Source: a candidate division FCPU426 bacterium
GTDB lineage: Bacteria > Oederibacteriota > JAAXVQ01 > JAUVAV01
Direction of reading: 5' to 3'
Assembly: GCA_030591525.1 (NCBI GenBank)
Contig: JAUVAV010000019.1
Span: 1-54,581 of the forward strand
Length of the DNA: 54,581 nucleotides
The translations under genes were made by a program, and so were the position numbers. Of this stretch, positions 1 through 54,581 are shown piece by piece. Under the pieces are notes generated by a model. The model worked only from the letters and a program-made list of their open reading frames with translations, was not told the origin of the DNA and made no database searches. Every line of letters starts with the position of its first letter. The stretch's first letter is position 1.

Positions 1-424
1 ACACACGCAGGAGGTGAGTACTCCAACCTATACGCCGACCGCGACGCCGACGCACACGCAGGAAGAGAGTACTCCAACCTATACGCCGACCGCGACGCCG
101 ACGCACACGCAGGAGGTGAGTACTCCAACCTATACGCCGACCGCGACGCTGACGCACACGCAGGAGGTGAGTACTCCAACCTATACGCCGACTGCGACGC
201 CGACGCACACGCCGGATGTGAATACCCAAACCTATACGCCAACCGCGACGCCAACGCACACGCAGGATGTGAATACCCAAACGTCTACGCCGACTGCGAC
301 GCCGACGCACACGCCGGATGTGAGTACTCCAACCTTTACGCCGACTGCAACGCCGACACACACACAGGAGGTGAGTACCCAAACCTTTACGCCGACCGCG
401 ACGCGGACCTCTACAGAAGTTGTG
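1..424 (+). repeat. 51-bp tandem repeat array (coding, runs off the left edge)
   Basis: From base 17, eight near-identical 51-bp units encode the 17-residue Thr/Pro repeat; a further partial unit occupies bases 1-16, so the array continues upstream. The first four units are almost identical in DNA, whereas the last four differ at the first residues (STP versus NTQ) and at the end (QEV versus PDV). This gradient suggests recent expansion on the 5' side. Length variation between strains is likely, and assembly collapse here is possible. Confidence 0.9.
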
Positions 425-811
425 GGAACGCCAACCAATACACCTATTGTTTCTCCCGTGCCGACCAATACTCCTATGGCGACTGTCACAGAGACTCCCC
501 CCGAAGTATTTGATAAAAACCTGGAATTCATCCGTCTTAACCGGAAAACGATTACTCCGGATGGATCCATGGATCGTGAATTGGAAATATATTTCCGCTC
601 AAAATTGTTTTCCCGTGAAATAAAAATATCGATTTTTGATATTAATGGCCGGCGGCAGGATGTTTTGGAAGTAATGGGAAACCGGCCGGATTACCGGGCA
701 AATTGGAAGGGTAATAACGAGTTAGGACAGCCCCTGCCGACCGGGATTTATATCTACGAAATCAAAGCCGGGGCCAACGCCTACCGTGGCGCTGTGGTTT
801 TGGCGCGGTGA
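2..811 (+). CDS. Thr-Pro-rich repeat stalk protein with FlgD-like C-terminal domain (5' partial)
   Basis: The reading frame is open to the left edge of the window (first full codon at 2), so the GTG at 14 is not a real start and the N-terminus with any signal peptide lies upstream. Eight consecutive 17-residue units of the type [17 protein letters not shown] make an extended Thr/Pro-rich stalk, followed by a less regular Thr/Pro linker. The last 95 or so residues fold-match the FlgD Ig-like/secretion-sorting type: a strand-rich segment with IFDINGRRQ, then a Trp-x-Gly turn ([22 protein letters not shown]). In known families this domain ends secreted or surface proteins of bacteria with PorV-type machinery. 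It overlaps the next gene by four bases (GTGA), so the pair is probably translationally coupled. Surface adhesin or structural role is inference. Confidence 0.75.
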
Positions 812-2769
812 ACCGGCGTTTATTTTATCCCGTCCGGCTGGCAGTAATCTTAACCATGGCGGTCGGCATTTATCTTCCCGCCTGGTCGGCCTTTGAAATG
901 GAACGTCCGGGCGCACGTCCGTCCGGCATGAGCGGCGCCTTCTGCGCACTGGCGGATGATGCCGATGCCCTGAATTATAACCCGGCAGGATTGGCCCGGA
1001 TATTTGCAACCACTTTATCTTTTAATTATGTCAGGCTGTTAAGCGGACTGGATGATGGAGCGCTGGCTGACAGCCGTATTTCCTACCTTCAACCCTTTAA
1101 GCAAATAGGCGCCTTGGGAATTTCGTGGTATCAGCGTAACCTGGCGGGTTTGTACCGGGAAAATATGGTGAGTTTGGCCTATGGCTTTCCTTTGGATGGG
1201 AAGGGCGATTTTTTATTAGGCGGAACCCTGAAAATTATGCACCAGGCTTATTTGGATACCGAGGCTACCGGACAAAATCCATATTTTAATTATGACACTA
1301 CAGTATTGGGATGCGGTTTTGATCTGGGTGGTTTGATGCGTATTACCGACCATTTAAGCGCCGGCCTGTCTTTATTGAATTTGAACCAGCCGAATTTAAC
1401 CCTCTTTGAGTTTGCCGAGTCCAAAGTTCCCCTGCAAGTTCGAATGGGTGGGGCTTTTCAGCAGGATGGGTATGTTGGAGCTTTGGAATATTCCTGGTGC
1501 GGTCAGGATTCCCGTTTTTCCGCCGGTGGAGAAGTCTGGTGGTTTGAACGCTTGCTGGGCACTCGTTTGGGAATAAGTATGGGAGACCGGGGTATGTCGG
1601 AACTGACGACAGGTTTGTCCTTTCACCAGCAGACGATCGGTGGCTGGGGCTGGCAGATTGATTATGCATTTATCAATCCCCTAGGGGATTTTGCCGGGCT
1701 CGGTTTTACCCATCAAATTAACTGCAGCGTATTTTTAGGGGCCGGGGCGCAGAATAAAAATATCATCCAGGCCCAAAAGCTGGTGAAGGCCGGTGAGCAG
1801 AGCCGGAGTCGGGGAAAACTTGAGGAAGCCCTGAAAATATGGGAGCAAGCGGCAATAGTTTTACCCGGAGACCGGCGCTTGGCATCTCGAATCAAGGTTT
1901 TGAAAAAGGAAATGCGAGATGCTTCTGAAGTAAAGAGATGCTTTCGCCAAGGCCGGGATTTCGAGAAGGTAAAAAACTATGTGAGCGCTGCGGGAAAATA
2001 CCGAAGGATACTCGCGCTGGTTCCCGGGCAGGTTGGAGCCGTTCGCCGGCTTAAGGCGGTTGAGGCCGAGATTCAAAAAATGTCCCGGCGTCAGAAGATG
2101 TTGCAGGAGCAAAAAAAGCAAAAAGCTGCGCAACGTGTCCGGGAACAAAATGAACGTAAAGCCAAAATGGTCTTGCGGAAAGCCCAACAGGCCTTGGCTC
2201 AGGCGGAGAAAAACAGGAACCTCAAGACAAAATTTGCTGCTGATTTAAAGCAGCTTAAAAAGCAGTTGCAAGCAGCGAAAAAACTATTGGAGAATGCGCA
2301 GAGCGAGCCGGCCCGGATGTTAGCTCGAAGCATAATATCCGAAACGGAGAAATTGATCCGGAAAGCGGCCCGGGAGGCAAAAAAGACAGCTCATAAAAAG
2401 AAGAAACCAACCGCGCTTACAAAACCTAAAGCAAAGGTCAGGTCTTCTTCAGGAGCTGACCAAGCAGCAACAATATTGTCTAAAAAGAAAAAGGCGGCCC
2501 AGGAACGATTGCGTAAACGAGCCCGCGGAGCCTACGGCCGTACGGTTAAGCGTATGCTGGATATTGACAAACTGAAGGGAAAGAAATATTTTCCCGCCGA
2601 GTATATGCAATTCAAACGGGAATTAGGCCGGATTAAAGTATTATTGAATAATAAAGATTATACTGCGACTATAAATAAGGCCCGGAAGATGTATATAAAG
2701 CTGAAAAAATTTGAGAAAGAATGTGCTGCCAAAGATAAAGCCCGGAAAGCCATGCCTACTAACTGGTAA
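808..2769 (+). CDS. PorV/PorQ-like outer membrane barrel with TPR-like region and Lys-rich tail
   Basis: Starts at GTG 808, overlapping the upstream stop. Residues 1-28 are a signal peptide ending near LPAWSA. The next stretch has the PorV/PorQ (UPF0164) signature: [29 protein letters not shown], then alternating amphipathic strands to about residue 310, consistent with an outer membrane barrel. Residues about 320-420 form two TPR-like helical hairpins ([32 protein letters not shown]). The remaining 230 residues are strongly basic and helical, with many KK and RK pairs, predicted coiled coil. In known systems PorV-type barrels work in protein export to the surface. The periplasmic or peptidoglycan-binding role of the basic tail is inference. 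Coupling to the stalk gene suggests the two act together. Confidence 0.75.
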
Positions 2770-2825
2770 AGAAAATACTGCAGGGGAAACACTGAATTGA
2801 GGGTGTGGATATACGGGAGAACCGG

Positions 2826-2897
2826 TTGATTATACCGTAGAGACGCCCAAATTGGTTGATTATATACCGTAGAGACGCCCAAATTGGGCGTCTCTAC
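2826..2897. terminator. Palindromic repeat between convergent genes, probable bidirectional terminator
   Basis: A perfect palindrome with 14-nt arms around one central base (2869-2897, gtagagacgcccaa / ttgggcgtctctac) sits between a plus-strand stop at 2769 and a minus-strand stop at 2905. Its left half, with TTGATTATACC in front, is also present just upstream as a direct repeat (2826-2855). Position between converging genes suits transcription termination in both directions, although there is no long T tract. The outer bases resemble the GTAGGGGC palindromes elsewhere in the window. Confidence 0.55.
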
Positions 2898-2904
2898 AAA
2901 CATA

Positions 2905-4737
2905 TTATTGTAACTTGATAATTAAAATAGGTTCTTCGGGAGGATGACCTTCCAGGGCGGGAAAGGAATCGCCTTCGCCTATAGCCGTAACATTGATTTG
3001 CTTGATTTTCTCGTTAACGATTAAATGGCGAAGAACACTATTCGCCCGGGCCCGGGAAAGGGATTTTAGAATGGGAATAACGGTTTTGAGCCAGTTGGGT
3101 CCCCGAATCTGGCCTTGAACGACCAGTGGGGATTCGGGATGTTTATCCAGCTCTTGTGAGAGGTTTTTGAGGGTAGGAAGACTAGAGGTTTTTATTAGGT
3201 CTTTGGCAAAATAAAAACTGAGTTTAGGTGTATAAATCATTTTATTTTCATGAATGTCCGCACTTAAGTCTTCGGCTGGTAAAACAGAATCATCGTCGTC
3301 TGCAAATTCTTCAAAGGCTTCATAACTTTCGTCTTTTTCCTTTTTACTCTTTATGGCAGCTTTCTGCTCAGACTCGGATTCGGTTGATATCGGTATCTCA
3401 TCTTCTTCCCATTCATCCTCCCATTCCTCCATCTCGGCCTCAGCCTGCTTGGCAGTCTCGGCCTGCTTGGCAGTCTCGGCCTGCTTGTCAGCCTCAGCCT
3501 GTTTGTCAGCCTCAGCCTGTTTGTCAGCCTCAGCCTGTTTGTCAGCCTCAGCCTGCTTGTCAGCCTCAGCCTGCTTGTCAGCCTCAGCCTGCTTGTCAGC
3601 CTCAGCCTGCTTGTCAGCCTCAGCCTGTTTGGCAGCCTCGGCCTGTTTGTCAGCCTCAGCCTGTTTGTCAGCCTCAGCCTGTTTGTCAGCCTCGGCCTGC
3701 TTGTCAGCCTCGGGTACTTCCCATTCATCTTCAGTCTCGTCCGTTTCCCATTCCGCGGTTTCATCCTCAACATGTTGCTTGCGGAACCAGGCCGGCGAAA
3801 AGCCTCCATTTCGAGTGACTGAAAATTGTCCGCCTCCATCCTGGTTCATAAGCCATATTTCCCAATGATAGGGATCTTGACGTCCGGATGAAAAGGCGAT
3901 TTTTTGTCCGTCCGGCGACCAGGCCGGAGAGTTGCTATGACCGTCCCTGGTTAATTGCGTAAGTTGGCTGCCGTTTTGATTGACAACCCAAATATCCACA
4001 TTTTCGTGAACTGCGAGGGAAAAAGCTATCCTTCTGCCATCGGGCGACCAGGAAGGACCGCCAACTTGATGGGTAGGCGGGAATTGGGTTAGCGGCCATA
4101 CTTCGCCGGTATGCATACGCCGCAGATATAGATTGCGATTTTTTTTTCGTTCTGAAATGTAAGCTAAAAGTTGGCCATCCGGCGACCAGGCGGGAGAAAA
4201 ATTAAGTCCGCTGCTAACCAGGGTTTCCAGATTGAACCCGGAATGTCCAATGATCCAAATTTTTCCTAACCGGGAAAAAATTATCTGCTTGCTGTCCGGC
4301 GACCAGGTAGGAGCATTATGGACGTTAAAGTTTTGCAGATCGGCCCGATGAGTTTTTTCATTAAAATATGTCAGTTGACGACGCTGACTCTGATTTATAG
4401 TGTACAACCAAAGTTCATAACATCCGCTGGTATTTGACCAGTAAGCGATGCTGGAAAAATCAGGACTAACCGCGGGGAACCAGTCGCTTTTTTCCGAGCC
4501 GGATAATTTTGAGGAGGAATCATCCGCCGGATTAGAAAGGAAAAATTGCCCGCCGGAAGTATATAAAATAAGATCATCATAATGGGAGGGAGTAGGGACC
4601 GGTGTAAGCTGGTCTTTAGGTAAAGAAGAGCTTTTTTTGCAGCCATTTAAAGCTAAACCGGATACGGACAATAACATCAGGATGCCCACAAAGACACGAA
4701 AATGTGAAAAGGTTAATTTTATAGGTGTATTCAACAT
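2905..4737 (-). CDS. Lipoprotein with TolB-like beta-propeller, hexapeptide repeats and Pal/OmpA-like C-terminal domain
   Basis: I start at the ATG at 4737 (610 aa): it gives a clean lipoprotein signal (hydrophobic VFVGILMLLSVSGLA then LNGC) and a likely promoter lies just upstream, inside the longer open frame to 4875. After the lipid-modified Cys come about six WD40/PD40 propeller blades with the WSPDG(R/Q)xIAFS motif typical of TolB. Then follow about fifteen six-residue repeats (QAEADK), very acidic segments and, from about residue 490, an OmpA/Pal-like domain (FYFAKDLI, LSQELDKHPESPLVVQG, LSRARANSVLRHLI, IGEGDSFP). In the Tol system TolB and Pal are separate partners; here both folds appear in one chain. 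The Arg and Asp that hold peptidoglycan meso-DAP are only partly conserved (RARA present), so wall binding is inferred. No other tol gene is nearby. Confidence 0.75.
   Translation of the reverse strand: MLNTPIKLTFSHFRVFVGILMLLSVSGLALNGCKKSSSLPKDQLTPVPTPSHYDDLILYTSGGQFFLSNPADDSSSKLSGSEKSDWFPAVSPDFSSIAYWSNTSGCYELWLYTINQSQRRQLTYFNEKTHRADLQNFNVHNAPTWSPDSKQIIFSRLGKIWIIGHSGFNLETLVSSGLNFSPAWSPDGQLLAYISERKKNRNLYLRRMHTGEVWPLTQFPPTHQVGGPSWSPDGRRIAFSLAVHENVDIWVVNQNGSQLTQLTRDGHSNSPAWSPDGQKIAFSSGRQDPYHWEIWLMNQDGGGQFSVTRNGGFSPAWFRKQHVEDETAEWETDETEDEWEVPEADKQAEADKQAEADKQAEADKQAEAAKQAEADKQAEADKQAEADKQAEADKQAEADKQAEADKQAEADKQAEADKQAETAKQAETAKQAEAEMEEWEDEWEEDEIPISTESESEQKAAIKSKKEKDESYEAFEEFADDDDSVLPAEDLSADIHENKMIYTPKLSFYFAKDLIKTSSLPTLKNLSQELDKHPESPLVVQGQIRGPNWLKTVIPILKSLSRARANSVLRHLIVNEKIKQINVTAIGEGDSFPALEGHPPEEPILIIKLQ
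3435..3713 (-). repeat. 18-bp tandem repeat encoding QAEADK
   Basis: About fifteen in-frame copies of an 18-bp unit code for QAEADK, with variants QAEAAK and QAETAK. The repeat makes a long highly charged helix between the propeller and the Pal-like domain. Because it also leaves open frames on the opposite strand, those opposite frames are shadows. Copy number is likely to vary between strains. Confidence 0.9.
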
Positions 4738-4808
4738 GCCTCCGGGATTATTAGTTATAAATTTGAAGCTTAATCTGCAAAAAATAGAACGAATCCAAAT
4801 TTTTAATA

Positions 4809-4838
4809 AGTTTAAAAGATTTCGACATATCTTGTCAA
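4809..4838 (-). promoter_or_regulatory. Candidate sigma-70 promoter for the TolB-Pal lipoprotein
   Basis: Read on the minus strand: TTGACA (4838-4833), an 18-base spacer and TAAACT (4814-4809). The -35 box is perfect and the -10 box matches four of six. The leader to the ATG at 4737 would be about 65 bases. This position argues against the longer open frame starting at 4875. Confidence 0.45.
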
Positions 4839-4918
4839 GTACAAAGGAGGATAAGAGAGGCTTTTTACTTGACAATGGCAGTTTTATATTGATAAACTTT
4901 CTTACATTATTTTTAATA

Positions 4919-4970
4919 TGTTAACCGCGAATTCCGCGCTCTTCAGAGCGGGAAAATTGAATGAATTAAG
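4919..4970. repeat. Copy of the GCGAATTCC intergenic repeat
   Basis: The segment beginning gttaaccgcgaattccgcgc contains a small hairpin (cgctcttcagagcg) and ends with an AT-rich run gaaaattgaatgaattaa. Two clear relatives occur at 28759-28830 and 28951-29018. This copy lacks the middle part (cggcttgacttcgtg) that the other two share. Confidence 0.6.
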
Positions 4971-5018
4971 GTAGAGAAAAAACCGTTTTTACGGGAGGAC
5001 TTGATTTGGTGGAATTCG

Positions 5019-5068
5019 GCTGTGGTGGGGATGCCGGCCTGTAGCTGTGGTGGGGATGCCGGCCTGTA
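5019..5068. repeat. Two tandem 25-bp units before the sensor operon
   Basis: The 25-bp unit beginning gctgtggtggggatgccggc is present twice in a row, exactly, ending 35 bases before the ATG of the HD-GYP gene. It lies in the probable leader of the long operon. No known binding site is recognised. The rest of 4738-5103 shows nothing gene-like apart from this and the repeat at 4919-4970. Confidence 0.85.
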
Positions 5069-5103
5069 TATGAATTGGCTGTCTGAGATATATGGAGGAA
5101 AAT

Positions 5104-6399
5104 ATGCGGGCCGGACTTAAATTTCAATTCATTCTTATGACTATTACACTTGTAGTGGTCACGGTTTTTGGATCCACCTATTTTTTTACCCGCCAGGAAC
5201 GTGATGTTCTTATCCGAGAGACGATGCGCCGGGGAACAACTATTGCCCGCAATTTAGCTACGATCAGTACGGATTTTCTAATCACTAATGATAAGCTGGC
5301 CTTAGCGACCTATGTGGACAGTGTTACCAAGAATGAAGGCGTGATGTATAGCATGATTCTTGATGAAAAGGGCAGTATTTTAGCCCATAATCGTATCGAA
5401 AATATCGGCAAGGCTTATCTTGAGCCGAGCGGCGTTCGCCCCTTGACCAACGAGGAAGTACTTATTCAACCATATACAAATAAAAAAGGCATCCCAATAA
5501 TGGATATTGCTTTGCCGATTATGCTTAGAAACGGCGTGCGTATCGGATCAGTGCATATTGGCATGTCTCAGCGTGCCATTGATAATTTAGTCAATCAGAC
5601 CTTTCGTGATTCACTTTCCATTGCCGCCGGATTATTAATCATAGGCATTATAATTTCCGTTTTAGTAACCAATATCATGTTGAGGCCGGTGGGGCAATTA
5701 ATGCGGGAGGCCAAAGCCTTGGGAGAAGGTAATTTAGACAGCCGGATTGAAATTAAAGGGCGCAGCGAACTGGCTGTCCTGGGCAAGACTTTTAACGAAA
5801 TGGCCTCCCATCTTAAAGATTTGTATATCGGCGTATTGCGGGCTATGGCCAAGGCGCTGGAGTCACGTGATAAATTTTCAGCCGGACATGATCAACGGGT
5901 GGCAGAATACGCCGGGGCCTGCGCCGGGAATATCAGATTGAGCAAAGATGAGATCGAGAATATCCAGCTGGCTGCGCAGGTCCAAAATCTCGGGCATATA
6001 GCGGTTCCGGATACGATTATGGAAAAAACCGGCCGGCTGACCCCGGCAGAGTATGAAAAACTTAAAGAGCACCCGGTGGTCGGCGCTGATATTTTAAGCC
6101 AAATCAAGGCTCTGCGCGGTACGGTTCCCTTGGTACTGCATCACCATGAACGCTTTGACGGCCGGGGATACCCCCAGGGACTTAAAGGCAAGCAAATTCC
6201 CCTGGGAGCCCGTATTCTGGCCGTAGCGGATGCCTTTGACGCCATGATTTCAGTTCAGCGGCATCGCGGGGCCATCAGCCGCCAGGCGGCCCTGGAGGAA
6301 ATACAAAAGGGGGCTGGCACGCAATTCGATCCGGAAGTTGTAGCGGCTTTTATAGAGACGGTCAACATAATCGGGGAGGAAAAAAAACATGGCGGATAA
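5104..6399 (+). CDS. Membrane sensor with HAMP and degenerate (probably inactive) HD-GYP domain
   Basis: Start chosen at 5104 because GGAGG at 5095 is five bases upstream; an in-frame ATG at 5092 lacks a site. The 431-residue protein has TM1 near residues 6-24, an extracytoplasmic cache-like sensor (MILDEKGSILAHN ... DIALPIML), TM2 (about 175-195), a HAMP domain and an HD-GYP domain. In active HD-GYP c-di-GMP phosphodiesterases the metal-binding pair HD sits in HDIGK; here the bases at 5983-5988 (caa aat) read QN in AAQVQNLGHIAVPD. Downstream motifs are intact: HP in LKEHPVVG, HHERFDGRGYP and ADAFDAM. With both HD residues gone, hydrolysis is unlikely and a c-di-GMP binding or signalling role is inferred. 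It overlaps the cyclase gene by 11 bases and shares a related sensor with it. Confidence 0.85.
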   Translation: MRAGLKFQFILMTITLVVVTVFGSTYFFTRQERDVLIRETMRRGTTIARNLATISTDFLITNDKLALATYVDSVTKNEGVMYSMILDEKGSILAHNRIENIGKAYLEPSGVRPLTNEEVLIQPYTNKKGIPIMDIALPIMLRNGVRIGSVHIGMSQRAIDNLVNQTFRDSLSIAAGLLIIGIIISVLVTNIMLRPVGQLMREAKALGEGNLDSRIEIKGRSELAVLGKTFNEMASHLKDLYIGVLRAMAKALESRDKFSAGHDQRVAEYAGACAGNIRLSKDEIENIQLAAQVQNLGHIAVPDTIMEKTGRLTPAEYEKLKEHPVVGADILSQIKALRGTVPLVLHHHERFDGRGYPQGLKGKQIPLGARILAVADAFDAMISVQRHRGAISRQAALEEIQKGAGTQFDPEVVAAFIETVNIIGEEKKHGG

Positions 6400-7990
6400 A
6401 CTTACTCCGGCTGCCGGGTCTCAGCCTGCTCCCTTAAAGGTTCGTTCTAAAAAATGCTATATATCATTGCGTTTTAAATTAACCTTTTTTGTATTGCTGA
6501 CGATTGGTTCTATTATGGCTTTAACCACCTGGCTGACCTATCAGCAGCAGCAAAGGGCGCTGCGGAATGAAGTGGTGCAGCGCGGAGCGACGATTGCCCG
6601 CAGCCTGGCCTCATCAGCCGCCGAAACTGTGCTTAACGACCTGGTCTGCGCGGCTTTAATCCATGAAACCATGCCGGATACCCAGGCCTCCGAGCTTCCG
6701 AGCCTTACCTTCGAAAGCATTTTACACTCTTTGTTAAATGATATTTATGAATATGCCCAGGCGGTTCCGGCTAGCCGGATATTGCGTAACGCCGGCGTGG
6801 TGGAAGTGCTGATGGTTGATACCAGCAAGGTTATTGTGGCGCATAACGATATACGGAAGGTTTCAGTAACCTACCGGCCGCCCCCGGGCGTAAAAGCGTA
6901 TAAGGGAGAGAATATTTTAGTCCAATCGTATACGACTAAAAACGGGGAGAAGCGCTTCGATATTGCCGTGCCGATTCTGGTGAATCGCTTGGGAACACAA
7001 GGCGGGAAGTATATCGGAGTTGTTCATCTGCGCATGTCGCAGGATTGGGTGAATGCAACCGTCAAGCAGGCGGCTTATAAATTACTGATAGTCATGGGAG
7101 TAATATTGCTGATAGGCCTGCTGGCGGCGATGGGGCTGGCTAATTTTATAACCCGGCCGATAAAAAAATTGGTCAATGGTGTGCTGGCGATTGCTTCCGG
7201 GAATTTGGACCAGGAAATTAAAGTCAGCAGCAACGATGAACTCGGCGAATTGACCTCGGCCTTCAACCGGATGGCGATTTCTTTAAAGGAGAAGGAATTT
7301 ATCAAGGGCGCATTTTCCACCTATGTTTCCAGTCAGGTGATGGAAGAAGTCCTCAAAGATCCCGGGCGCATGGCCCTGGGAGGAGCGCGTAAACGGGCCA
7401 CCATGATGTTTGCGGATATCCGGGGATTTACCGCCATGTCTGAAACCATGGAGCCGGAACAGGTGGTTTCGATCATCAATGCTTATCTCTCCCTCCAGAC
7501 CGAGATTGTGCTTAGCCACGCCGGCATACTGGATAAATTCGTGGGGGACTGCAGCATGGCGGTTTTCGGCATTCCCCTGCCCCAGGAAGACGATGCGCTG
7601 AGAGCAGTGCGCGCGGCGGTGGAGATTCAAAAAGAAGTCGAGATTTTAAACCAGCGCCGGAGAAAGCGGGGAGAGAGAACCGTAACCGTAGGGATTGGAA
7701 TCAACACGGGCGAAGTTGTCTCCGGAAACATGGGTTCTTCCCGGAAGATGGACTATACGGTGATTGGTGACGCGGTAAATCTGGCAGCGCGCCTGGAATC
7801 CGTTGCCGAAGGCGGGAGTATCCTGATCTCGGAAAATACCTATCAGGAAGTTCAACCTTGGATCCAGGCAGAAAGACTTTCGCCGCTTATGGTCAAGGGC
7901 AAAAAGGAAAAAGTGTTTGTCTACAGCGTACAATCCATAAAAACAGGAAAGGCAAAGCATGAGCCTGATGGTGGTAATCTGCACGGGTAA
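6389..7990 (+). CDS. Membrane-bound class III adenylate cyclase with HAMP
   Basis: 533 residues: cytoplasmic N-tail, TM1 (about 30-47), a sensor domain related to that of the preceding protein (GATIARSLA; ILVQSYTTKNG; FDIAVPI), TM2 (about 230-252), HAMP, then a class III nucleotide cyclase domain. Catalytic features are present: metal-binding D343 (MFADIRGFT) and D387 (FVGD), adenine-selecting K383 (DKF) with D455 (MDYTVIGD), and transition-state N464 and R468 (NLAARLE). So cyclic AMP synthesis from ATP is expected, with product released into the cytoplasm. The start ATG overlaps the HD-GYP stop by 11 bases, with GGAGG at about 6375. The 3' end overlaps the phosphatase gene by 32 bases. The pair probably reads the same or similar ligand; no cAMP receptor is in the window. 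Confidence 0.9.
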   Translation: MADKLTPAAGSQPAPLKVRSKKCYISLRFKLTFFVLLTIGSIMALTTWLTYQQQQRALRNEVVQRGATIARSLASSAAETVLNDLVCAALIHETMPDTQASELPSLTFESILHSLLNDIYEYAQAVPASRILRNAGVVEVLMVDTSKVIVAHNDIRKVSVTYRPPPGVKAYKGENILVQSYTTKNGEKRFDIAVPILVNRLGTQGGKYIGVVHLRMSQDWVNATVKQAAYKLLIVMGVILLIGLLAAMGLANFITRPIKKLVNGVLAIASGNLDQEIKVSSNDELGELTSAFNRMAISLKEKEFIKGAFSTYVSSQVMEEVLKDPGRMALGGARKRATMMFADIRGFTAMSETMEPEQVVSIINAYLSLQTEIVLSHAGILDKFVGDCSMAVFGIPLPQEDDALRAVRAAVEIQKEVEILNQRRRKRGERTVTVGIGINTGEVVSGNMGSSRKMDYTVIGDAVNLAARLESVAEGGSILISENTYQEVQPWIQAERLSPLMVKGKKEKVFVYSVQSIKTGKAKHEPDGGNLHG

Positions 7991-8426
7991 TTCCTGCCGG
8001 AGTCCAATAGCGGAAGGTCTTTTAAAAAAAGAGTATGCCGGCCGGCCCGGATGGGAGATTATTTCCGCCGGGACCAGCGCAGTGCCCGGAGCGCGGCCCA
8101 TGCCGGAAGCCGTAAGTGCGGCGGCTGAACTGGGAGCGGATATCAGTTATCATACTACCCGGCGGGTTAACCGGCAATTAATGGATCAAGCCTCGCTGGT
8201 GATCGCTATGACGGGTTTCCATGCGGAATGGTTAAAACAGCACTTTCCGGATAATGCGGATAAAGTGTTTACTTTAGGGGAACTGACGCGGGGAGGGTGT
8301 ACCGGAGATGTTCCCGATCCCATAGGTTTTTCGAATGAGGTTTACCGGAAAATCGCCGGGCTGTTAAAGCGGATGATAGACCGGGCCCGTGAGGAGATTT
8401 CAGAGCGAATGGAGGGCAGGGCGTGA
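7959..8426 (+). CDS. ywlE: Low-molecular-weight phosphatase, YwlE-like (protein arginine phosphatase candidate)
   Basis: 155 residues with the low-molecular-weight phosphatase P-loop at the N-terminus, C8-TGNSC-R14-S, and the general acid loop DVPDPIG near residue 115. The position that is Ile in tyrosine phosphatases and Thr in the arginine phosphatase YwlE is Ser here (CTGNSCRS), a small polar residue that fits phosphoarginine better. The gene order ywlE-rpiB-glyA also matches Bacillus, which supports the name. The start overlaps the cyclase gene by 32 bases, so the ribosome may re-initiate. No arginine kinase (mcsB) is in the window; a tyrosine phosphatase or arsenate reductase-type activity remains possible. 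Confidence 0.8.
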   Translation: MSLMVVICTGNSCRSPIAEGLLKKEYAGRPGWEIISAGTSAVPGARPMPEAVSAAAELGADISYHTTRRVNRQLMDQASLVIAMTGFHAEWLKQHFPDNADKVFTLGELTRGGCTGDVPDPIGFSNEVYRKIAGLLKRMIDRAREEISERMEGRA

Positions 8427-8920
8427 AAATAATCTTAGGCAGTGATCATGCCGGATATGAGCTGAAAGAAAAAGTCCGGAAGCAGTTGTTGGCGGAAGAA
8501 AAAGCCGTGGAGGATTACGGCACGACTACGGAGGAGTCCTGCGATTATCCGGAGATTGGATTAAAAGTGGCGGAAAAGGTCGCGGCTGATTCGGAAACCG
8601 TCGGAATCCTAATTTGCGGGACCGGTATTGGTATGTCCATTACGGCCAATAAAGTTCCGGGGATCCGGGCCGCGGTGGCGTATAATACTTATGTGGCCCA
8701 ATACGCGCGTGAACATAATGACGCTAATATTTTAGTGCTCCCCGGCCGGGTGGTGGGAAAGGAAATGGCCATGGCCATGATCGGAGCGTGGCTGGGAGCC
8801 CGATTTGCCGGCGAACGGCACCAGCGCCGGTTGGATATGATCACGGATATTGAAAAAAAATACACTCAGAGCAAAGCTGCTTCCCGGGATGCCGGCACTG
8901 CCGTGCGGGGGCCGCGTTGA
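8423..8920 (+). CDS. rpiB: Ribose-5-phosphate isomerase B
   Basis: 165 residues of the RpiB/LacA/LacB family: N-terminal [15 protein letters not shown], the phosphate/anion hole [10 protein letters not shown] with the catalytic Cys, and [16 protein letters not shown]. It interconverts ribose-5-phosphate and ribulose-5-phosphate in the non-oxidative pentose phosphate pathway. GTG start at 8423 overlaps the phosphatase stop by four bases (GTGA). The last 15 or so residues ([16 protein letters not shown]) extend beyond the usual 145-150 residues and look like a disordered tail. It supplies ribose phosphate for nucleotides, as do the neighbours glyA, comEB and nrdR. Confidence 0.95.
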
Positions 8921-10158
8921 AAACTTTGGAACAACTTGATCCGGAAACCTCCCAAATAATTGCCGACGAGAATGACCGGGAAACAGAGCGTTTGCAATTA
9001 ATCGCTTCGGAAAATTATACCTCCCCGGCGGTTCTGGAAGCGCAGGGCAGTGTTTTTACGAATAAGTACGCTGAAGGTTATCCCGGCGCCCGTTACTACC
9101 AGGGATGCGGTCCTTCGGACCGGATCGAACAGCTGGCCCTGGATCGGGTCAAGACACTGTTCGGCGCCGAACATGCCAATGTACAGCCTCATTCCGGGAG
9201 TTCGGCGAATATGGCGGCTTATTTGGCGCTCTTGCAGCCGGGAGATACTATCCTGGGAATGGACCTGGCCGCCGGAGGTCATTTAACCCATGGAGCAAGG
9301 TTCAATTTTTCCGGAAAAATATTTAAATCTTTTTTTTACAAAGTTCAGCCGGAGAATCAACGGATTGATTATAACCTGCTGGCTGAACAAGCCCGGAAAA
9401 TCCGCCCCCGTTTAATCATTGCCGGGGCTTCGGCCTATCCCCGGACTCTCGACTTTGCGGCTTTTCGAGCGATTTGCGATGAAGTGGGCGCCTACCTGAT
9501 GGTGGACATGGCCCATATTGCCGGATTGATAGCCGGCGGCGCTCATCCCAGCCCGATTCCTTATGCGGACGTGGTTACTTCCACTACCCACAAAACCCTG
9601 CGTGGTCCGCGCAGCGGTTTTATCCTTTGCCGTAAAGAATATGCTAAAGCGATCGATGCTATGATTTTTCCCGGTCTGCAGGGCGGGCCTTTAATGCACA
9701 TTATCGCAGCCAAGGCCGTAGCTTTCAAGGAAGCCATGGACCCGGCTTTTTCAACCTATGCCCGGCAGATCGTAGCCAATGCCCGGACTCTGGCCCAAAT
9801 ACTCCAGGACCAGGGATTTAAAATTTTAACGGATGGAACAGATAATCATATCGTGTTAATTGATATTGGTTCTATGGGTCTGACAGGAGCGGAGGCTGCC
9901 GAACGTCTGGAAGCCGCCGGCATAGTGGCGAATAAAAATGGGATTCCCAATGATCCCCGGGGCCCCCGGGTAACTTCGGGAATCCGGTTGGGAACGGCCG
10001 CGGTTACAACCCGGGGAATGAAAGAAAACGAGATGGGTGTAATCGCAAAATTCATCGGACGCGTCCTTCGGGGATCGTGTGACCCCGCAGAGCTGGATAA
10101 TACGCGCCGGGCGGTCGCGGAATTTTGCAAGGGTTTTCCGGTATTCCAGGAGCTATGA
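8917..10158 (+). CDS. glyA: Serine hydroxymethyltransferase
   Basis: 413 residues, the normal length. It makes glycine and 5,10-methylene-tetrahydrofolate from serine with pyridoxal phosphate. Recognisable segments: [33 protein letters not shown]-type N-terminus, [25 protein letters not shown], and the PLP lysine K226 in [14 protein letters not shown]. The C-terminus has [16 protein letters not shown] start at 8917 overlaps the rpiB stop (TTGA). One oddity is [14 protein letters not shown] where most members have the related F-Y-GV segment, otherwise typical. Feeds one-carbon units to nucleotide synthesis. Confidence 0.97.
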
Positions 10159-10616
10159 GCGATACTGCCGGATCCCACCCGAGGCCTTCCTGGGACAGCT
10201 ATTTCATGGAAATCACCAAGCTGGTGGCTAAACGCTCGACCTGTCTGCGGCGGGCCGTGGGTGCGGTATTAGTTAAAGACAAGCGGGTTATGGCCACGGG
10301 TTACAACGGGGTCCCGCGGGGATTAAAGCACTGCGATGAAACCGGCTGTCTCAGGGCCCGGCTGAATATCCCCTCGGGAGAGCGTCATGAAATCTGCCGC
10401 GGGCTGCACGCTGAGCAGAATGCCATCATCCAGGCCGCGGTTTATGGTGTTTCTATTGAGGGCGCGGTGATTTACTGCACTACCCAGCCTTGTGTGATTT
10501 GCTCAAAGATGCTGATCAACGCCGGGATTAAAACTATCAAGTTCGAGGGAGACTATCCGGATGAGTTGTCAGTTTCCCTGCTGGAAGAAGCCGGCGTTGA
10601 ACTGATAAAGTTCTAG
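10155..10616 (+). CDS. comEB: dCMP deaminase (ComEB-like)
   Basis: Start at ATG 10155, overlapping the glyA stop as ATGA; a longer open frame from 10125 lies inside glyA and is not used. 153 residues of the zinc cytidine/deoxycytidylate deaminase family. The catalytic zinc site is HAE ([10 protein letters not shown]) plus PCVIC ([12 protein letters not shown]); a second metal-binding segment [10 protein letters not shown]...[10 protein letters not shown] is typical of dCMP deaminases. It converts dCMP to dUMP for thymidylate synthesis. Last gene before a 160-base gap carrying a palindromic element, but the co-directional run continues beyond it. Confidence 0.95.
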
Positions 10617-10621
10617 TGGGC

Positions 10622-10766
10622 TTGAGCATTTAGTCGGATTTTTTAATTCCTGAGCAATTGAACAATAGAAAATAGACCGCAATTGAGTTTTTTTATTGCT
10701 CTATTGTTCAATTTTCAATTGCTCTGGAGTTTGAGCAATTAGTCTATGACTAATTGCTCAAACTCC
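10622..10766. repeat. Two-hairpin palindromic element (copy 1)
   Basis: The gap between comEB and wecA is filled by a structured repeat. A small stem pairs gcaattga (10680-10687) with tcaattgc (10715-10722); three bases later comes a perfect 41-base hairpin (10726-10766) with 19-nt arms and a TAT loop. The left boundary ttgagcatttagtc (10622-10635) pairs with gactaattgctcaa (10748-10761) with one mismatch, like terminal inverted repeats. Another copy of the same geometry is at 23240-23342, sharing the core AATAGAAAAT...GACCGCA. Possible roles are a mobile element remnant, an attenuator or a small RNA. Confidence 0.75.
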
Positions 10767-10778
10767 TAGGCCAGGAGT

Positions 10779-11795
10779 ATGTTTATGCTTACAAGCCTGA
10801 CGGCTTTTACAACGGCGGGAATCTTGGCTTTTTTTATAACGCCGTTGATAGGCCGTTTGGCAAAACGCTTTAATGCGGTGGATAAACCGGACCGGCAACG
10901 GAAACGTCACCGCCGTCTGGTACCGCTTTGGGGTGGACTCGCGATTTTTCCAGCCCTGGCAGCGGGCGTGGCGGCATCCCTCTATCTCACTTCCGGCGGA
11001 AAATCGATACTGGCTTATCATAATGGCTGGTTTGCCAAGGGACTTCCCTGGCTGGCGGCAGCCGGAGCAGGGCTGACCATTGTCGGGCTCTACGATGATA
11101 AAACACCACTTCCGCCTAAAGTTAAAATGGCGGCCCAGCTCTCAGCTGCTTTGCTCGTGGTTATAGCGGGTTATCATTGGGAAAGTATAATCATGCCTTT
11201 CACAGGCCGGGTTTGCCTGATTTGGATGGGAGCGGGAAGCCTGCTCGCAATTCTTTGGCTGACATTCATGATGAATGCTTTTAATTTTATAGACGGCCTG
11301 GACGGGCTCGCTTCCGGCCAAGCTGTGATTGCGGGCCTGGGCTTGTGTCTGGGGGCTTGGCTGTTGGGCGGTCATAGTATGGAATTAATTACCCGGCATC
11401 AGTGCGGGATGGCTTCGCTCCTGGCCGCGGCGACGGCCGGCGCGGGATTGGGTTTTTGGCGCTATAACCGTTATCCGGCCAAAATTTTTCTGGGAGACGC
11501 CGGGTCAACATTGTTGGGCTTTAGTCTCAGTCTATCCGTATTGATGGCCACCGGGCGGGCGACTACGGCCGGCGTTTTTCTTTTCCCGCTTCTGGTCTTG
11601 GGATGGCCGATCATGGACGCCTTGCTGGCAATACTCAGACGGATGCGCCGGGGAGTGCCGATTTCCAAGCCGGACTACGGGCACTTGCATCACCGCCTGC
11701 TGCACTCGGGTTTCACCAATTCGGCGGCCGTGGCTTTGGTTCATATTTTAACCGTCATCCTGGTTCTGGCGGGGTTAGTAATGGCCTGGTTGTGA
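10779..11795 (+). CDS. wecA: Polyprenyl-phosphate GlcNAc-1-phosphate transferase (WecA/TagO family)
   Basis: 338 residues, about ten membrane helices. Family motifs: NAFNFIDGLDGLASG (Asp-rich active loop), FLGDAGSTLLGF, and the cytoplasmic His motif HLHHRLLHSG that selects UDP-GlcNAc-type donors. It loads GlcNAc-1-phosphate onto undecaprenyl phosphate as the first step of a surface polymer such as O-antigen or teichoic-like glycan. ATG at 10779 or, six bases later, at 10785 could both use the GGAG at 10775. It ends with TGATG so that the next gene starts on its stop codon. Neighbours wecB and an O-antigen ligase-like protein support polymer synthesis. Confidence 0.9.
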   Translation: MFMLTSLTAFTTAGILAFFITPLIGRLAKRFNAVDKPDRQRKRHRRLVPLWGGLAIFPALAAGVAASLYLTSGGKSILAYHNGWFAKGLPWLAAAGAGLTIVGLYDDKTPLPPKVKMAAQLSAALLVVIAGYHWESIIMPFTGRVCLIWMGAGSLLAILWLTFMMNAFNFIDGLDGLASGQAVIAGLGLCLGAWLLGGHSMELITRHQCGMASLLAAATAGAGLGFWRYNRYPAKIFLGDAGSTLLGFSLSLSVLMATGRATTAGVFLFPLLVLGWPIMDALLAILRRMRRGVPISKPDYGHLHHRLLHSGFTNSAAVALVHILTVILVLAGLVMAWL

Positions 11796-12964
11796 TGTCA
11801 GCTAATCCGATCCGTGTGCTATTGGTCTTTGGAACCCGGCCGGAGGCGATTAAAATGGCGCCGGTGATCAAACAGCTCAAGGCCGAGCCTAAGATCTTTC
11901 GGACCGTAGTAGCGGTTACGGCGCAGCATCGCGAAATGCTGGATCAAGTACTGCAAGCCCTGCAGATTATTCCGGATATAGATCTGGGATTAATGCGGCC
12001 CGGGCAGACTTTAGCCGGTTTAACCGCGCAAGCTTTGTCCCGGCTGGAAGGTGTTGTGAAGCGGGTAAAACCGGACCTGGTAATGGTTCAGGGAGACACC
12101 TCGACCACCTTGGCCGGGGCGCTGGCGGCATTTTATCAGGGAACTGCAGTGGGCCATATTGAAGCCGGATTACGGAGTTTTGATCTGGCGAATCCCTTTC
12201 CCGAGGAAGCCAACCGCCGGATGGTCAGTATGATTGCGGATTGGCATTTTGCCGCGACCCCCAGGGCTGGACGGAATTTATTGAGCGAGGGTATTCGTAA
12301 GGAACGTATTTTTGTAACCGGGAATCCGGTAGTGGATATCATGCAGGAAGTGGGTAATCCGGACTTTGAAATAAAGGATTATTTGAAACTTGCTTCGGCG
12401 TTCACTTCCTATGTGGTTATTACAGCGCATCGCCGGGAGAGTTTCGGCCGGTCCTTGATAGAGATTTGCAGCGCGGTGGCCGAGCTGGCTGAAAAATTTC
12501 CGGCTATGGGGTTTATTTTTTCCGTTCATCGGAATCCCGTAGTACGCCGTACAGTTCGCAAGATTTTACAACGAATTCCGAAAAATCTGTATTTAGTTGC
12601 ACCGCTGTCCTACGAAGTATTTATTAATATTTTAGCGGGTTCCCGGTTGGCGCTGACAGATTCCGGAGGCATCCAGGAGGAGGCGTCGGCCTTGGGAGTT
12701 AAAACCCTTATCCTGCGCCGGGTTACCGAACGGCCGGAAGCCCTGGAAGCCGGCGCTCGATTGGTACCCCTTAGCCGGAAAGCTATTGTCAGCGCGGTTT
12801 CAAAAGAACTTAAGCTGCCATTGGAAAAAGGGAAGCAGTTACGTTGTCCTTTTGGAGACGGGCGCGCGGCGGAAAGAATTGCCCAGGCCGTGGCCTGGGC
12901 GTGGGGACGAAGGAAGAAACGACCGCGGCCGTTTGTGCCGCGTACCAGAAAGATACGGAGTTAA
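11795..12964 (+). CDS. wecB: UDP-N-acetylglucosamine 2-epimerase (non-hydrolysing)
   Basis: Start ATG 11795 shares one base with the wecA stop (TGATG); the open frame extends upstream to 11603 inside wecA but that part is spurious. 389 residues. Motifs: RVLLVFGTRPEAIKMAPVIKQL, VQGDTSTT, GHIEAGLRSFD and PFPEEANRR, TAHRRESFG, SGGIQEEASALG and RRVTERPEALEAG. It makes UDP-ManNAc from UDP-GlcNAc for a surface glycan. The last 20 residues (RRKKRPRPFVPRTRKIRS) are a strongly basic extension not usual in the family. The next gene begins two bases after the stop. Confidence 0.95.
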   Translation: MSANPIRVLLVFGTRPEAIKMAPVIKQLKAEPKIFRTVVAVTAQHREMLDQVLQALQIIPDIDLGLMRPGQTLAGLTAQALSRLEGVVKRVKPDLVMVQGDTSTTLAGALAAFYQGTAVGHIEAGLRSFDLANPFPEEANRRMVSMIADWHFAATPRAGRNLLSEGIRKERIFVTGNPVVDIMQEVGNPDFEIKDYLKLASAFTSYVVITAHRRESFGRSLIEICSAVAELAEKFPAMGFIFSVHRNPVVRRTVRKILQRIPKNLYLVAPLSYEVFINILAGSRLALTDSGGIQEEASALGVKTLILRRVTERPEALEAGARLVPLSRKAIVSAVSKELKLPLEKGKQLRCPFGDGRAAERIAQAVAWAWGRRKKRPRPFVPRTRKIRS

Positions 12965-12966
12965 CC

Positions 12967-15240
12967 ATGACCAAAGGAAGACTAAATACCCTTTGCGAGC
13001 AGGGAATCCAGATAGCCTTGATGGCCATGTTGCTGATAGTGCCATTGGTTTTTTATACCAAGACCCATGATGTCTTTGAATTAAATAAGATAACGGCTTT
13101 TCGTATCTTTACCCTGATGGCTTTCATGGCCTATCTTACCAAAGTGTTTTTAGCCGGAGGAGACCGCCTGCGTCCCTCGCCGCTTTGGCCGCCAGTGATC
13201 CTGGTGGGTCTCTCATCAGTGCTTTCTACGCTGCATACCAATAATCTGGTAACCAGTGTTTTCGGAGTTTATGAGGATTTTGAAGGCCTGATTACCATGG
13301 TAAATTATATATTGCTGTGGTTTCTGGTGCAACAGCATGTAAGAAGCTTGCTGCAAGTCCGCAAATTTCTGGCCGTGGTTGTTTTAGCCGGGTCCCTGGC
13401 CGCTCTTTACGGCGTAGCCCAGAATTTCGGTTTTGATTTTATTATGTGGAATCCGGCCACTTACACAGCCTCGCGCCTTTTCGGTTCGCTGGGGAATCCC
13501 AATTTTCTGGCAGCGTATGTTCTTATGGCTTTGCCCGTGGGTGTGATTTTTTTCCTGTCCAGCCGGCGCCCCGGGGTTAAAGCCGGGTTGCTGCTGGCGG
13601 TTATCGTGATGGCGGTCTCAATTTTCTTTACCAAGAGCCGGGGCGCCTTGTACGCCTTAATGGCGGAGTTGGGATTTTTTGCGATATATCTTTGGTATGA
13701 TTACTATCGTGAGCAGGGGAGCAGTCTGTGGTCGGCCAACCGCCGCTGGCTGCTGATTCTGGGACTGCTGGCCGGCCTGACTCTTTTTTCTCCCCAAGTC
13801 CGGTCAACTATATCCACCAGCATAACGCGGACCGTGGCGGTATTGAATATCAAAGAGATAAAAATTACGCCCCGGCTGTATATCTGGCGCAGTGCTTTGC
13901 AAATGATGCGGGATCGTCCGATACTGGGCAGCGGTCTGGATACTTTTCAGATAACTTTTCCCAAGTACCGGCTGGCCGAGTACTGGCGTTTGGAGTGGAA
14001 CGGGACTCCGGAGAAGGCGCATAACTTTTTTCTGCAGATCGGAGCTACGACCGGCCTGCTCGGCTTGGGCGCCTGGTTATGGCTGCTGGTAAGCTTTTAT
14101 TTTGTGCTTGGGAAGATTTGCGCGGTTTTGCCGCCGTTGCGGAGGCATTTGGCCGCAGCCATGGGAATCGCTCAGGCCGGATTTTTGGTCCAAAACCAGT
14201 TTAATTTTACGGTAATCGCGTATGGGTCGTTGTTCTGGTTTTTCCTGGCCTTGGCGCCCACGGTTTCCCGGGAAGAGAAGCTTGACCTGTCCGCGCCTCC
14301 GGCCGAAGAGCCGGTTTCACTTGCCAAACTGTCCTTGCGGAACTGGATGACTTATTTGGGCCTGGCGGGCTTGACTTTTGCGGCCATGGTATTCGCCCTG
14401 CGCCTTTGGACCGCTGATGTCTTTTTTAAACGGGGAATTATTTTAATGACCCGCGGACAAACCCAGCTGGCGCTTCCGGAATTGGAGCGGGCCGCAGACT
14501 TGAATCCCTGGCGGGAAATCTACTGGGTAAAATACGGTATTGCGCTGGAGGAGGCGGCGAAACGCGCCAATCAGAAAGAACCCTTGCTCAAGCGGGCGGC
14601 TGAGATTCACCGGCATACCATGAAAATGAACCCGCTTAACGGCTATGATTATAATAACCTGGGACGTGTATATAAATACTGGGGCGATTATGTAGACCCG
14701 GCCAAGCTGGCGGAGGCGGAAAAGGCCACCCGCCGGGCTTCGGAACTGGATCCCTATAATGTCTATTTTGCGCTGGATCTGGCCTCGGTTTATCTTTCCC
14801 AAAAACGGTGGGACGAGGCCCGGGTTCTGGCCGACCGTTTGGTGGGGCTTTTCCCGGATTTCAGCGTCCCTTATGCTTATCAAGGATATGTAGCGCTGAT
14901 GCGGGGAAGGGTGGAAGAAGCTTATTATAAATTCAGTACGGCCACGGCCAAAAACTGGCGTGGGGATCGAAATACCCAGTCTTCCACCTGGAGCAATCTG
15001 GGGATCGTCCGGGCCCGGCGGGGAGAATTGGAAGGGGCGGTGAAGGCTTTCCGTGAGGCTTTGAAGTTAAGACCCTACTATCTCGAGGCCCGCCTGAATC
15101 TGGGACTTATCCTGGAACAACAGGGTCAGGGGCGGGAAGCGGCTTTAGAGTACCGGTATCTTTTAAAGCATGCTCCGCAGTATCCCCGGGCGGAAGAACT
15201 TAAAAGCAAGATCCAAATTCTGGAAAGGGGGAACCCCTGA
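12967..15240 (+). CDS. O-antigen ligase/polymerase-like membrane protein with C-terminal TPR domain
   Basis: Start ATG 12967 has GGAG at 12957; the upstream open frame from 12844 is within wecB. 757 residues. The N-terminal half has about twelve membrane helices and the WaaL/Wzy-C segment ([14 protein letters not shown] ... [15 protein letters not shown] ... [17 protein letters not shown] ... [20 protein letters not shown]). From about residue 500 the chain is soluble and consists of several tetratricopeptide repeats ([62 protein letters not shown]). Such ligase-TPR proteins attach or polymerise lipid-linked glycans, or glycosylate proteins, at the outer face of the inner membrane. Exact substrate unknown. 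Ends on TGATG with nrdR. Confidence 0.85.
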
Positions 15241-15698
15241 TGAAATGTCCTTTTTGCGGTTTTCAGGAAGATAAGGTGGTGGATTCCCGTACGAGTAAAA
15301 ACGGGATGGCGGTCCGGCGCCGGCGGGAGTGCCTGGAATGCGGAAAGCGTTTTACTACTTATGAGCAGGTGGAGGAAATACTGCCCATGGTGGTAAAGAA
15401 AGACAATCGCCGTGAACCATTTGACCGTTTCAAGATTCTATCGGGAATACGTAAAGCCTGCGAAAAAAGACCCGTATCCACAGCCCGGCTGGAACAGACC
15501 GTGGATGAGATCGAGAAAGTTATTCAAAATAAGCTGGAGAAGGAAATTCCCGGGGGAGAAATCGGAGAGTTGGTTATGCGTAAGTTGGCCGAACTGGATG
15601 AAGTGGCTTACGTGCGATTTGCCTCGGTTTATCGCCAATTCAAGGATATTAATGCGTTCATGGATGAACTCAAGCATTTGCTGGCGAAAGAGGGGTAG
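15240..15698 (+). CDS. nrdR: Transcriptional repressor NrdR
   Basis: 152 residues: an N-terminal zinc ribbon (C3, C6, C31, C34 in MKCPFCGF and ECLECGKRF) followed by an ATP-cone domain ([30 protein letters not shown]). The protein represses ribonucleotide reductase genes by binding NrdR boxes in a nucleotide-dependent way. ATG overlaps the preceding stop by one base (TGATG), so it ends the long operon. No ribonucleotide reductase gene is in the window. It is followed by an AT-rich accessory island. Confidence 0.97.
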
Positions 15699-15725
15699 GG
15701 GTTCATCATGGTAAACCCAGCAGTT

Positions 15726-15756
15726 GTAGGGGCGCCCCCCTGTGGGCGCCCGGTAC
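15726..15756. repeat. GTAGGGGC-type palindrome
   Basis: Bases gtaggggcgccc / gggcgcccggtac form an imperfect hairpin just after nrdR. It may terminate the long operon. The flank agcagttgtaggggcg resembles that of the palindrome at 19902. The gap 15757-15921 is AT-rich and shows a short inverted repeat (ggttttccttgaaaaacc, 15839-15856) but no gene. Confidence 0.65.
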
Positions 15757-15921
15757 ATAACGGTTTACCTCTGGGGAGAGAAGAGTGAGAGGATTCAGCT
15801 AAAAGTTACCGTTGACTTACGGTTCTGATTTTTGCTAGGTTTTCCTTGAAAAACCAATTCTTACAGGATTCTAATAAGAATGGATTGAATAGCAAACTAA
15901 TTTTTTAAGGAGAAAAATAAA

Positions 15922-17514
15922 ATGAAGCCAGCTGAACTTACACCAACGGCTCAAAAGATAGATAAATTGATAAAAAAAATTGAGGAAGGAGATATAAAAA
16001 TTCCTGCTTTTCAGAGAGGATATGTCTGGAAGGGAAATCAAGTTATAGAATTGCTCGAGAGTATTTTTAATGAGTACCCAATTGGAAGCGTTCTATTATG
16101 GAATACTTCTGAAAGACTAAAATCAACCCGAAATGTTGCTGGATATTCTATTCCGGATAGAGAAGAATCTTATCCGGTTAATTACGTTCTTGATGGACAA
16201 CAGCGATTGGCAACAGTATATGGTGTTTTTAGCAATTTTATAACTCAAGAAAATGATGGAAATAATTACAATCCGAGTCTGGATATATTTGAAATCTACT
16301 ATGACTTTAAAAAACAAAGTTTTCTCCCTAAAGAGGAGGTGGAAATCACGAGCAACTATGTTCTCTATTTAAGGGATTTAATTGATCCGACAAAATTAAT
16401 CAGTGCTCTATCATCTCTTGACAAAGAATATCATAGTTCTGCAAAGGATTTAATGTCGCGATTTCTTAATTACGAAATTCCTGTTGTTACCATATCAAAC
16501 AGAAGTAAATCTGACGTGGGAATTATATTTGAAAGAATTAATAATACAGGTACAAGGTTAAGCACGCTTGACCTAATGACTGCATGGACATGGACTGAAA
16601 GTTTTCATCTGCTAGAAGCAAATAATCGACTGCTAGCAGAATTGGAAGAAAAGGGTTTTGGCAGTCTTAAGCCAAAGACAATATTACAAGTTGTTTCGGC
16701 AATAATTCAGAGTACTACAAAAACATACGATGTTCTAAAACTTACAGGTGAGCAAGTTAGAGATAATTGGGAGCGTGTTACCGAGGCTCTACGTAGAGTT
16801 ATCGATTTCTTAGCAACACACTTAAAGTGTATACACATTGATTTTCTGCCTTTTCATCAGCAAATTATTTGTATGTCAAAGTTTTTCGATCAAATCTCAA
16901 ATCCGACGGAAGAGCAATTAAAAATACTGAGCCAATGGTTCTGGAGAACTTCATTTTCGCGGCGCTATTCTCGAGGACAAACTAATGTAAAAATGGATGG
17001 AGATATTAATGCTGTCCTTAAACTCAAGGATGGAGACTCCTCGATTTTTGATAAATATAACTATGATATTACAAATCCTATGCTTAAATCATCAAAATTT
17101 ACTAAAGGGAGTCCTACAACGAGAGCATTTCTGTTGTTAATGGCTCAATATGATCCCGTTGATTTGGCCACTAATTCTAAGGTTGATATAGGCAAGGCAT
17201 TATCACGATATAACCAAAAGGAATACCATCATGTATTTCCAAAAGCTTTTTTACAAAAGAGAGGGCTGGACCAAGATAAAATATATTGTGTCTTAAATTT
17301 TTGTTTTTTGCCTTCCGATTCAAACAAAAGAATATCAAGCAAGAAGCCATCGGACTATTTTATTAATAGCGTTCCTCACAAAAAGTTTACTAATATTCTT
17401 TCTAGCAATCTTTTGCCGGTAGATAAAAATATTTACAGAAACGATGATTATGAAGAGTTTCTGGAAAAACGAGCGAATCTACTAATTGAGAAGCTTGATG
17501 GTCAAACAAATTGA
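15922..17514 (+). CDS. DUF262/DUF1524 nuclease, single-chain GmrSD-like restriction protein
   Basis: 530 residues. The N-terminal DUF262 domain has IPAFQRGYVWK and the nucleotide-binding DGQQR motif (NYVLDGQQRLATVYG); the C-terminal part has an HNH-like DUF1524 nuclease segment (EYHHVFPKAFLQKRG ... NFCFLPSDSNKRISSKKPSDYF). Families of this layout (GmrSD, BrxU, SspE relatives) restrict phage DNA, often with modified bases. Start ATG 15922 has AAGGAG at 15908. Base composition is far more AT-rich than that of neighbours and codons favour A/T endings, signs of transfer. No methyltransferase or other partner is adjacent, so it probably acts alone; the specificity is unknown. Confidence 0.8.
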   Translation: MKPAELTPTAQKIDKLIKKIEEGDIKIPAFQRGYVWKGNQVIELLESIFNEYPIGSVLLWNTSERLKSTRNVAGYSIPDREESYPVNYVLDGQQRLATVYGVFSNFITQENDGNNYNPSLDIFEIYYDFKKQSFLPKEEVEITSNYVLYLRDLIDPTKLISALSSLDKEYHSSAKDLMSRFLNYEIPVVTISNRSKSDVGIIFERINNTGTRLSTLDLMTAWTWTESFHLLEANNRLLAELEEKGFGSLKPKTILQVVSAIIQSTTKTYDVLKLTGEQVRDNWERVTEALRRVIDFLATHLKCIHIDFLPFHQQIICMSKFFDQISNPTEEQLKILSQWFWRTSFSRRYSRGQTNVKMDGDINAVLKLKDGDSSIFDKYNYDITNPMLKSSKFTKGSPTTRAFLLLMAQYDPVDLATNSKVDIGKALSRYNQKEYHHVFPKAFLQKRGLDQDKIYCVLNFCFLPSDSNKRISSKKPSDYFINSVPHKKFTNILSSNLLPVDKNIYRNDDYEEFLEKRANLLIEKLDGQTN

Positions 17515-17735
17515 AATCTAGACATTGACAGTATTCACCTGACACTTGCGGAGGTTGGGTAGCAGTAAGGAAGCCTCCAATGGATAAGGAGGAGCCTGTG
17601 ATTGCGTTTGCGTATGAAAAAAAGGTTTTTCTTCCCCTCTAATAAATGGTAAAAAAGATCTTCCTTTTGATTGGATACTCATTTTCGCCAATGCTTTGTT
17701 ATATCTAGGATATGCAATTTATCAACATTTGTACA

Positions 17736-17764
17736 TTGACACATTTACTGAAATGGGGTATATT
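17736..17764 (+). promoter_or_regulatory. Strong sigma-70 promoter of the toxin-antitoxin pair
   Basis: TTGACA (17736-17741), a 17-base spacer and TATATT (17759-17764) make a near-consensus promoter. It lies 20 bases before the antitoxin ATG, so the leader is very short and an RHH-type antitoxin bound here would block transcription. The remaining gap 17515-17735 holds nothing that I recognise as a gene. Confidence 0.7.
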
Positions 17765-17783
17765 TAAATTAGAGGTGATAAAT

Positions 17784-18035
17784 ATGCGGAAATTGAGCAT
17801 GGTGCGGGAAAGATTAAGTATTGACGTACTTCCTGAGGAGCATAGACGGATAAAGGCCTATGCCGCTTTTCATGGAGAAACGATACGGGAATATGTATTA
17901 AAGAGTGTGCTTGAACGTTTGCGCCAAGAGTTCGAAGAAAGGGAATTATCTGCCCTGACCATGGGTTTGAATCAAGACCCGGTTTTAAAAGAATTATGGG
18001 ATAATGAAAAGGATGCCGCGTATGACAAAATATAA
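17784..18035 (+). CDS. Antitoxin, ribbon-helix-helix-like
   Basis: Start ATG 17784 with AGAGGTGAT at 17771; the longer open frame from 17712 crosses the promoter. 83 residues. The segment LSIDVLPEEHRRIKAYAAFHGETIREYVLKSVLERL fits a ribbon-helix-helix DNA-binding fold (strand, then two helices), and the acidic C-terminus (LKELWDNEKDAAYDKI) is the expected toxin-wrapping tail. Its 3' end overlaps the toxin gene by 14 bases. By family logic it neutralises the toxin and represses its own promoter. Confidence 0.75.
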   Translation: MRKLSMVRERLSIDVLPEEHRRIKAYAAFHGETIREYVLKSVLERLRQEFEERELSALTMGLNQDPVLKELWDNEKDAAYDKI

Positions 18036-18360
18036 GCGGCAAAATGTAGTTCTGGTTGACTTCGATTTTACCCAGGGAACCGGATCTAAAAAAAGGCCAG
18101 TACTGATAATAAGTGGCGATAGTTATCATAAGAACCGGCAAGAGGTAATCGTGGCGGCTATCACGGGGAATACAAAAAGGGTGCTGTTCGGTGATACCAA
18201 GATAGACAAATGGAAGGAAGCAGGCTTAATATGTCCATCTTTGGTTACCGGGATTATTCGTACCATAAAAAGCAACATGATAATTCGGAAATTAGGCATG
18301 CTTTTACCACTAGACTTCCAGAAGGCGCAAAAGAATATTAGGAAGACGATGGAATTCTAA
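18022..18360 (+). CDS. MazF/PemK-family endoribonuclease toxin
   Basis: Start at ATG 18022 (AAGGA at 18009) gives 112 residues; earlier in-frame ATGs at 18004 and 18013 are inside the antitoxin. Typical MazF/PemK core: NVVLVDFDFTQGTGSKKRPVLIISGD, EVIVAAITGN, CPSLVTGIIRTIKSNMIIRKLGML. The RPVL and the Ser/Thr in the S3 region match the RNase fold. It would cut mRNA when released from the antitoxin. Overlapping genes and a near-consensus promoter support a complete module. Confidence 0.85.
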   Translation: MTKYKRQNVVLVDFDFTQGTGSKKRPVLIISGDSYHKNRQEVIVAAITGNTKRVLFGDTKIDKWKEAGLICPSLVTGIIRTIKSNMIIRKLGMLLPLDFQKAQKNIRKTMEF

Positions 18361-18366
18361 TCTTTC

Positions 18367-18392
18367 GGGCGGGCACGGGGGCCCGCCCCTAC
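18367..18392. repeat. GTAGGGGC-type palindrome
   Basis: Bases gggcgggc ... ggcccgcccctac form a GC-rich hairpin just after the toxin gene and 30 bases before the amrS start. In the opposite orientation the sequence starts gtaggggcgggcc like others of the family. It could stop transcription from the toxin operon. Confidence 0.6.
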
Positions 18393-18422
18393 AAAACTCG
18401 ATCCGGATGAGGGGAGGTTTTT

Positions 18423-19400
18423 ATGAAGACAGCGGCATACTGGAAGAAGAGCGGGGAAGTAATCCAATGCGAACTATGTCCGCACTATTGCCGCATACTT
18501 TCCGGTAAAACCGGGCGCTGCGGCATCCGGCGTCATCAGGAGGGAACTTTAATCGCCGAAACCTATGGTTTAATATCTTCCCTGGCCATGGATCCGGTCG
18601 AAAAAAAACCGCTTTTTCATGTGAAACCCGGACGGGAAATTCTTTCCGTCGGATCAGCCGGATGTAATTTTCACTGCTCCTTCTGCCAGAACTGGCAGAT
18701 TTCCCAGAAGCGGCCCCAACTTTCCGAACTTACCCCCGAAGAGTTGGTGACGGAGGCGGTAAATCAGAAAGCCTGCGGCGTGGCTTACACCTATAACGAA
18801 CCGATAGTCAATTTTGAGTATGTGATGGATTGTGCCCGGCTGACGCGCCAAAAAGGTCTTATAAATGTTATGGTAACCAACGGCTTTATCAACCCCGAAC
18901 CCCTGCAGGAGTTGCTGCCCTGGATAGATGCCTGGAATATTGATATTAAGTCGATTAGGCCTGAATTTTACCGGAAGGTCTGCGGTGGGGAATTGGAGCC
19001 GGTACTGGAAACCATAAGCACCGTGGCCAAGGTTAAATACGTGGAGCTTACCCACCTGGTGGTCACAGACGGAAACGACCGGGAAGAGGAATTCGCTGAG
19101 TTGATTGACTGGATTGCCTCGGTTTCCTCCGAGATTCCACTCCATATCACGCGGTATTTTCCGCAATACCGGAGGAGTACTCCAGCAACGGAGCTGGAAG
19201 TGCTTTACCGGGTCCGGGAAATCGCCCGGCAAAAACTGGCATGGGTTTATGTCGGGAATGTGGGGGCTGAAGAGGATTCTACTTACTGCCCGGATTGCGG
19301 AACCTTACTCATTCCGCGTCAGGGGTACCGGGTCGGCCAGCCGCGGGTGACGGCGGACGGCTGTCCCCAATGCGGGCGGAAAGTGCCCGGGATTTTTTAA
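18423..19400 (+). CDS. amrS: AmmeMemoRadiSam system radical SAM enzyme
   Basis: 325 residues. N-terminal Cys segment (CELCPHYCRILSGKTGRCGIR), then the radical SAM motif CNFHCSFCQNW (CxxxCxxC) that binds a [4Fe-4S] cluster and S-adenosylmethionine, GVAYTYNEP, NIDIKS, and a C-terminal zinc-ribbon-like part (YCPDCGTLLIPRQGY ... CPQCGRK). This matches the AmrS family related to pyruvate formate-lyase activating enzyme. The partners AMMECR1 and Memo are not in the window, so its substrate is unknown. ATG 18423 has GGGGAGG at 18411. The next gene starts directly at the stop. Confidence 0.9.
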   Translation: MKTAAYWKKSGEVIQCELCPHYCRILSGKTGRCGIRRHQEGTLIAETYGLISSLAMDPVEKKPLFHVKPGREILSVGSAGCNFHCSFCQNWQISQKRPQLSELTPEELVTEAVNQKACGVAYTYNEPIVNFEYVMDCARLTRQKGLINVMVTNGFINPEPLQELLPWIDAWNIDIKSIRPEFYRKVCGGELEPVLETISTVAKVKYVELTHLVVTDGNDREEEFAELIDWIASVSSEIPLHITRYFPQYRRSTPATELEVLYRVREIARQKLAWVYVGNVGAEEDSTYCPDCGTLLIPRQGYRVGQPRVTADGCPQCGRKVPGIF

Positions 19401-19829
19401 ATGGACATTCTAACCGTAGTATATTACATCACTTCCATAATGCTTTGGCTGGGGTTGACCGTAGCAGCGGCTGCGTCCCTGCGTCCCGGCTTTCCGGAAT
19501 GGCTGGAAGCCCATCCCCGGGCGATGCTTTATTTACTGGGAATTAACCGTCTGCCTTTAAACCCTAAGAGAACCCTGAAGCGTTTTTACCTGTTTCTGGC
19601 CGGCGGATGGACCTGGATCCTGGTGTGGTCGTGGTGGTTGATGCCCGTATTAAGGGATTACTTTTTTCGCTCCACGCCTACTCCCGTAGCATTCCGGATT
19701 GCCCGAATATCCACTTTAATCGTAGTCGGCGCCTACGCGGCCGTGGGCTTTTTCGCCATTGGACGCGCGCTTACTATTTGGTTCAAGGAAATTTACAATA
19801 GTCCGTTAAAAGAAATAAAAAATAATTAG
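19401..19829 (+). CDS. Small integral membrane protein, unknown
   Basis: 142 residues with three predicted membrane helices (about 5-27, 65-83, 104-128) and no recognised family motif. The ATG follows the amrS stop with no gap (TAAATG), so it is co-transcribed and perhaps coupled. The loop PRAMLYLLGINRLPLNPKRTLKRFY is amphipathic. Function not known; a membrane partner for amrS is only a guess from position. Confidence 0.6.
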   Translation: MDILTVVYYITSIMLWLGLTVAAAASLRPGFPEWLEAHPRAMLYLLGINRLPLNPKRTLKRFYLFLAGGWTWILVWSWWLMPVLRDYFFRSTPTPVAFRIARISTLIVVGAYAAVGFFAIGRALTIWFKEIYNSPLKEIKNN

Positions 19830-19901
19830 GTTCTGCTGCGGAAAGAGAGATTTAGTTTTTTGGTAAAATATTAGCCGTTTGTTATGGCATTACCGGCAGT
19901 T

Positions 19902-19929
19902 GTAGGGGCGTTTAATTAAACGCCCCTAC
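19902..19929. repeat. GTAGGGGC-type palindrome, perfect
   Basis: A fully symmetric 28-base palindrome (gtaggggcgtttaa / ttaaacgcccctac). It sits after a gene pair and before endoQ and could act as a terminator. The preceding bases ggcagtt match the flank of the element at 15726. Confidence 0.75.
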
Positions 19930-19991
19930 GTCCCGTGGGTGGGGGATTTTTAAACCGAATGGCGAATACTAAAAAAGGATAGGTTTTAAGC

Positions 19992-21314
19992 ATGAATAAT
20001 GAATGGAATAAATACCGTTCCGGCCGGGTAATTGATCTCGGGCCGGAGCCCGGCCCTTTAATCTTTGCCGATTTGCATATTCATTCCCGTTTTTCGCGGG
20101 CGACCTCAAAGCAGATGGGAATAGAAGCTCTTGATTACTGGGGAAAACGAAAAGGTATCGGGCTTCTGGGAACCGGGGATTTCACCCATCCGGAATACTA
20201 TAAAGAACTAAAGGCAGAATTGGAAGCAGACTCTACCGGGTTTTACCGGTTCCGGCGCAGCGGGTCGGAAGTGCTTTTTATTCCCTCGGCCGAGATCTCG
20301 AATATCTACAAGCAGGGCGGGAAAGTAAGGCGTGTGCATACTATCCTGATAGCCCGTTCTTTGGAAACCGTCGGAGAGATTAACCGTCTCCTGGCTTCCC
20401 GCGGGAATGTGGCTTCGGACGGACGGCCGATTTTGGGATTTTCCGCCCGTCATCTTTGCAAGCTGGTCCGGGAGGTTGATCCCGAGATTCTTGTAATACC
20501 GGCCCATATCTGGACGCCCTGGTTTTCAGTTCTGGGCGAGCGGTCGGGATTTGATTCCTTGGCCGAGTGCTACGAAGAGGAGTTACCGCATATCGCGGCG
20601 GTGGAGACCGGTCTGTCTTCAGACCCGGAAATGAATTGGCGTTTGTCCCAGCTTGATAACCTGGCGATTATCTCGAATTCGGATGCCCATTCGCCTTCCA
20701 AAATCGGCCGGGAATGCAATGCTTTCAAGGGGCCTCTGAGCTGGAAGATTTTACGGGAAACATTTCTAAACCGGGACCGGGAGCGTTTCCGCTTTACAGT
20801 TGAATTTTTTCCGGAAGAAGGGAAGTATCATTGGCCCGGGCATAGCGCTTGCGGCCTGGCTGTTCCGCCGGAAAAATATCGGGAATTAAATGGCCGGTGT
20901 CCGGTCTGCCGCAAACCTTTGACCGGCGGCGTGGCATCCCGCGTAGAAGCTTTGGCAGACCGTCCTTCGGGATTTAAACCCGAACATGCCGTGCCTAGTG
21001 TGCATTTGGTTCCTTTGAACGAGATAATCGGAGAGGCCCTGGGTCAAGGCCCGGCCACCAAAAAAGTCCAGGGAATATGGGATCACCTGGTGCAGGAAGG
21101 CGGCAATGAATTAAACGTGCTGCTTTTCATGCCCAGGGAAGCACTTAGCGAACTGGCCGGAGAGCGCGTAGCCGAGGCGGTTATGCGCATGCGGCGCGGA
21201 GAAGTCCAGACCGTGGCGGGTTATGACGGAATTTACGGCAAAGTCAAAATTTTTGGTTTAGAACCGGGCGATAAAAAGAAAAAACCGGTGGATAAGCAGT
21301 TGTCGTTGATTTGA
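19992..21314 (+). CDS. EndoQ-like PHP-domain DNA endonuclease for deaminated bases
   Basis: 440 residues. The N-terminal PHP domain has FADLHIHSRFSRATSK, GTGDFTHPEY, PSAEISNIYK, IPAHIWTPW and NSDAHSP, all metal-binding sites of endonuclease Q. A zinc-binding insert follows (YHWPGHSACG ... CPVCRKPLTGGVASRVEALADRP). EndoQ cuts 5' of uracil, hypoxanthine, xanthine and abasic sites. The last residues KQLSLI (Q436-I440) match the bacterial sliding-clamp motif QL(S/D)LF, mirroring the PCNA-binding tail of archaeal EndoQ. It is mainly an archaeal enzyme with scattered bacterial members. Located upstream of translesion polymerases; separate promoter likely because of the preceding palindrome. Confidence 0.85.
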   Translation: MNNEWNKYRSGRVIDLGPEPGPLIFADLHIHSRFSRATSKQMGIEALDYWGKRKGIGLLGTGDFTHPEYYKELKAELEADSTGFYRFRRSGSEVLFIPSAEISNIYKQGGKVRRVHTILIARSLETVGEINRLLASRGNVASDGRPILGFSARHLCKLVREVDPEILVIPAHIWTPWFSVLGERSGFDSLAECYEEELPHIAAVETGLSSDPEMNWRLSQLDNLAIISNSDAHSPSKIGRECNAFKGPLSWKILRETFLNRDRERFRFTVEFFPEEGKYHWPGHSACGLAVPPEKYRELNGRCPVCRKPLTGGVASRVEALADRPSGFKPEHAVPSVHLVPLNEIIGEALGQGPATKKVQGIWDHLVQEGGNELNVLLFMPREALSELAGERVAEAVMRMRRGEVQTVAGYDGIYGKVKIFGLEPGDKKKKPVDKQLSLI

Positions 21315-21370
21315 AATTACAAAAGTGGGTGGCATATCCCGGCTGGGGAATTCCCTCTGCTGACCGGAAA

Positions 21371-23098
21371 TCAACGCAGCGGGAATCTTAATTTTAAAAC
21401 CTCGCTGAGCTCGGTTTCCTCTCCGTCCATGTCAACCGCAGACACCGCGTAGCGCCAGGTACCGGAGCTGACCTTTTTAAGATACATGATATTCTTGCTC
21501 ATAGGCTGGTCGCTGATCTTTTTCAGCTTGGCTTTTCGGCCCTTGGCGCGGTAGAAATAGTACTTTCGCATCACATCTTTATCCATCCAATATAGCACTA
21601 CGCCCCGGCCGGATTTGATGTATTTGGGTTTGGCCACCGGCAGGAGCGAAGCTTCCCGCCGTAGATCCAGGTCTTGGTTTAATTTTTGAGCTTGTTCTTG
21701 AGCGGTGGACAACTCCGTTTGGGCGGTTTCCAAGCCCCGGTTGGCATCGGCCAATTGCGCTTTTAATTCCTTAATCTCCGCTTGGGCATTTTGGGCCTTA
21801 TGAACGCCGAACCAATAGTAACTTCCACCCGCACCCAGGATTACACCCAATAGCAGCAGGGAGATGGCGGCCAGGAGACCAACCTTTTTTTCCGGTGGCA
21901 CCGGCTTCTGCGGGGTGGTCTGAGTAGGGGTCTCGTCGTCGGTCCGCGATTCAGGCGTAGTATTACTCTCGGGTGTGGAATATTCGGATTGTTCCATTTC
22001 TGATTCCTCCAAATCTGCCCCGGAAGCGGGCAACGGTTCTGTTGACAGTTCTGATTCTGGTTCTGAGTATAGGGTATCTTTCTTTTCGGCCTCCAAACCC
22101 CATTTTTCATCTTCTTTTGGTTTGAATGCAGGTTCCTCCGGGGGTTGGGCCGAAATCAGGCTGTCTGCAATTTTCGGGAGATCCGAAGGTTCTGGTATTG
22201 GCATTGGCTCCCAGGCCTCCATCTCAGGGGGCACAGCCATGGGTTCGGCGGGTTCGGATTCATCCTGGGGATCGGAAACCTCGGGTTTGGTTTCGGGTTG
22301 CCAAGAAAGAGTCAGTTTGGATAACAATTCCGCATCGTTTATAGATTCAGAATCGTCGGCTGTAAGCGGCGCCAGTTCGGGGTTCTCGCCGGCCAACGGT
22401 GTTTCCTCAATCGGAAGCGGCGTTGGCGCGGGTTCGGGCAGGGATTCTCCTTCTTTTAGCATAAAATCATCCGGCATTTGAATGGAGGATAGATCAATTT
22501 TTAATTTTCTTTGCCGGGGTTTCCGGCGTTTGGGCTTCTCCTGATCTTCGGAGGCAGACTTTACGGCAGCTTCTTTCTTTCTGGTCCGCCGTTTATTGGG
22601 AGATGGTTTAGGTTCGGATTCCGGTTCTGCTGGGATTTTAGATTCTGCCAAAGCATCCGGTTCAGGCAGGTGTTCAGGTTGGTTTTCTTCCGACGGCTGC
22701 AAGTCCAGCAAGGTTTGGACCTCAAAGGACAAGCTTTTTGATTGCCCCTTAGTTCGTCCGACTAAAAGGTCGATAATTTCATTTAGGGCGGTTTGAAGGT
22801 TTTCCGGCATGGCATAAACCTGGGTTATACTATCGGTCATGATTTTAGTCTCGAGCAGTTGATCCAGGGTGGGGTTCTCGAATTGAAATCCCTGTTCCCA
22901 GAAAAAAGCTGCCATGCAGCCTTTAATATGCCCGAATAGTTTGGAAGGAGTCTGCTTGAGCCCTATGTCCGGGTCACCTTGGGTTTGATTAAAATGGCTG
23001 ATTATTACATAGGTAATGATTATGCCGTCTCGTACATCCAGTAAGGTGAGGTCCGGTTTTCGCAACAGCGCCTGAAGCTGCTCTAAATATTTCTCCAT
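21371..23098 (-). CDS. Membrane-anchored protein of unknown function with long acidic linker
   Basis: 575 residues; I do not recognise the family. Residues 1-125 are a helical, compact N-terminal domain (MEKYLEQLQALLRKPDLTLLDVRDGIIITYVII). Residues about 130-405 are low-complexity, rich in Pro, Glu and Ser with a basic KRRTRKK/KPRQRK patch, so disordered. One membrane helix lies at about 407-428 (VGLLAAISLLLLGVILGAGG), followed by a coiled coil (IKELKAQLADANRGLETAQTELSTAQEQAQ) and a C-terminal Ig/FN3-like domain (KPKYIKSGRGVVLYWMDKD ... WRYAVSAVDMDGEETELSEV). Topology suggests a cytoplasmic N-domain and an external C-domain. Start has GGGAG nine bases upstream. Confidence 0.65.
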   Translation of the reverse strand: MEKYLEQLQALLRKPDLTLLDVRDGIIITYVIISHFNQTQGDPDIGLKQTPSKLFGHIKGCMAAFFWEQGFQFENPTLDQLLETKIMTDSITQVYAMPENLQTALNEIIDLLVGRTKGQSKSLSFEVQTLLDLQPSEENQPEHLPEPDALAESKIPAEPESEPKPSPNKRRTRKKEAAVKSASEDQEKPKRRKPRQRKLKIDLSSIQMPDDFMLKEGESLPEPAPTPLPIEETPLAGENPELAPLTADDSESINDAELLSKLTLSWQPETKPEVSDPQDESEPAEPMAVPPEMEAWEPMPIPEPSDLPKIADSLISAQPPEEPAFKPKEDEKWGLEAEKKDTLYSEPESELSTEPLPASGADLEESEMEQSEYSTPESNTTPESRTDDETPTQTTPQKPVPPEKKVGLLAAISLLLLGVILGAGGSYYWFGVHKAQNAQAEIKELKAQLADANRGLETAQTELSTAQEQAQKLNQDLDLRREASLLPVAKPKYIKSGRGVVLYWMDKDVMRKYYFYRAKGRKAKLKKISDQPMSKNIMYLKKVSSGTWRYAVSAVDMDGEETELSEVLKLRFPLR

Positions 23099-23239
23099 AA
23101 AGAGGACTCCCGTCGAATTTCGACTGCTTAATTATTTTAGTATATCACAGCTGTGAAAGCAAGGGTTGAATTTACTCTGCTTCCCGGTGCCCCATTAGTT
23201 ACGGTACTAAAATCGCATTGTGATAAAGTAAGCGTTGAG

Positions 23240-23342
23240 AATAGAAAATCGAAAATTGACCGCATTTGTATTATTATCTATGTTTAAGGTTCAAATGCTT
23301 TGTAACCTATCAGTCATGTTAGTACCATGACTGATAGGTTAC
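23240..23342. repeat. Two-hairpin palindromic element (copy 2)
   Basis: Shares with the element at 10622-10766 the core aatagaaaat...gaccgca, then a small stem gcatttg (23262-23268) / caaatgc (23292-23298), a three-base gap and a 41-base hairpin (23302-23342) with perfect 17-nt arms and loop ttagtac. Arm sequences differ from copy 1 while sizes and spacing agree. The right arm includes the dinB stop codon (23341-23339), so the hairpin could also end dinB transcription. The rest of 23099-23239 holds nothing recognised. Confidence 0.75.
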
Positions 23343-24502
23343 GCTTCCCGGCGCAGGAGGCTGGCCCACTGGACAACACTGTATCCGTAGCGGGAACGGA
23401 GTTTGTCCGCTGCGGTCAACAGGTTGTCCTGCTGTTCGCGGCCCTGCGTATCAGGCAGAGAGAGCTGCTGCTCATGCTTCACCAAATCCTGAGCTACAAA
23501 TCCCAACAGACGAATGTGTACCCGGCGCACTGCCAGGCGCTCCCAAAGGTCAACGGCGGTCTCGAACAAGCGGCCATCCAGATTAGTTGGCCGGGGCAGG
23601 GATTGGGAACGGGTATGCAGGGAAAAATCCGCATAGCGTACTTTTACGCATAATTTTTGGGCGCGGAGATTATTCCGGCGGAGACGGTAGCCGAGCTCGC
23701 ACACTAAACGATGCAGAGCATGGCGTAAAAATTCGCGATCCGTGGTATCGTGCGCAAAGGTTTCTTCATGGCTCAGGGACTTGGCCGGCTGGCGGCCCTG
23801 TACGGGTGAATGGTCTTCTCCGCGGGCCATGTTTTGCAGGGTACGGCCGGTTTCGCCGAAAACCCTGGCTACCAGGGAACGCGGCAGTTGGGCCAGGCCG
23901 CCGATTGTGTGTATGCCATGGGCGCGGTATTGGGGTTCGCTTTTTGGTCCTATTCCCATCAATTTGCGGATCGGCAGAGGCGCGAGCAATTTTGTTTCAT
24001 AACCGGGCCGGACATATAAAATACCAACGGGTTTGGCCAGGTCCGAGGCGATTTTAGAAACCGCTTTCGAAGTGGAGATGCCGATGCTGAGATCGAGCCC
24101 TAACTCGTTTTTTACTTGTTGCTGGATCAGGCCCGCGGCTGAGAGGGGCGGGCCAAAGAGTTCCCGGCAGTTGGTATAATCAATGTAAGCTTCATCCAGG
24201 GAGGCCGGTTCAATATCCGGTGAAAAAGCCTCCAGAATATGAAAGAAGGCGCAAGAGGCCTTGTGGTAGGCTGGGAAATTACCCGGAAGTACCACGGCCT
24301 GGGGGCAGAGCCGGCGTGCCTGGGAGAACGGCATGGCCGAGTGCACGCCGAACTTGCGCGCTTCGTAGGAAGCAGTGGCTACCACGCTGCGGGCTGTGCC
24401 CGGCGAGACAATCACCGGCTTGCCCTGGAGCGTGGGATCCAGCCGGCGTTCCACGGCCACGAAAAAAGTATCCAGATCGAGATGAAAAATACAGCGGGGC
24501 AT
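23339..24502 (-). CDS. dinB: DNA polymerase IV-type Y-family translesion polymerase
   Basis: 387 residues. Catalytic acidic residues are present in FHLDLDTFFVAVERR and PASLDEAYIDY, so unlike ImuB proteins it should be active. Thumb helix-hairpin-helix segment (LMGIGPKSEPQYRAHGIHTIGGLAQLP) and little-finger domain (RRNNLRAQKLCVKVRYADF) are normal. A clamp-binding motif QLSLP lies at 346-350, followed by a 37-residue tail LLTAADKLRSRYGYSVVQWASLL as in UmuC/YqjW-type relatives. AGGAAGT is eight bases upstream of the ATG. It lies downstream of dnaE2 on the same strand, 109 bases away, suggesting one mutagenesis unit. Confidence 0.93.
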   Translation of the reverse strand: MPRCIFHLDLDTFFVAVERRLDPTLQGKPVIVSPGTARSVVATASYEARKFGVHSAMPFSQARRLCPQAVVLPGNFPAYHKASCAFFHILEAFSPDIEPASLDEAYIDYTNCRELFGPPLSAAGLIQQQVKNELGLDLSIGISTSKAVSKIASDLAKPVGILYVRPGYETKLLAPLPIRKLMGIGPKSEPQYRAHGIHTIGGLAQLPRSLVARVFGETGRTLQNMARGEDHSPVQGRQPAKSLSHEETFAHDTTDREFLRHALHRLVCELGYRLRRNNLRAQKLCVKVRYADFSLHTRSQSLPRPTNLDGRLFETAVDLWERLAVRRVHIRLLGFVAQDLVKHEQQLSLPDTQGREQQDNLLTAADKLRSRYGYSVVQWASLLRREA

Positions 24503-24527
24503 AATGACACTTCCTGGGATTGTTAAT

Positions 24528-24548
24528 CCCCTCCCGCAAGGGGAGGGG
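24528..24548. terminator. Hairpin between dnaE2 and dinB
   Basis: Arms cccctccc / gggagggg around gcaag make a GC-rich stem in the 109-base gap between dnaE2 and dinB. Without a clear T tract in the direction of these genes it may be a repeat remnant or a weak attenuator. Similar cccctccc-type hairpins occur at 28795-28818 and 33600-33625. Confidence 0.4.
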
Positions 24549-24611
24549 AATTCATTTGGAGCAGAACCATTATTTATGGTGCCATGATTCCGGCTTTATT
24601 TCATTCTTTTT

Positions 24612-27600
24612 TTAGAGTGTCCCGATCCCGGCCTTGCGTTCGGCACTCAGGTTTTCTATCCGCTCCGCGGTAAGGGTGATTGCGCCGTGGTCGTTCTCAA
24701 CCCGGCCGCGTACCAGGTACGGTCCCGGGCCATTAAGTTTATGCCCTTCCCGGCTATAGGTATCGGGAAAGAGCGTAACCTCAAAGGTGGCGGTCAAATC
24801 CTCCAGGGTCACGAATTTCATCATTTCGCCGGTCCGGTGCACGCGGGTCAGGCGCCAGGTCACAAGCCAGCCATAGGCCCATACTTGCCGGCCCGTATGC
24901 TGCTGCAAATCCCGGGCTGCTACAGGGTTCAATTTGCCTGATCCTCCGGCCAGGGCTGAGAGCCGGCCCCGGAACAACATCAAGGGGTGAGCCCGGGGCG
25001 AAAGATCCAGGCACCTGAATTCCATGGCCAGTGCTTCGTCAGGATCCGGTCCGCGTACCAGGGGTACGTCGATTTGGGTGGTCAGGGGCAATTCCGGGGA
25101 TGTCTGGTTTGATCGACGGGGGTGAGCAGGACGCGCTAAGTGCAGCTCCCAAAACAATTGGGCCCGGTTGCGGCTGAAAGTGTCGCAGGCCCCGGCTTGT
25201 ATCAAGGCCTCGGCCTCCTTAAGGCTAAGGGTCGTGCGCTGGAGGAGATCAGCCAGGGATTTAAATAATCCGTTTTGTTCCCGCTCAGCCACGAGTTTCT
25301 CAATGTGCGCATGTTGGAGCCCCTTTACATGCAGGAGTCCGGCCCGGATGGCTCTGCGTTCACTCCGGTATTTCCACGTGCTGGTATTCACATCCGGAGG
25401 ATGCAGGCGCAGTCCTAGGCGTCGCGCTTCTTCCCAATATACGGCAGGACGGTAAAATCCGCCCTGGTTGGAGAGTACGGCGGCCATGAATTCAGCCGGG
25501 AAATGGGCCTTCAAATAGGCGGACTGGAAAGAGAGGTAGGCGTAAGAGGCGCTGTGCGCCTTGCAAAAGGCGTATCCGCCGAAGCTCTCTATCTGGCGCC
25601 AAATTTCCCGGGCCGCCTCCAGAGGAACCTTGTTTTCCCGCGCGCCTTTAAAGAAGCGTTCGCGATAGGTATCCATTTTTTTCCAGTGCCGCTTTTTGCT
25701 CATGCATTGGCGGAGTTGGTCAGCTTCGGCCAGGCTTATGTTGGCCACGGCATGGGCGACCTTGATGACATCTTCCTGGTAAACCATTACTCCATAGGTG
25801 GAGGATAAGAGCGGCTTGAGGCAGGGATGTGCGTATTGGACTTTTTGCCGGCCCAGGTGTCGCTCTACGAACATGCGCATCATGCCGCTGTTCGAGACGC
25901 CCGGCCGGATAATGGAAGAAGCGGCTGTCAGGAGCTCAAAGCTTTCGCAGCGCAGCTTACGCAGCAGCAGGCGCATGGCCGGCGATTCCACGTAGAAACA
26001 ACCAAGGGTCCGGCCCTGGGCCAGCAGGGCGCGGCTGGCAACGTCCCGGGTAGGATCAATGGCGTTCCAATCCAAACCGGCCTGGCGGCCGGCATCCCGG
26101 ATGACTGCCAGGCCGCGCTGGCCCAGCAGGTCTATTTTCACAAAGCCCGAATCTTCCACAGAATACATATCGTACTGGGTCACTACCAGGCCCTTGCTTG
26201 ACCTTTCCCGGGGCATGATTTTATCCACTCTGTCCGGTGCGATCACAATGCCGCCCGGATGCACGGATAGATGCCGGGGAGTATTCTCCAGCCTGGCGGC
26301 CAGTTTGATTACGTCTCTCCAGGGATATTCCTGAATGGGGAGGTCATGGCACTCCGGGATCCGGGTCTTGGCCATGAGAATGTCATTGACTCCGCCGTAG
26401 TAGGGAAGCCGGCAGTTAAATTTTGAAATTTCGGCATCTGTCAGTCCGAGGAGCTTTCCGGCCTCGCGGATTGCGGAGCGGCCCTGGAGCTTGATAAAGG
26501 TGCAGATCATGGCTACCCGTTTCGGATCAAAACGCGCGTAGGCATACTCCAGAATCTCGTCCCTCTGGTCCCAGGGAAAATCAATATCAATATCCGGCGG
26601 GTCGGTTCGTTCCGGGTTGAGAAAGCGCTCGAAAAAAAGGCCGTGTCTGAGCGGTTCGACCTGCGTCAGGCCGAGGCAGTAGATAACCAGGCTGTTGGCG
26701 GCTGAACCCCGGCAGACAAAGGGAATGCCCCGGCGCCTGGCTTCCCGGACAATATCCCATACTACCAGGAAATATCCGGAAAAATTCTTCTGCTCGATTA
26801 TTTCCAATTCGCGGGCCAGGTGAGTCAGTACCTTGGGTGTGGGCGGGCAATAACGTTGGCGCATGCCCGCGAAACTCAGCCGGGAAAGATATGAGAATTC
26901 GCTTTCCCCGGCCGGACAGGCATAAGCCGGCAGACGGAAATTTCCCATAATAGGCAGGCCGCGGCATTTCTCCGCGAGCCGGGCGGTTCGCTCCCAGACT
27001 CCGGTAAAACCACTGAACCGTTCCCGCATTTCTTGGGGCGATTTGAGATAGGCGGCTGCAGTGGTTATGGCTGCGGCCGGGGGATTAGAAAAAGGCGTAC
27101 CGGTTTGTATGGCAATCAGAGCTTTATGCAAAAAATACTCGTCCGGCCGGGAAAAACGGACACAATTGCTGATCACTACGGGAATCCCGGCCCGGGATGC
27201 GGACCAGCAGGCCTGGAACATCCTTCCCGGGTCGCCGCGCGGAGAGTGATCAACAAGTTCGAAGTAAACCTCTCTCCCTGCTTTGGCAGTAGACACAGCT
27301 TTGGCCAGAACGAGATTGGCAGTAAGAATCGCAACGTGGCAACTGGTTTTTTGCAGAGCGGTTTGCAGCTCAAAATTCGGGTTAAGCCGGCGTTCGCTGA
27401 CCAGGCCGCAGAGTTCTGAGAATCCTTCTGTATCGCGCGCCAGGACCACGGCATAGGGTTCGTTTATCTCCGGGCACAGGGACTGGGTGATCTGCGCGCC
27501 GATTATAGGGCGCAGGCCGGCCTCCCTGGCAGCAACGGTGAAGCTTAGGGCTCCGTATAAATTATTGGTATCTGTCAGTGCCAGGCTGGTATATCCCAGT

Positions 27601-27686
27601 TCAGCCGCTCTTTGACAGAGTTCTTCCGGAGACGATGCTCCATCTAAAAGGGAATAATGACTATGAACATGCAGGTGAGTAAACAT
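24612..27686 (-). CDS. dnaE2: Second DnaE-type DNA polymerase III alpha subunit (error-prone DnaE2/ImuC-like)
   Basis: Start chosen at ATG 27686 (GAGG six bases upstream): MFTHLHVHSHYSLLDGASSPEEL is the normal N-terminus; 1024 residues, shorter than replicative DnaE (about 1160) and close to DnaE2. The PHP domain is well kept (HLHVHSHYSLLDG, LTDTNNLYG). Polymerase aspartates are in PDIDIDFPWDQRDEI and VKIDLLGQRGL, and the basic loop FVCRGSAANSLV is typical. Helix-hairpin-helix and C-terminal OB-fold (QVWAYGWLVTWRLTRVHRTGEMMKFVTLED) follow. Pairing with dinB matches bacterial mutagenesis cassettes, though imuA and a catalytically dead imuB are absent. A good promoter and repeated AGAACAAA boxes lie upstream. 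Classification as DnaE2 rather than another non-replicative DnaE needs a tree. Confidence 0.88.
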   Translation of the reverse strand: MFTHLHVHSHYSLLDGASSPEELCQRAAELGYTSLALTDTNNLYGALSFTVAAREAGLRPIIGAQITQSLCPEINEPYAVVLARDTEGFSELCGLVSERRLNPNFELQTALQKTSCHVAILTANLVLAKAVSTAKAGREVYFELVDHSPRGDPGRMFQACWSASRAGIPVVISNCVRFSRPDEYFLHKALIAIQTGTPFSNPPAAAITTAAAYLKSPQEMRERFSGFTGVWERTARLAEKCRGLPIMGNFRLPAYACPAGESEFSYLSRLSFAGMRQRYCPPTPKVLTHLARELEIIEQKNFSGYFLVVWDIVREARRRGIPFVCRGSAANSLVIYCLGLTQVEPLRHGLFFERFLNPERTDPPDIDIDFPWDQRDEILEYAYARFDPKRVAMICTFIKLQGRSAIREAGKLLGLTDAEISKFNCRLPYYGGVNDILMAKTRIPECHDLPIQEYPWRDVIKLAARLENTPRHLSVHPGGIVIAPDRVDKIMPRERSSKGLVVTQYDMYSVEDSGFVKIDLLGQRGLAVIRDAGRQAGLDWNAIDPTRDVASRALLAQGRTLGCFYVESPAMRLLLRKLRCESFELLTAASSIIRPGVSNSGMMRMFVERHLGRQKVQYAHPCLKPLLSSTYGVMVYQEDVIKVAHAVANISLAEADQLRQCMSKKRHWKKMDTYRERFFKGARENKVPLEAAREIWRQIESFGGYAFCKAHSASYAYLSFQSAYLKAHFPAEFMAAVLSNQGGFYRPAVYWEEARRLGLRLHPPDVNTSTWKYRSERRAIRAGLLHVKGLQHAHIEKLVAEREQNGLFKSLADLLQRTTLSLKEAEALIQAGACDTFSRNRAQLFWELHLARPAHPRRSNQTSPELPLTTQIDVPLVRGPDPDEALAMEFRCLDLSPRAHPLMLFRGRLSALAGGSGKLNPVAARDLQQHTGRQVWAYGWLVTWRLTRVHRTGEMMKFVTLEDLTATFEVTLFPDTYSREGHKLNGPGPYLVRGRVENDHGAITLTAERIENLSAERKAGIGTL

Positions 27687-27699
27687 CTTGGCCTCGCAG

Positions 27700-27753
27700 A
27701 GAACAAAAAGCGAATACAAAGAACAAAAAAATACTTATTTCGTCATTTGTTCT
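27700..27753. promoter_or_regulatory. Three AGAACAAA boxes at the dnaE2 transcription start (operator candidate)
   Basis: The octamer AGAACAAA occurs at 27700-27707 and 27720-27727 on the plus strand (20 bases apart, two helical turns) and inverted as TTTGTTCT at 27746-27753, next to the -10 box. GAAC/GTTC half-sites resemble LexA boxes of Gram-positive bacteria, but the spacing is not the usual GAAC-N4-GTTC. A damage-responsive repressor is a reasonable inference, not proven. Confidence 0.4.
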
Positions 27754-27782
27754 ATTTTAGGTTATATATTAGTTTTTGTAAA
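27754..27782 (-). promoter_or_regulatory. Promoter of dnaE2
   Basis: On the minus strand TTTACA (27782-27777), a 17-base spacer and TAAAAT (27759-27754) form a good sigma-70 promoter. Transcription would start near 27747, about 60 bases before the ATG, which supports the 27686 start. Confidence 0.6.
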
Positions 27783-27882
27783 GAGTAAAGTGGGATCCAG
27801 CGTTTTTCCACGAATTCTGCTCCCGGATTCCGGGAGACAAGTCTCTACCGGCTTGTCGGGCGCCCGGGGGGCTCCACAATAT

Positions 27883-28509
27883 TTACCGCAAAATTATGGC
27901 CCAGAAGGCCAGCGTTGGAATTAAAGAAAAAACCGCGATGCTAAAGGCTTCCCGAAGCAAGATTTTGAAAACCTGCCATAAAGCTAGAGTGAACAAAACA
28001 ATGGTATGGATTAATAGCAGCGCCGGCGCTAAGTGATGTATCCATAAGCCTATAAATCCTGAGGCGGAATATTTAAAAATTCCTAAAGCAATTGCGAGTT
28101 CCGTGGGCCAGAGAATAAGCCATAAGGGAACAAAGAGGGCGGGAGCGCTAATGGTCAAGATCCGATAAATATTACTTTTTACCCGCAATAGTTTGCTCAG
28201 CCCTAAGGTTGTGCCCGAACAAATTAACCAGCCGGTTGAGAAAATAAGGGGCAAGGCTATGGCTTGAAATAATCGATATTGGGGATGGGGCCAGAGAGGT
28301 TTTTCAGTCATGGGAATCTGTTGAAAATGGGAAATAATTGAGGTAATCGCAAATAATATTGAAGTTATAAACAGGAAGGTAATAACCGGTTGCAGGTTTT
28401 GGGATTTATCCAGTTCTTCAAAAAAAAATCTGGGCCGCATTACGATGTCAAGTAGGGTTAGCAAAATCATTCCTTTCCCATCTTGGATTGTGAAATATTT
28501 TTGAGTCAA
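27883..28509 (-). CDS. Yip1-family-like membrane protein
   Basis: 208 residues with about five membrane helices. The layout (short N-tail with DIVMRPRFFFEELDK, then helix clusters VITFLFITSILFAIT, LPLIFSTGWLICSG, LTISAPALFVPLWLIL, LALWQVFKILL) resembles Yip1 domain proteins of bacteria, whose function is poorly known. The start is uncertain: TTG 28509 or ATG 28470 (Met-14), neither with an ideal ribosome site. No convincing operon partner; the upstream region is repeat-rich. Confidence 0.6.
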   Translation of the reverse strand: MTQKYFTIQDGKGMILLTLLDIVMRPRFFFEELDKSQNLQPVITFLFITSILFAITSIISHFQQIPMTEKPLWPHPQYRLFQAIALPLIFSTGWLICSGTTLGLSKLLRVKSNIYRILTISAPALFVPLWLILWPTELAIALGIFKYSASGFIGLWIHHLAPALLLIHTIVLFTLALWQVFKILLREAFSIAVFSLIPTLAFWAIILR

Positions 28510-28613
28510 ACATATATTTTTTGAAATCCAATAATGTTTATCTACATCATTTTATCATAAAGCTACTGAAATTAAATAGCGATAAGTTACCGGGAGAGGA
28601 TTTCTTAATACGT

Positions 28614-28755
28614 GATTCTGCTGCAAAACCCCCTAAGAAGTCATTGCGGGCGACCGTAGGGAGCGCGGCAATCTGATTTTATCCTTATAAAATCGAGATT
28701 GCTTCGTCGCTATCGCTCCTCGCAAAGACAACAAAAGGGGTTTTGCAGCAGAATC
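28614..28755 (+). mobile_element. 142-bp MITE-like element, copy A
   Basis: Ends are gattctgctgcaaaacccc and its inverse ggggttttgcagcagaatc, about 20-bp terminal inverted repeats. The interior holds a second set of inverted sequences (attgcgggcgaccg, ggcaatctgattttatcc, ttataaaatcgagattgc, ctcctcgcaaaga), so the whole element can fold into one long hairpin. Copies B (46958-47099) and C (49111-49253, inverted) are in the window. No coding capacity. The gap 28510-29158 otherwise holds the two GCGAATTCC repeats and one small hairpin. Confidence 0.85.
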
Positions 28756-28758
28756 ATA

Positions 28759-28830
28759 CGTTAGCCGCGAATTCCCCGGCTTGACTTCGTGACCCCTCCC
28801 GCCACAGCCTGGGGAGGGGAATGGAATAAA
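28759..28830. repeat. GCGAATTCC intergenic repeat, copy 2
   Basis: Begins cgttagccgcgaattcccc, continues ggcttgacttcgtg and then a hairpin of cccctcccgcc / ggggagggg type. It directly follows MITE copy A. The shared 5' part with variable 3' hairpin recurs at 28951. Confidence 0.65.
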
Positions 28831-28950
28831 GTGTCAGAGACTGAACAGTTACTGATTCTGTTGAGTTTTTCTTGAAAAGCAATTGATTATCAGTTAGTAT
28901 TATTCAATATTATGGGATGAATCATTCGGTTTTCAAAAAGGGATTTAATA

Positions 28951-29018
28951 TGTTAACCGCGAATTCCCCGGCTTGACTTCGTGTTCCCCGCTCTTCGAGC
29001 GGGGAAATTGAATAAGTT
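28951..29018. repeat. GCGAATTCC intergenic repeat, copy 3
   Basis: Begins gttaaccgcgaattccccgg and cttgacttcgtg as in copy 2, then a different hairpin, ccccgctcttcgagcgggg, and an AT-rich end gaaattgaataagttagg close to that of copy 1 at 4919. Confidence 0.65.
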
Positions 29019-29053
29019 AGGGTTGTCTTTGTTATTGCATGGAGAATCACATA

Positions 29054-29079
29054 TAAGGGTGTTAAATCGAACACCCTTA
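29054..29079. promoter_or_regulatory. Perfect 10-bp inverted repeat before the MCP gene
   Basis: taagggtgtt / aacaccctta with loop aaatcg, 80 bases before the MCP ATG. It is either an RNA hairpin in the leader or a dyad operator. No T tract follows. Confidence 0.45.
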
Positions 29080-29158
29080 ATTATGATATTACTTCCTCAA
29101 TAGCCGGAATATATTGAATACGGAAATGGCCCAAAAGAGGAAGCACAAGGACTTTTAA

Positions 29159-30394
29159 ATGCCGTTTAAACCTGATAGGGAGACTGCTTGGTTTTCCGCG
29201 ATTTCATCTGGCAGTGTACTGCCGGGATTTGCCTTGGGTAGTGGGGTGGTCTTTTCTTCCAGCTTGCTCATCGGTTTGCTTATTCATCAACTCAGTTGGT
29301 TATTTTGCGGTTTGGCCTTGGCCACATCATTAGCCGGCGGAGCCGTCTGGGTGCTGCTCTGGCAAAAAATATCCGGAACATTATCCTCGCCTGATATGGA
29401 ACACCTCGCGCAAAGACTTAAGGCTCTCGCGGATTTTCGTGATCCCGGTCCCCTGCGGGAAGACAGCAATCATGAGCTTTTGCAATACACTGGCCTGATC
29501 AGGGACCAACTGCTGAGACAACAGCAGGTTACGGCCGAATCTGAGCGATTGGCCCGGAAACTGCAAGATTTTCGTACCTTGCTCTCCGAGGTTTCTGAAA
29601 TGGCATTGCAATTAGTCGCCTCCATTCAGCATATCACCACTAGTTCTGCCGACCAGAGCGAGCGAATTTCCGAAATTAACAGTATTACTGATAATCTTAA
29701 TAATTCCTTTGGCCAGGTATCGAAATTCATTAAAAATGTTGTGCTACAAAACCAAGCGGCTATGAAAACGACTTCGCAATACCAAGTAGCGGCCGCTCGA
29801 TCGCTGGAACTAATGCTGGAAATTAAGCAAATTCTATGTTCTTATATTGAATTAATTGAAGGGATGTCCGACTCTAGTAGTGAAATCGGTCAGTTCGTGG
29901 AAATTATTAAAGGTATCGCCTCGCAAACCAATCTTTTGGCTCTGAATGCGGCCATAGAGGCGGCCCGGGCGGGAGAGCACGGCCGGGGTTTCTCCGTGGT
30001 AGCCGAAGAAGTCCGTAAACTGGCGGAACAAAGTTCGACCGCTGCCAAGGATGTAACTATAATCATCAAGCATATTATGGAACAAACTAATCAAGTCATA
30101 GAACTTTCGGCTTCCAATGAAGAAACCGTCTCCCAAGTGCAGAATGTTGCGGATTCTTCTCAAAAAGCCCTGATTTCCCTGGAGCAAATCACGCACCAAT
30201 TTAGCGAACAATTTCAGCAGATACTGGAGCAGACCGAACGCCAAAGCGGCGGTATCAATAATGTTCAAATTAATTTGCAGAATATAAGTTCCAGTACGGA
30301 GGAGCTTTCAGCCGCTACTCAGCAGTTAAACGCGTCCAGCGATGAAATAAAGACACGTCTTGAGCACATGATTAAAATGGCCAGTGATACCTAG
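29159..30394 (+). CDS. Methyl-accepting chemotaxis protein without an external sensor
   Basis: 411 residues. Two membrane helices close together near the N-terminus (about 22-42 and 45-68) with almost no loop, so there is no periplasmic ligand domain. A coiled-coil linker follows, then the MCP signalling domain with the conserved hairpin tip [31 protein letters not shown]-like ([16 protein letters not shown] ... [16 protein letters not shown]). Such proteins sense the membrane or cytoplasm, or act in non-motility pathways. No CheA, CheW or CheR is nearby. AAGGA at 29147 serves the ATG. Confidence 0.88.
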
Positions 30395-30779
30395 TTACTG
30401 AGTTAAGCCGAAGCCAAGCGCACGAGTTTCACTAAAGGCGAAAGGATGGAAAAAAGAAGGGATTTTAATATCTGCTTAACAAAATCCTAATCGTCGAATG
30501 CAGGCTCTTTCACAAGATGCCGGGGCCTTCAACCGGTGAAGCGTGAGTATGTTTGCTATCGCATCCATGCGTGAATCCGCTGCTGATTTATTGATGTCCC
30601 TGAACTGTTTTTCCATCTGATTTGCCGTCGGGCGCCTCTTTAAGTGGTTGAATTTCGGCATCAAAGCTGGCATAATCCGGGAATTGAAAAATAATTGAAG
30701 GAACTTGAACTGGGATATGTGTTGCTTTGAAAGAAGAAGTAGAGGGGCGCTGCTTGCCGCGCCCAAGGGGGCTTGGATA
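30395..30779. other. Gap of 385 bases without a confident gene
   Basis: Between the MCP and protease genes. A minus-strand open frame (30476-30910) covers part of it and its last 65 codons (30671-30476, MPALMPKFNHLKRRPTANQ...) look moderately protein-like, but it has no ribosome site, overlaps the protease signal peptide and matches no family known to me. No terminator or promoter stands out. Confidence 0.4.
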
Positions 30780-33494
30780 ATGTTCAGAAAATTATTACTA
30801 AGTATGGCTGCTGTGGGTTTTTTGGCCGGAATAGCGAGAGAAAGTGGGGGAGATATGTCCGCGGAGATAAAAGAGTATGAGTTAAAGAATGGTTTGAAAG
30901 TTATTGCCAAGGAGATTCACGGCGCGCCCGTGGTCTCGGTTTTTATATGGTACCGGGTAGGCTCGCGCAATGAGCCGCCCGGTCAGTCCGGTCTGGCTCA
31001 TTTTCTGGAACACATGATGTTTAAGGGGACGACCCGGTTTGCCAAGGGGGAGATCGCCCGCCTCATCGGCCGTACCGGGGGACGCCAGAATGCTTTTACC
31101 AGTTACGATTATACCGCCTATTTTGAGACCGTGCCATCCGGGCATCTGGACCTGGCGCTGGAAATCGAGGCCGACCGGATGCGGAATGCCTTGTTGGATC
31201 CCCGGGAAGTCGAGAGTGAACGCACGGTTATTCTATCCGAACTGGACGGCGGCAAGAATAATCCCCAGGTTCGCTTGCGTGAACTGGTAAATGCTCAAGC
31301 CTGGCTTAAACATGCCTATCGCCGGCCGATAATCGGATGGCGGGAAGAGGTAGAGAAGCTCAGCGTTAAGCAATTACGCGCTTTTTATAATACCTATTAC
31401 CAGCCGCATAATGCGACCCTGGTGGTGGTCGGGGATTTTAACCCTAAGCATTTGCGCAGTTCCATCCAGCGCTTGTTTGGCCCGATTTCACCTGTTGCCG
31501 GGCTTAAGGGAATAGAACCGGCGGATGAAATTCAGCGAGGAGAGAGACGCGTGGTTTTAAATGATCACGGCCCGGCCGCGATGGTTATGCTTAAGGTGCA
31601 TATTCCCCCGGCCGGGCATGAGGATCATTACGCCCTGACGGTTTTAAACGATGCCTTGACCAAAGGCAAGACCTCACGGCTTTACAAGGCCTTGGTGGAT
31701 AAAGGCCTGGCAACAGGCATTTCCGGCGCGCCCTATGAAATGATTGATCCGGGCTCCTGGGTTTTTACCGCCATATGCCAGCAGGGCGTGGATCCCCGGC
31801 AAGTGGAAGAGGTTATGCGCCGGGAATTTGAGCGCGTAAAAAAGGAACTGCTTGCTTCCCGGGAGCTCCAGCGTTCGATTAACCAGACGCGCGCCCAATT
31901 GATTTATTCCAAGGACAGCTTGACAGACCAGGCCATGATTTTAGGTTTTTACCAGACCGTGGCCGGGGATTGGCGATTGCCTGATCTTTATCCGGCACGG
32001 GTGGCAGCGGTTACGCCGAAACAGGTACAGCAGAGCGCTTCCCGATATTTGGTTCCACAGCACATGATTGTCGGACACTTTATCCCTCTGCCGGGAAGTT
32101 TATCCGGTCCGGTCGGCGTTCCGCCCAGTGATATTGCTTCAGCTTTTCCGGATTCTCAGGGTTGGTCAATGCCTGCCCTCCGGGACTCTGAATTGCCCGG
32201 ACCAACCAGAATGGAAAAAACCGGTTCCAGCCGGCCGGCCCAGTGTAAACGCTATACTTTGTCGAATGGCCTGGTTCTTCTGCTTCAGGCCAATAAAAGC
32301 AACCCTAGTGTGGCGCTTTCCGGTCTGGTGCGGGCCGGCATGGCAGTGGAACCGGCATCCCGGCCCGGAGTGGCCATAGTCCATGCCGCTATGCTGGACC
32401 GGGGAACAGCCAAACGTTCGGCTGCGCAGCTAGCCGGGGATTTGGAATTCAAGGCTGCCTCTCTGGAATATTCGGCCGGCCGGGAGGAATTAAAAATATT
32501 CGGTGAAGCTTTATCCGGGGATTTGGAGTTGTTGCTGAAAGCCGTGGCCGAGACCTTGAGCATGCCGGCTTTTCCTGAAAAGGAGTTGAAGAAAGTAAAA
32601 AAAGAGGTATTAACCAACTGCCGGGTAGCGCAAGACAGCGCTGAGATGCAGGCCTGGCAGGGTTTTGCCGAATTAGCCTATCCCACGGGCCATCCCATGC
32701 GGCGCAGTCTGATCCAGGCTGCCGGCGGGATCCGGAAACTTACCCGCCGGGATGTCACAACGTACCATCAGGAATGGATCCGGCCCGATCAGACCATATT
32801 ATCCCTGGCCGGCGATTTTGAGCCTGACCAGGTTTTTCGGATGGCCCAGCGCCTTTTTAAATCCTGGCAGGTTAAGAGCCAGGCCCCAGTGCGGGAAATA
32901 TCTCCCATGGAAACGGTTTCCGGGATAAAAACCAGGCGAAAAACCTTGCCGGGCAAGAGCGAATGCCTGGTGGTTTTGGGGCATGAAGGCATCCATCGCC
33001 TGGATTCCGAATATTATTCGGCTTATGTCGCGAATCATGTGCTGGGCGGCGCCGGACTTTCCAGCCTGCTGATGCGCACGGTCCGGGACCAGGAAGGGCT
33101 GACATACTCCATTTATTCGCAGTTTAAACTTTCTCATGGGGTACGGCCCTGGTGCCTGATTTTTCAAGCTAATCCTGAAAATGTTTCCCTGGCAGTGGAA
33201 AAAGCCCTGGCACAAGTTCGCCGTTTGCAGACGGGGAAGGTCGCAGGGCATATGCTGAAGGATGGCCAGGAACAACTGGCCGGAGGCCTGGCCTTGAGCC
33301 TGGAAACCAATGCCGGCCTGGCCTATATCAACCGGGAAGTGGAATACCATAAACTGGGGCCGGATTATCTGCAGGAATTTCCCCGGGCGGTCCGGGCCGT
33401 GACTTATACGGAAATGATCCGGGCGGCGGGTAAGTGGTTCCACCCGGATAAATACTTGCTATCCATTGCCGGCCCGAAGCTGCCCGATCAATAA
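30780..33494 (+). CDS. M16-family zinc metalloprotease, two-module secreted form
   Basis: Start ATG 30780 with AAGGGGG at 30764; the open frame from 30705 is longer but lacks a site. 904 residues with a signal peptide (LLLSMAAVGFLAGIA). The N-terminal M16 unit carries the inverted zinc motif HFLEH (H74, E77, H78) and the third ligand E154 (ILSELDGG), 76 residues later as in the family. The C-terminal half is a second M16 repeat without HxxEH (LGGAGLSSLLMRTVRDQEGLTYSIYSQF), forming the usual clamshell. It degrades peptides in the periplasm by family analogy. It stands alone between repeats, probably its own unit. Confidence 0.92.
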   Translation: MFRKLLLSMAAVGFLAGIARESGGDMSAEIKEYELKNGLKVIAKEIHGAPVVSVFIWYRVGSRNEPPGQSGLAHFLEHMMFKGTTRFAKGEIARLIGRTGGRQNAFTSYDYTAYFETVPSGHLDLALEIEADRMRNALLDPREVESERTVILSELDGGKNNPQVRLRELVNAQAWLKHAYRRPIIGWREEVEKLSVKQLRAFYNTYYQPHNATLVVVGDFNPKHLRSSIQRLFGPISPVAGLKGIEPADEIQRGERRVVLNDHGPAAMVMLKVHIPPAGHEDHYALTVLNDALTKGKTSRLYKALVDKGLATGISGAPYEMIDPGSWVFTAICQQGVDPRQVEEVMRREFERVKKELLASRELQRSINQTRAQLIYSKDSLTDQAMILGFYQTVAGDWRLPDLYPARVAAVTPKQVQQSASRYLVPQHMIVGHFIPLPGSLSGPVGVPPSDIASAFPDSQGWSMPALRDSELPGPTRMEKTGSSRPAQCKRYTLSNGLVLLLQANKSNPSVALSGLVRAGMAVEPASRPGVAIVHAAMLDRGTAKRSAAQLAGDLEFKAASLEYSAGREELKIFGEALSGDLELLLKAVAETLSMPAFPEKELKKVKKEVLTNCRVAQDSAEMQAWQGFAELAYPTGHPMRRSLIQAAGGIRKLTRRDVTTYHQEWIRPDQTILSLAGDFEPDQVFRMAQRLFKSWQVKSQAPVREISPMETVSGIKTRRKTLPGKSECLVVLGHEGIHRLDSEYYSAYVANHVLGGAGLSSLLMRTVRDQEGLTYSIYSQFKLSHGVRPWCLIFQANPENVSLAVEKALAQVRRLQTGKVAGHMLKDGQEQLAGGLALSLETNAGLAYINREVEYHKLGPDYLQEFPRAVRAVTYTEMIRAAGKWFHPDKYLLSIAGPKLPDQ

Positions 33495-33503
33495 TAAGAG
33501 ACT

Positions 33504-33630
33504 GAGCATTTAGTGGATTTTAATATAAATAATTCCTCTCCCTTGAGGGGAGAGGTTAGGTGAGGGTGCAATTTTAAAGATTTTTATCATCCTCCCCTTC
33601 ATCCCCTCCCCTCAAGGGAGGGGAATATCT
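33504..33630. repeat. Repeat-rich segment after the protease gene
   Basis: Starts with tgagcatttagtggatttt, which matches the left end of the two-hairpin element at 10624. Next come tcccttgaggggagaggtta and its inverse cccctcaagggagggga (33606-33622), a large hairpin-forming pair. The opposing ggaggg/ccctcc segments may stop transcription from the protease gene. Confidence 0.55.
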
Positions 33631-33688
33631 ATATAAATTAATTTTTTCACAGCTTTTCAGTAATCAGTTACTCCTATTCCATTTAAAG

Positions 33689-33716
33689 TTGACTTGGGGC
33701 CAGGGTATGGTATGAT
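33689..33716 (+). promoter_or_regulatory. Promoter of the prohibitin-response regulator operon
   Basis: TTGACT (33689-33694), 16-base spacer, TATGAT (33711-33716): each box matches five of six consensus bases. The start point would be about 40 bases before ATG 33763. Confidence 0.55.
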
Positions 33717-33762
33717 AACCGGCCAATAGTGGCGAAACATAAAAAACAAGGAGGATTGTTTC

Positions 33763-34581
33763 ATGGAACAATATGAGATGAAAAAACCGTTTAGCAAGGA
33801 TTCACTTAAAGGTATTTCCGGAATGATAATTGCGGGGGCGGTGATTCTGGTTTTATTTGTATTAAATCCCATTGTAATTATCGGTGCCGGGGAGCGGGGC
33901 GTGGTTTTCTCGCGGTTTACCGGGGTAAAGGATAAAGTTATGGAGGAAGGCATGAATTTCAAAATTCCGGGTGTTGAAAGCATTGTCAAATTTGATATCA
34001 AGACTCAGAAGCTGGATCGTGCCAGCGATGGTGCTTCCAAGGACTTGCAGGAAGTGAATCTCAGAACCGTGGTTAATTACCATCTGCAGCCCGATAAGGT
34101 GGCCAAGCTCTACCAGGAAGTAGGCGTGGATTTTGAGCGCAAGGTTATTGAACCGGCCATCCAGGAAGCGGTTAAAGCCGGAACCGCCCTGTTCCCGGTG
34201 GAAAATATTATTGTAGAGCGGCCGAAATTAAAAGCCATAATTGCGGATATTCTCCGGCTGAAGCTCGAGGAATACGATATCGTTCTGGAAGACGTGAATC
34301 TGACGGATATTTCTTTTTCCGCGGAGTTCAACCGGGTGGTGGAGCAGAAGCAGATTGAGGAGCAGAAGATCAAGACCGCGGAGTACAAGAAAAAGCAGGC
34401 GGAACAGCACAAAGCCACGGTTATTCTGGCAGCCCAGGCCGAGGCGGAGAAGCAGCGCTTGATTCGTCTGCAGGTTACCAAGGATATTGTTGCCCTGGAG
34501 TGGATAAAAAAATGGGATGGAAAATTGCCGGAAACGATTTTGGGCGGCGAGGCCGTGCCTATGATTAATTTCAAAAAATAA
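33763..34581 (+). CDS. Prohibitin/SPFH-domain membrane protein
   Basis: 272 residues: N-terminal membrane helix (about 20-41), then an SPFH/band 7 domain of prohibitin type (GAGERGVVFSRFTGVKDKVMEEGMNFKIPGVESIVKFDIKTQ), with LRTVVNYHLQPDKVAKLYQEVG and a long charged coiled coil (VEQKQIEEQKIKTAEYKKKQAEQHKATVILAAQAEAEKQRL). These proteins form large membrane rings that organise proteases or lipids. Excellent ribosome site AAGGAGG at 33749. Shares an operon with a response regulator nine bases downstream. Confidence 0.9.
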   Translation: MEQYEMKKPFSKDSLKGISGMIIAGAVILVLFVLNPIVIIGAGERGVVFSRFTGVKDKVMEEGMNFKIPGVESIVKFDIKTQKLDRASDGASKDLQEVNLRTVVNYHLQPDKVAKLYQEVGVDFERKVIEPAIQEAVKAGTALFPVENIIVERPKLKAIIADILRLKLEEYDIVLEDVNLTDISFSAEFNRVVEQKQIEEQKIKTAEYKKKQAEQHKATVILAAQAEAEKQRLIRLQVTKDIVALEWIKKWDGKLPETILGGEAVPMINFKK

Positions 34582-34590
34582 GGCCGGGCT

Positions 34591-34974
34591 ATGAAGAAAA
34601 AAATCCTGGTAGTGGACGACGAGGAAGACATTCTAACTTTAGTTGAAAAAGTACTTGTGTATGAAGAATATGCAATTTTTCTCGCCAGGAATGGCGAAGA
34701 GCTTTTTGAAATTATTAAGGATAATAAACCTGATCTTATTCTCCTTGATATCATGATGCCGGGAATGGATGGTTTTAGTATTTGCCGCCGATTAAAGGCC
34801 AAACCTGCTACGCGCGATATACCGGTTATCATGTTGACCGTATTGAGTTCACGCATGGATATTAACCGGGGCATAGCCGCCGGAGCTGCGGCCTTTCTTA
34901 CCAAACCCTTTGATCCTGAGAAACTGAACCGGGAAATAAAAGCGGTATTGGAGCGGAACGACGCGGCCAAATAG
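34591..34974 (+). CDS. Single-domain response regulator (REC only)
   Basis: 127 residues, only a receiver domain. Phospho-acceptor D53 (LILLDIMMPGMDG), acidic pocket D9-D10 (VVDDEED), switch Thr in MLTVLSS and Lys in LTKPFDPEKL are all present, so phosphorylation should occur. No output domain; such proteins act by protein contacts. Start lies nine bases after the prohibitin stop, so they are co-transcribed. The cognate kinase is not in the window. Confidence 0.92.
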   Translation: MKKKILVVDDEEDILTLVEKVLVYEEYAIFLARNGEELFEIIKDNKPDLILLDIMMPGMDGFSICRRLKAKPATRDIPVIMLTVLSSRMDINRGIAAGAAAFLTKPFDPEKLNREIKAVLERNDAAK

Positions 34975-35009
34975 GTTGACGAGGGATTGGCCTGAAAGGG
35001 AGTGAATTT

Positions 35010-35471
35010 ATGAATAAAAAGGTCTTTTTTATTATTTTCGTGACGGGGTTGACCACTATGTTGACTTCTATGGCTTTTTCAGCGTCTACTTCTACCGTTA
35101 CTTCCACGGTTACCGCTACGGTTACTCCGACCCCGACAGCCAGCCCGGCGATCACGTCCTCGTATACTGTTACTCCGACCGAGGTAATTATTAGCCGGGT
35201 TAAAATTAATCATAACCGGTTTAATCCTATGCTGGCCGAAAGAGTGGAGATACAGTATTTAACCGCCCGTCATGGAAAAGTAAGTATCCGCGTTTTTAAT
35301 CCTTCCGGGACCTTGGTAAGAAAAATACTGGAAGATCAGGAACCAGGAGCCGGGATTCCGGTTTGGGATGGCCGTAACACTCAAGGCGAGGTCGTGGCTT
35401 CCGGAGTTTACTTTATTATTGTTACCGGTAATAAACTGCATAAACGTTTTCGCGTTGCCGTAATTAAATGA
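35010..35471 (+). CDS. Secreted FlgD-like domain protein with Thr/Pro stalk
   Basis: 153 residues: signal peptide (VFFIIFVTGLTTMLTSMAFSA), a 35-residue Ser/Thr/Val/Pro stalk (TSTVTSTVTATVTPTPTASP), and a FlgD Ig-like C-terminal domain (VSIRVFNPSGTLVRKIL ... VWDGRNTQGEVVASGVYFIIVTG). It is a short relative of the protein at the left edge of the window. The same family domain ends many surface proteins in these bacteria. It overlaps rfbC by four bases (ATGA), an odd pairing of a surface protein with a sugar enzyme. Confidence 0.75.
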   Translation: MNKKVFFIIFVTGLTTMLTSMAFSASTSTVTSTVTATVTPTPTASPAITSSYTVTPTEVIISRVKINHNRFNPMLAERVEIQYLTARHGKVSIRVFNPSGTLVRKILEDQEPGAGIPVWDGRNTQGEVVASGVYFIIVTGNKLHKRFRVAVIK

Positions 35472-36010
35472 GATTTAAACCCGCCCGGATACCGGGAGTC
35501 ATATTAATTGAACCTGATTTAAATGAGGATTCCCGCGGTTTTTTTTTTGAGAGCTACAACCAGAAACTTTTTGCCCAGAACGGTATTGCCGAGGCTTTTG
35601 TGCAGGATAATCACAGTTGTTCCGCACGAGGAACGCTGCGCGGTCTCCATTACCAAATTGAACCCCGGGCTCAAGGCAAACTCGTGAGGGTTATTAAGGG
35701 AGCGATTTTCGACGTGGCCGTGGATATTCGGCGGGATTCAGCGACTTTTGGGCGCTGGGTGGGTGAGACACTGGATGCCGGGCATAAGCGGATGATATAT
35801 GTGCCACCCGGCTTTGCCCATGGTTTTTGCGCGCTGGAAGACGCTACCGAGGTTCTTTATAAAGTGACGAATTTTCACTCCCCCGAACATCAATATGGGA
35901 TTATTTGGAATGATCCGGAGATTGGAATAAAATGGCCGGATTTAGGCCGCGAATTCATCTTATCCGCCAAGGACCGGGTGAATCCCCGGTTAAAAGACGG
36001 GGTTTTTTAA
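35468..36010 (+). CDS. rfbC: dTDP-4-dehydrorhamnose 3,5-epimerase
   Basis: 180 residues, normal length, with cupin fold motifs: DSRGFFFESYNQ, the catalytic His H61 in GTLRGLHYQ, KLVRVIKGAIFDVAVDIR, YVPPGFAHGFCAL and EHQYGIIWNDPEIGIKWP. It acts in dTDP-rhamnose synthesis for a surface glycan. The other rfb genes (A, B, D) are absent from the window. Start ATG overlaps the preceding stop. Confidence 0.95.
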   Translation: MRFKPARIPGVILIEPDLNEDSRGFFFESYNQKLFAQNGIAEAFVQDNHSCSARGTLRGLHYQIEPRAQGKLVRVIKGAIFDVAVDIRRDSATFGRWVGETLDAGHKRMIYVPPGFAHGFCALEDATEVLYKVTNFHSPEHQYGIIWNDPEIGIKWPDLGREFILSAKDRVNPRLKDGVF

Positions 36011-36024
36011 GGGAGGATATTACT

Positions 36025-36333
36025 ATGCCGATTTATGAGTATGAATGTGCGGCTTGCGGAGAAATCTTTGAGCGTATACAGGGTATGTCGGATCCATCGC
36101 CTGAGAAGTGCGAGAAATGCGAGGGCGGGCCAATACAACGCCTGATATCACGCAGTGGGTTTATTTTAAAAGGCGGAGGGTTTTATTCCAATGAACATCC
36201 CTCGGCCAGCCGGCGGCAGGGACGGGAAAGCGAGAAGACCTGCACCCCGAGTCCGTGCGCGACTTCCCAGGCTTCGGCCGGTTCCCCCAACGGGTGTGCG
36301 GGTTGCTGCCAAACCGGGGATAAAAAAAAGTAG
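36025..36333 (+). CDS. FmdB-family zinc ribbon protein
   Basis: Start ATG 36025 with GGGAGG at 36011; the open frame begins earlier inside rfbC. 102 residues: MPIYEYECAACGEIFERIQGMSDPSPEKCEKCEGGPIQRLISRSGFILKGGGFY is a typical FmdB putative regulatory zinc ribbon (CxxC ... CxxC). The C-terminal half is a Ser/Pro/Cys-rich tail (CTPSPCATSQ ... NGCAGCCQTGDKKK) with five further Cys. Function is not known beyond metal binding. Confidence 0.85.
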   Translation: MPIYEYECAACGEIFERIQGMSDPSPEKCEKCEGGPIQRLISRSGFILKGGGFYSNEHPSASRRQGRESEKTCTPSPCATSQASAGSPNGCAGCCQTGDKKK

Positions 36334-36341
36334 GCAGAAAG

Positions 36342-37099
36342 ATGAAACGGTTATTATTAATAATCTGCTTAGGGTGGATGCCCGGGCAATTATTTGCCGA
36401 AAATTTAGTCTTGATGGGTAATTACTATATACCCGAAGTCAGCATTCTCTCCCAACGCAAGGGAGTGCTTAGTTTTATATATGGTGATAGTAATCAAGTC
36501 TCTAAAATAAAATTGATATATATAGCGGAAATATCCAGTGAGCTGCCCGAGGGAGTCCGGGAAATTACTCCGGCCCAATATCAAGAGTATATAAAACAAT
36601 TCAACCGGAACGAAAACGCGACGAGGAAAGATCAAGCGGCTCTTTCGGAGAAATCAGCCGCGGGAGAACCACTTGAGCAAGTTCCGGCTAAAGCAAAAGA
36701 AAATGCTGCTATGGATATTCCCCAGGTGGAAATCAATAATATAGAAGAAGCTTGTTATTTATATTCCGCTAATCGGAAAGATTCCGGCCAGGCCATGCTC
36801 TTGGCCTTAATACTGCCCTCGGCCGGTCATGCCTATGCCGGGAATTGGGAGCGGGGTATTATTTATCCGGTTTTGGAAGTGTTTCCTGTAGGGATTATGC
36901 CTTTTCTGCTTCCTTCCGAGTGGTCTGGAGAATCCAGAATTTTAGCCTGCGGTTCGGCATTTTTTTAGTCAAGATGCTGGAACTTTATGATGCTTTCCAG
37001 ACCAGCGAAGATTATAACCGCGAATTAAGAAAGCGCTTGCGTATTGAAGTAGGGCCGCAAGGATCAGGCCTCGGCGTGAGGATGAAACTTAAGTTCTAA
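36342..37099 (+). pseudogene. Signal-peptide protein with 1-base frameshift at a T7 run (DUF5683-like C-terminus)
   Basis: The first frame runs 36342-36968: signal peptide (LLLIICLGWMPGQLFA), a beta-rich domain, a charged linker and a membrane-type segment (GQAMLLALILPSAGHAYAGNWERGIIYPV). It stops right after gcattttttt (T run 36960-36966). The -1 frame continues at once with LVKMLELYDAFQTSEDYNRELRKRLRIEV, the expected C-terminus of such proteins. One more T in the run would restore a 252-residue product. So this is a recent frameshift, a sequencing error in a homopolymer, or slippage on the T run. Which of these holds cannot be told from one sequence. Function unknown. Confidence 0.65.
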
Positions 37100-37119
37100 A
37101 AGCTTGTTTATTCCCAGAC

Positions 37120-37149
37120 GTAGGGGGCGACGCGTGCGTCGCCCCCTAC
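37120..37149. repeat. GTAGGGGC-type palindrome, perfect arms
   Basis: gtagggggcgacgc / gcgtcgccccctac with two central bases. It sits 20 bases after the frameshifted gene and could end its transcript. Confidence 0.7.
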
Positions 37150-37174
37150 AACTTTTGACACAATGGTTTTGTAT

Positions 37175-37251
37175 TGTAGGGGCGCGGGCCCCCTTGTCCT
37201 GCCTGTCCTGAGCGTAACCGAAGGGAGCGAAGCCGAAGGGTGTGCCCGCCC
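37175..37251. repeat. Composite GTAGGGGC palindrome
   Basis: Outer arms ggggcgcgggc and gcccgccc enclose an inner repeat (cttgtcctgcctgtcctgag, then cgaagggagcgaagccgaag). The inner part is a common dispersed repeat in many genomes, inserted in or forming the loop of the palindrome. Gap 37100-37433 holds these two palindromes and no gene. Confidence 0.55.
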
Positions 37252-37433
37252 AATAACGAATACGCGTGGTTATGAATCCAAGGGCCGCCGTGCTCCGGCC
37301 GGTTAGTCTGCGTCAAAAACAAGTTCCTCTCCATTTCTGCTAGGGATTACCCGTATCATCCGCCAGGGCGCGGTTGCTCAAGTCCGGAATTAGATATTAC
37401 CCTAAGCAATTTCTGGTTAACGGAGAACAGAAA

Positions 37434-38849
37434 ATGAAATTAAGCGCTAAAATGACCAGCGTTAAGGCCTATATGGATAAAATCGCGCCGGAACGGGAAA
37501 AGTGGATCAGGCGAAATCGTTATTACTACCAGGATCTTTTAAAAATGTTGAGATACAATATACCGGAAAATCGGAATATATTAGAGATCGGTTGCGGGAC
37601 GGGATACATATTAAATGCTTTAAAACCCCGGCTGGGTGTGGGGATAGATATCTCTCCAAAAATGCTGGAACAAGCTAAAAAGAAATATCCGCATTTGAAA
37701 TTCATTAATATGGATGCCGGCCGGCTGACTTTTAAGGAGAAATACGATTATATTATTATAACCGATACCCTGGGATACATAGAAGATATTCAGCAAGTAT
37801 TTAAGGAATTAAAAAAAATTGTGCATCCGGATACCCGGGTAATTATTACGGCGCATAGTTTTCTATGGACGCCTTGCTTGAGTTTGGCGGAATTATTGCA
37901 TTTGAAGATGCCGGTTATAAGATTGAACTGGCTTAGTACTAATGATGTCGCCAATCTGCTGCATTTGGAAGGATTTGAAATTATTAAGACCGGTCGCCGG
38001 ATGCTTTGCCCTAAATACATACCGGTTGTTTCCGGACTGATGAATAAATATCTCGTGCATTTGCCGTTGCTTAACCGCTGGGGCTTGACGGGATATATCA
38101 TCAGCCGGCCGCCGGCGATAAAAAAGAGATATAGTGTAAGTGTAATTATTCCGGCGCGCAATGAAAAAGGCAATATTGAGACCGCAATGCGAAGAATGCC
38201 GAGGTTGGGAAAACATACGGAGGTTATTTTTGTCGAAGGCCATTCCACCGATGATACCTTAGAGGAAATCCGGCGGGTATGCCGGAAATATAAAAAGCAG
38301 TGGGACGTTAAATATTTGCAACAGGATGGAAAAGGGAAGGGCGATGCCGTGAGAAAAGGTTTTCAATATGCCCAAGGCGAGATCTTGATGATTCTGGATG
38401 CCGATCTTACAGTTCCTCCGGAAGATCTGGTTAAATTTTACCAGGCCATGGCTGCCGGGAAGGGTGAATATATTAATGGGACGCGGTTGGTATATCCCAT
38501 GGAAAAACAAGCCATGCGGCTTTTGAACTACTTGGGCAATCATTTTTTTTCCATGCTTTTTTCCTGGCTGCTGGGACAAAGACTTAAGGACACGCTTTGC
38601 GGCACTAAAGTGTTAAGCCGGAAAAATTATGCGCGTTTGACAAGTAATCGGGCATATTTTGGCGAGTTTGATCCGTTTGGAGATTTTGATCTGATTTTTG
38701 GATCGGCTAAATTAAATCTAAAAATTATTGAAGTGCCGATCAGATATCAGGCCAGAAGTTATGGCCATACCAATATTTCGCGGTTTCGGCATGGCTGGCT
38801 GCTTCTGAAAATGTCAGGGGTGGCTATGCACAAGCTGAAATTTATATAA
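37434..38849 (+). CDS. Fusion: SAM methyltransferase plus family 2 glycosyltransferase
   Basis: Start ATG 37434 with GGAG at 37421 gives 471 residues. The N-terminal half is a class I methyltransferase (NILEIGCGTGYILNALKPRLGVGIDISPKMLEQAKKKYP, then DYIIITDTLGYIEDI). From about residue 235 comes a GT2 domain (SVSVIIPARNEKGNIETAMRRMP, VEGHSTDDTLEEI, MILDADLTVPPEDLVKF with the DAD metal site, TLCGTKVLSR). It resembles polyprenyl-phosphate mannose or glucose synthases but has no C-terminal membrane helices. Probably makes a lipid-linked sugar and methylates a related sugar. Next to other glycan genes on the same strand. Confidence 0.85.
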   Translation: MKLSAKMTSVKAYMDKIAPEREKWIRRNRYYYQDLLKMLRYNIPENRNILEIGCGTGYILNALKPRLGVGIDISPKMLEQAKKKYPHLKFINMDAGRLTFKEKYDYIIITDTLGYIEDIQQVFKELKKIVHPDTRVIITAHSFLWTPCLSLAELLHLKMPVIRLNWLSTNDVANLLHLEGFEIIKTGRRMLCPKYIPVVSGLMNKYLVHLPLLNRWGLTGYIISRPPAIKKRYSVSVIIPARNEKGNIETAMRRMPRLGKHTEVIFVEGHSTDDTLEEIRRVCRKYKKQWDVKYLQQDGKGKGDAVRKGFQYAQGEILMILDADLTVPPEDLVKFYQAMAAGKGEYINGTRLVYPMEKQAMRLLNYLGNHFFSMLFSWLLGQRLKDTLCGTKVLSRKNYARLTSNRAYFGEFDPFGDFDLIFGSAKLNLKIIEVPIRYQARSYGHTNISRFRHGWLLLKMSGVAMHKLKFI

Positions 38850-38963
38850 GCTGCCAAGCGGTGATTTAACCGGAGCTGTCCAAAATAATCTGGATCCCGG
38901 CCTGTCCTGCCTGGTTTAGTCCCAGGATCAAGTCCGGGATGACAAGTCAAAAGGAAAAACTTT

Positions 38964-39692
38964 ATGTGTGAAACCCTCTCCCGGCACCGTGAAATATGGG
39001 ATAAGAAGAAGATATTGCGGGAGATATATGCCGCTTGGTACCGGATGATTCTGGGAGATATGAAGGAGAGCGGGCATAAAACCGTGGAGTTAGGCGCCGG
39101 GAGCGGAAACTTTAAGGCTTTTAAACCGGATGTAATCTCCGCCGATATTGCGGATTGTGAATGGCTGGATATGTGTTTTGACGCCCATCACATGCCCTTT
39201 GAAAATAATACGCTGGGAAATATCGTAATGGTTGATGTCTTGCACCATCTGGCGGATCCTGTCAGGTTTTTTAATGAGGCTTACCGGGTACTGGAACCGC
39301 AAGGCCGGCTGATTATGTTGGAACCATATCCTTCCTTATTATCACGGCCGGTCTATCGGGCCGTGCATCCCGAACCGTTTCTAATGAATATGGATTATTT
39401 TGATTTAAAGCCGGGAAGAGCGAAGCAAGATCCCTGGGCGGCCAACCAGGCCATTCCCTACCTTGTGTTTTTTAAACAACGGCGGAAATTTGAGAAACAA
39501 TTTGAGCACCAATATAGAATTATCAAACGCGAGAGAAACAGTTGTGTTTTATATCCGGCTTCCGGGGGGTTTGAGCGCCGGGCCTTGATTCCTGATTTTA
39601 TGATTCCGGTATTCAGAATATTGGAATTACTCCTGAAACCTTTAAGGCGCATTATGGCTTTTAGATGCTATGTGGTGTTGGAGAAAATATAA
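38964..39692 (+). CDS. Class I SAM-dependent methyltransferase
   Basis: 242 residues with the SAM-binding loop KTVELGAGSGNFKAF, ISADIADCEWLDM, and the motif LGNIVMVDVLHHLADPVRFFNEAYRVLEPQGRLIML. UbiE/type-11 methyltransferase fold. The C-terminal third (RKFEKQFEHQYRIIKRERNS ... MIPVFRILELLLKPLRRIMAF) has an amphipathic, membrane-proximal helix. Position between glycosyltransferases suggests a lipid or sugar acceptor. AAAAGGA at 38950 before ATG 38964. Confidence 0.85.
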   Translation: MCETLSRHREIWDKKKILREIYAAWYRMILGDMKESGHKTVELGAGSGNFKAFKPDVISADIADCEWLDMCFDAHHMPFENNTLGNIVMVDVLHHLADPVRFFNEAYRVLEPQGRLIMLEPYPSLLSRPVYRAVHPEPFLMNMDYFDLKPGRAKQDPWAANQAIPYLVFFKQRRKFEKQFEHQYRIIKRERNSCVLYPASGGFERRALIPDFMIPVFRILELLLKPLRRIMAFRCYVVLEKI

Positions 39693-39750
39693 AAAACCCG
39701 GGTTTGACCAATATTTGCAAGAGTCTGTCAAAAAAGGACGAGGTTAATTT

Positions 39751-41226
39751 ATGCTGTTTTCAGAAAGTTTTAATTTCCCCCGGAAAGGGGTGGTTATCGG
39801 CGCTTTCATTTTATGTTTACTGGCCGGCGCCTGGATTCTGTTTAAAGATTTGAACGCGCAAAGCATGTGGGAGGATGAAATATATTTTACTAATTTTGTT
39901 ATAGATCAACCTTCTTTTTCCGAGACCATTAATCGGGTGCGGGCCGGCGATCATTCGCCTTTGTACCTGGTTATGTTGCGTCTCCAAATTGGAGTTCACG
40001 CCTTTTTCAAGCTCCCGGTTACGGACGGTAGTTTACGGATAATCGCGGCGGTTTCCGGATTTTTGTGCATTCCGGCTATATTTTTACTCATGGGGCGGGT
40101 ATTTAACCGCTGGGAGCCGGCAGTGCTGGCCGGGTTTTTAGCCGCCCTAAGCGGTTTTAATTTGTATTACTCCCAGGAAGTCCGGATGTATACCTTGATA
40201 ATGCTGTTCGCGAGTCTCATGCTGTATTTTCAATTGAGTATATGGAATGCCGGAACGGGGCGCCTGCAAAAATTGCCGGCAGTTGGCTATGTGCTATGCG
40301 GGGTTATATTATTATATGCCAGCCTGATAGCTTTGTTTTTTGTGGCGGGCGCCGGGATAGGTTTGTTGATATGGTCCCTGATTAGTTATAAAAAATATCC
40401 CCATCGCTGGTGGCAAGTAGTTATTATGGGTAGTATGATTGGCCTGCTTTTTTCACCCTGGATGGGTGAAATGTTTAAAAAAAGCCTGGACATGAGCGGC
40501 GGCTTGCAAGGACAAGTAATCACCAATCCCCGGGAATTGTTTAAATTTAGTATGGAAAATTTAATGTTTCATTCCTGGAAGATTGGTACGGCTTATACCC
40601 TGGTTAATAAATTAATTCGGGTTTTAATGCTCTTCGCTCTGGTTCATTTGTGGGAAAGCAAACATAGAGAAAAGCATGCCCAAATACTCCTGGGTTTTGG
40701 AATAACCTTCTTGCTGCATTTTATCCTGACCTATAATAAAGAGTTTCAATTCGGGAAATATTTTGCGGCCTGGTGGCCTTTTGCAGTGTATTTTCTCGTA
40801 GCCGGAATTTCCGGATTTGTAATACTCTGGCAGCGAGTGAAGCCGGAATTGAAGTGGGCGGCCATAGGTTTGACTATGTTGTTATTGGCCGGTTATTTCC
40901 GGGTGCAGTATCAGCAAATTAATTATTATTTTACCGGGTATACCAAATCTAATTGGCGGGACGGGGTCAGGTATGTCAAGGCAAGGGAGAATGAAAACCC
41001 GGCTTTATTGCTGGTTAATAATTGGCAGGGGATGTGCGTGGAATATTATAATGAAAAAGTGAAAACCCTGCAAATTAATGATTTGAATCAAGCCGAGATT
41101 AAAGACCAATCAATATATTATATCAATACCGAACCGATAGAGAAATATAATCCTGCCAAAGATTTTCACTTCCAAAAGGTTGAGACACCGGTTAAGGGGA
41201 TAGAAATTTATTTGGTTAAAAATTAA
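39751..41226 (+). CDS. GT39/PMT-like membrane glycosyltransferase
   Basis: 491 residues with about ten membrane helices. The first external loop carries the metal/donor motif (SMWEDEIYFTNF), then GDHSPLYLVMLRL and SQEVRMYTLIMLF, all typical of GT39/ArnT-type polyprenyl-phosphate-dependent transferases. It would move a sugar from a polyprenyl carrier (perhaps made by the fusion protein at 37434) to a surface acceptor. RBS GACGAGG near 39735. Its stop overlaps the stop of the opposing hydrogenase gene at 41223-41226. Confidence 0.85.
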   Translation: MLFSESFNFPRKGVVIGAFILCLLAGAWILFKDLNAQSMWEDEIYFTNFVIDQPSFSETINRVRAGDHSPLYLVMLRLQIGVHAFFKLPVTDGSLRIIAAVSGFLCIPAIFLLMGRVFNRWEPAVLAGFLAALSGFNLYYSQEVRMYTLIMLFASLMLYFQLSIWNAGTGRLQKLPAVGYVLCGVILLYASLIALFFVAGAGIGLLIWSLISYKKYPHRWWQVVIMGSMIGLLFSPWMGEMFKKSLDMSGGLQGQVITNPRELFKFSMENLMFHSWKIGTAYTLVNKLIRVLMLFALVHLWESKHREKHAQILLGFGITFLLHFILTYNKEFQFGKYFAAWWPFAVYFLVAGISGFVILWQRVKPELKWAAIGLTMLLLAGYFRVQYQQINYYFTGYTKSNWRDGVRYVKARENENPALLLVNNWQGMCVEYYNEKVKTLQINDLNQAEIKDQSIYYINTEPIEKYNPAKDFHFQKVETPVKGIEIYLVKN

Positions 41227-41711
41227 TCCGCCAGGGCGCGGCTGAGAAGGTCCGGGACCTGCTGGGGAGTTACCCGGCTGTAGATTTTATCATTGATGGT
41301 CACTACCGGTGCCAGGCCGCAGACGCCCAGACAGCGGGTGTTTTCCAGGGAGAAAAGCCCGTCCTTGGTGGTTTCACCCATATTAATTCCAAGTTTCTTG
41401 CGAAAGGCTTCCAGGATTTTATCCGCGCCTTTGACAAAACAGGCCGTACCCAGGCAAATAGAGATGGCATAGCGCCCCCGGGGTTTGAGCCGGAAAAAGT
41501 GGTAAAAAGTGGAGACTCCGCTGACCACGGAAGCCGGCACCTGCAAACGCTGGGCGACTTCATACATATGTTCCCGCGTAAGATAACCGTGGCGTTCCTG
41601 CAGCTTATGCAAAATAGAGATTAAGTAGCTCTCCGGATGCTCCCGGGTCAGGCATTCCTCGATAAACTCAATGATCTCAGGATAGAGTTTGGTCTGAGTC
41701 GAATTTGTCAT
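41223..41711 (-). CDS. hydC: NuoE/HndA-like [2Fe-2S] subunit of bifurcating hydrogenase
   Basis: 162 residues with a helical N-domain and a thioredoxin-like ferredoxin domain. Cluster ligands are CLGTAC and CLGVC, the family pattern. It passes electrons between NADH site and hydrogenase in HydABC/Hnd complexes. Start overlaps the hydA stop by four bases. It is last in the transcript here, whereas the usual order puts the NuoE-like gene first. Confidence 0.93.
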   Translation of the reverse strand: MTNSTQTKLYPEIIEFIEECLTREHPESYLISILHKLQERHGYLTREHMYEVAQRLQVPASVVSGVSTFYHFFRLKPRGRYAISICLGTACFVKGADKILEAFRKKLGINMGETTKDGLFSLENTRCLGVCGLAPVVTINDKIYSRVTPQQVPDLLSRALAD

Positions 41712-43462
41712 TTAATCCCTTTCGGATAACGTGGGGAATAGCTGGTATGCAGAAGCCGGTGTGCCAACTCGCTTCCCGGGTGTTTGAGGTATTCCTCGTA
41801 TAATTTGATTATGTAAGGGTTCTCATGCGATTGGCGTAATTTTTTGCCTTGGTCAATGGCATACAGCGCGGAAGCGCGAAGTTTCAGGATTTCCGGATCC
41901 AGGACGTAATGCCCGTCCGGCGGGTAAGGCTGTCCGCCGCCGCCGATACAGCCGCCCGGGCAAGCCATAAGCTCGATCATGTGAAAGGTTTTTTCGCCGG
42001 ATTTAACTTTTTCCAGGATGATTTTTGCGTTATTAAGCCCGTTGGCTACGGCCACGTTAAGCACTTTGCCGTTTACTTCCAAAGCGGCTTCCTTGAGACC
42101 TTCGGTGGCCCGGACCTGGGTGAGGTTAAGATCCGTAAGCGCCTGGCCGGTCAGTTTCGCAACGGCTGTGCGCAGGGCGGCTTCCATGACTCCACCGGTA
42201 GTCCCGAAAATATCGCCCGCGCCGGAAGAGACGCCCATGGGATGGTCGAAATCCCCGGCAGAGAGCCGGGTGAAGTCCAGGCCGTAGGCTTTGATCATCC
42301 AGACCAATTCGCGGGTGGTTAACACCGCGTCAGTATAAGGAGATTGGTTTTCCATGTAGTGTTCAGGACGCTGGGCCTCGAATTTTTTCGCGGTACAGGG
42401 CATTACGCCGACTACGTAAATGTTTTCCGGATCCAGGGATTTCTTTTCAGCATAATAGGTTTTAGTCAGCACCGAGAGCATCATCATGGGGGAACGGCAT
42501 GAGGAAGCATGAGGAATTAATTCCGGATAGAAATGTTCCATGAATTTGATCCAGCCCGGGGAACAGGAAGTGAGCAGGGGGAGGCGCTCGTTTTTCTCCA
42601 AACGCTGCATGAATTCGTGGGCCTCTTCCACAATGGTCAAGTCCGCCCCGAAGTTGGTATCAAAAACAGTATCAAATCCCAGGCGCCGCAGAGCAGTAAC
42701 GGTCTGCCCGGTGGCCGGAGTGCCGGGAGGGAGGCCGAAGCCTTCGCCAATGGCCGCGCGTATCGAGGGGGCGATCTGGACTACTACATGCTTGGCAGGA
42801 TCAGCCAGGGCGGCCCAGACTTCATCCGTGGATTTCTTTTCGAGAAAAGCGGCGGTGGGGCAGACATTGATACACTGTCCGCAATTAATACATACTGATT
42901 CCATCAACGGTGCTTCAAAAGCCGGAGTGACCACGGTATTAAATCCGCGGTGCATCTGGGTCAGGTTGTGAACGCCCTGGATCTCGGCGCAAACCCGCAC
43001 GCAGCGCCGGCAGAGAATACATTTTTCCGAGTCCCGGATTACGGATAAGCTGGAATCCTCAATGGGATACTGCTTGCGCTTGCCCTCAAAGAGACGCTCC
43101 CGCACGCCCAGGGAGTAAGCCAGGTCCTGCAATTCGCATTGGCCGTCCCGTTCACAGGTCTGGCATTCTTTGGGGTGATTGTCTAAAATCAGCTCTACCA
43201 GGTCCCGCCGGGCCTGGCGGATATCCGGTGAATTAGTGCGTACCTGCATGCCTTCCCGGACCTGGGTTGAACAGGAAGTCTGGTAATTACGGGCGCCGTC
43301 CACCTCAACAACGCAGATCCGGCAGGCGCCTTCCAAAGAGAGATGCGGATGATAGCAGAGGCGCGGGATATGGATGCCCAGAGTTTCAGCGGCCTGCATT
43401 ATGGTCGTCTGTTCGGGTACTTTGACCGGGGTTTCATCTATGATTAAATTGATGGTTTTCAT
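41708..43462 (-). CDS. hydA: [FeFe] hydrogenase catalytic subunit (bifurcating type)
   Basis: Start at ATG 43462, overlapping the previous stop as ATGA; the frame from 43510 is spurious. 584 residues. N-terminal [2Fe-2S] domain (CYHPHLSLEGACRICVVEV ... TSCSTQ), His-Cys [4Fe-4S] (HPKECQTCERDGQCELQ), two [4Fe-4S] (CILCRRCVRVC; CINCGQCINVCPTAA), then H-cluster motifs L1 TSCSPGWIKF, L2 MPCTAKKFEAQRPE, L3 MACPGGCIGGGGQP. This is the long NuoG-like layout of group A3 electron-bifurcating enzymes. It makes or uses H2 together with NADH and ferredoxin in the cytoplasm. Confidence 0.95.
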   Translation of the reverse strand: MKTINLIIDETPVKVPEQTTIMQAAETLGIHIPRLCYHPHLSLEGACRICVVEVDGARNYQTSCSTQVREGMQVRTNSPDIRQARRDLVELILDNHPKECQTCERDGQCELQDLAYSLGVRERLFEGKRKQYPIEDSSLSVIRDSEKCILCRRCVRVCAEIQGVHNLTQMHRGFNTVVTPAFEAPLMESVCINCGQCINVCPTAAFLEKKSTDEVWAALADPAKHVVVQIAPSIRAAIGEGFGLPPGTPATGQTVTALRRLGFDTVFDTNFGADLTIVEEAHEFMQRLEKNERLPLLTSCSPGWIKFMEHFYPELIPHASSCRSPMMMLSVLTKTYYAEKKSLDPENIYVVGVMPCTAKKFEAQRPEHYMENQSPYTDAVLTTRELVWMIKAYGLDFTRLSAGDFDHPMGVSSGAGDIFGTTGGVMEAALRTAVAKLTGQALTDLNLTQVRATEGLKEAALEVNGKVLNVAVANGLNNAKIILEKVKSGEKTFHMIELMACPGGCIGGGGQPYPPDGHYVLDPEILKLRASALYAIDQGKKLRQSHENPYIIKLYEEYLKHPGSELAHRLLHTSYSPRYPKGIK

Positions 43463-45639
43463 TTTTTGTGTACAGCCTCGAATTTGCATACCATGAAGCA
43501 TTCGCCGCATTTAATGCAGCGCTCCTGGTCGATTACATGCGGCTGCCGCGGAGTACCGCTGATGCAGGAAACCGGGCATCGCCGGGCGCAGAGCGTACAG
43601 CCTGTGCATTTATTTGCATCTATCTCATAACGGATCAACTGGGCACATTTATGGGAGGGACAGCGTTTTTCCTGAATATGAATAATGAATTCCTCCCGGA
43701 AGTTTTTCAGGGCGCTGAGTACCGGATTAGGTGCGGTCTGCCCCAGGCCGCAGAGCGAGGTTTTTTGAATTAAGCGGCCCAGCCGTTCCAATTTATCAAG
43801 ATCCTCCATTTGGCCGTGGCCCTGCGTGATCCGTTCCAGGATTTCCAGCATGCGCAGCGTGCCTTCCCGGCAGGGTACGCATTTGCCGCAGGATTCATCC
43901 TGCGTGAATTCCAGAAAGAACTTGGCAGTGGCCACCATGCAGTCCTGGTCATCCAGCACGATCATTCCGCCCGAACCCATGATGGATCCGGCCTGGGCCA
44001 GAGAGTCATAATCCGCGGGTGTATCGATTAATCCGGCCGGAATGCATCCGCCGGACGGACCGCCGGTCTGGACCGCTTTTAAAGTCCGGCCTTCAGGAAC
44101 GCCGCCTCCGATATCAAAAATAATCTCCTTAAGAGTGGTTCCCATGGGGACCTCGACCAAACCGGAATTCCTGACTTTTCCGGCCAGGGCGAATACCTTG
44201 GTACCCTTGCTTTTTTCAGTGCCCAGGCGCGAAAACCATTCCGCGCCGTGCCGAATAATAACCGACACATTAGACCAGGTTTCCACGTTGTTGATAACCG
44301 TGGGATGTCCCCAAAGACCGGACTGCGTGGGGTAGGGCGGCCGGAGCCGCGGCTGTCCTCTTTTGCCTTCTATGGATAACATCAGCGCGGTTTCTTCACC
44401 GCAAACAAAGGCGCCCGCGCCCAGCCGGACATCCAAATCGAAGTCGAACCCGGAATCCAATATGTTTTTTCCCAATAACCCGGCGGCCCGGCATTTGGCA
44501 ATAGCGGTTTCCACGCGCCGGATGGCCAGGGGGTATTCAGCCCGGATATAGAGGAAGCCCTGGCGGGCTCCCACGGCAAAAGCTCCGATAATCATGCCGT
44601 CAATGATGCTGAAGGGGTCTCCTTCCAGAGTGCTCCGGTCCATGTAAGCGCCAGGGTCGCCTTCATCGGCATTGCAGATAACATAGCGTATCGGATCCGT
44701 GCTGGCAATGGCGTCCTGCCATTTTCTGCCGGTGGGATAACCGCCTCCGCCCCGGCCGCGCAGGCCCGAACGATTAATGGCATCTATTACGCGGGATGGA
44801 TCATTATGCTCCAGGGTTTGAGCCAGGGCCTCGAAGCCGTCATTGGCAATGTAATCACCGAGATCTTCAGGATCAATAATGCCGCTGTTTCGCAGGGTCA
44901 GGCGGGTCTGCTTATTGAAGAAAGCCACGTCGCCGTAAAGCGATATAAAGCGCTTTATCAAGGGATCCATGGCGGCTAAATTCGCTTTGAGGATTTTATC
45001 CTCGATAAAGTGGGATTGAATTATCGCGTCCAGTTCGGCCTCAGTACTGAAGGTATATACGGTTTTTTGGGGAAAAACTATCATGCCCATATTGGTGGAA
45101 CTCTGTTCCTGAGAATAAAGGCCCAGGCTGCAGCCCGTAAAAATACGGACCGTGCCTTCGGGGATTCCCTTGGCTTTAAGACGCTGCTCTAAGATATCGG
45201 CCCAATGGTCCTGCTCAGCGTACCGGGGCGCGGCCATTGAGCACAGGGTTACTACCCGGGAATAGAGATTGCTGGTTTTTTTATCCAGGATCAGAGGCAA
45301 CACCGGCTTGCCGGCCAGGACATGCTGCTGAAAAATCTCCTGTACTTTAGGCAGGGTGACTTGCTCGTATTTAAAAGGAAATTGTCCGGGGAAGTAAACA
45401 CCGACAATCGGCTCCCGGGAGCACCGGCCCGTGCATCCGGTCTGCTTGATGACAATATCATCCCGGCCCGAAGCAGCCAGGAGTTTGCGGAATTCAGCCC
45501 GGACCTGGTCGGCACCGGCGGCGTTTTCACAGGTGGCGGAACCGACTTGAATAATAATTTTTCCGCTGTCATAGTGAGGCAGGTGTTCTTTCAGGATTTC
45601 CTGCTTTATCTGTTGGAATTTTTCCAGGACTTTGGGCAT
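43459..45639 (-). CDS. hydB: NuoF-like FMN/NADH subunit of bifurcating hydrogenase, with two N-terminal thioredoxin-like domains
   Basis: 726 residues, longer than usual NuoF-like HydB (about 540-620). Domain order: a thioredoxin-like domain (SATCENAAG ... TGCTGRCSREP, lacking the first Cys of the usual pair), a second degenerate one (about 125-225, TLCSMAAPRYAEQD ... TGCSLGLYSQEQ), then the NuoF core with NADH/FMN loops (GLRGRGGGGYPTGRKW, CNADEGDPGAYMDR, GAGAFVCGEETAL), the [4Fe-4S] ligands ESCGKCVPCREG and C in SLCGLGQ, and a C-terminal 2[4Fe-4S] ferredoxin (CTGCTLCARRCPVSC; CIKCGECFMVC). It binds NADH. First gene of the hydB-hydA-hydC transcript. Confidence 0.93.
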   Translation of the reverse strand: MPKVLEKFQQIKQEILKEHLPHYDSGKIIIQVGSATCENAAGADQVRAEFRKLLAASGRDDIVIKQTGCTGRCSREPIVGVYFPGQFPFKYEQVTLPKVQEIFQQHVLAGKPVLPLILDKKTSNLYSRVVTLCSMAAPRYAEQDHWADILEQRLKAKGIPEGTVRIFTGCSLGLYSQEQSSTNMGMIVFPQKTVYTFSTEAELDAIIQSHFIEDKILKANLAAMDPLIKRFISLYGDVAFFNKQTRLTLRNSGIIDPEDLGDYIANDGFEALAQTLEHNDPSRVIDAINRSGLRGRGGGGYPTGRKWQDAIASTDPIRYVICNADEGDPGAYMDRSTLEGDPFSIIDGMIIGAFAVGARQGFLYIRAEYPLAIRRVETAIAKCRAAGLLGKNILDSGFDFDLDVRLGAGAFVCGEETALMLSIEGKRGQPRLRPPYPTQSGLWGHPTVINNVETWSNVSVIIRHGAEWFSRLGTEKSKGTKVFALAGKVRNSGLVEVPMGTTLKEIIFDIGGGVPEGRTLKAVQTGGPSGGCIPAGLIDTPADYDSLAQAGSIMGSGGMIVLDDQDCMVATAKFFLEFTQDESCGKCVPCREGTLRMLEILERITQGHGQMEDLDKLERLGRLIQKTSLCGLGQTAPNPVLSALKNFREEFIIHIQEKRCPSHKCAQLIRYEIDANKCTGCTLCARRCPVSCISGTPRQPHVIDQERCIKCGECFMVCKFEAVHKK

Positions 45640-45692
45640 GTTTGTTTCCTAGTATCATAAGTTTCTGTTGTGGAAATGAATTTTCCTAAACT

Positions 45693-45780
45693 TGTTATTT
45701 CGAGGCAGAGCCGAGAAATCTCCTGAAGCCCTTTTGAATTCAAAGTTTCCTTGGAGATTCCTCGCTTTGCTCGGAATGAC
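45693..45780. repeat. Dispersed repeat with inverted arms
   Basis: gttatttcgaggcagagccg...ggaaatctcc pairs with ggagattcctcgctttgctcggaatgac. Read in reverse it is gtcattccgagcaaagcgag, a repeat seen widely in bacterial genomes. It fills the gap between hydB and the aldolase gene, both on the minus strand. Confidence 0.6.
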
Positions 45781-45815
45781 AAAAAACTAAGACTACTTTT
45801 CAGCAATAGTATTAA

Positions 45816-46745
45816 CTATGCCTTCCCCGCACTACCCAGCACGTTTACTATTTTATGCTTAACAATTTCCTGGATGGCGTCGCGCGCCGGGCCTAAATAC
45901 TTGCGGGGATCGAATTCCGATGGTTTTTCAGCAAAAACCTTGCGAATAGTGGCGGTCATGGCCAGACGGAGGTCAGTGTCAATATTGATTTTGCAAACCG
46001 CGCCCTGGGAAGCTTTACGCAGCATATCCTCGGGTACGCCCTTGGCGCCGGGAAGATTCCCGCCGTACTGATTGCATTGTTGGACGAGGTTTTCCGGGAC
46101 AGAAGAAGAGCCATGCAGCACAATCGGGAAGCCGGGCAGTAGTTGGGCGCATCTCTCCAGCCGCGCGATGTCCAGTTTGGCTTCGCCCTTGAATTTATAG
46201 GCGCCGTGCGAAGTTCCAATGGCAATGGCCAGCGAATCCACGCCCGTGGCGTCCACAAACTCTTTAACCTGGTCCGGATTAGTCAGATTCGCGTCCTCAG
46301 CCTTGACATTAACCGCGTCCTCAATACCGGCCAGCGTGCCCAGTTCGGCTTCCACCGAGATTCCGCGTTCGTGGGCGTACTCTACCACGCGTTTGGTTTC
46401 CCGGATGTTTTCCTCGAAGGGGCGGGAGGAGGCGTCAATCATCACTGAAGTAAAACCGCCGTCAATGCAGGATTTACAGATCTCGAAATCCTCGCCGTGG
46501 TCGAGATGAAGTACGATGGGGATATCCACGGTCTGCAGGGCGGCTTCCGCCAGTTTCATGAGATATTCATGCCGGGCGTATTTCCGGGCCCCGGCCGAGA
46601 CCTGTAATATCAGGGGCGAACGTACTTCCTGGGCGGCGTCTACGATACCCTGGAGTATCTCCATGTTGTTGACATTAAATCCTCCGATGGCATACCCCTC
46701 GGCATAAGCTTTTTTAAACAAGTCCTGACTTCCTACTAGCGGCAT
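45816..46745 (-). CDS. fba: Class II fructose-bisphosphate aldolase
   Basis: Start ATG 46745 (GAGGAG ten bases upstream); the frame to 46817 is longer. 309 residues, class IIB size. Motifs: GGFNVNNMEILQGIV, zinc ligands in PIVLHLDHGEDFEICK, MIDASSRPFEENIRETKRVVEYAH, EAELGTLAGIED, IGTSHGAYKFKGE, PIVLHGSSSVPE and KINIDTDLRLAMT. Interconverts fructose-1,6-bisphosphate with triose phosphates in glycolysis/gluconeogenesis. Has its own promoter. Confidence 0.95.
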   Translation of the reverse strand: MPLVGSQDLFKKAYAEGYAIGGFNVNNMEILQGIVDAAQEVRSPLILQVSAGARKYARHEYLMKLAEAALQTVDIPIVLHLDHGEDFEICKSCIDGGFTSVMIDASSRPFEENIRETKRVVEYAHERGISVEAELGTLAGIEDAVNVKAEDANLTNPDQVKEFVDATGVDSLAIAIGTSHGAYKFKGEAKLDIARLERCAQLLPGFPIVLHGSSSVPENLVQQCNQYGGNLPGAKGVPEDMLRKASQGAVCKINIDTDLRLAMTATIRKVFAEKPSEFDPRKYLGPARDAIQEIVKHKIVNVLGSAGKA

Positions 46746-46806
46746 CTTAATAATTCTCCTCTTCTTTTGGAATTTGCGCCTTAACCAGGCCGCGACAATC
46801 GGACGT

Positions 46807-46834
46807 ATTATATTCAAAACCGTTGGGAAAGCAA
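46807..46834 (-). promoter_or_regulatory. Promoter of fba
   Basis: On the minus strand TTGCTT (46834-46829), 16-base spacer and a perfect TATAAT (46812-46807), with a leader of about 55 bases to the ATG at 46745. Confidence 0.55.
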
Positions 46835-46876
46835 TATAAATTTTTATTTAATTCCCAATCCCATTTCTAATTTATA

Positions 46877-46906
46877 TTGTCGGTTTTTTAGAAAAACTGA
46901 TATACT
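46877..46906 (+). promoter_or_regulatory. Candidate promoter for the glycosyltransferase at 47192
   Basis: TTGTCG (46877-46882), 18-base spacer, TATACT (46901-46906; five of six). If used, the transcript leader contains MITE copy B. Confidence 0.4.
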
Positions 46907-46957
46907 ATTACAATTTTAACGCAGGCATAAGTGATTTGGGGATCAGTGGTGTTTTAA

Positions 46958-47099
46958 GATTCTGCTGCAAAACCCCCTAAGCAGTCATTGCGAGCGACCG
47001 TAGGGAGCGCGGCAATCTGATTTTATCCTTATAAAATCGAGATTGCTTCGTCGCTGCCGCTCCTCGCAAAGACAGCAAACAGGGTTTTGCAGCAGAATC
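46958..47099 (+). mobile_element. 142-bp MITE-like element, copy B
   Basis: Same orientation and same length as copy A at 28614, with the same ends (gattctgctgcaaaacccc ... gttttgcagcagaatc). It lies in the leader of the glycosyltransferase gene; the false TTG start of that open frame at 47087 is inside it. Confidence 0.85.
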
Positions 47100-47191
47100 T
47101 TTTAATAACCGGAGCGCCGCCAATAGCCGATTTTCCGGTAATTCACCAGGTCTTGCCGTTCCGAAGAAACGTGTTGACCGGGGAGCAGGGT

Positions 47192-49105
47192 ATGAGGAGT
47201 TACAGACAACGATATTGGCTTATACTTTCCGGCTTGCTCCTGGGACTGACTTTGTTTTATTGTTTCGGAGGGTTGGATTTTCGACAAACTCTGCAAGTTG
47301 CCTATCAAGATATTCTCGTGCCTTTAGACCCGGGAACCCAGGACGAATATACGCATTATGGAAATCTGACGGTAAAGGTTAAAGGTCCCTGGATTTGGTG
47401 GACGCGCTATGAGCATCAAAAAAAGAATGAGAAGATCATTTTATGGTCTGGAACTGCCGAAAACACCTGGACAAATCGCCTGGCTGCCTACACTTATAAT
47501 CTGGATTGCTTTGGGGATGAAGACTTCTTTCGAAAGCCTTTACGTCTTTGCCCGGAAGATGCTCGATTATCAAATTGGGTTAAACTGGAGATTTTTACTA
47601 ATAAGGACAAACCGGAATTACGCACCGTTTTTTTGGATTTTTGGCGGCCTTTCAATTTTTTCCAGGCGCGGGACTGGCTGTTGCTTTTTTTTCGCTGCCT
47701 GCTGATCGGATATATATTGTGGGGTGTTTGGTTTTTTCTTGCCGGAATTACTTTTTCGAATAACCGCCTTGGTTTTAACTGGACACCTCAAAACTGGACC
47801 GAATTATATTTTAAGGCCGTTTGGTTAACGATTATCATTCGTTTAGTAATGGCTTATCTGGTCTTTGGTTCTACCTTCGATATGCAAGCCTGGATACATG
47901 ATGGAGAAGCCGCGCGTCAACATTTGAATATTTATAACAGCGGTGTACTTTTTAATTATACGCCTTTACTACTATGGTATTGCGGTTTAGTCAGGAATTT
48001 TTGTGATTTTTCGGGTTATGCATACACACTGGTTTTTCGCTTTGTGATCATAGCCGCTGAACTCCTGACCTTGGTCATCATCCTGCGCTCAATGCAAATC
48101 CGCCAGGGGGACCGTCAATTGGCCTGGCGTGGTAGTTTGTTTTACGCGCTGCACCCGGTTATTTTGGCTGTGTTTCTTCACGGTCAGGTCGATTCCCTGG
48201 CTTTACTGGGCATTATTGCCGCTTGGTATTTTTTATACCGGGATTTTTCTGTCAAACCCCGCTGGAGTCAGGTGGTTTTAGCCGGACTTTGCCTGGGCCT
48301 GGGTTTAGCGGTGAAGTTCTATGTTTTACTGATTTTGCCGTTCTTTATTTGGCAAATTAAAAAATTCAACCAGCAGGTGGTCTTGACGCTTATTACCGGC
48401 TCGGTCTTTGCCGCGATTATCCTTTTTTATGGTCATCCTCTTAAGACCCTGCAAGTTTTACTCGATTATACGGGCGGCCAATGCGGCAGTTGGGGGATTT
48501 CGCTCGGGCCTGCCATTATGCAGACTATCAATTACGCCTGTGAGAAAGTCCGGATGCTGCCCAATTGGAACACGAATGTTGTATTTACGCTGATAATCAA
48601 ATTTATCTGCGGAAAAGCGCAAACGCTGCCGATTTTCCATGCGGATGGATTTTTTGCGTTTGCCAATTTTAAGTTGGGTTTTTTTAAGCTGTATTTGTGG
48701 CCTGGGGTTATTGGCCTGGCTCTAATTTATATGACAATGCTAAACAAGCTCACTCCGCTTAAAGCCTGGCTGCTTATTTGCTTGAGTTATTTTGCGTTGG
48801 GACAAAATGCAGCTCTTCAATATTTGTCCTGGCCGGTCGCCGTAGGCATTATCGCGGCTTCCTTAGAGCCGAAAAGATGGCTGTGGTTAAAAAGATATAG
48901 TTGGATGGCCGGGTTGGTCTATTTAGCATCTTTGTGGGGGGACCGCAATTTATTAAAACCTTTTATAGGAATATCATATTACCCTCCCTGGAGTTTTACG
49001 GTTCTGCTGGTAAAGGTTTTGTGTGTGCCTTTATGGTTATATTGCTGTTACTGGTGTTGGCAGGAATTACGCCTCGCCTGGCAATCGAAGATATTGTTAA
49101 AATAA
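47192..49105 (+). CDS. Large multi-spanning membrane glycosyltransferase (GT87/PIG-M-like)
   Basis: Start ATG 47192 with GGGAG at 47181; 637 residues. An N-terminal helix and a 140-residue soluble external region are followed by about ten membrane helices. The segment STFDMQAWIHDGEAARQHLNIYNSGVLFNYTPLLLWYCG and HGQVDSLALLGIIAAWYFLYRD are typical of polyprenyl-mannose-type GT-C transferases (GT87/DUF2029, PIG-M). It would add a sugar to a surface lipid or glycan from a polyprenyl donor. Flanked by inverted MITE copies B and C. Confidence 0.8.
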   Translation: MRSYRQRYWLILSGLLLGLTLFYCFGGLDFRQTLQVAYQDILVPLDPGTQDEYTHYGNLTVKVKGPWIWWTRYEHQKKNEKIILWSGTAENTWTNRLAAYTYNLDCFGDEDFFRKPLRLCPEDARLSNWVKLEIFTNKDKPELRTVFLDFWRPFNFFQARDWLLLFFRCLLIGYILWGVWFFLAGITFSNNRLGFNWTPQNWTELYFKAVWLTIIIRLVMAYLVFGSTFDMQAWIHDGEAARQHLNIYNSGVLFNYTPLLLWYCGLVRNFCDFSGYAYTLVFRFVIIAAELLTLVIILRSMQIRQGDRQLAWRGSLFYALHPVILAVFLHGQVDSLALLGIIAAWYFLYRDFSVKPRWSQVVLAGLCLGLGLAVKFYVLLILPFFIWQIKKFNQQVVLTLITGSVFAAIILFYGHPLKTLQVLLDYTGGQCGSWGISLGPAIMQTINYACEKVRMLPNWNTNVVFTLIIKFICGKAQTLPIFHADGFFAFANFKLGFFKLYLWPGVIGLALIYMTMLNKLTPLKAWLLICLSYFALGQNAALQYLSWPVAVGIIAASLEPKRWLWLKRYSWMAGLVYLASLWGDRNLLKPFIGISYYPPWSFTVLLVKVLCVPLWLYCCYWCWQELRLAWQSKILLK

Positions 49106-49110
49106 GAGTT

Positions 49111-49253
49111 GATTCTGCTGCAAAACCCTTTTTGCTGTCTTTGCGAGGAGCGGCAGCGACGAAGCAATCTCGATTTTATAAGGATAAAATCAGATTGCCG
49201 CGCTCCCTTCGGTCGCTCGCAATGACTCCTTGGGGGGGGTTTGCAAGAGAATC
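49111..49253 (-). mobile_element. 143-bp MITE-like element, copy C (inverted)
   Basis: Reads as the reverse of copies A and B (interior tctttgcgaggagcggcagc ... gccgcgctcccttcggtcgc). Left end gattctgctgcaaaaccct is intact; the right end has drifted to ggtttgcaagagaatc. It begins six bases after the glycosyltransferase stop. Confidence 0.85.
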
Positions 49254-49311
49254 AGAGTTAGCATAAAAGGGCCATGAGGAAAAGAGGGATTTCTAAAATA
49301 CAGAATAAAGG

Positions 49312-49341
49312 TTGATTCCTAAGCGGCAAATGTCATATAAT
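49312..49341 (+). promoter_or_regulatory. Promoter of the envelope gene group
   Basis: TTGATT (49312-49317), an 18-base spacer and a perfect TATAAT (49336-49341), about 90 bases before ATG 49431. Confidence 0.55.
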
Positions 49342-49430
49342 CACACACTTTGATTCCCGGGTGGCGGCCCCCCGGGGTTGATTTTACAATCATCCCAAGC
49401 TTGTTTTACCCGCGATAAGGAGGCTAAGAC

Positions 49431-50357
49431 ATGAAGAAAATAGTTTTCACAGCCATGGCAGGCATCATGATTTTATCCGGAGCGGCCCGGAGTTGGGCCG
49501 GCGCCGGAGTGAGCGGGGCGCAAATTTTGCAGCAGTTGACCGGTGCCGGACCGGCCGGAATGGGCGGAGCTTACACGGCGTGTTCCGGAAATATATATGC
49601 TATGGGATCCAATCCCGCCGGCTTGAGCGGACTTAAAGCTGTTGAAATCATGTTTATGCATGTCGGAGGTTTTGAGGGTTTATCCACGGAAATGCTGGCG
49701 GGTGCGGTGCCCATGCCGGGATTGGGCACACTCGGAGTACAGGCTTTATATAGCGGCCAGCCGGTTATTGACAATGACGTGCCGGGAGAGCCTGAAATTA
49801 AAGTGAACGATATTGTTTTCGGAGCCAGCTTTGCTCGGCCCATAATCAGCAACTTGAGTTTGGGAATAAATGCCAAAGTGGTGAGTATGACTCTGGGGTC
49901 AACGGATGCGTCGGTTCTCTCACTGGATATTGGAACTCAATACCAAGTAAGTAAGGGAGTTCAGCTGGGGTTGGCGGCCCGTCACCTGGGTACGCCGGTA
50001 AAATTTATAACCGAGGAGGATCCCCTGCCTTTGACCATGGTACTGGGCGCCGGTTTCATCCCGGTGGATAAAGCCTCCCACCGGCTAATCAGCGCCGTGG
50101 ATATTGAGTATTTAGTGCCGGAAGAAAATATGGTGGTTCGGCTGGGCGGGGAATACTGGTTTCAGCGCATGCTGGCTCTGCGCATGGGATATGCCTATTC
50201 AGCCCGCCGGACCGTTGGGGGGATTTCCCTGGGGGTAGGTTTTAAATTTAAGGCCGGCCAGGTAAACCTGGTCTTGGATTATACCTTCCTGCCGGAATTT
50301 TGGGAAGAGGCGGATTTTGCATCGCAAAACCTGGTCAGCCTGGGCGTGACTTTTTGA
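49431..50357 (+). CDS. PorV/PorQ-like outer membrane protein
   Basis: 308 residues with a signal peptide (IVFTAMAGIMILSGAARSWA) and the PorV/PorQ-type opening (AGPAGMGGAYTACSGNIYAMGSNPAGLSGL). Alternating strands run to the end (VNLVLDYTFLPEFW ... NLVSLGVTF), closing with Phe, as in outer membrane barrels. It lacks the basic tail of the homologue at 808. AAGGAGG at 49419 is an ideal ribosome site. Possibly co-transcribed with the next two envelope genes. Confidence 0.82.
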   Translation: MKKIVFTAMAGIMILSGAARSWAGAGVSGAQILQQLTGAGPAGMGGAYTACSGNIYAMGSNPAGLSGLKAVEIMFMHVGGFEGLSTEMLAGAVPMPGLGTLGVQALYSGQPVIDNDVPGEPEIKVNDIVFGASFARPIISNLSLGINAKVVSMTLGSTDASVLSLDIGTQYQVSKGVQLGLAARHLGTPVKFITEEDPLPLTMVLGAGFIPVDKASHRLISAVDIEYLVPEENMVVRLGGEYWFQRMLALRMGYAYSARRTVGGISLGVGFKFKAGQVNLVLDYTFLPEFWEEADFASQNLVSLGVTF

Positions 50358-50533
50358 AAAAACATGTTGCATTAAAATGAAAATTATCTTAAAAGAGTAA
50401 GCATGCTGGAAACATAACCTAAGTTGTCCTTTAAATTAAAAGCCAGCTTGATCAAATGGGAGGAGGTGGCTGCGACTCGAAGTCCGGCAATAGGATGTTA
50501 AGTTAAAATAATTTTCAAAAAGGAGGATCAGAC

Positions 50534-52261
50534 GTGAAAAGGTTATTTACTTGGCTTGCAATGGTAATCCTAAGCGGAACCCTTACGGCAGCATGTTTTG
50601 CACATCAGGATAATTCTTTTACTTTTACATCGACCGCCGGTATGTTTGATGATGTTTATGATCTCTTCAAATCCAGCCCGGCCTATCTTCCCGGTTTTGA
50701 AAAAAGCACTCTCTGGGGCCAGCTTTCCAACCTGCAAAACAGCAATGATTTATTGTTCATGGATCCGACGTGGACAACAGTCAGCAATAATTATTATCTC
50801 CTGGGCGGACAATTTAATGTTATGGGAATGGGCCGCGGCGGTGGTATGGTTGATTGGTTCGGCGAGAGCGACCCGCAATGGGTAAATGATTATAACGGCA
50901 ACGGTGCGAATGGGCTGGCCGAGAGCACGGAGGTTGATTTTCAAGACCTGCTCGGTGACGGTATTTATGATTACCGGGCAGAAAGATACGGGAGGATTGA
51001 AAAAATCGATCACCGCTATAATACCGACATCTATGCGGCTTTTGGTATGGGCGGACTTTTTGGGATGGATATGGGAGCAGGGGTGCGCGCGGATTGGGAC
51101 AGCCACCAGCCTTCTTACAATCCATATACTTCTGCCAATCCTTTTACCATTGGCACTCATTCTTTTAATGAGGAAGCCCGGGAGCGTCAGTACGATTTAA
51201 CCAATAACAATGCCGAACTATATCGTTGGGACCGGACCGGAACCGGGTCTCTGAATTACGGCACAGCCACCTGGCGCTTGATTCTGGCCGGCCGTTCCAA
51301 GGATCTGATGCCCAACCTGGACCTGGTGGTAAACGCCGGACCAGTGCTCAGAATTGCCACCAACAAGTATGAGTACGATTTTACGCAAGACCGGGACAGC
51401 GCCCCCGCTGACCCTGCCACGGGCAATAATAAAAAATTTACCGAGAGCGGTATTGAAGCCGGTACGGGCGTGTATCCCGGTTCGGGCATAGGATTTTTAG
51501 CCAATGCCATTGCGGATTATACTCTTACCCAAAACCTGCTTTTAACCGCTGTAATAGGTTACACGCTTATCCCGTACAGCATATCGGATGCCAAATTAGA
51601 ACGCACCACCTGGGAACTCAATCGTGCTTTACAAACGGATGAGCAAACCATAGGCGCTAATTATACTTATGAAGGCGATGTGGGGTCCAGCCTGGCGGAA
51701 GTCAAACTGCGCGCGCAATATACAGCACAGGGCTGGAAACTGGGTATGGGCATTAATGCCAGTACGGAGAGCGACACCAGCGAAGTTACCACTAAGTATG
51801 AATATACAGATACCGACGTAGATAGCAATACCGCTGGTCCTTCCACGGATTACACTCGGACCATCACCGAGGGAAGGGAGAGCATTACCAAGTCCACGGA
51901 TATAACCGACACCCTGGAACTCCCGGTAGGCCTGGTGTTAAACGTGGTGGATAAGCTGCCGATCCGGTTAGGCGCTAAGCACATTATAAAAAGAATATCC
52001 AATTCCGATACTTATGAAGTCACTGCCCGTACGCCGAGAACTACACATACGGTGTACGGAGACGACGTGGTTACGCACAGCATTGCGGATATTTCTGAGC
52101 GGAACCAGGAGACCGATTCCAGCCTGACAGTAACGCATCAGACCCTTTTTTATTACGGGCTGACCTGGTGGCCTTTTGAGGATCTCCAGATTGATATTGC
52201 GAATTGTGCTTATACCGCGTGGTTGCATGAATATAATGTTTCCATAACCTTCCATTTCTAA
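50534..52261 (+). CDS. Predicted outer membrane beta-barrel protein, unknown
   Basis: 575 residues starting at GTG 50534 behind AGGAGG (50521). Signal peptide LFTWLAMVILSGTLTAACFA. The rest has no recognised domain but is rich in Thr, Asp, Tyr and Trp, with amphipathic strands and a terminal ...YNVSITFHF ending in Phe, the usual Bam-recognition residue. Segments such as DYNGNGANGLAESTEVDFQDLLGDGIYDYRAE look like an acidic, perhaps Ca-binding loop. Probably a porin-like or surface barrel. The 176-base gap before it has no recognised element. Confidence 0.65.
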   Translation: MKRLFTWLAMVILSGTLTAACFAHQDNSFTFTSTAGMFDDVYDLFKSSPAYLPGFEKSTLWGQLSNLQNSNDLLFMDPTWTTVSNNYYLLGGQFNVMGMGRGGGMVDWFGESDPQWVNDYNGNGANGLAESTEVDFQDLLGDGIYDYRAERYGRIEKIDHRYNTDIYAAFGMGGLFGMDMGAGVRADWDSHQPSYNPYTSANPFTIGTHSFNEEARERQYDLTNNNAELYRWDRTGTGSLNYGTATWRLILAGRSKDLMPNLDLVVNAGPVLRIATNKYEYDFTQDRDSAPADPATGNNKKFTESGIEAGTGVYPGSGIGFLANAIADYTLTQNLLLTAVIGYTLIPYSISDAKLERTTWELNRALQTDEQTIGANYTYEGDVGSSLAEVKLRAQYTAQGWKLGMGINASTESDTSEVTTKYEYTDTDVDSNTAGPSTDYTRTITEGRESITKSTDITDTLELPVGLVLNVVDKLPIRLGAKHIIKRISNSDTYEVTARTPRTTHTVYGDDVVTHSIADISERNQETDSSLTVTHQTLFYYGLTWWPFEDLQIDIANCAYTAWLHEYNVSITFHF

Positions 52262-52282
52262 AGAGAGGAGCGTGACCCAATT

Positions 52283-53653
52283 ATGAAAAAAATCTTCACC
52301 GGTTTACTAATGATCGGTCTTTGCGGCATAGGAGCCGGCTATTTGATCTCTTGCGCCAAGCTGCAAAGCCCGGTAAGTCCGGATACCAGTCTGATCGGAG
52401 TGGGGAATTCCCAGGCCGCCAGCATGCCCCAAGCCAGCATAGTCGATAGTACCTTATTGACTACGCAAACCCTTTATATTGATTTTGACATGGCTATGGA
52501 TCCTGCCAGTTTTAATTCCTCGACCGTACAGGTTTACCAGATGTCCGATACGGTTAATACCACGGAAACCCAATATACCGGGATTTCCATCAGTTATGAC
52601 CCAACCCTCAACCGCCTGAAAGTCGGGAGTACAGCAGGCAGCGGATGGGATGACAACCGGTATTACCGCCTTCACCTGACTACCGGCATTAAAAGCGCTG
52701 CCGGCCAACAGTTGGACGGAAATGAAAATGAAATACCGGAAAGCAGTGCGTTCGACAATTATAATCTGCAATTTTGGGTGGGAGCGCCGGTGACCGGACC
52801 CTATGCTCAAAATCCGATAAATATCGCGAGCGCCAGTATTGTAGGGGGAGGTGTCACTAAATTTTTGACTTCGGGAAATGTCGGTAATGTATCAGTGGCC
52901 TATGGGTATGTAACTATTACTGTTCAGTTTAATTATGATGCCGACGAGTCCACAATATATGTAGATGCTTCGACCTTGCATAACAACTTGAGCCTGGTTA
53001 ATGACGTAAGCGGATCTCCGGTAAGTCCGGTCCAGGTCACTTTGACGAGCCCCAGTTCTATTGAAGGTGTTTTTCAATTAGCTGGAAACATGCGTTATAA
53101 GCTGACTGCCAGGGGCGGCGCTTCCGGTATACGTTCTTCCCAGGATGCCACCCAACCGTTGCTGCGAGGCCGGTATTTTGGTGGAGAAGATATGGTGGCC
53201 GAGGCCGCGGATGACGTGATCCGGTATATTTATACTATGACTGATGGAGGGGTTTCCACAGCTCCGCCGAGCGTTAATTCGGTTGTTTACAACCCGCCTA
53301 GTCGCAGGTTTACCATATATTTCACCATTCCTTCCGGCAGCGGGCAGATGAGCGCTGCCAGCCTGACAACGGCTAATTTGAAGCTGATAGGAAAGTATGA
53401 TTCGGAAACATACAATATCCAGCCGAAACAGATAGTGATTGCGTTGGATCTGGCATCGGTTGAAATTTATGTTCCTGATTCATTTTACCCAGCTACTGGG
53501 ACCTATACGCCCAATGTACAGGTTCAGGTGAAAGTCAGCCGTAATGTCATGTCTTCGGACGGGTATTATTTGGACAGTGATGGAGACGGCGTCGGAGGGC
53601 AGGAGTATGACGATTATCTAAGTGGTTGGCAATGGGTGGATTCTCAGAAATAG
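52283..53653 (+). CDS. Lipoprotein with bacterial Ig-like (Big_5-type) domains
   Basis: 456 residues. Lipoprotein signal peptide (LLMIGLCGIGAGYLISC, Cys-24). A Big_5/SbsA Ig-like domain follows (LYIDFDMAMDPASFNSSTVQVYQMSD; RYYRLHLTTGIKSAAGQQLDGNENEIP) and more strand-rich repeats to the end (VDASTLHNNLSLVNDVSG; SVVYNPPSRRFTIYFTIPSGSGQMSAASLTTANLKLIG). The C-terminus has a Ca-binding-like DSDGDGVGGQEYDD. Likely surface or periplasmic, adjacent to the barrel gene, whose partner it may be. GAGAGGAG at 52262 serves the ATG. Confidence 0.75.
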   Translation: MKKIFTGLLMIGLCGIGAGYLISCAKLQSPVSPDTSLIGVGNSQAASMPQASIVDSTLLTTQTLYIDFDMAMDPASFNSSTVQVYQMSDTVNTTETQYTGISISYDPTLNRLKVGSTAGSGWDDNRYYRLHLTTGIKSAAGQQLDGNENEIPESSAFDNYNLQFWVGAPVTGPYAQNPINIASASIVGGGVTKFLTSGNVGNVSVAYGYVTITVQFNYDADESTIYVDASTLHNNLSLVNDVSGSPVSPVQVTLTSPSSIEGVFQLAGNMRYKLTARGGASGIRSSQDATQPLLRGRYFGGEDMVAEAADDVIRYIYTMTDGGVSTAPPSVNSVVYNPPSRRFTIYFTIPSGSGQMSAASLTTANLKLIGKYDSETYNIQPKQIVIALDLASVEIYVPDSFYPATGTYTPNVQVQVKVSRNVMSSDGYYLDSDGDGVGGQEYDDYLSGWQWVDSQK

Positions 53654-53682
53654 CCTTGTCCGAAAGTGTCTGTATTGATGAA

Positions 53683-53722
53683 AACAGAGGGTTGCCGCAG
53701 GTAAAGGCAACCCTCTGTTTTT
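53683..53722 (+). terminator. Rho-independent terminator
   Basis: Perfect 14-bp stem aacagagggttgcc / ggcaaccctctgtt, nine-base loop, followed by TTT. It ends the envelope group 30 bases after the lipoprotein stop. Confidence 0.9.
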
Positions 53723-53783
53723 GCCCTCCTCCATTAAATTTTCCGGTTGAATTCCATATTTACAGGGATGAGTGTGCCAATAA

Positions 53784-54581
53784 ATGAACCCTTGCATAGT
53801 AGCTATAGTCGGACGTCCTAATGTAGGCAAATCTGCGCTTTTCAATCGCCTGACCGGTAAAGCCCGGGCCATTGTCGATGACCTGCCGGGTGTGACGCGT
53901 GACCGCAACTACGGCCTGGCAGAATGGCTGGGCCGGAAGTACCTGCTGGTGGATACGGGCGGATTTGAACCTCATGGTTCGGATAACATCTTAAGCCAAA
54001 TCCGGGACCAGGCCGCTTTGGCCATGCAGGAAGCTGATGTGATTCTAATGGTGGCGGACGGGAGGCAAGTGCTTGATAGGGCGGACCGGGAATTGGCAGA
54101 ACGGCTTAGAGGGACGGGTAAACCCGTATTATTAGCGGTTAATAAAATCGATAACCAGGAATTAGAACCGGAAGCGCATAATTTTTGGTCCTTGGGTGTG
54201 GGTACGCCTTACCCGGTTTCCGCTTTGCACGGCCGCCGGGTTGATGAACTGCTGGATGCCTTGATCGAGGTTCTGCCGCATAGCGAGGAGCTTCCGGATG
54301 ATGAGGAAGACTCACAGGTAAAACTGGCGATCGTGGGCCGGCCCAATGTCGGCAAATCTTCCCTGCTGAATCGTATGCTGGGAGAGACCCGTGTCCTGGT
54401 CAGTGATATTCCGGGAACCACCCGCGACTCGGTCTCTTCATTTTTTGAGTTTCAAGGCCGGTCTTTCCAGATTCTGGATACCGCGGGGTTGCGGGTCCGG
54501 AGCCGGGTAGAGGCCGGGGTGGAAAAGTATTCCGTAATGCGCGCGCTCCGGAGCATTGAAGAATGTCATGCGGCGGTTTTG
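53784..54581 (+). CDS. der: Ribosome-assembly GTPase Der/EngA (3' partial)
   Basis: Translation from ATG 53784 is open to the window edge (266 residues of about 440). It has two GTPase domains in tandem, the Der hallmark: first G1 IVGRPNVGKSALFNRL, GVTRDRNYG, DTGGF, NKID; second G1 IVGRPNVGKSSLLNRM, PGTTRDS, DTAGLR. It helps assemble the 50S ribosomal subunit. The C-terminal KH-like domain lies beyond the edge. Confidence 0.95.
   Translation, partial: MNPCIVAIVGRPNVGKSALFNRLTGKARAIVDDLPGVTRDRNYGLAEWLGRKYLLVDTGGFEPHGSDNILSQIRDQAALAMQEADVILMVADGRQVLDRADRELAERLRGTGKPVLLAVNKIDNQELEPEAHNFWSLGVGTPYPVSALHGRRVDELLDALIEVLPHSEELPDDEEDSQVKLAIVGRPNVGKSSLLNRMLGETRVLVSDIPGTTRDSVSSFFEFQGRSFQILDTAGLRVRSRVEAGVEKYSVMRALRSIEECHAAVL

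Follow-up and report, generated by a model that had tools for sequence, protein, structure and literature searches.

The window analysed here, a stretch of 54,581 nucleotides from a candidate division FCPU426 bacterium, contains two non-autonomous DNA transposons (MITEs) that have unrelated ends and share one foldback core. In our judgement the core is probably a third-party module carried by these MITEs, namely a gene-less miniature of mobile elements that encode a 23S rRNA-intervening sequence protein (IVP), and travels as a passenger of transposons with terminal inverted repeats (TIRs). The features of the two elements, and of a third site in the window, are as follows.

10614-10615, no strand: TA target duplication, left copy, type A (empty site AAGTTCTA..CCGGGAG in the same-genus genome G001)
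10616-10766, plus strand: type A element (copy 1), consisting of left TIR, T-rich spacer, core, TCT and 41-nt palindromic right end
10616-10635, plus strand: left terminal inverted repeat GTGGGCTTGAGCATTTAGTC, type A (family consensus GGAGYYTGAGCAWTTAGTC)
10652-10676, plus strand: arm a, made of 7-8-nt units (GAGCAATT GAACAATA GAAAATA GA), which the predicted fold pairs with 10700-10724
10675-10722, plus strand: conserved core GACC-GCAATTGA-loop-TCAATTGC, copy 1, with GACC at 10675-10678 (core pattern, 105 genome copies)
10700-10724, plus strand: arm a' of the predicted fold, inverted 7-8-nt units, overlapping the right half of stem b
10726-10766, plus strand: 41-nt hairpin, type A, equal to the right TIR plus an inverted copy of the right TIR (solo palindrome copies elsewhere, L324-L326)
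10767-10768, no strand: TA target duplication, right copy, type A (empty site in G001)
23179-23186, no strand: 8-bp target duplication GCTTCCCG, left copy, type B (other type B copies have their own 8-bp duplications)
23187-23342, plus strand: type B element (copy 2), consisting of left TIR, spacer, core, TTT and 41-nt palindromic right end
23187-23210, plus strand: left TIR GTGCCCCATTAGTTACGGTACTAA, degenerate GTAACCTTTCAGTTATGGTACTAA, type B (from comparison with other type B copies)
23258-23298, plus strand: conserved core GACC-GCATTTG-loop-CAAATGC, copy 2
23302-23342, plus strand: 41-nt hairpin, type B, equal to the 24-nt right TIR plus an inverted copy of the outer 17 nt of the TIR (covariation)
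23343-23350, no strand: 8-bp target duplication GCTTCCCG, right copy, type B
33502-33516, plus strand: left TIR remnant ACTGAGCATTTAGTG of a type A-family element with a different insert, CCTCTCCCTTGAGGGGAGAGG...

The original prediction placed a two-hairpin element at two sites of the window, and both sites indeed hold one, but its true bounds are 10616-10766 for copy 1 and 23187-23342 for copy 2. The left motif joined to GACCGCA that had been described as common to both copies (AATAGAAAATN{0,15}GACCGCA) occurs twice in the window, where 0.00 occurrences are expected, and 49 times in the genome, compared to 0 in the reversed control. Stem b has the proposed length of 7-8 bp, with 8 bp in copy 1 (10679-10686 paired with 10715-10722) and 7 bp in copy 2 (23262-23268 paired with 23292-23298), and is followed by the 3-base gap, TCT in copy 1 and TTT in copy 2, an offset that is nearly constant in other cores. 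The length of exactly 41 nt given for the large hairpin holds for both window copies, which form a perfect 19-bp stem at 10726-10766 and a 17-bp stem at 23302-23342, but not for the core-side hairpins elsewhere, which range from about 18 to 48 nt. Copy 1 additionally has a longer hairpin formed between its two arms (10652-10724), which shares positions with the 8-bp stem b. A pseudoknot with a/a' and b/b' paired simultaneously was rejected, because a' of copy 1 overlaps the right half of b and the two stems are alternatives there.

Both copies have shared terminal inverted repeats and target duplications. The TIR of type A, GGAGYYTGAGCAWTTAGTC, is present at 254 sites in the genome, compared to 0 in the control, and the TIR of type B (GTAACYTATCAGTCATGGTACTAA ends) at 50 sites. 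Type A duplicates TA, and the orthologous place in the same-genus genome G001 is an empty site, a comparison that applies to type A only. The 8-bp duplications of type B are GCTTCCCG in the window and ATGGAAAG, CATAGTCT and CGGGTTAC at other copies. In each MITE the hairpin consists of the right end of the element itself, joined to an inverted copy of that end. The 41-bp palindrome of type A also occurs alone, without a core, between CTA and TAG (L324-L326), and type A ends also bracket quite different inserts. The site near 33514, which had been taken for a fragment of the core element, contains no piece of the core; it is the left TIR (33502-33516) of a third type A-family member with another insert. 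At 33502-33640 this TIR is joined to the insert CCTCTCCCTTGAGGGGAGAGG...CCTCAAGGGAGGGG, and the same insert lies between type A ends at four further loci (L328, L329, L333 and L339), so that one TIR family brackets several unrelated palindromic repeats.

Like bacterial MITEs in general, the window elements are short and gene-less, have TIRs and a TA or 8-bp target duplication, and occur in many copies. Unlike in the usual MITEs, one foldback core is here common to several unrelated TIR families, and the element ends in a palindrome on the right. The combination of GTAA ends with an 8-bp duplication presumably resembles IS66, and the TA duplication presumably IS630. A derivation from either is not supported, as no transposase of the two families with these TIRs is found in the genome; the searches covered IS630-type DDE_3 (PF13358) and IS66 (PF03050) and gave no match. 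Viral contigs, phages and plasmids likewise gave no match to the window element. At four loci (L003, L010, L035 and L037) we observed tandem composites, in which two cores of different type stand side by side or are split by a direct TIR copy.

Further copies, on which the original prediction depended, were found by pattern search in large numbers, both in this genome and in other phyla. The core pattern GACCGCAWTTGAN{16,45}TCAAWTGC matches 105 times in the 2.7-Mb genome, compared to 0 for the reversed pattern, and a generic core is present 40 times, compared to once for the reversed control, in 774 kb of contigs chosen regardless of the core. Thirteen of 59 relatives have the core. Among the matches listed for the named genomes scanned are Omnitrophota, FCPU426/Goldbacteria, Firestonebacteria, Auribacterota, Elusimicrobia, Planctomycetota and others, and the complete genome of Ca. 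Velamenicoccus archaeovorus (Omnitrophota) is one of the carriers.

Several of the locus sets were picked by the core pattern itself, which is silent on the hairpin. A hairpin of at least 7 bp is found to the right of 69% of 160 distinct cores, compared to 0.6% for shuffled sequences and 0.6% on the left side, and it starts exactly 3 nt past the core in 84 of 109 cases. It had been claimed that the arms differ while the structure stays, and this is what we see: the window hairpins are the right ends of two unrelated elements, and the 160 distinct cores come with 88 distinct arm sequences at a mostly fixed 3-nt offset.

Single-strand folding of the two window copies has z-scores of -9.8 (copy 1) and -5.2 (copy 2), with 0 of 200 shuffles as good, and a third sequence reaches -10.4. 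Among 13 distinct type B hairpins, four pairs are changed on both sides, a covariation score reached by 0 of 500 shuffles. At the middle variable A/T position of stem b, the two sides pair in 129 cores and fail to pair in one or two, under a search pattern that permitted either. The suggestion of selection for folding is therefore supported in a broader form, as selection or correction. The hairpin arms contain 1596 Watson-Crick pairs, 2 G-T pairs and 28 other mismatches, with no enrichment of G-T. Compensatory changes without G-T pairs argue for folding that is kept at the DNA level, or for DNA-templated correction, and count against selection on RNA. Of the roles proposed earlier, a single-strand recombination substrate agrees with a DNA-level foldback or mobile substrate, considering the empty site, the target duplications and the lack of G-T enrichment. 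A family of folded DNA whose geometry is kept while the letters of the arms change also offers a natural data set for studying the formation and correction of palindromes.

Of the 84 distinct cores from other genomes, 29 have a tRNA or tmRNA gene no more than 60 nt away (22-32 nt in most cases) on the side of the hairpin, compared to one on the opposite side; 25 of these cores face the 3' end of the RNA gene and four the 5' end. The space in between is occupied by the hairpin, which directly adjoins the RNA gene and often has the CCA end within its palindrome. In these tRNA-side hairpins, a T-run leads into the loop and an A-run follows it, and the hairpins differ between genomes. The geometry is thus constant and the letters vary with the neighbour, the hairpin being the element's own right end in the MITEs and a tRNA- or tmRNA-abutting palindrome elsewhere. 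In Ca. Velamenicoccus, five loci (L222, L228, L230, L232 and L237) show a tRNA, a T-run/A-run hairpin and then an inverted tRNA 3' end (CCACCA..hairpin..TGGTGG). This structure sits in a larger conserved repeat and is a second, different tRNA-end element.

Could the hairpin belong to the target, with the core inserting next to hairpins that were already there? The solo 41-bp palindromes without a core would fit such a target-site preference, as would the variation of the tRNA-side hairpins between genomes. However, the orthologous tRNA cluster of the same-genus genome G001 has neither hairpin nor core, and in our genome several tRNAs of one cluster carry the core with nearly the same hairpin, as if the hairpin travelled with it. 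We regard this explanation as a minor possibility that deserves some weight. Snap-back copying of the local flank at tRNAs was also considered, and the single orthologous cluster in G001 does not support it.

The second type of neighbour is a protein-coding gene. For 10 of the 84 cores from other genomes, a gene encoding about 114 amino acids starts roughly 35-45 nt away, on the side opposite the hairpin and at a nearly constant distance. Its product belongs to PF05635, the 23S rRNA-intervening sequence protein (E 5.8e-31 and similar), and also matches the four-helix-bundle protein model TIGR02436, with 2gsc as a solved relative. Its likeness to Avd, the accessory protein of DGRs, is limited to a weak model match (E 8.8e-5), well below the Avd cut-off. 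The sequence GCGGTC lies within 200 nt upstream in 14 of 15 distinct IVP matches, most of these loci having been picked by the core. In 828 kb of this genome, from blocks chosen regardless of IVP, there is one full IVP gene, which lies behind tRNA-Asp and a core; in another genome, 400 kb chosen in the same way contain one 46-aa IVP fragment, which has no core. With IVP genes this rare, chance is very unlikely to place ten of them at one distance from a core, and the core is associated with IVP genes. On a Phycisphaerae contig (L136, ~150-670), two same-strand cores surround an IVP gene, suggesting tandem units.

The 23S rRNA intervening sequences (IVS) have been characterised as selfish elements whose origin and mobility are unclear (PMC4990558). 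The elements described here resemble IVS/S23 elements in the protein family found by the core, in terminal complementary sequences and in a location in or at structured RNA genes. Unlike IVS, the cores lie at tRNA or tmRNA ends, in intergenic regions or between operon genes and not inside 23S rRNA, and most core copies are gene-less. Both window copies are intergenic and gene-less; copy 1 has the inverted arms a/a', and in the window there is neither an IVP gene nor a location in 23S rRNA. Because of the missing IVP gene, the window copies are related miniatures at most.

The associations with RNA genes and IVP genes bear directly on a simpler explanation, according to which the elements are ordinary MITEs only; the core would then descend from the interior of a single ancestral MITE that exchanged its ends, and would be unrelated to IVP genes and tRNAs. 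It is true that the window copies are clean elements with TIRs and target duplications, and that the same TIRs carry other inserts too. This view is nevertheless already strained by cores that lie, without TIRs, beside tRNA, tmRNA and IVP genes in other phyla, and the core is moreover present in several MITE families with unrelated ends. We consider it unlikely.

An adjacent Y1/HUH transposase, a possibility raised in the original prediction, was looked for and not found beside the cores: no convincing core lies within ~1.5 kb of 30 Y1 genes from Omnitrophota and an Elusimicrobium, nor within the same distance of the four Y1 genes of this genome. In the family and order of the window, three of 30 Y1 loci have a core within ~300 bp and might count in favour of such a partner; they lie in G004 and G006, and two of the three share a repeat-rich contig that also has a tmRNA. 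A REP/RAYT-like single-strand DNA element mobilised by Y1 (HUH), with GACC and TCTG as the tetranucleotide tags 5' of the two hairpins, would account for the conserved tetranucleotide ahead of each hairpin, the high copy number and the folding at the DNA level, and Y1 genes do exist in these genomes. Apart from the lack of convincing cores near the 30 and the four Y1 genes, it is opposed by the TA and 8-bp duplications of types A and B, which are unlike Y1 transposition, and by a Y1 gene of this genome that has its own GGGGACGG-type flanks; we judge it quite improbable. Like the repeats of REP/RAYT (TnpA-REP) systems, the cores are palindromic, extragenic and present in many copies, bear a short conserved tag and fold at the DNA level, but they have no GTAG or CGTC tag and do not, as a rule, flank Y1 genes. 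One Y1 gene of this genome (L162, 1350-2475) is flanked by GGGGACGGCTTTCGGTTAA and its complement, a repeat family of its own that is unrelated to the core. The window also contains other perfect palindromes that start with GTAG, namely GTAGAGACGCCC, GTAGGGGCGTTTAA and GTAGGGGGCGACGC at 2837-2897, 19902-19929 and 37120-37149, which resemble GTAG-tagged REP-type repeats.

A structured RNA, or a terminator or processing signal, for example on tRNA transcripts, is very improbable despite the strong fold and the frequent position of the core just downstream of tRNAs, since the cores stand in both orientations to tRNA and tmRNA genes (25 at 3' ends, four at 5' ends), G-U wobble is not tolerated and an Rfam scan gave 0 matches at gathering scores, which speaks against the small RNA proposed earlier, while the proposed terminator, in the sense of a GC-rich hairpin followed by a T-run, fails because no T-run follows either window hairpin and the tRNA-side hairpins, with the T-run before and the A-run after the loop, have the wrong polarity.

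We return to the view that the MITEs carry a third-party foldback module. The module would comprise arm a of 7-8-nt units, GACC, stem b, a loop with arm a', TCT and then the palindrome, and would be the gene-less miniature of mobile elements that have an IVP gene (PF05635) and inverted 7-8-nt repeat arms. In this genome, TIR transposons would have carried such miniatures along as passengers and so spread them, with mobilisation in trans by transposases that we did not see in the assembly. IVP, or a partner, might bind the fold in a single-stranded or cruciform DNA form, and snap-back copying might generate or repair the palindromes. To our knowledge, no nuclease or transposase activity has been described for IVP, and among the candidate enzymes tested (Y1, DDE_3 and IS66) none was supported as the mobilising enzyme. 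Against the link to IVP, an IVP neighbour is present at only a minority of the cores. The relatives of the core beside tRNA and IVP genes suggest a widespread, poorly described kind of mobile element.

Plasmids provide a second setting for IVP genes. On cyanobacterial and Gemmatimonadota plasmids, these genes lie between genes of operons or clusters, with flanks such as cas6/cas4, cas10/cmr3 and two ribonucleotide reductase genes. Three of the loci (L457, L461 and L465) are IVP elements within CRISPR-Cas operons (cas6-cas4, cas10-cmr3) of cyanobacterial plasmids. Inverted 7-8-nt repeat arrays bracket 10 of 12 plasmid IVP genes and 0 of 86 control genes, where the inverted-arm score had to exceed the highest of the 86 controls, taken from three of the same plasmids. 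A narrower first window gave 5 of 12, as the right arm overlaps the gene end in three cases and lies further out in others; the wider window was then used for IVP and control genes alike. In Nostoc sp. ATCC 53789, the sister plasmids pNsp_a and pNsp_c both have the gene order X-Y-Z. One of them carries an IVP element in the X-Y gap, and the second carries one in the Y-Z gap. Neither element is present on the respective other plasmid, and their heptamers differ (AGTCAGG/AGTCAGA versus AAAGGGG-like). These are polymorphic IVP insertions with inverted heptamer arms, and inverted heptamer pairs without a gene are present on the same Nostoc plasmid.

The plasmid layout matches that of the core: in both, a short centre is flanked by arms built from 7-8-nt units that run in inverted order. 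It differs in the position of the gene, which in the candidate phyla lies outside both arms, beside the core, and on the plasmids between the arms; a homology of the two layouts therefore follows from architecture rather than from sequence. We infer that the core and the plasmid elements belong to the same class and that IVP contributes to their mobility.

Cyanobacteria are known for short tandemly repeated repetitive (STRR) heptamers, which form intergenic arrays of 7-nt repeats. The TAACTGA heptamers of Beggiatoaceae have been treated as arrays possibly acting in regulation or rearrangement, in a text that mentions neither S23 nor four-helix proteins (PMC4679880). Both kinds of heptamer resemble the plasmid IVP elements in being intergenic 7-nt arrays, and such arrays bracket the plasmid IVP genes. 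In the literature, with few subscription journals covered, we found no prior link of IVP genes to heptamer repeats or to tRNA-side elements. As a tentative proposal, IVP/S23 genes could be the hallmark of a mobile-element class that is very widespread and includes the rRNA IVS as one special case. Such an element would combine the gene with inverted 7-8-nt arrays whose letters vary per insertion, and would leave gene-less foldback miniatures behind; cyanobacterial heptamers and two-hairpin elements would be its ends or remnants, directed to tRNA and tmRNA ends in the candidate phyla. The bracketing of plasmid IVP genes by inverted heptamer arrays connects two open matters, the origin and mobility of IVS together with the function of the abundant S23/four-helix-bundle genes (PMC4990558), and the origin of the cyanobacterial heptamer repeats. 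Since the sister plasmids of a single Nostoc strain that is in culture differ by two IVP insertions, mobility can be tested in the laboratory.
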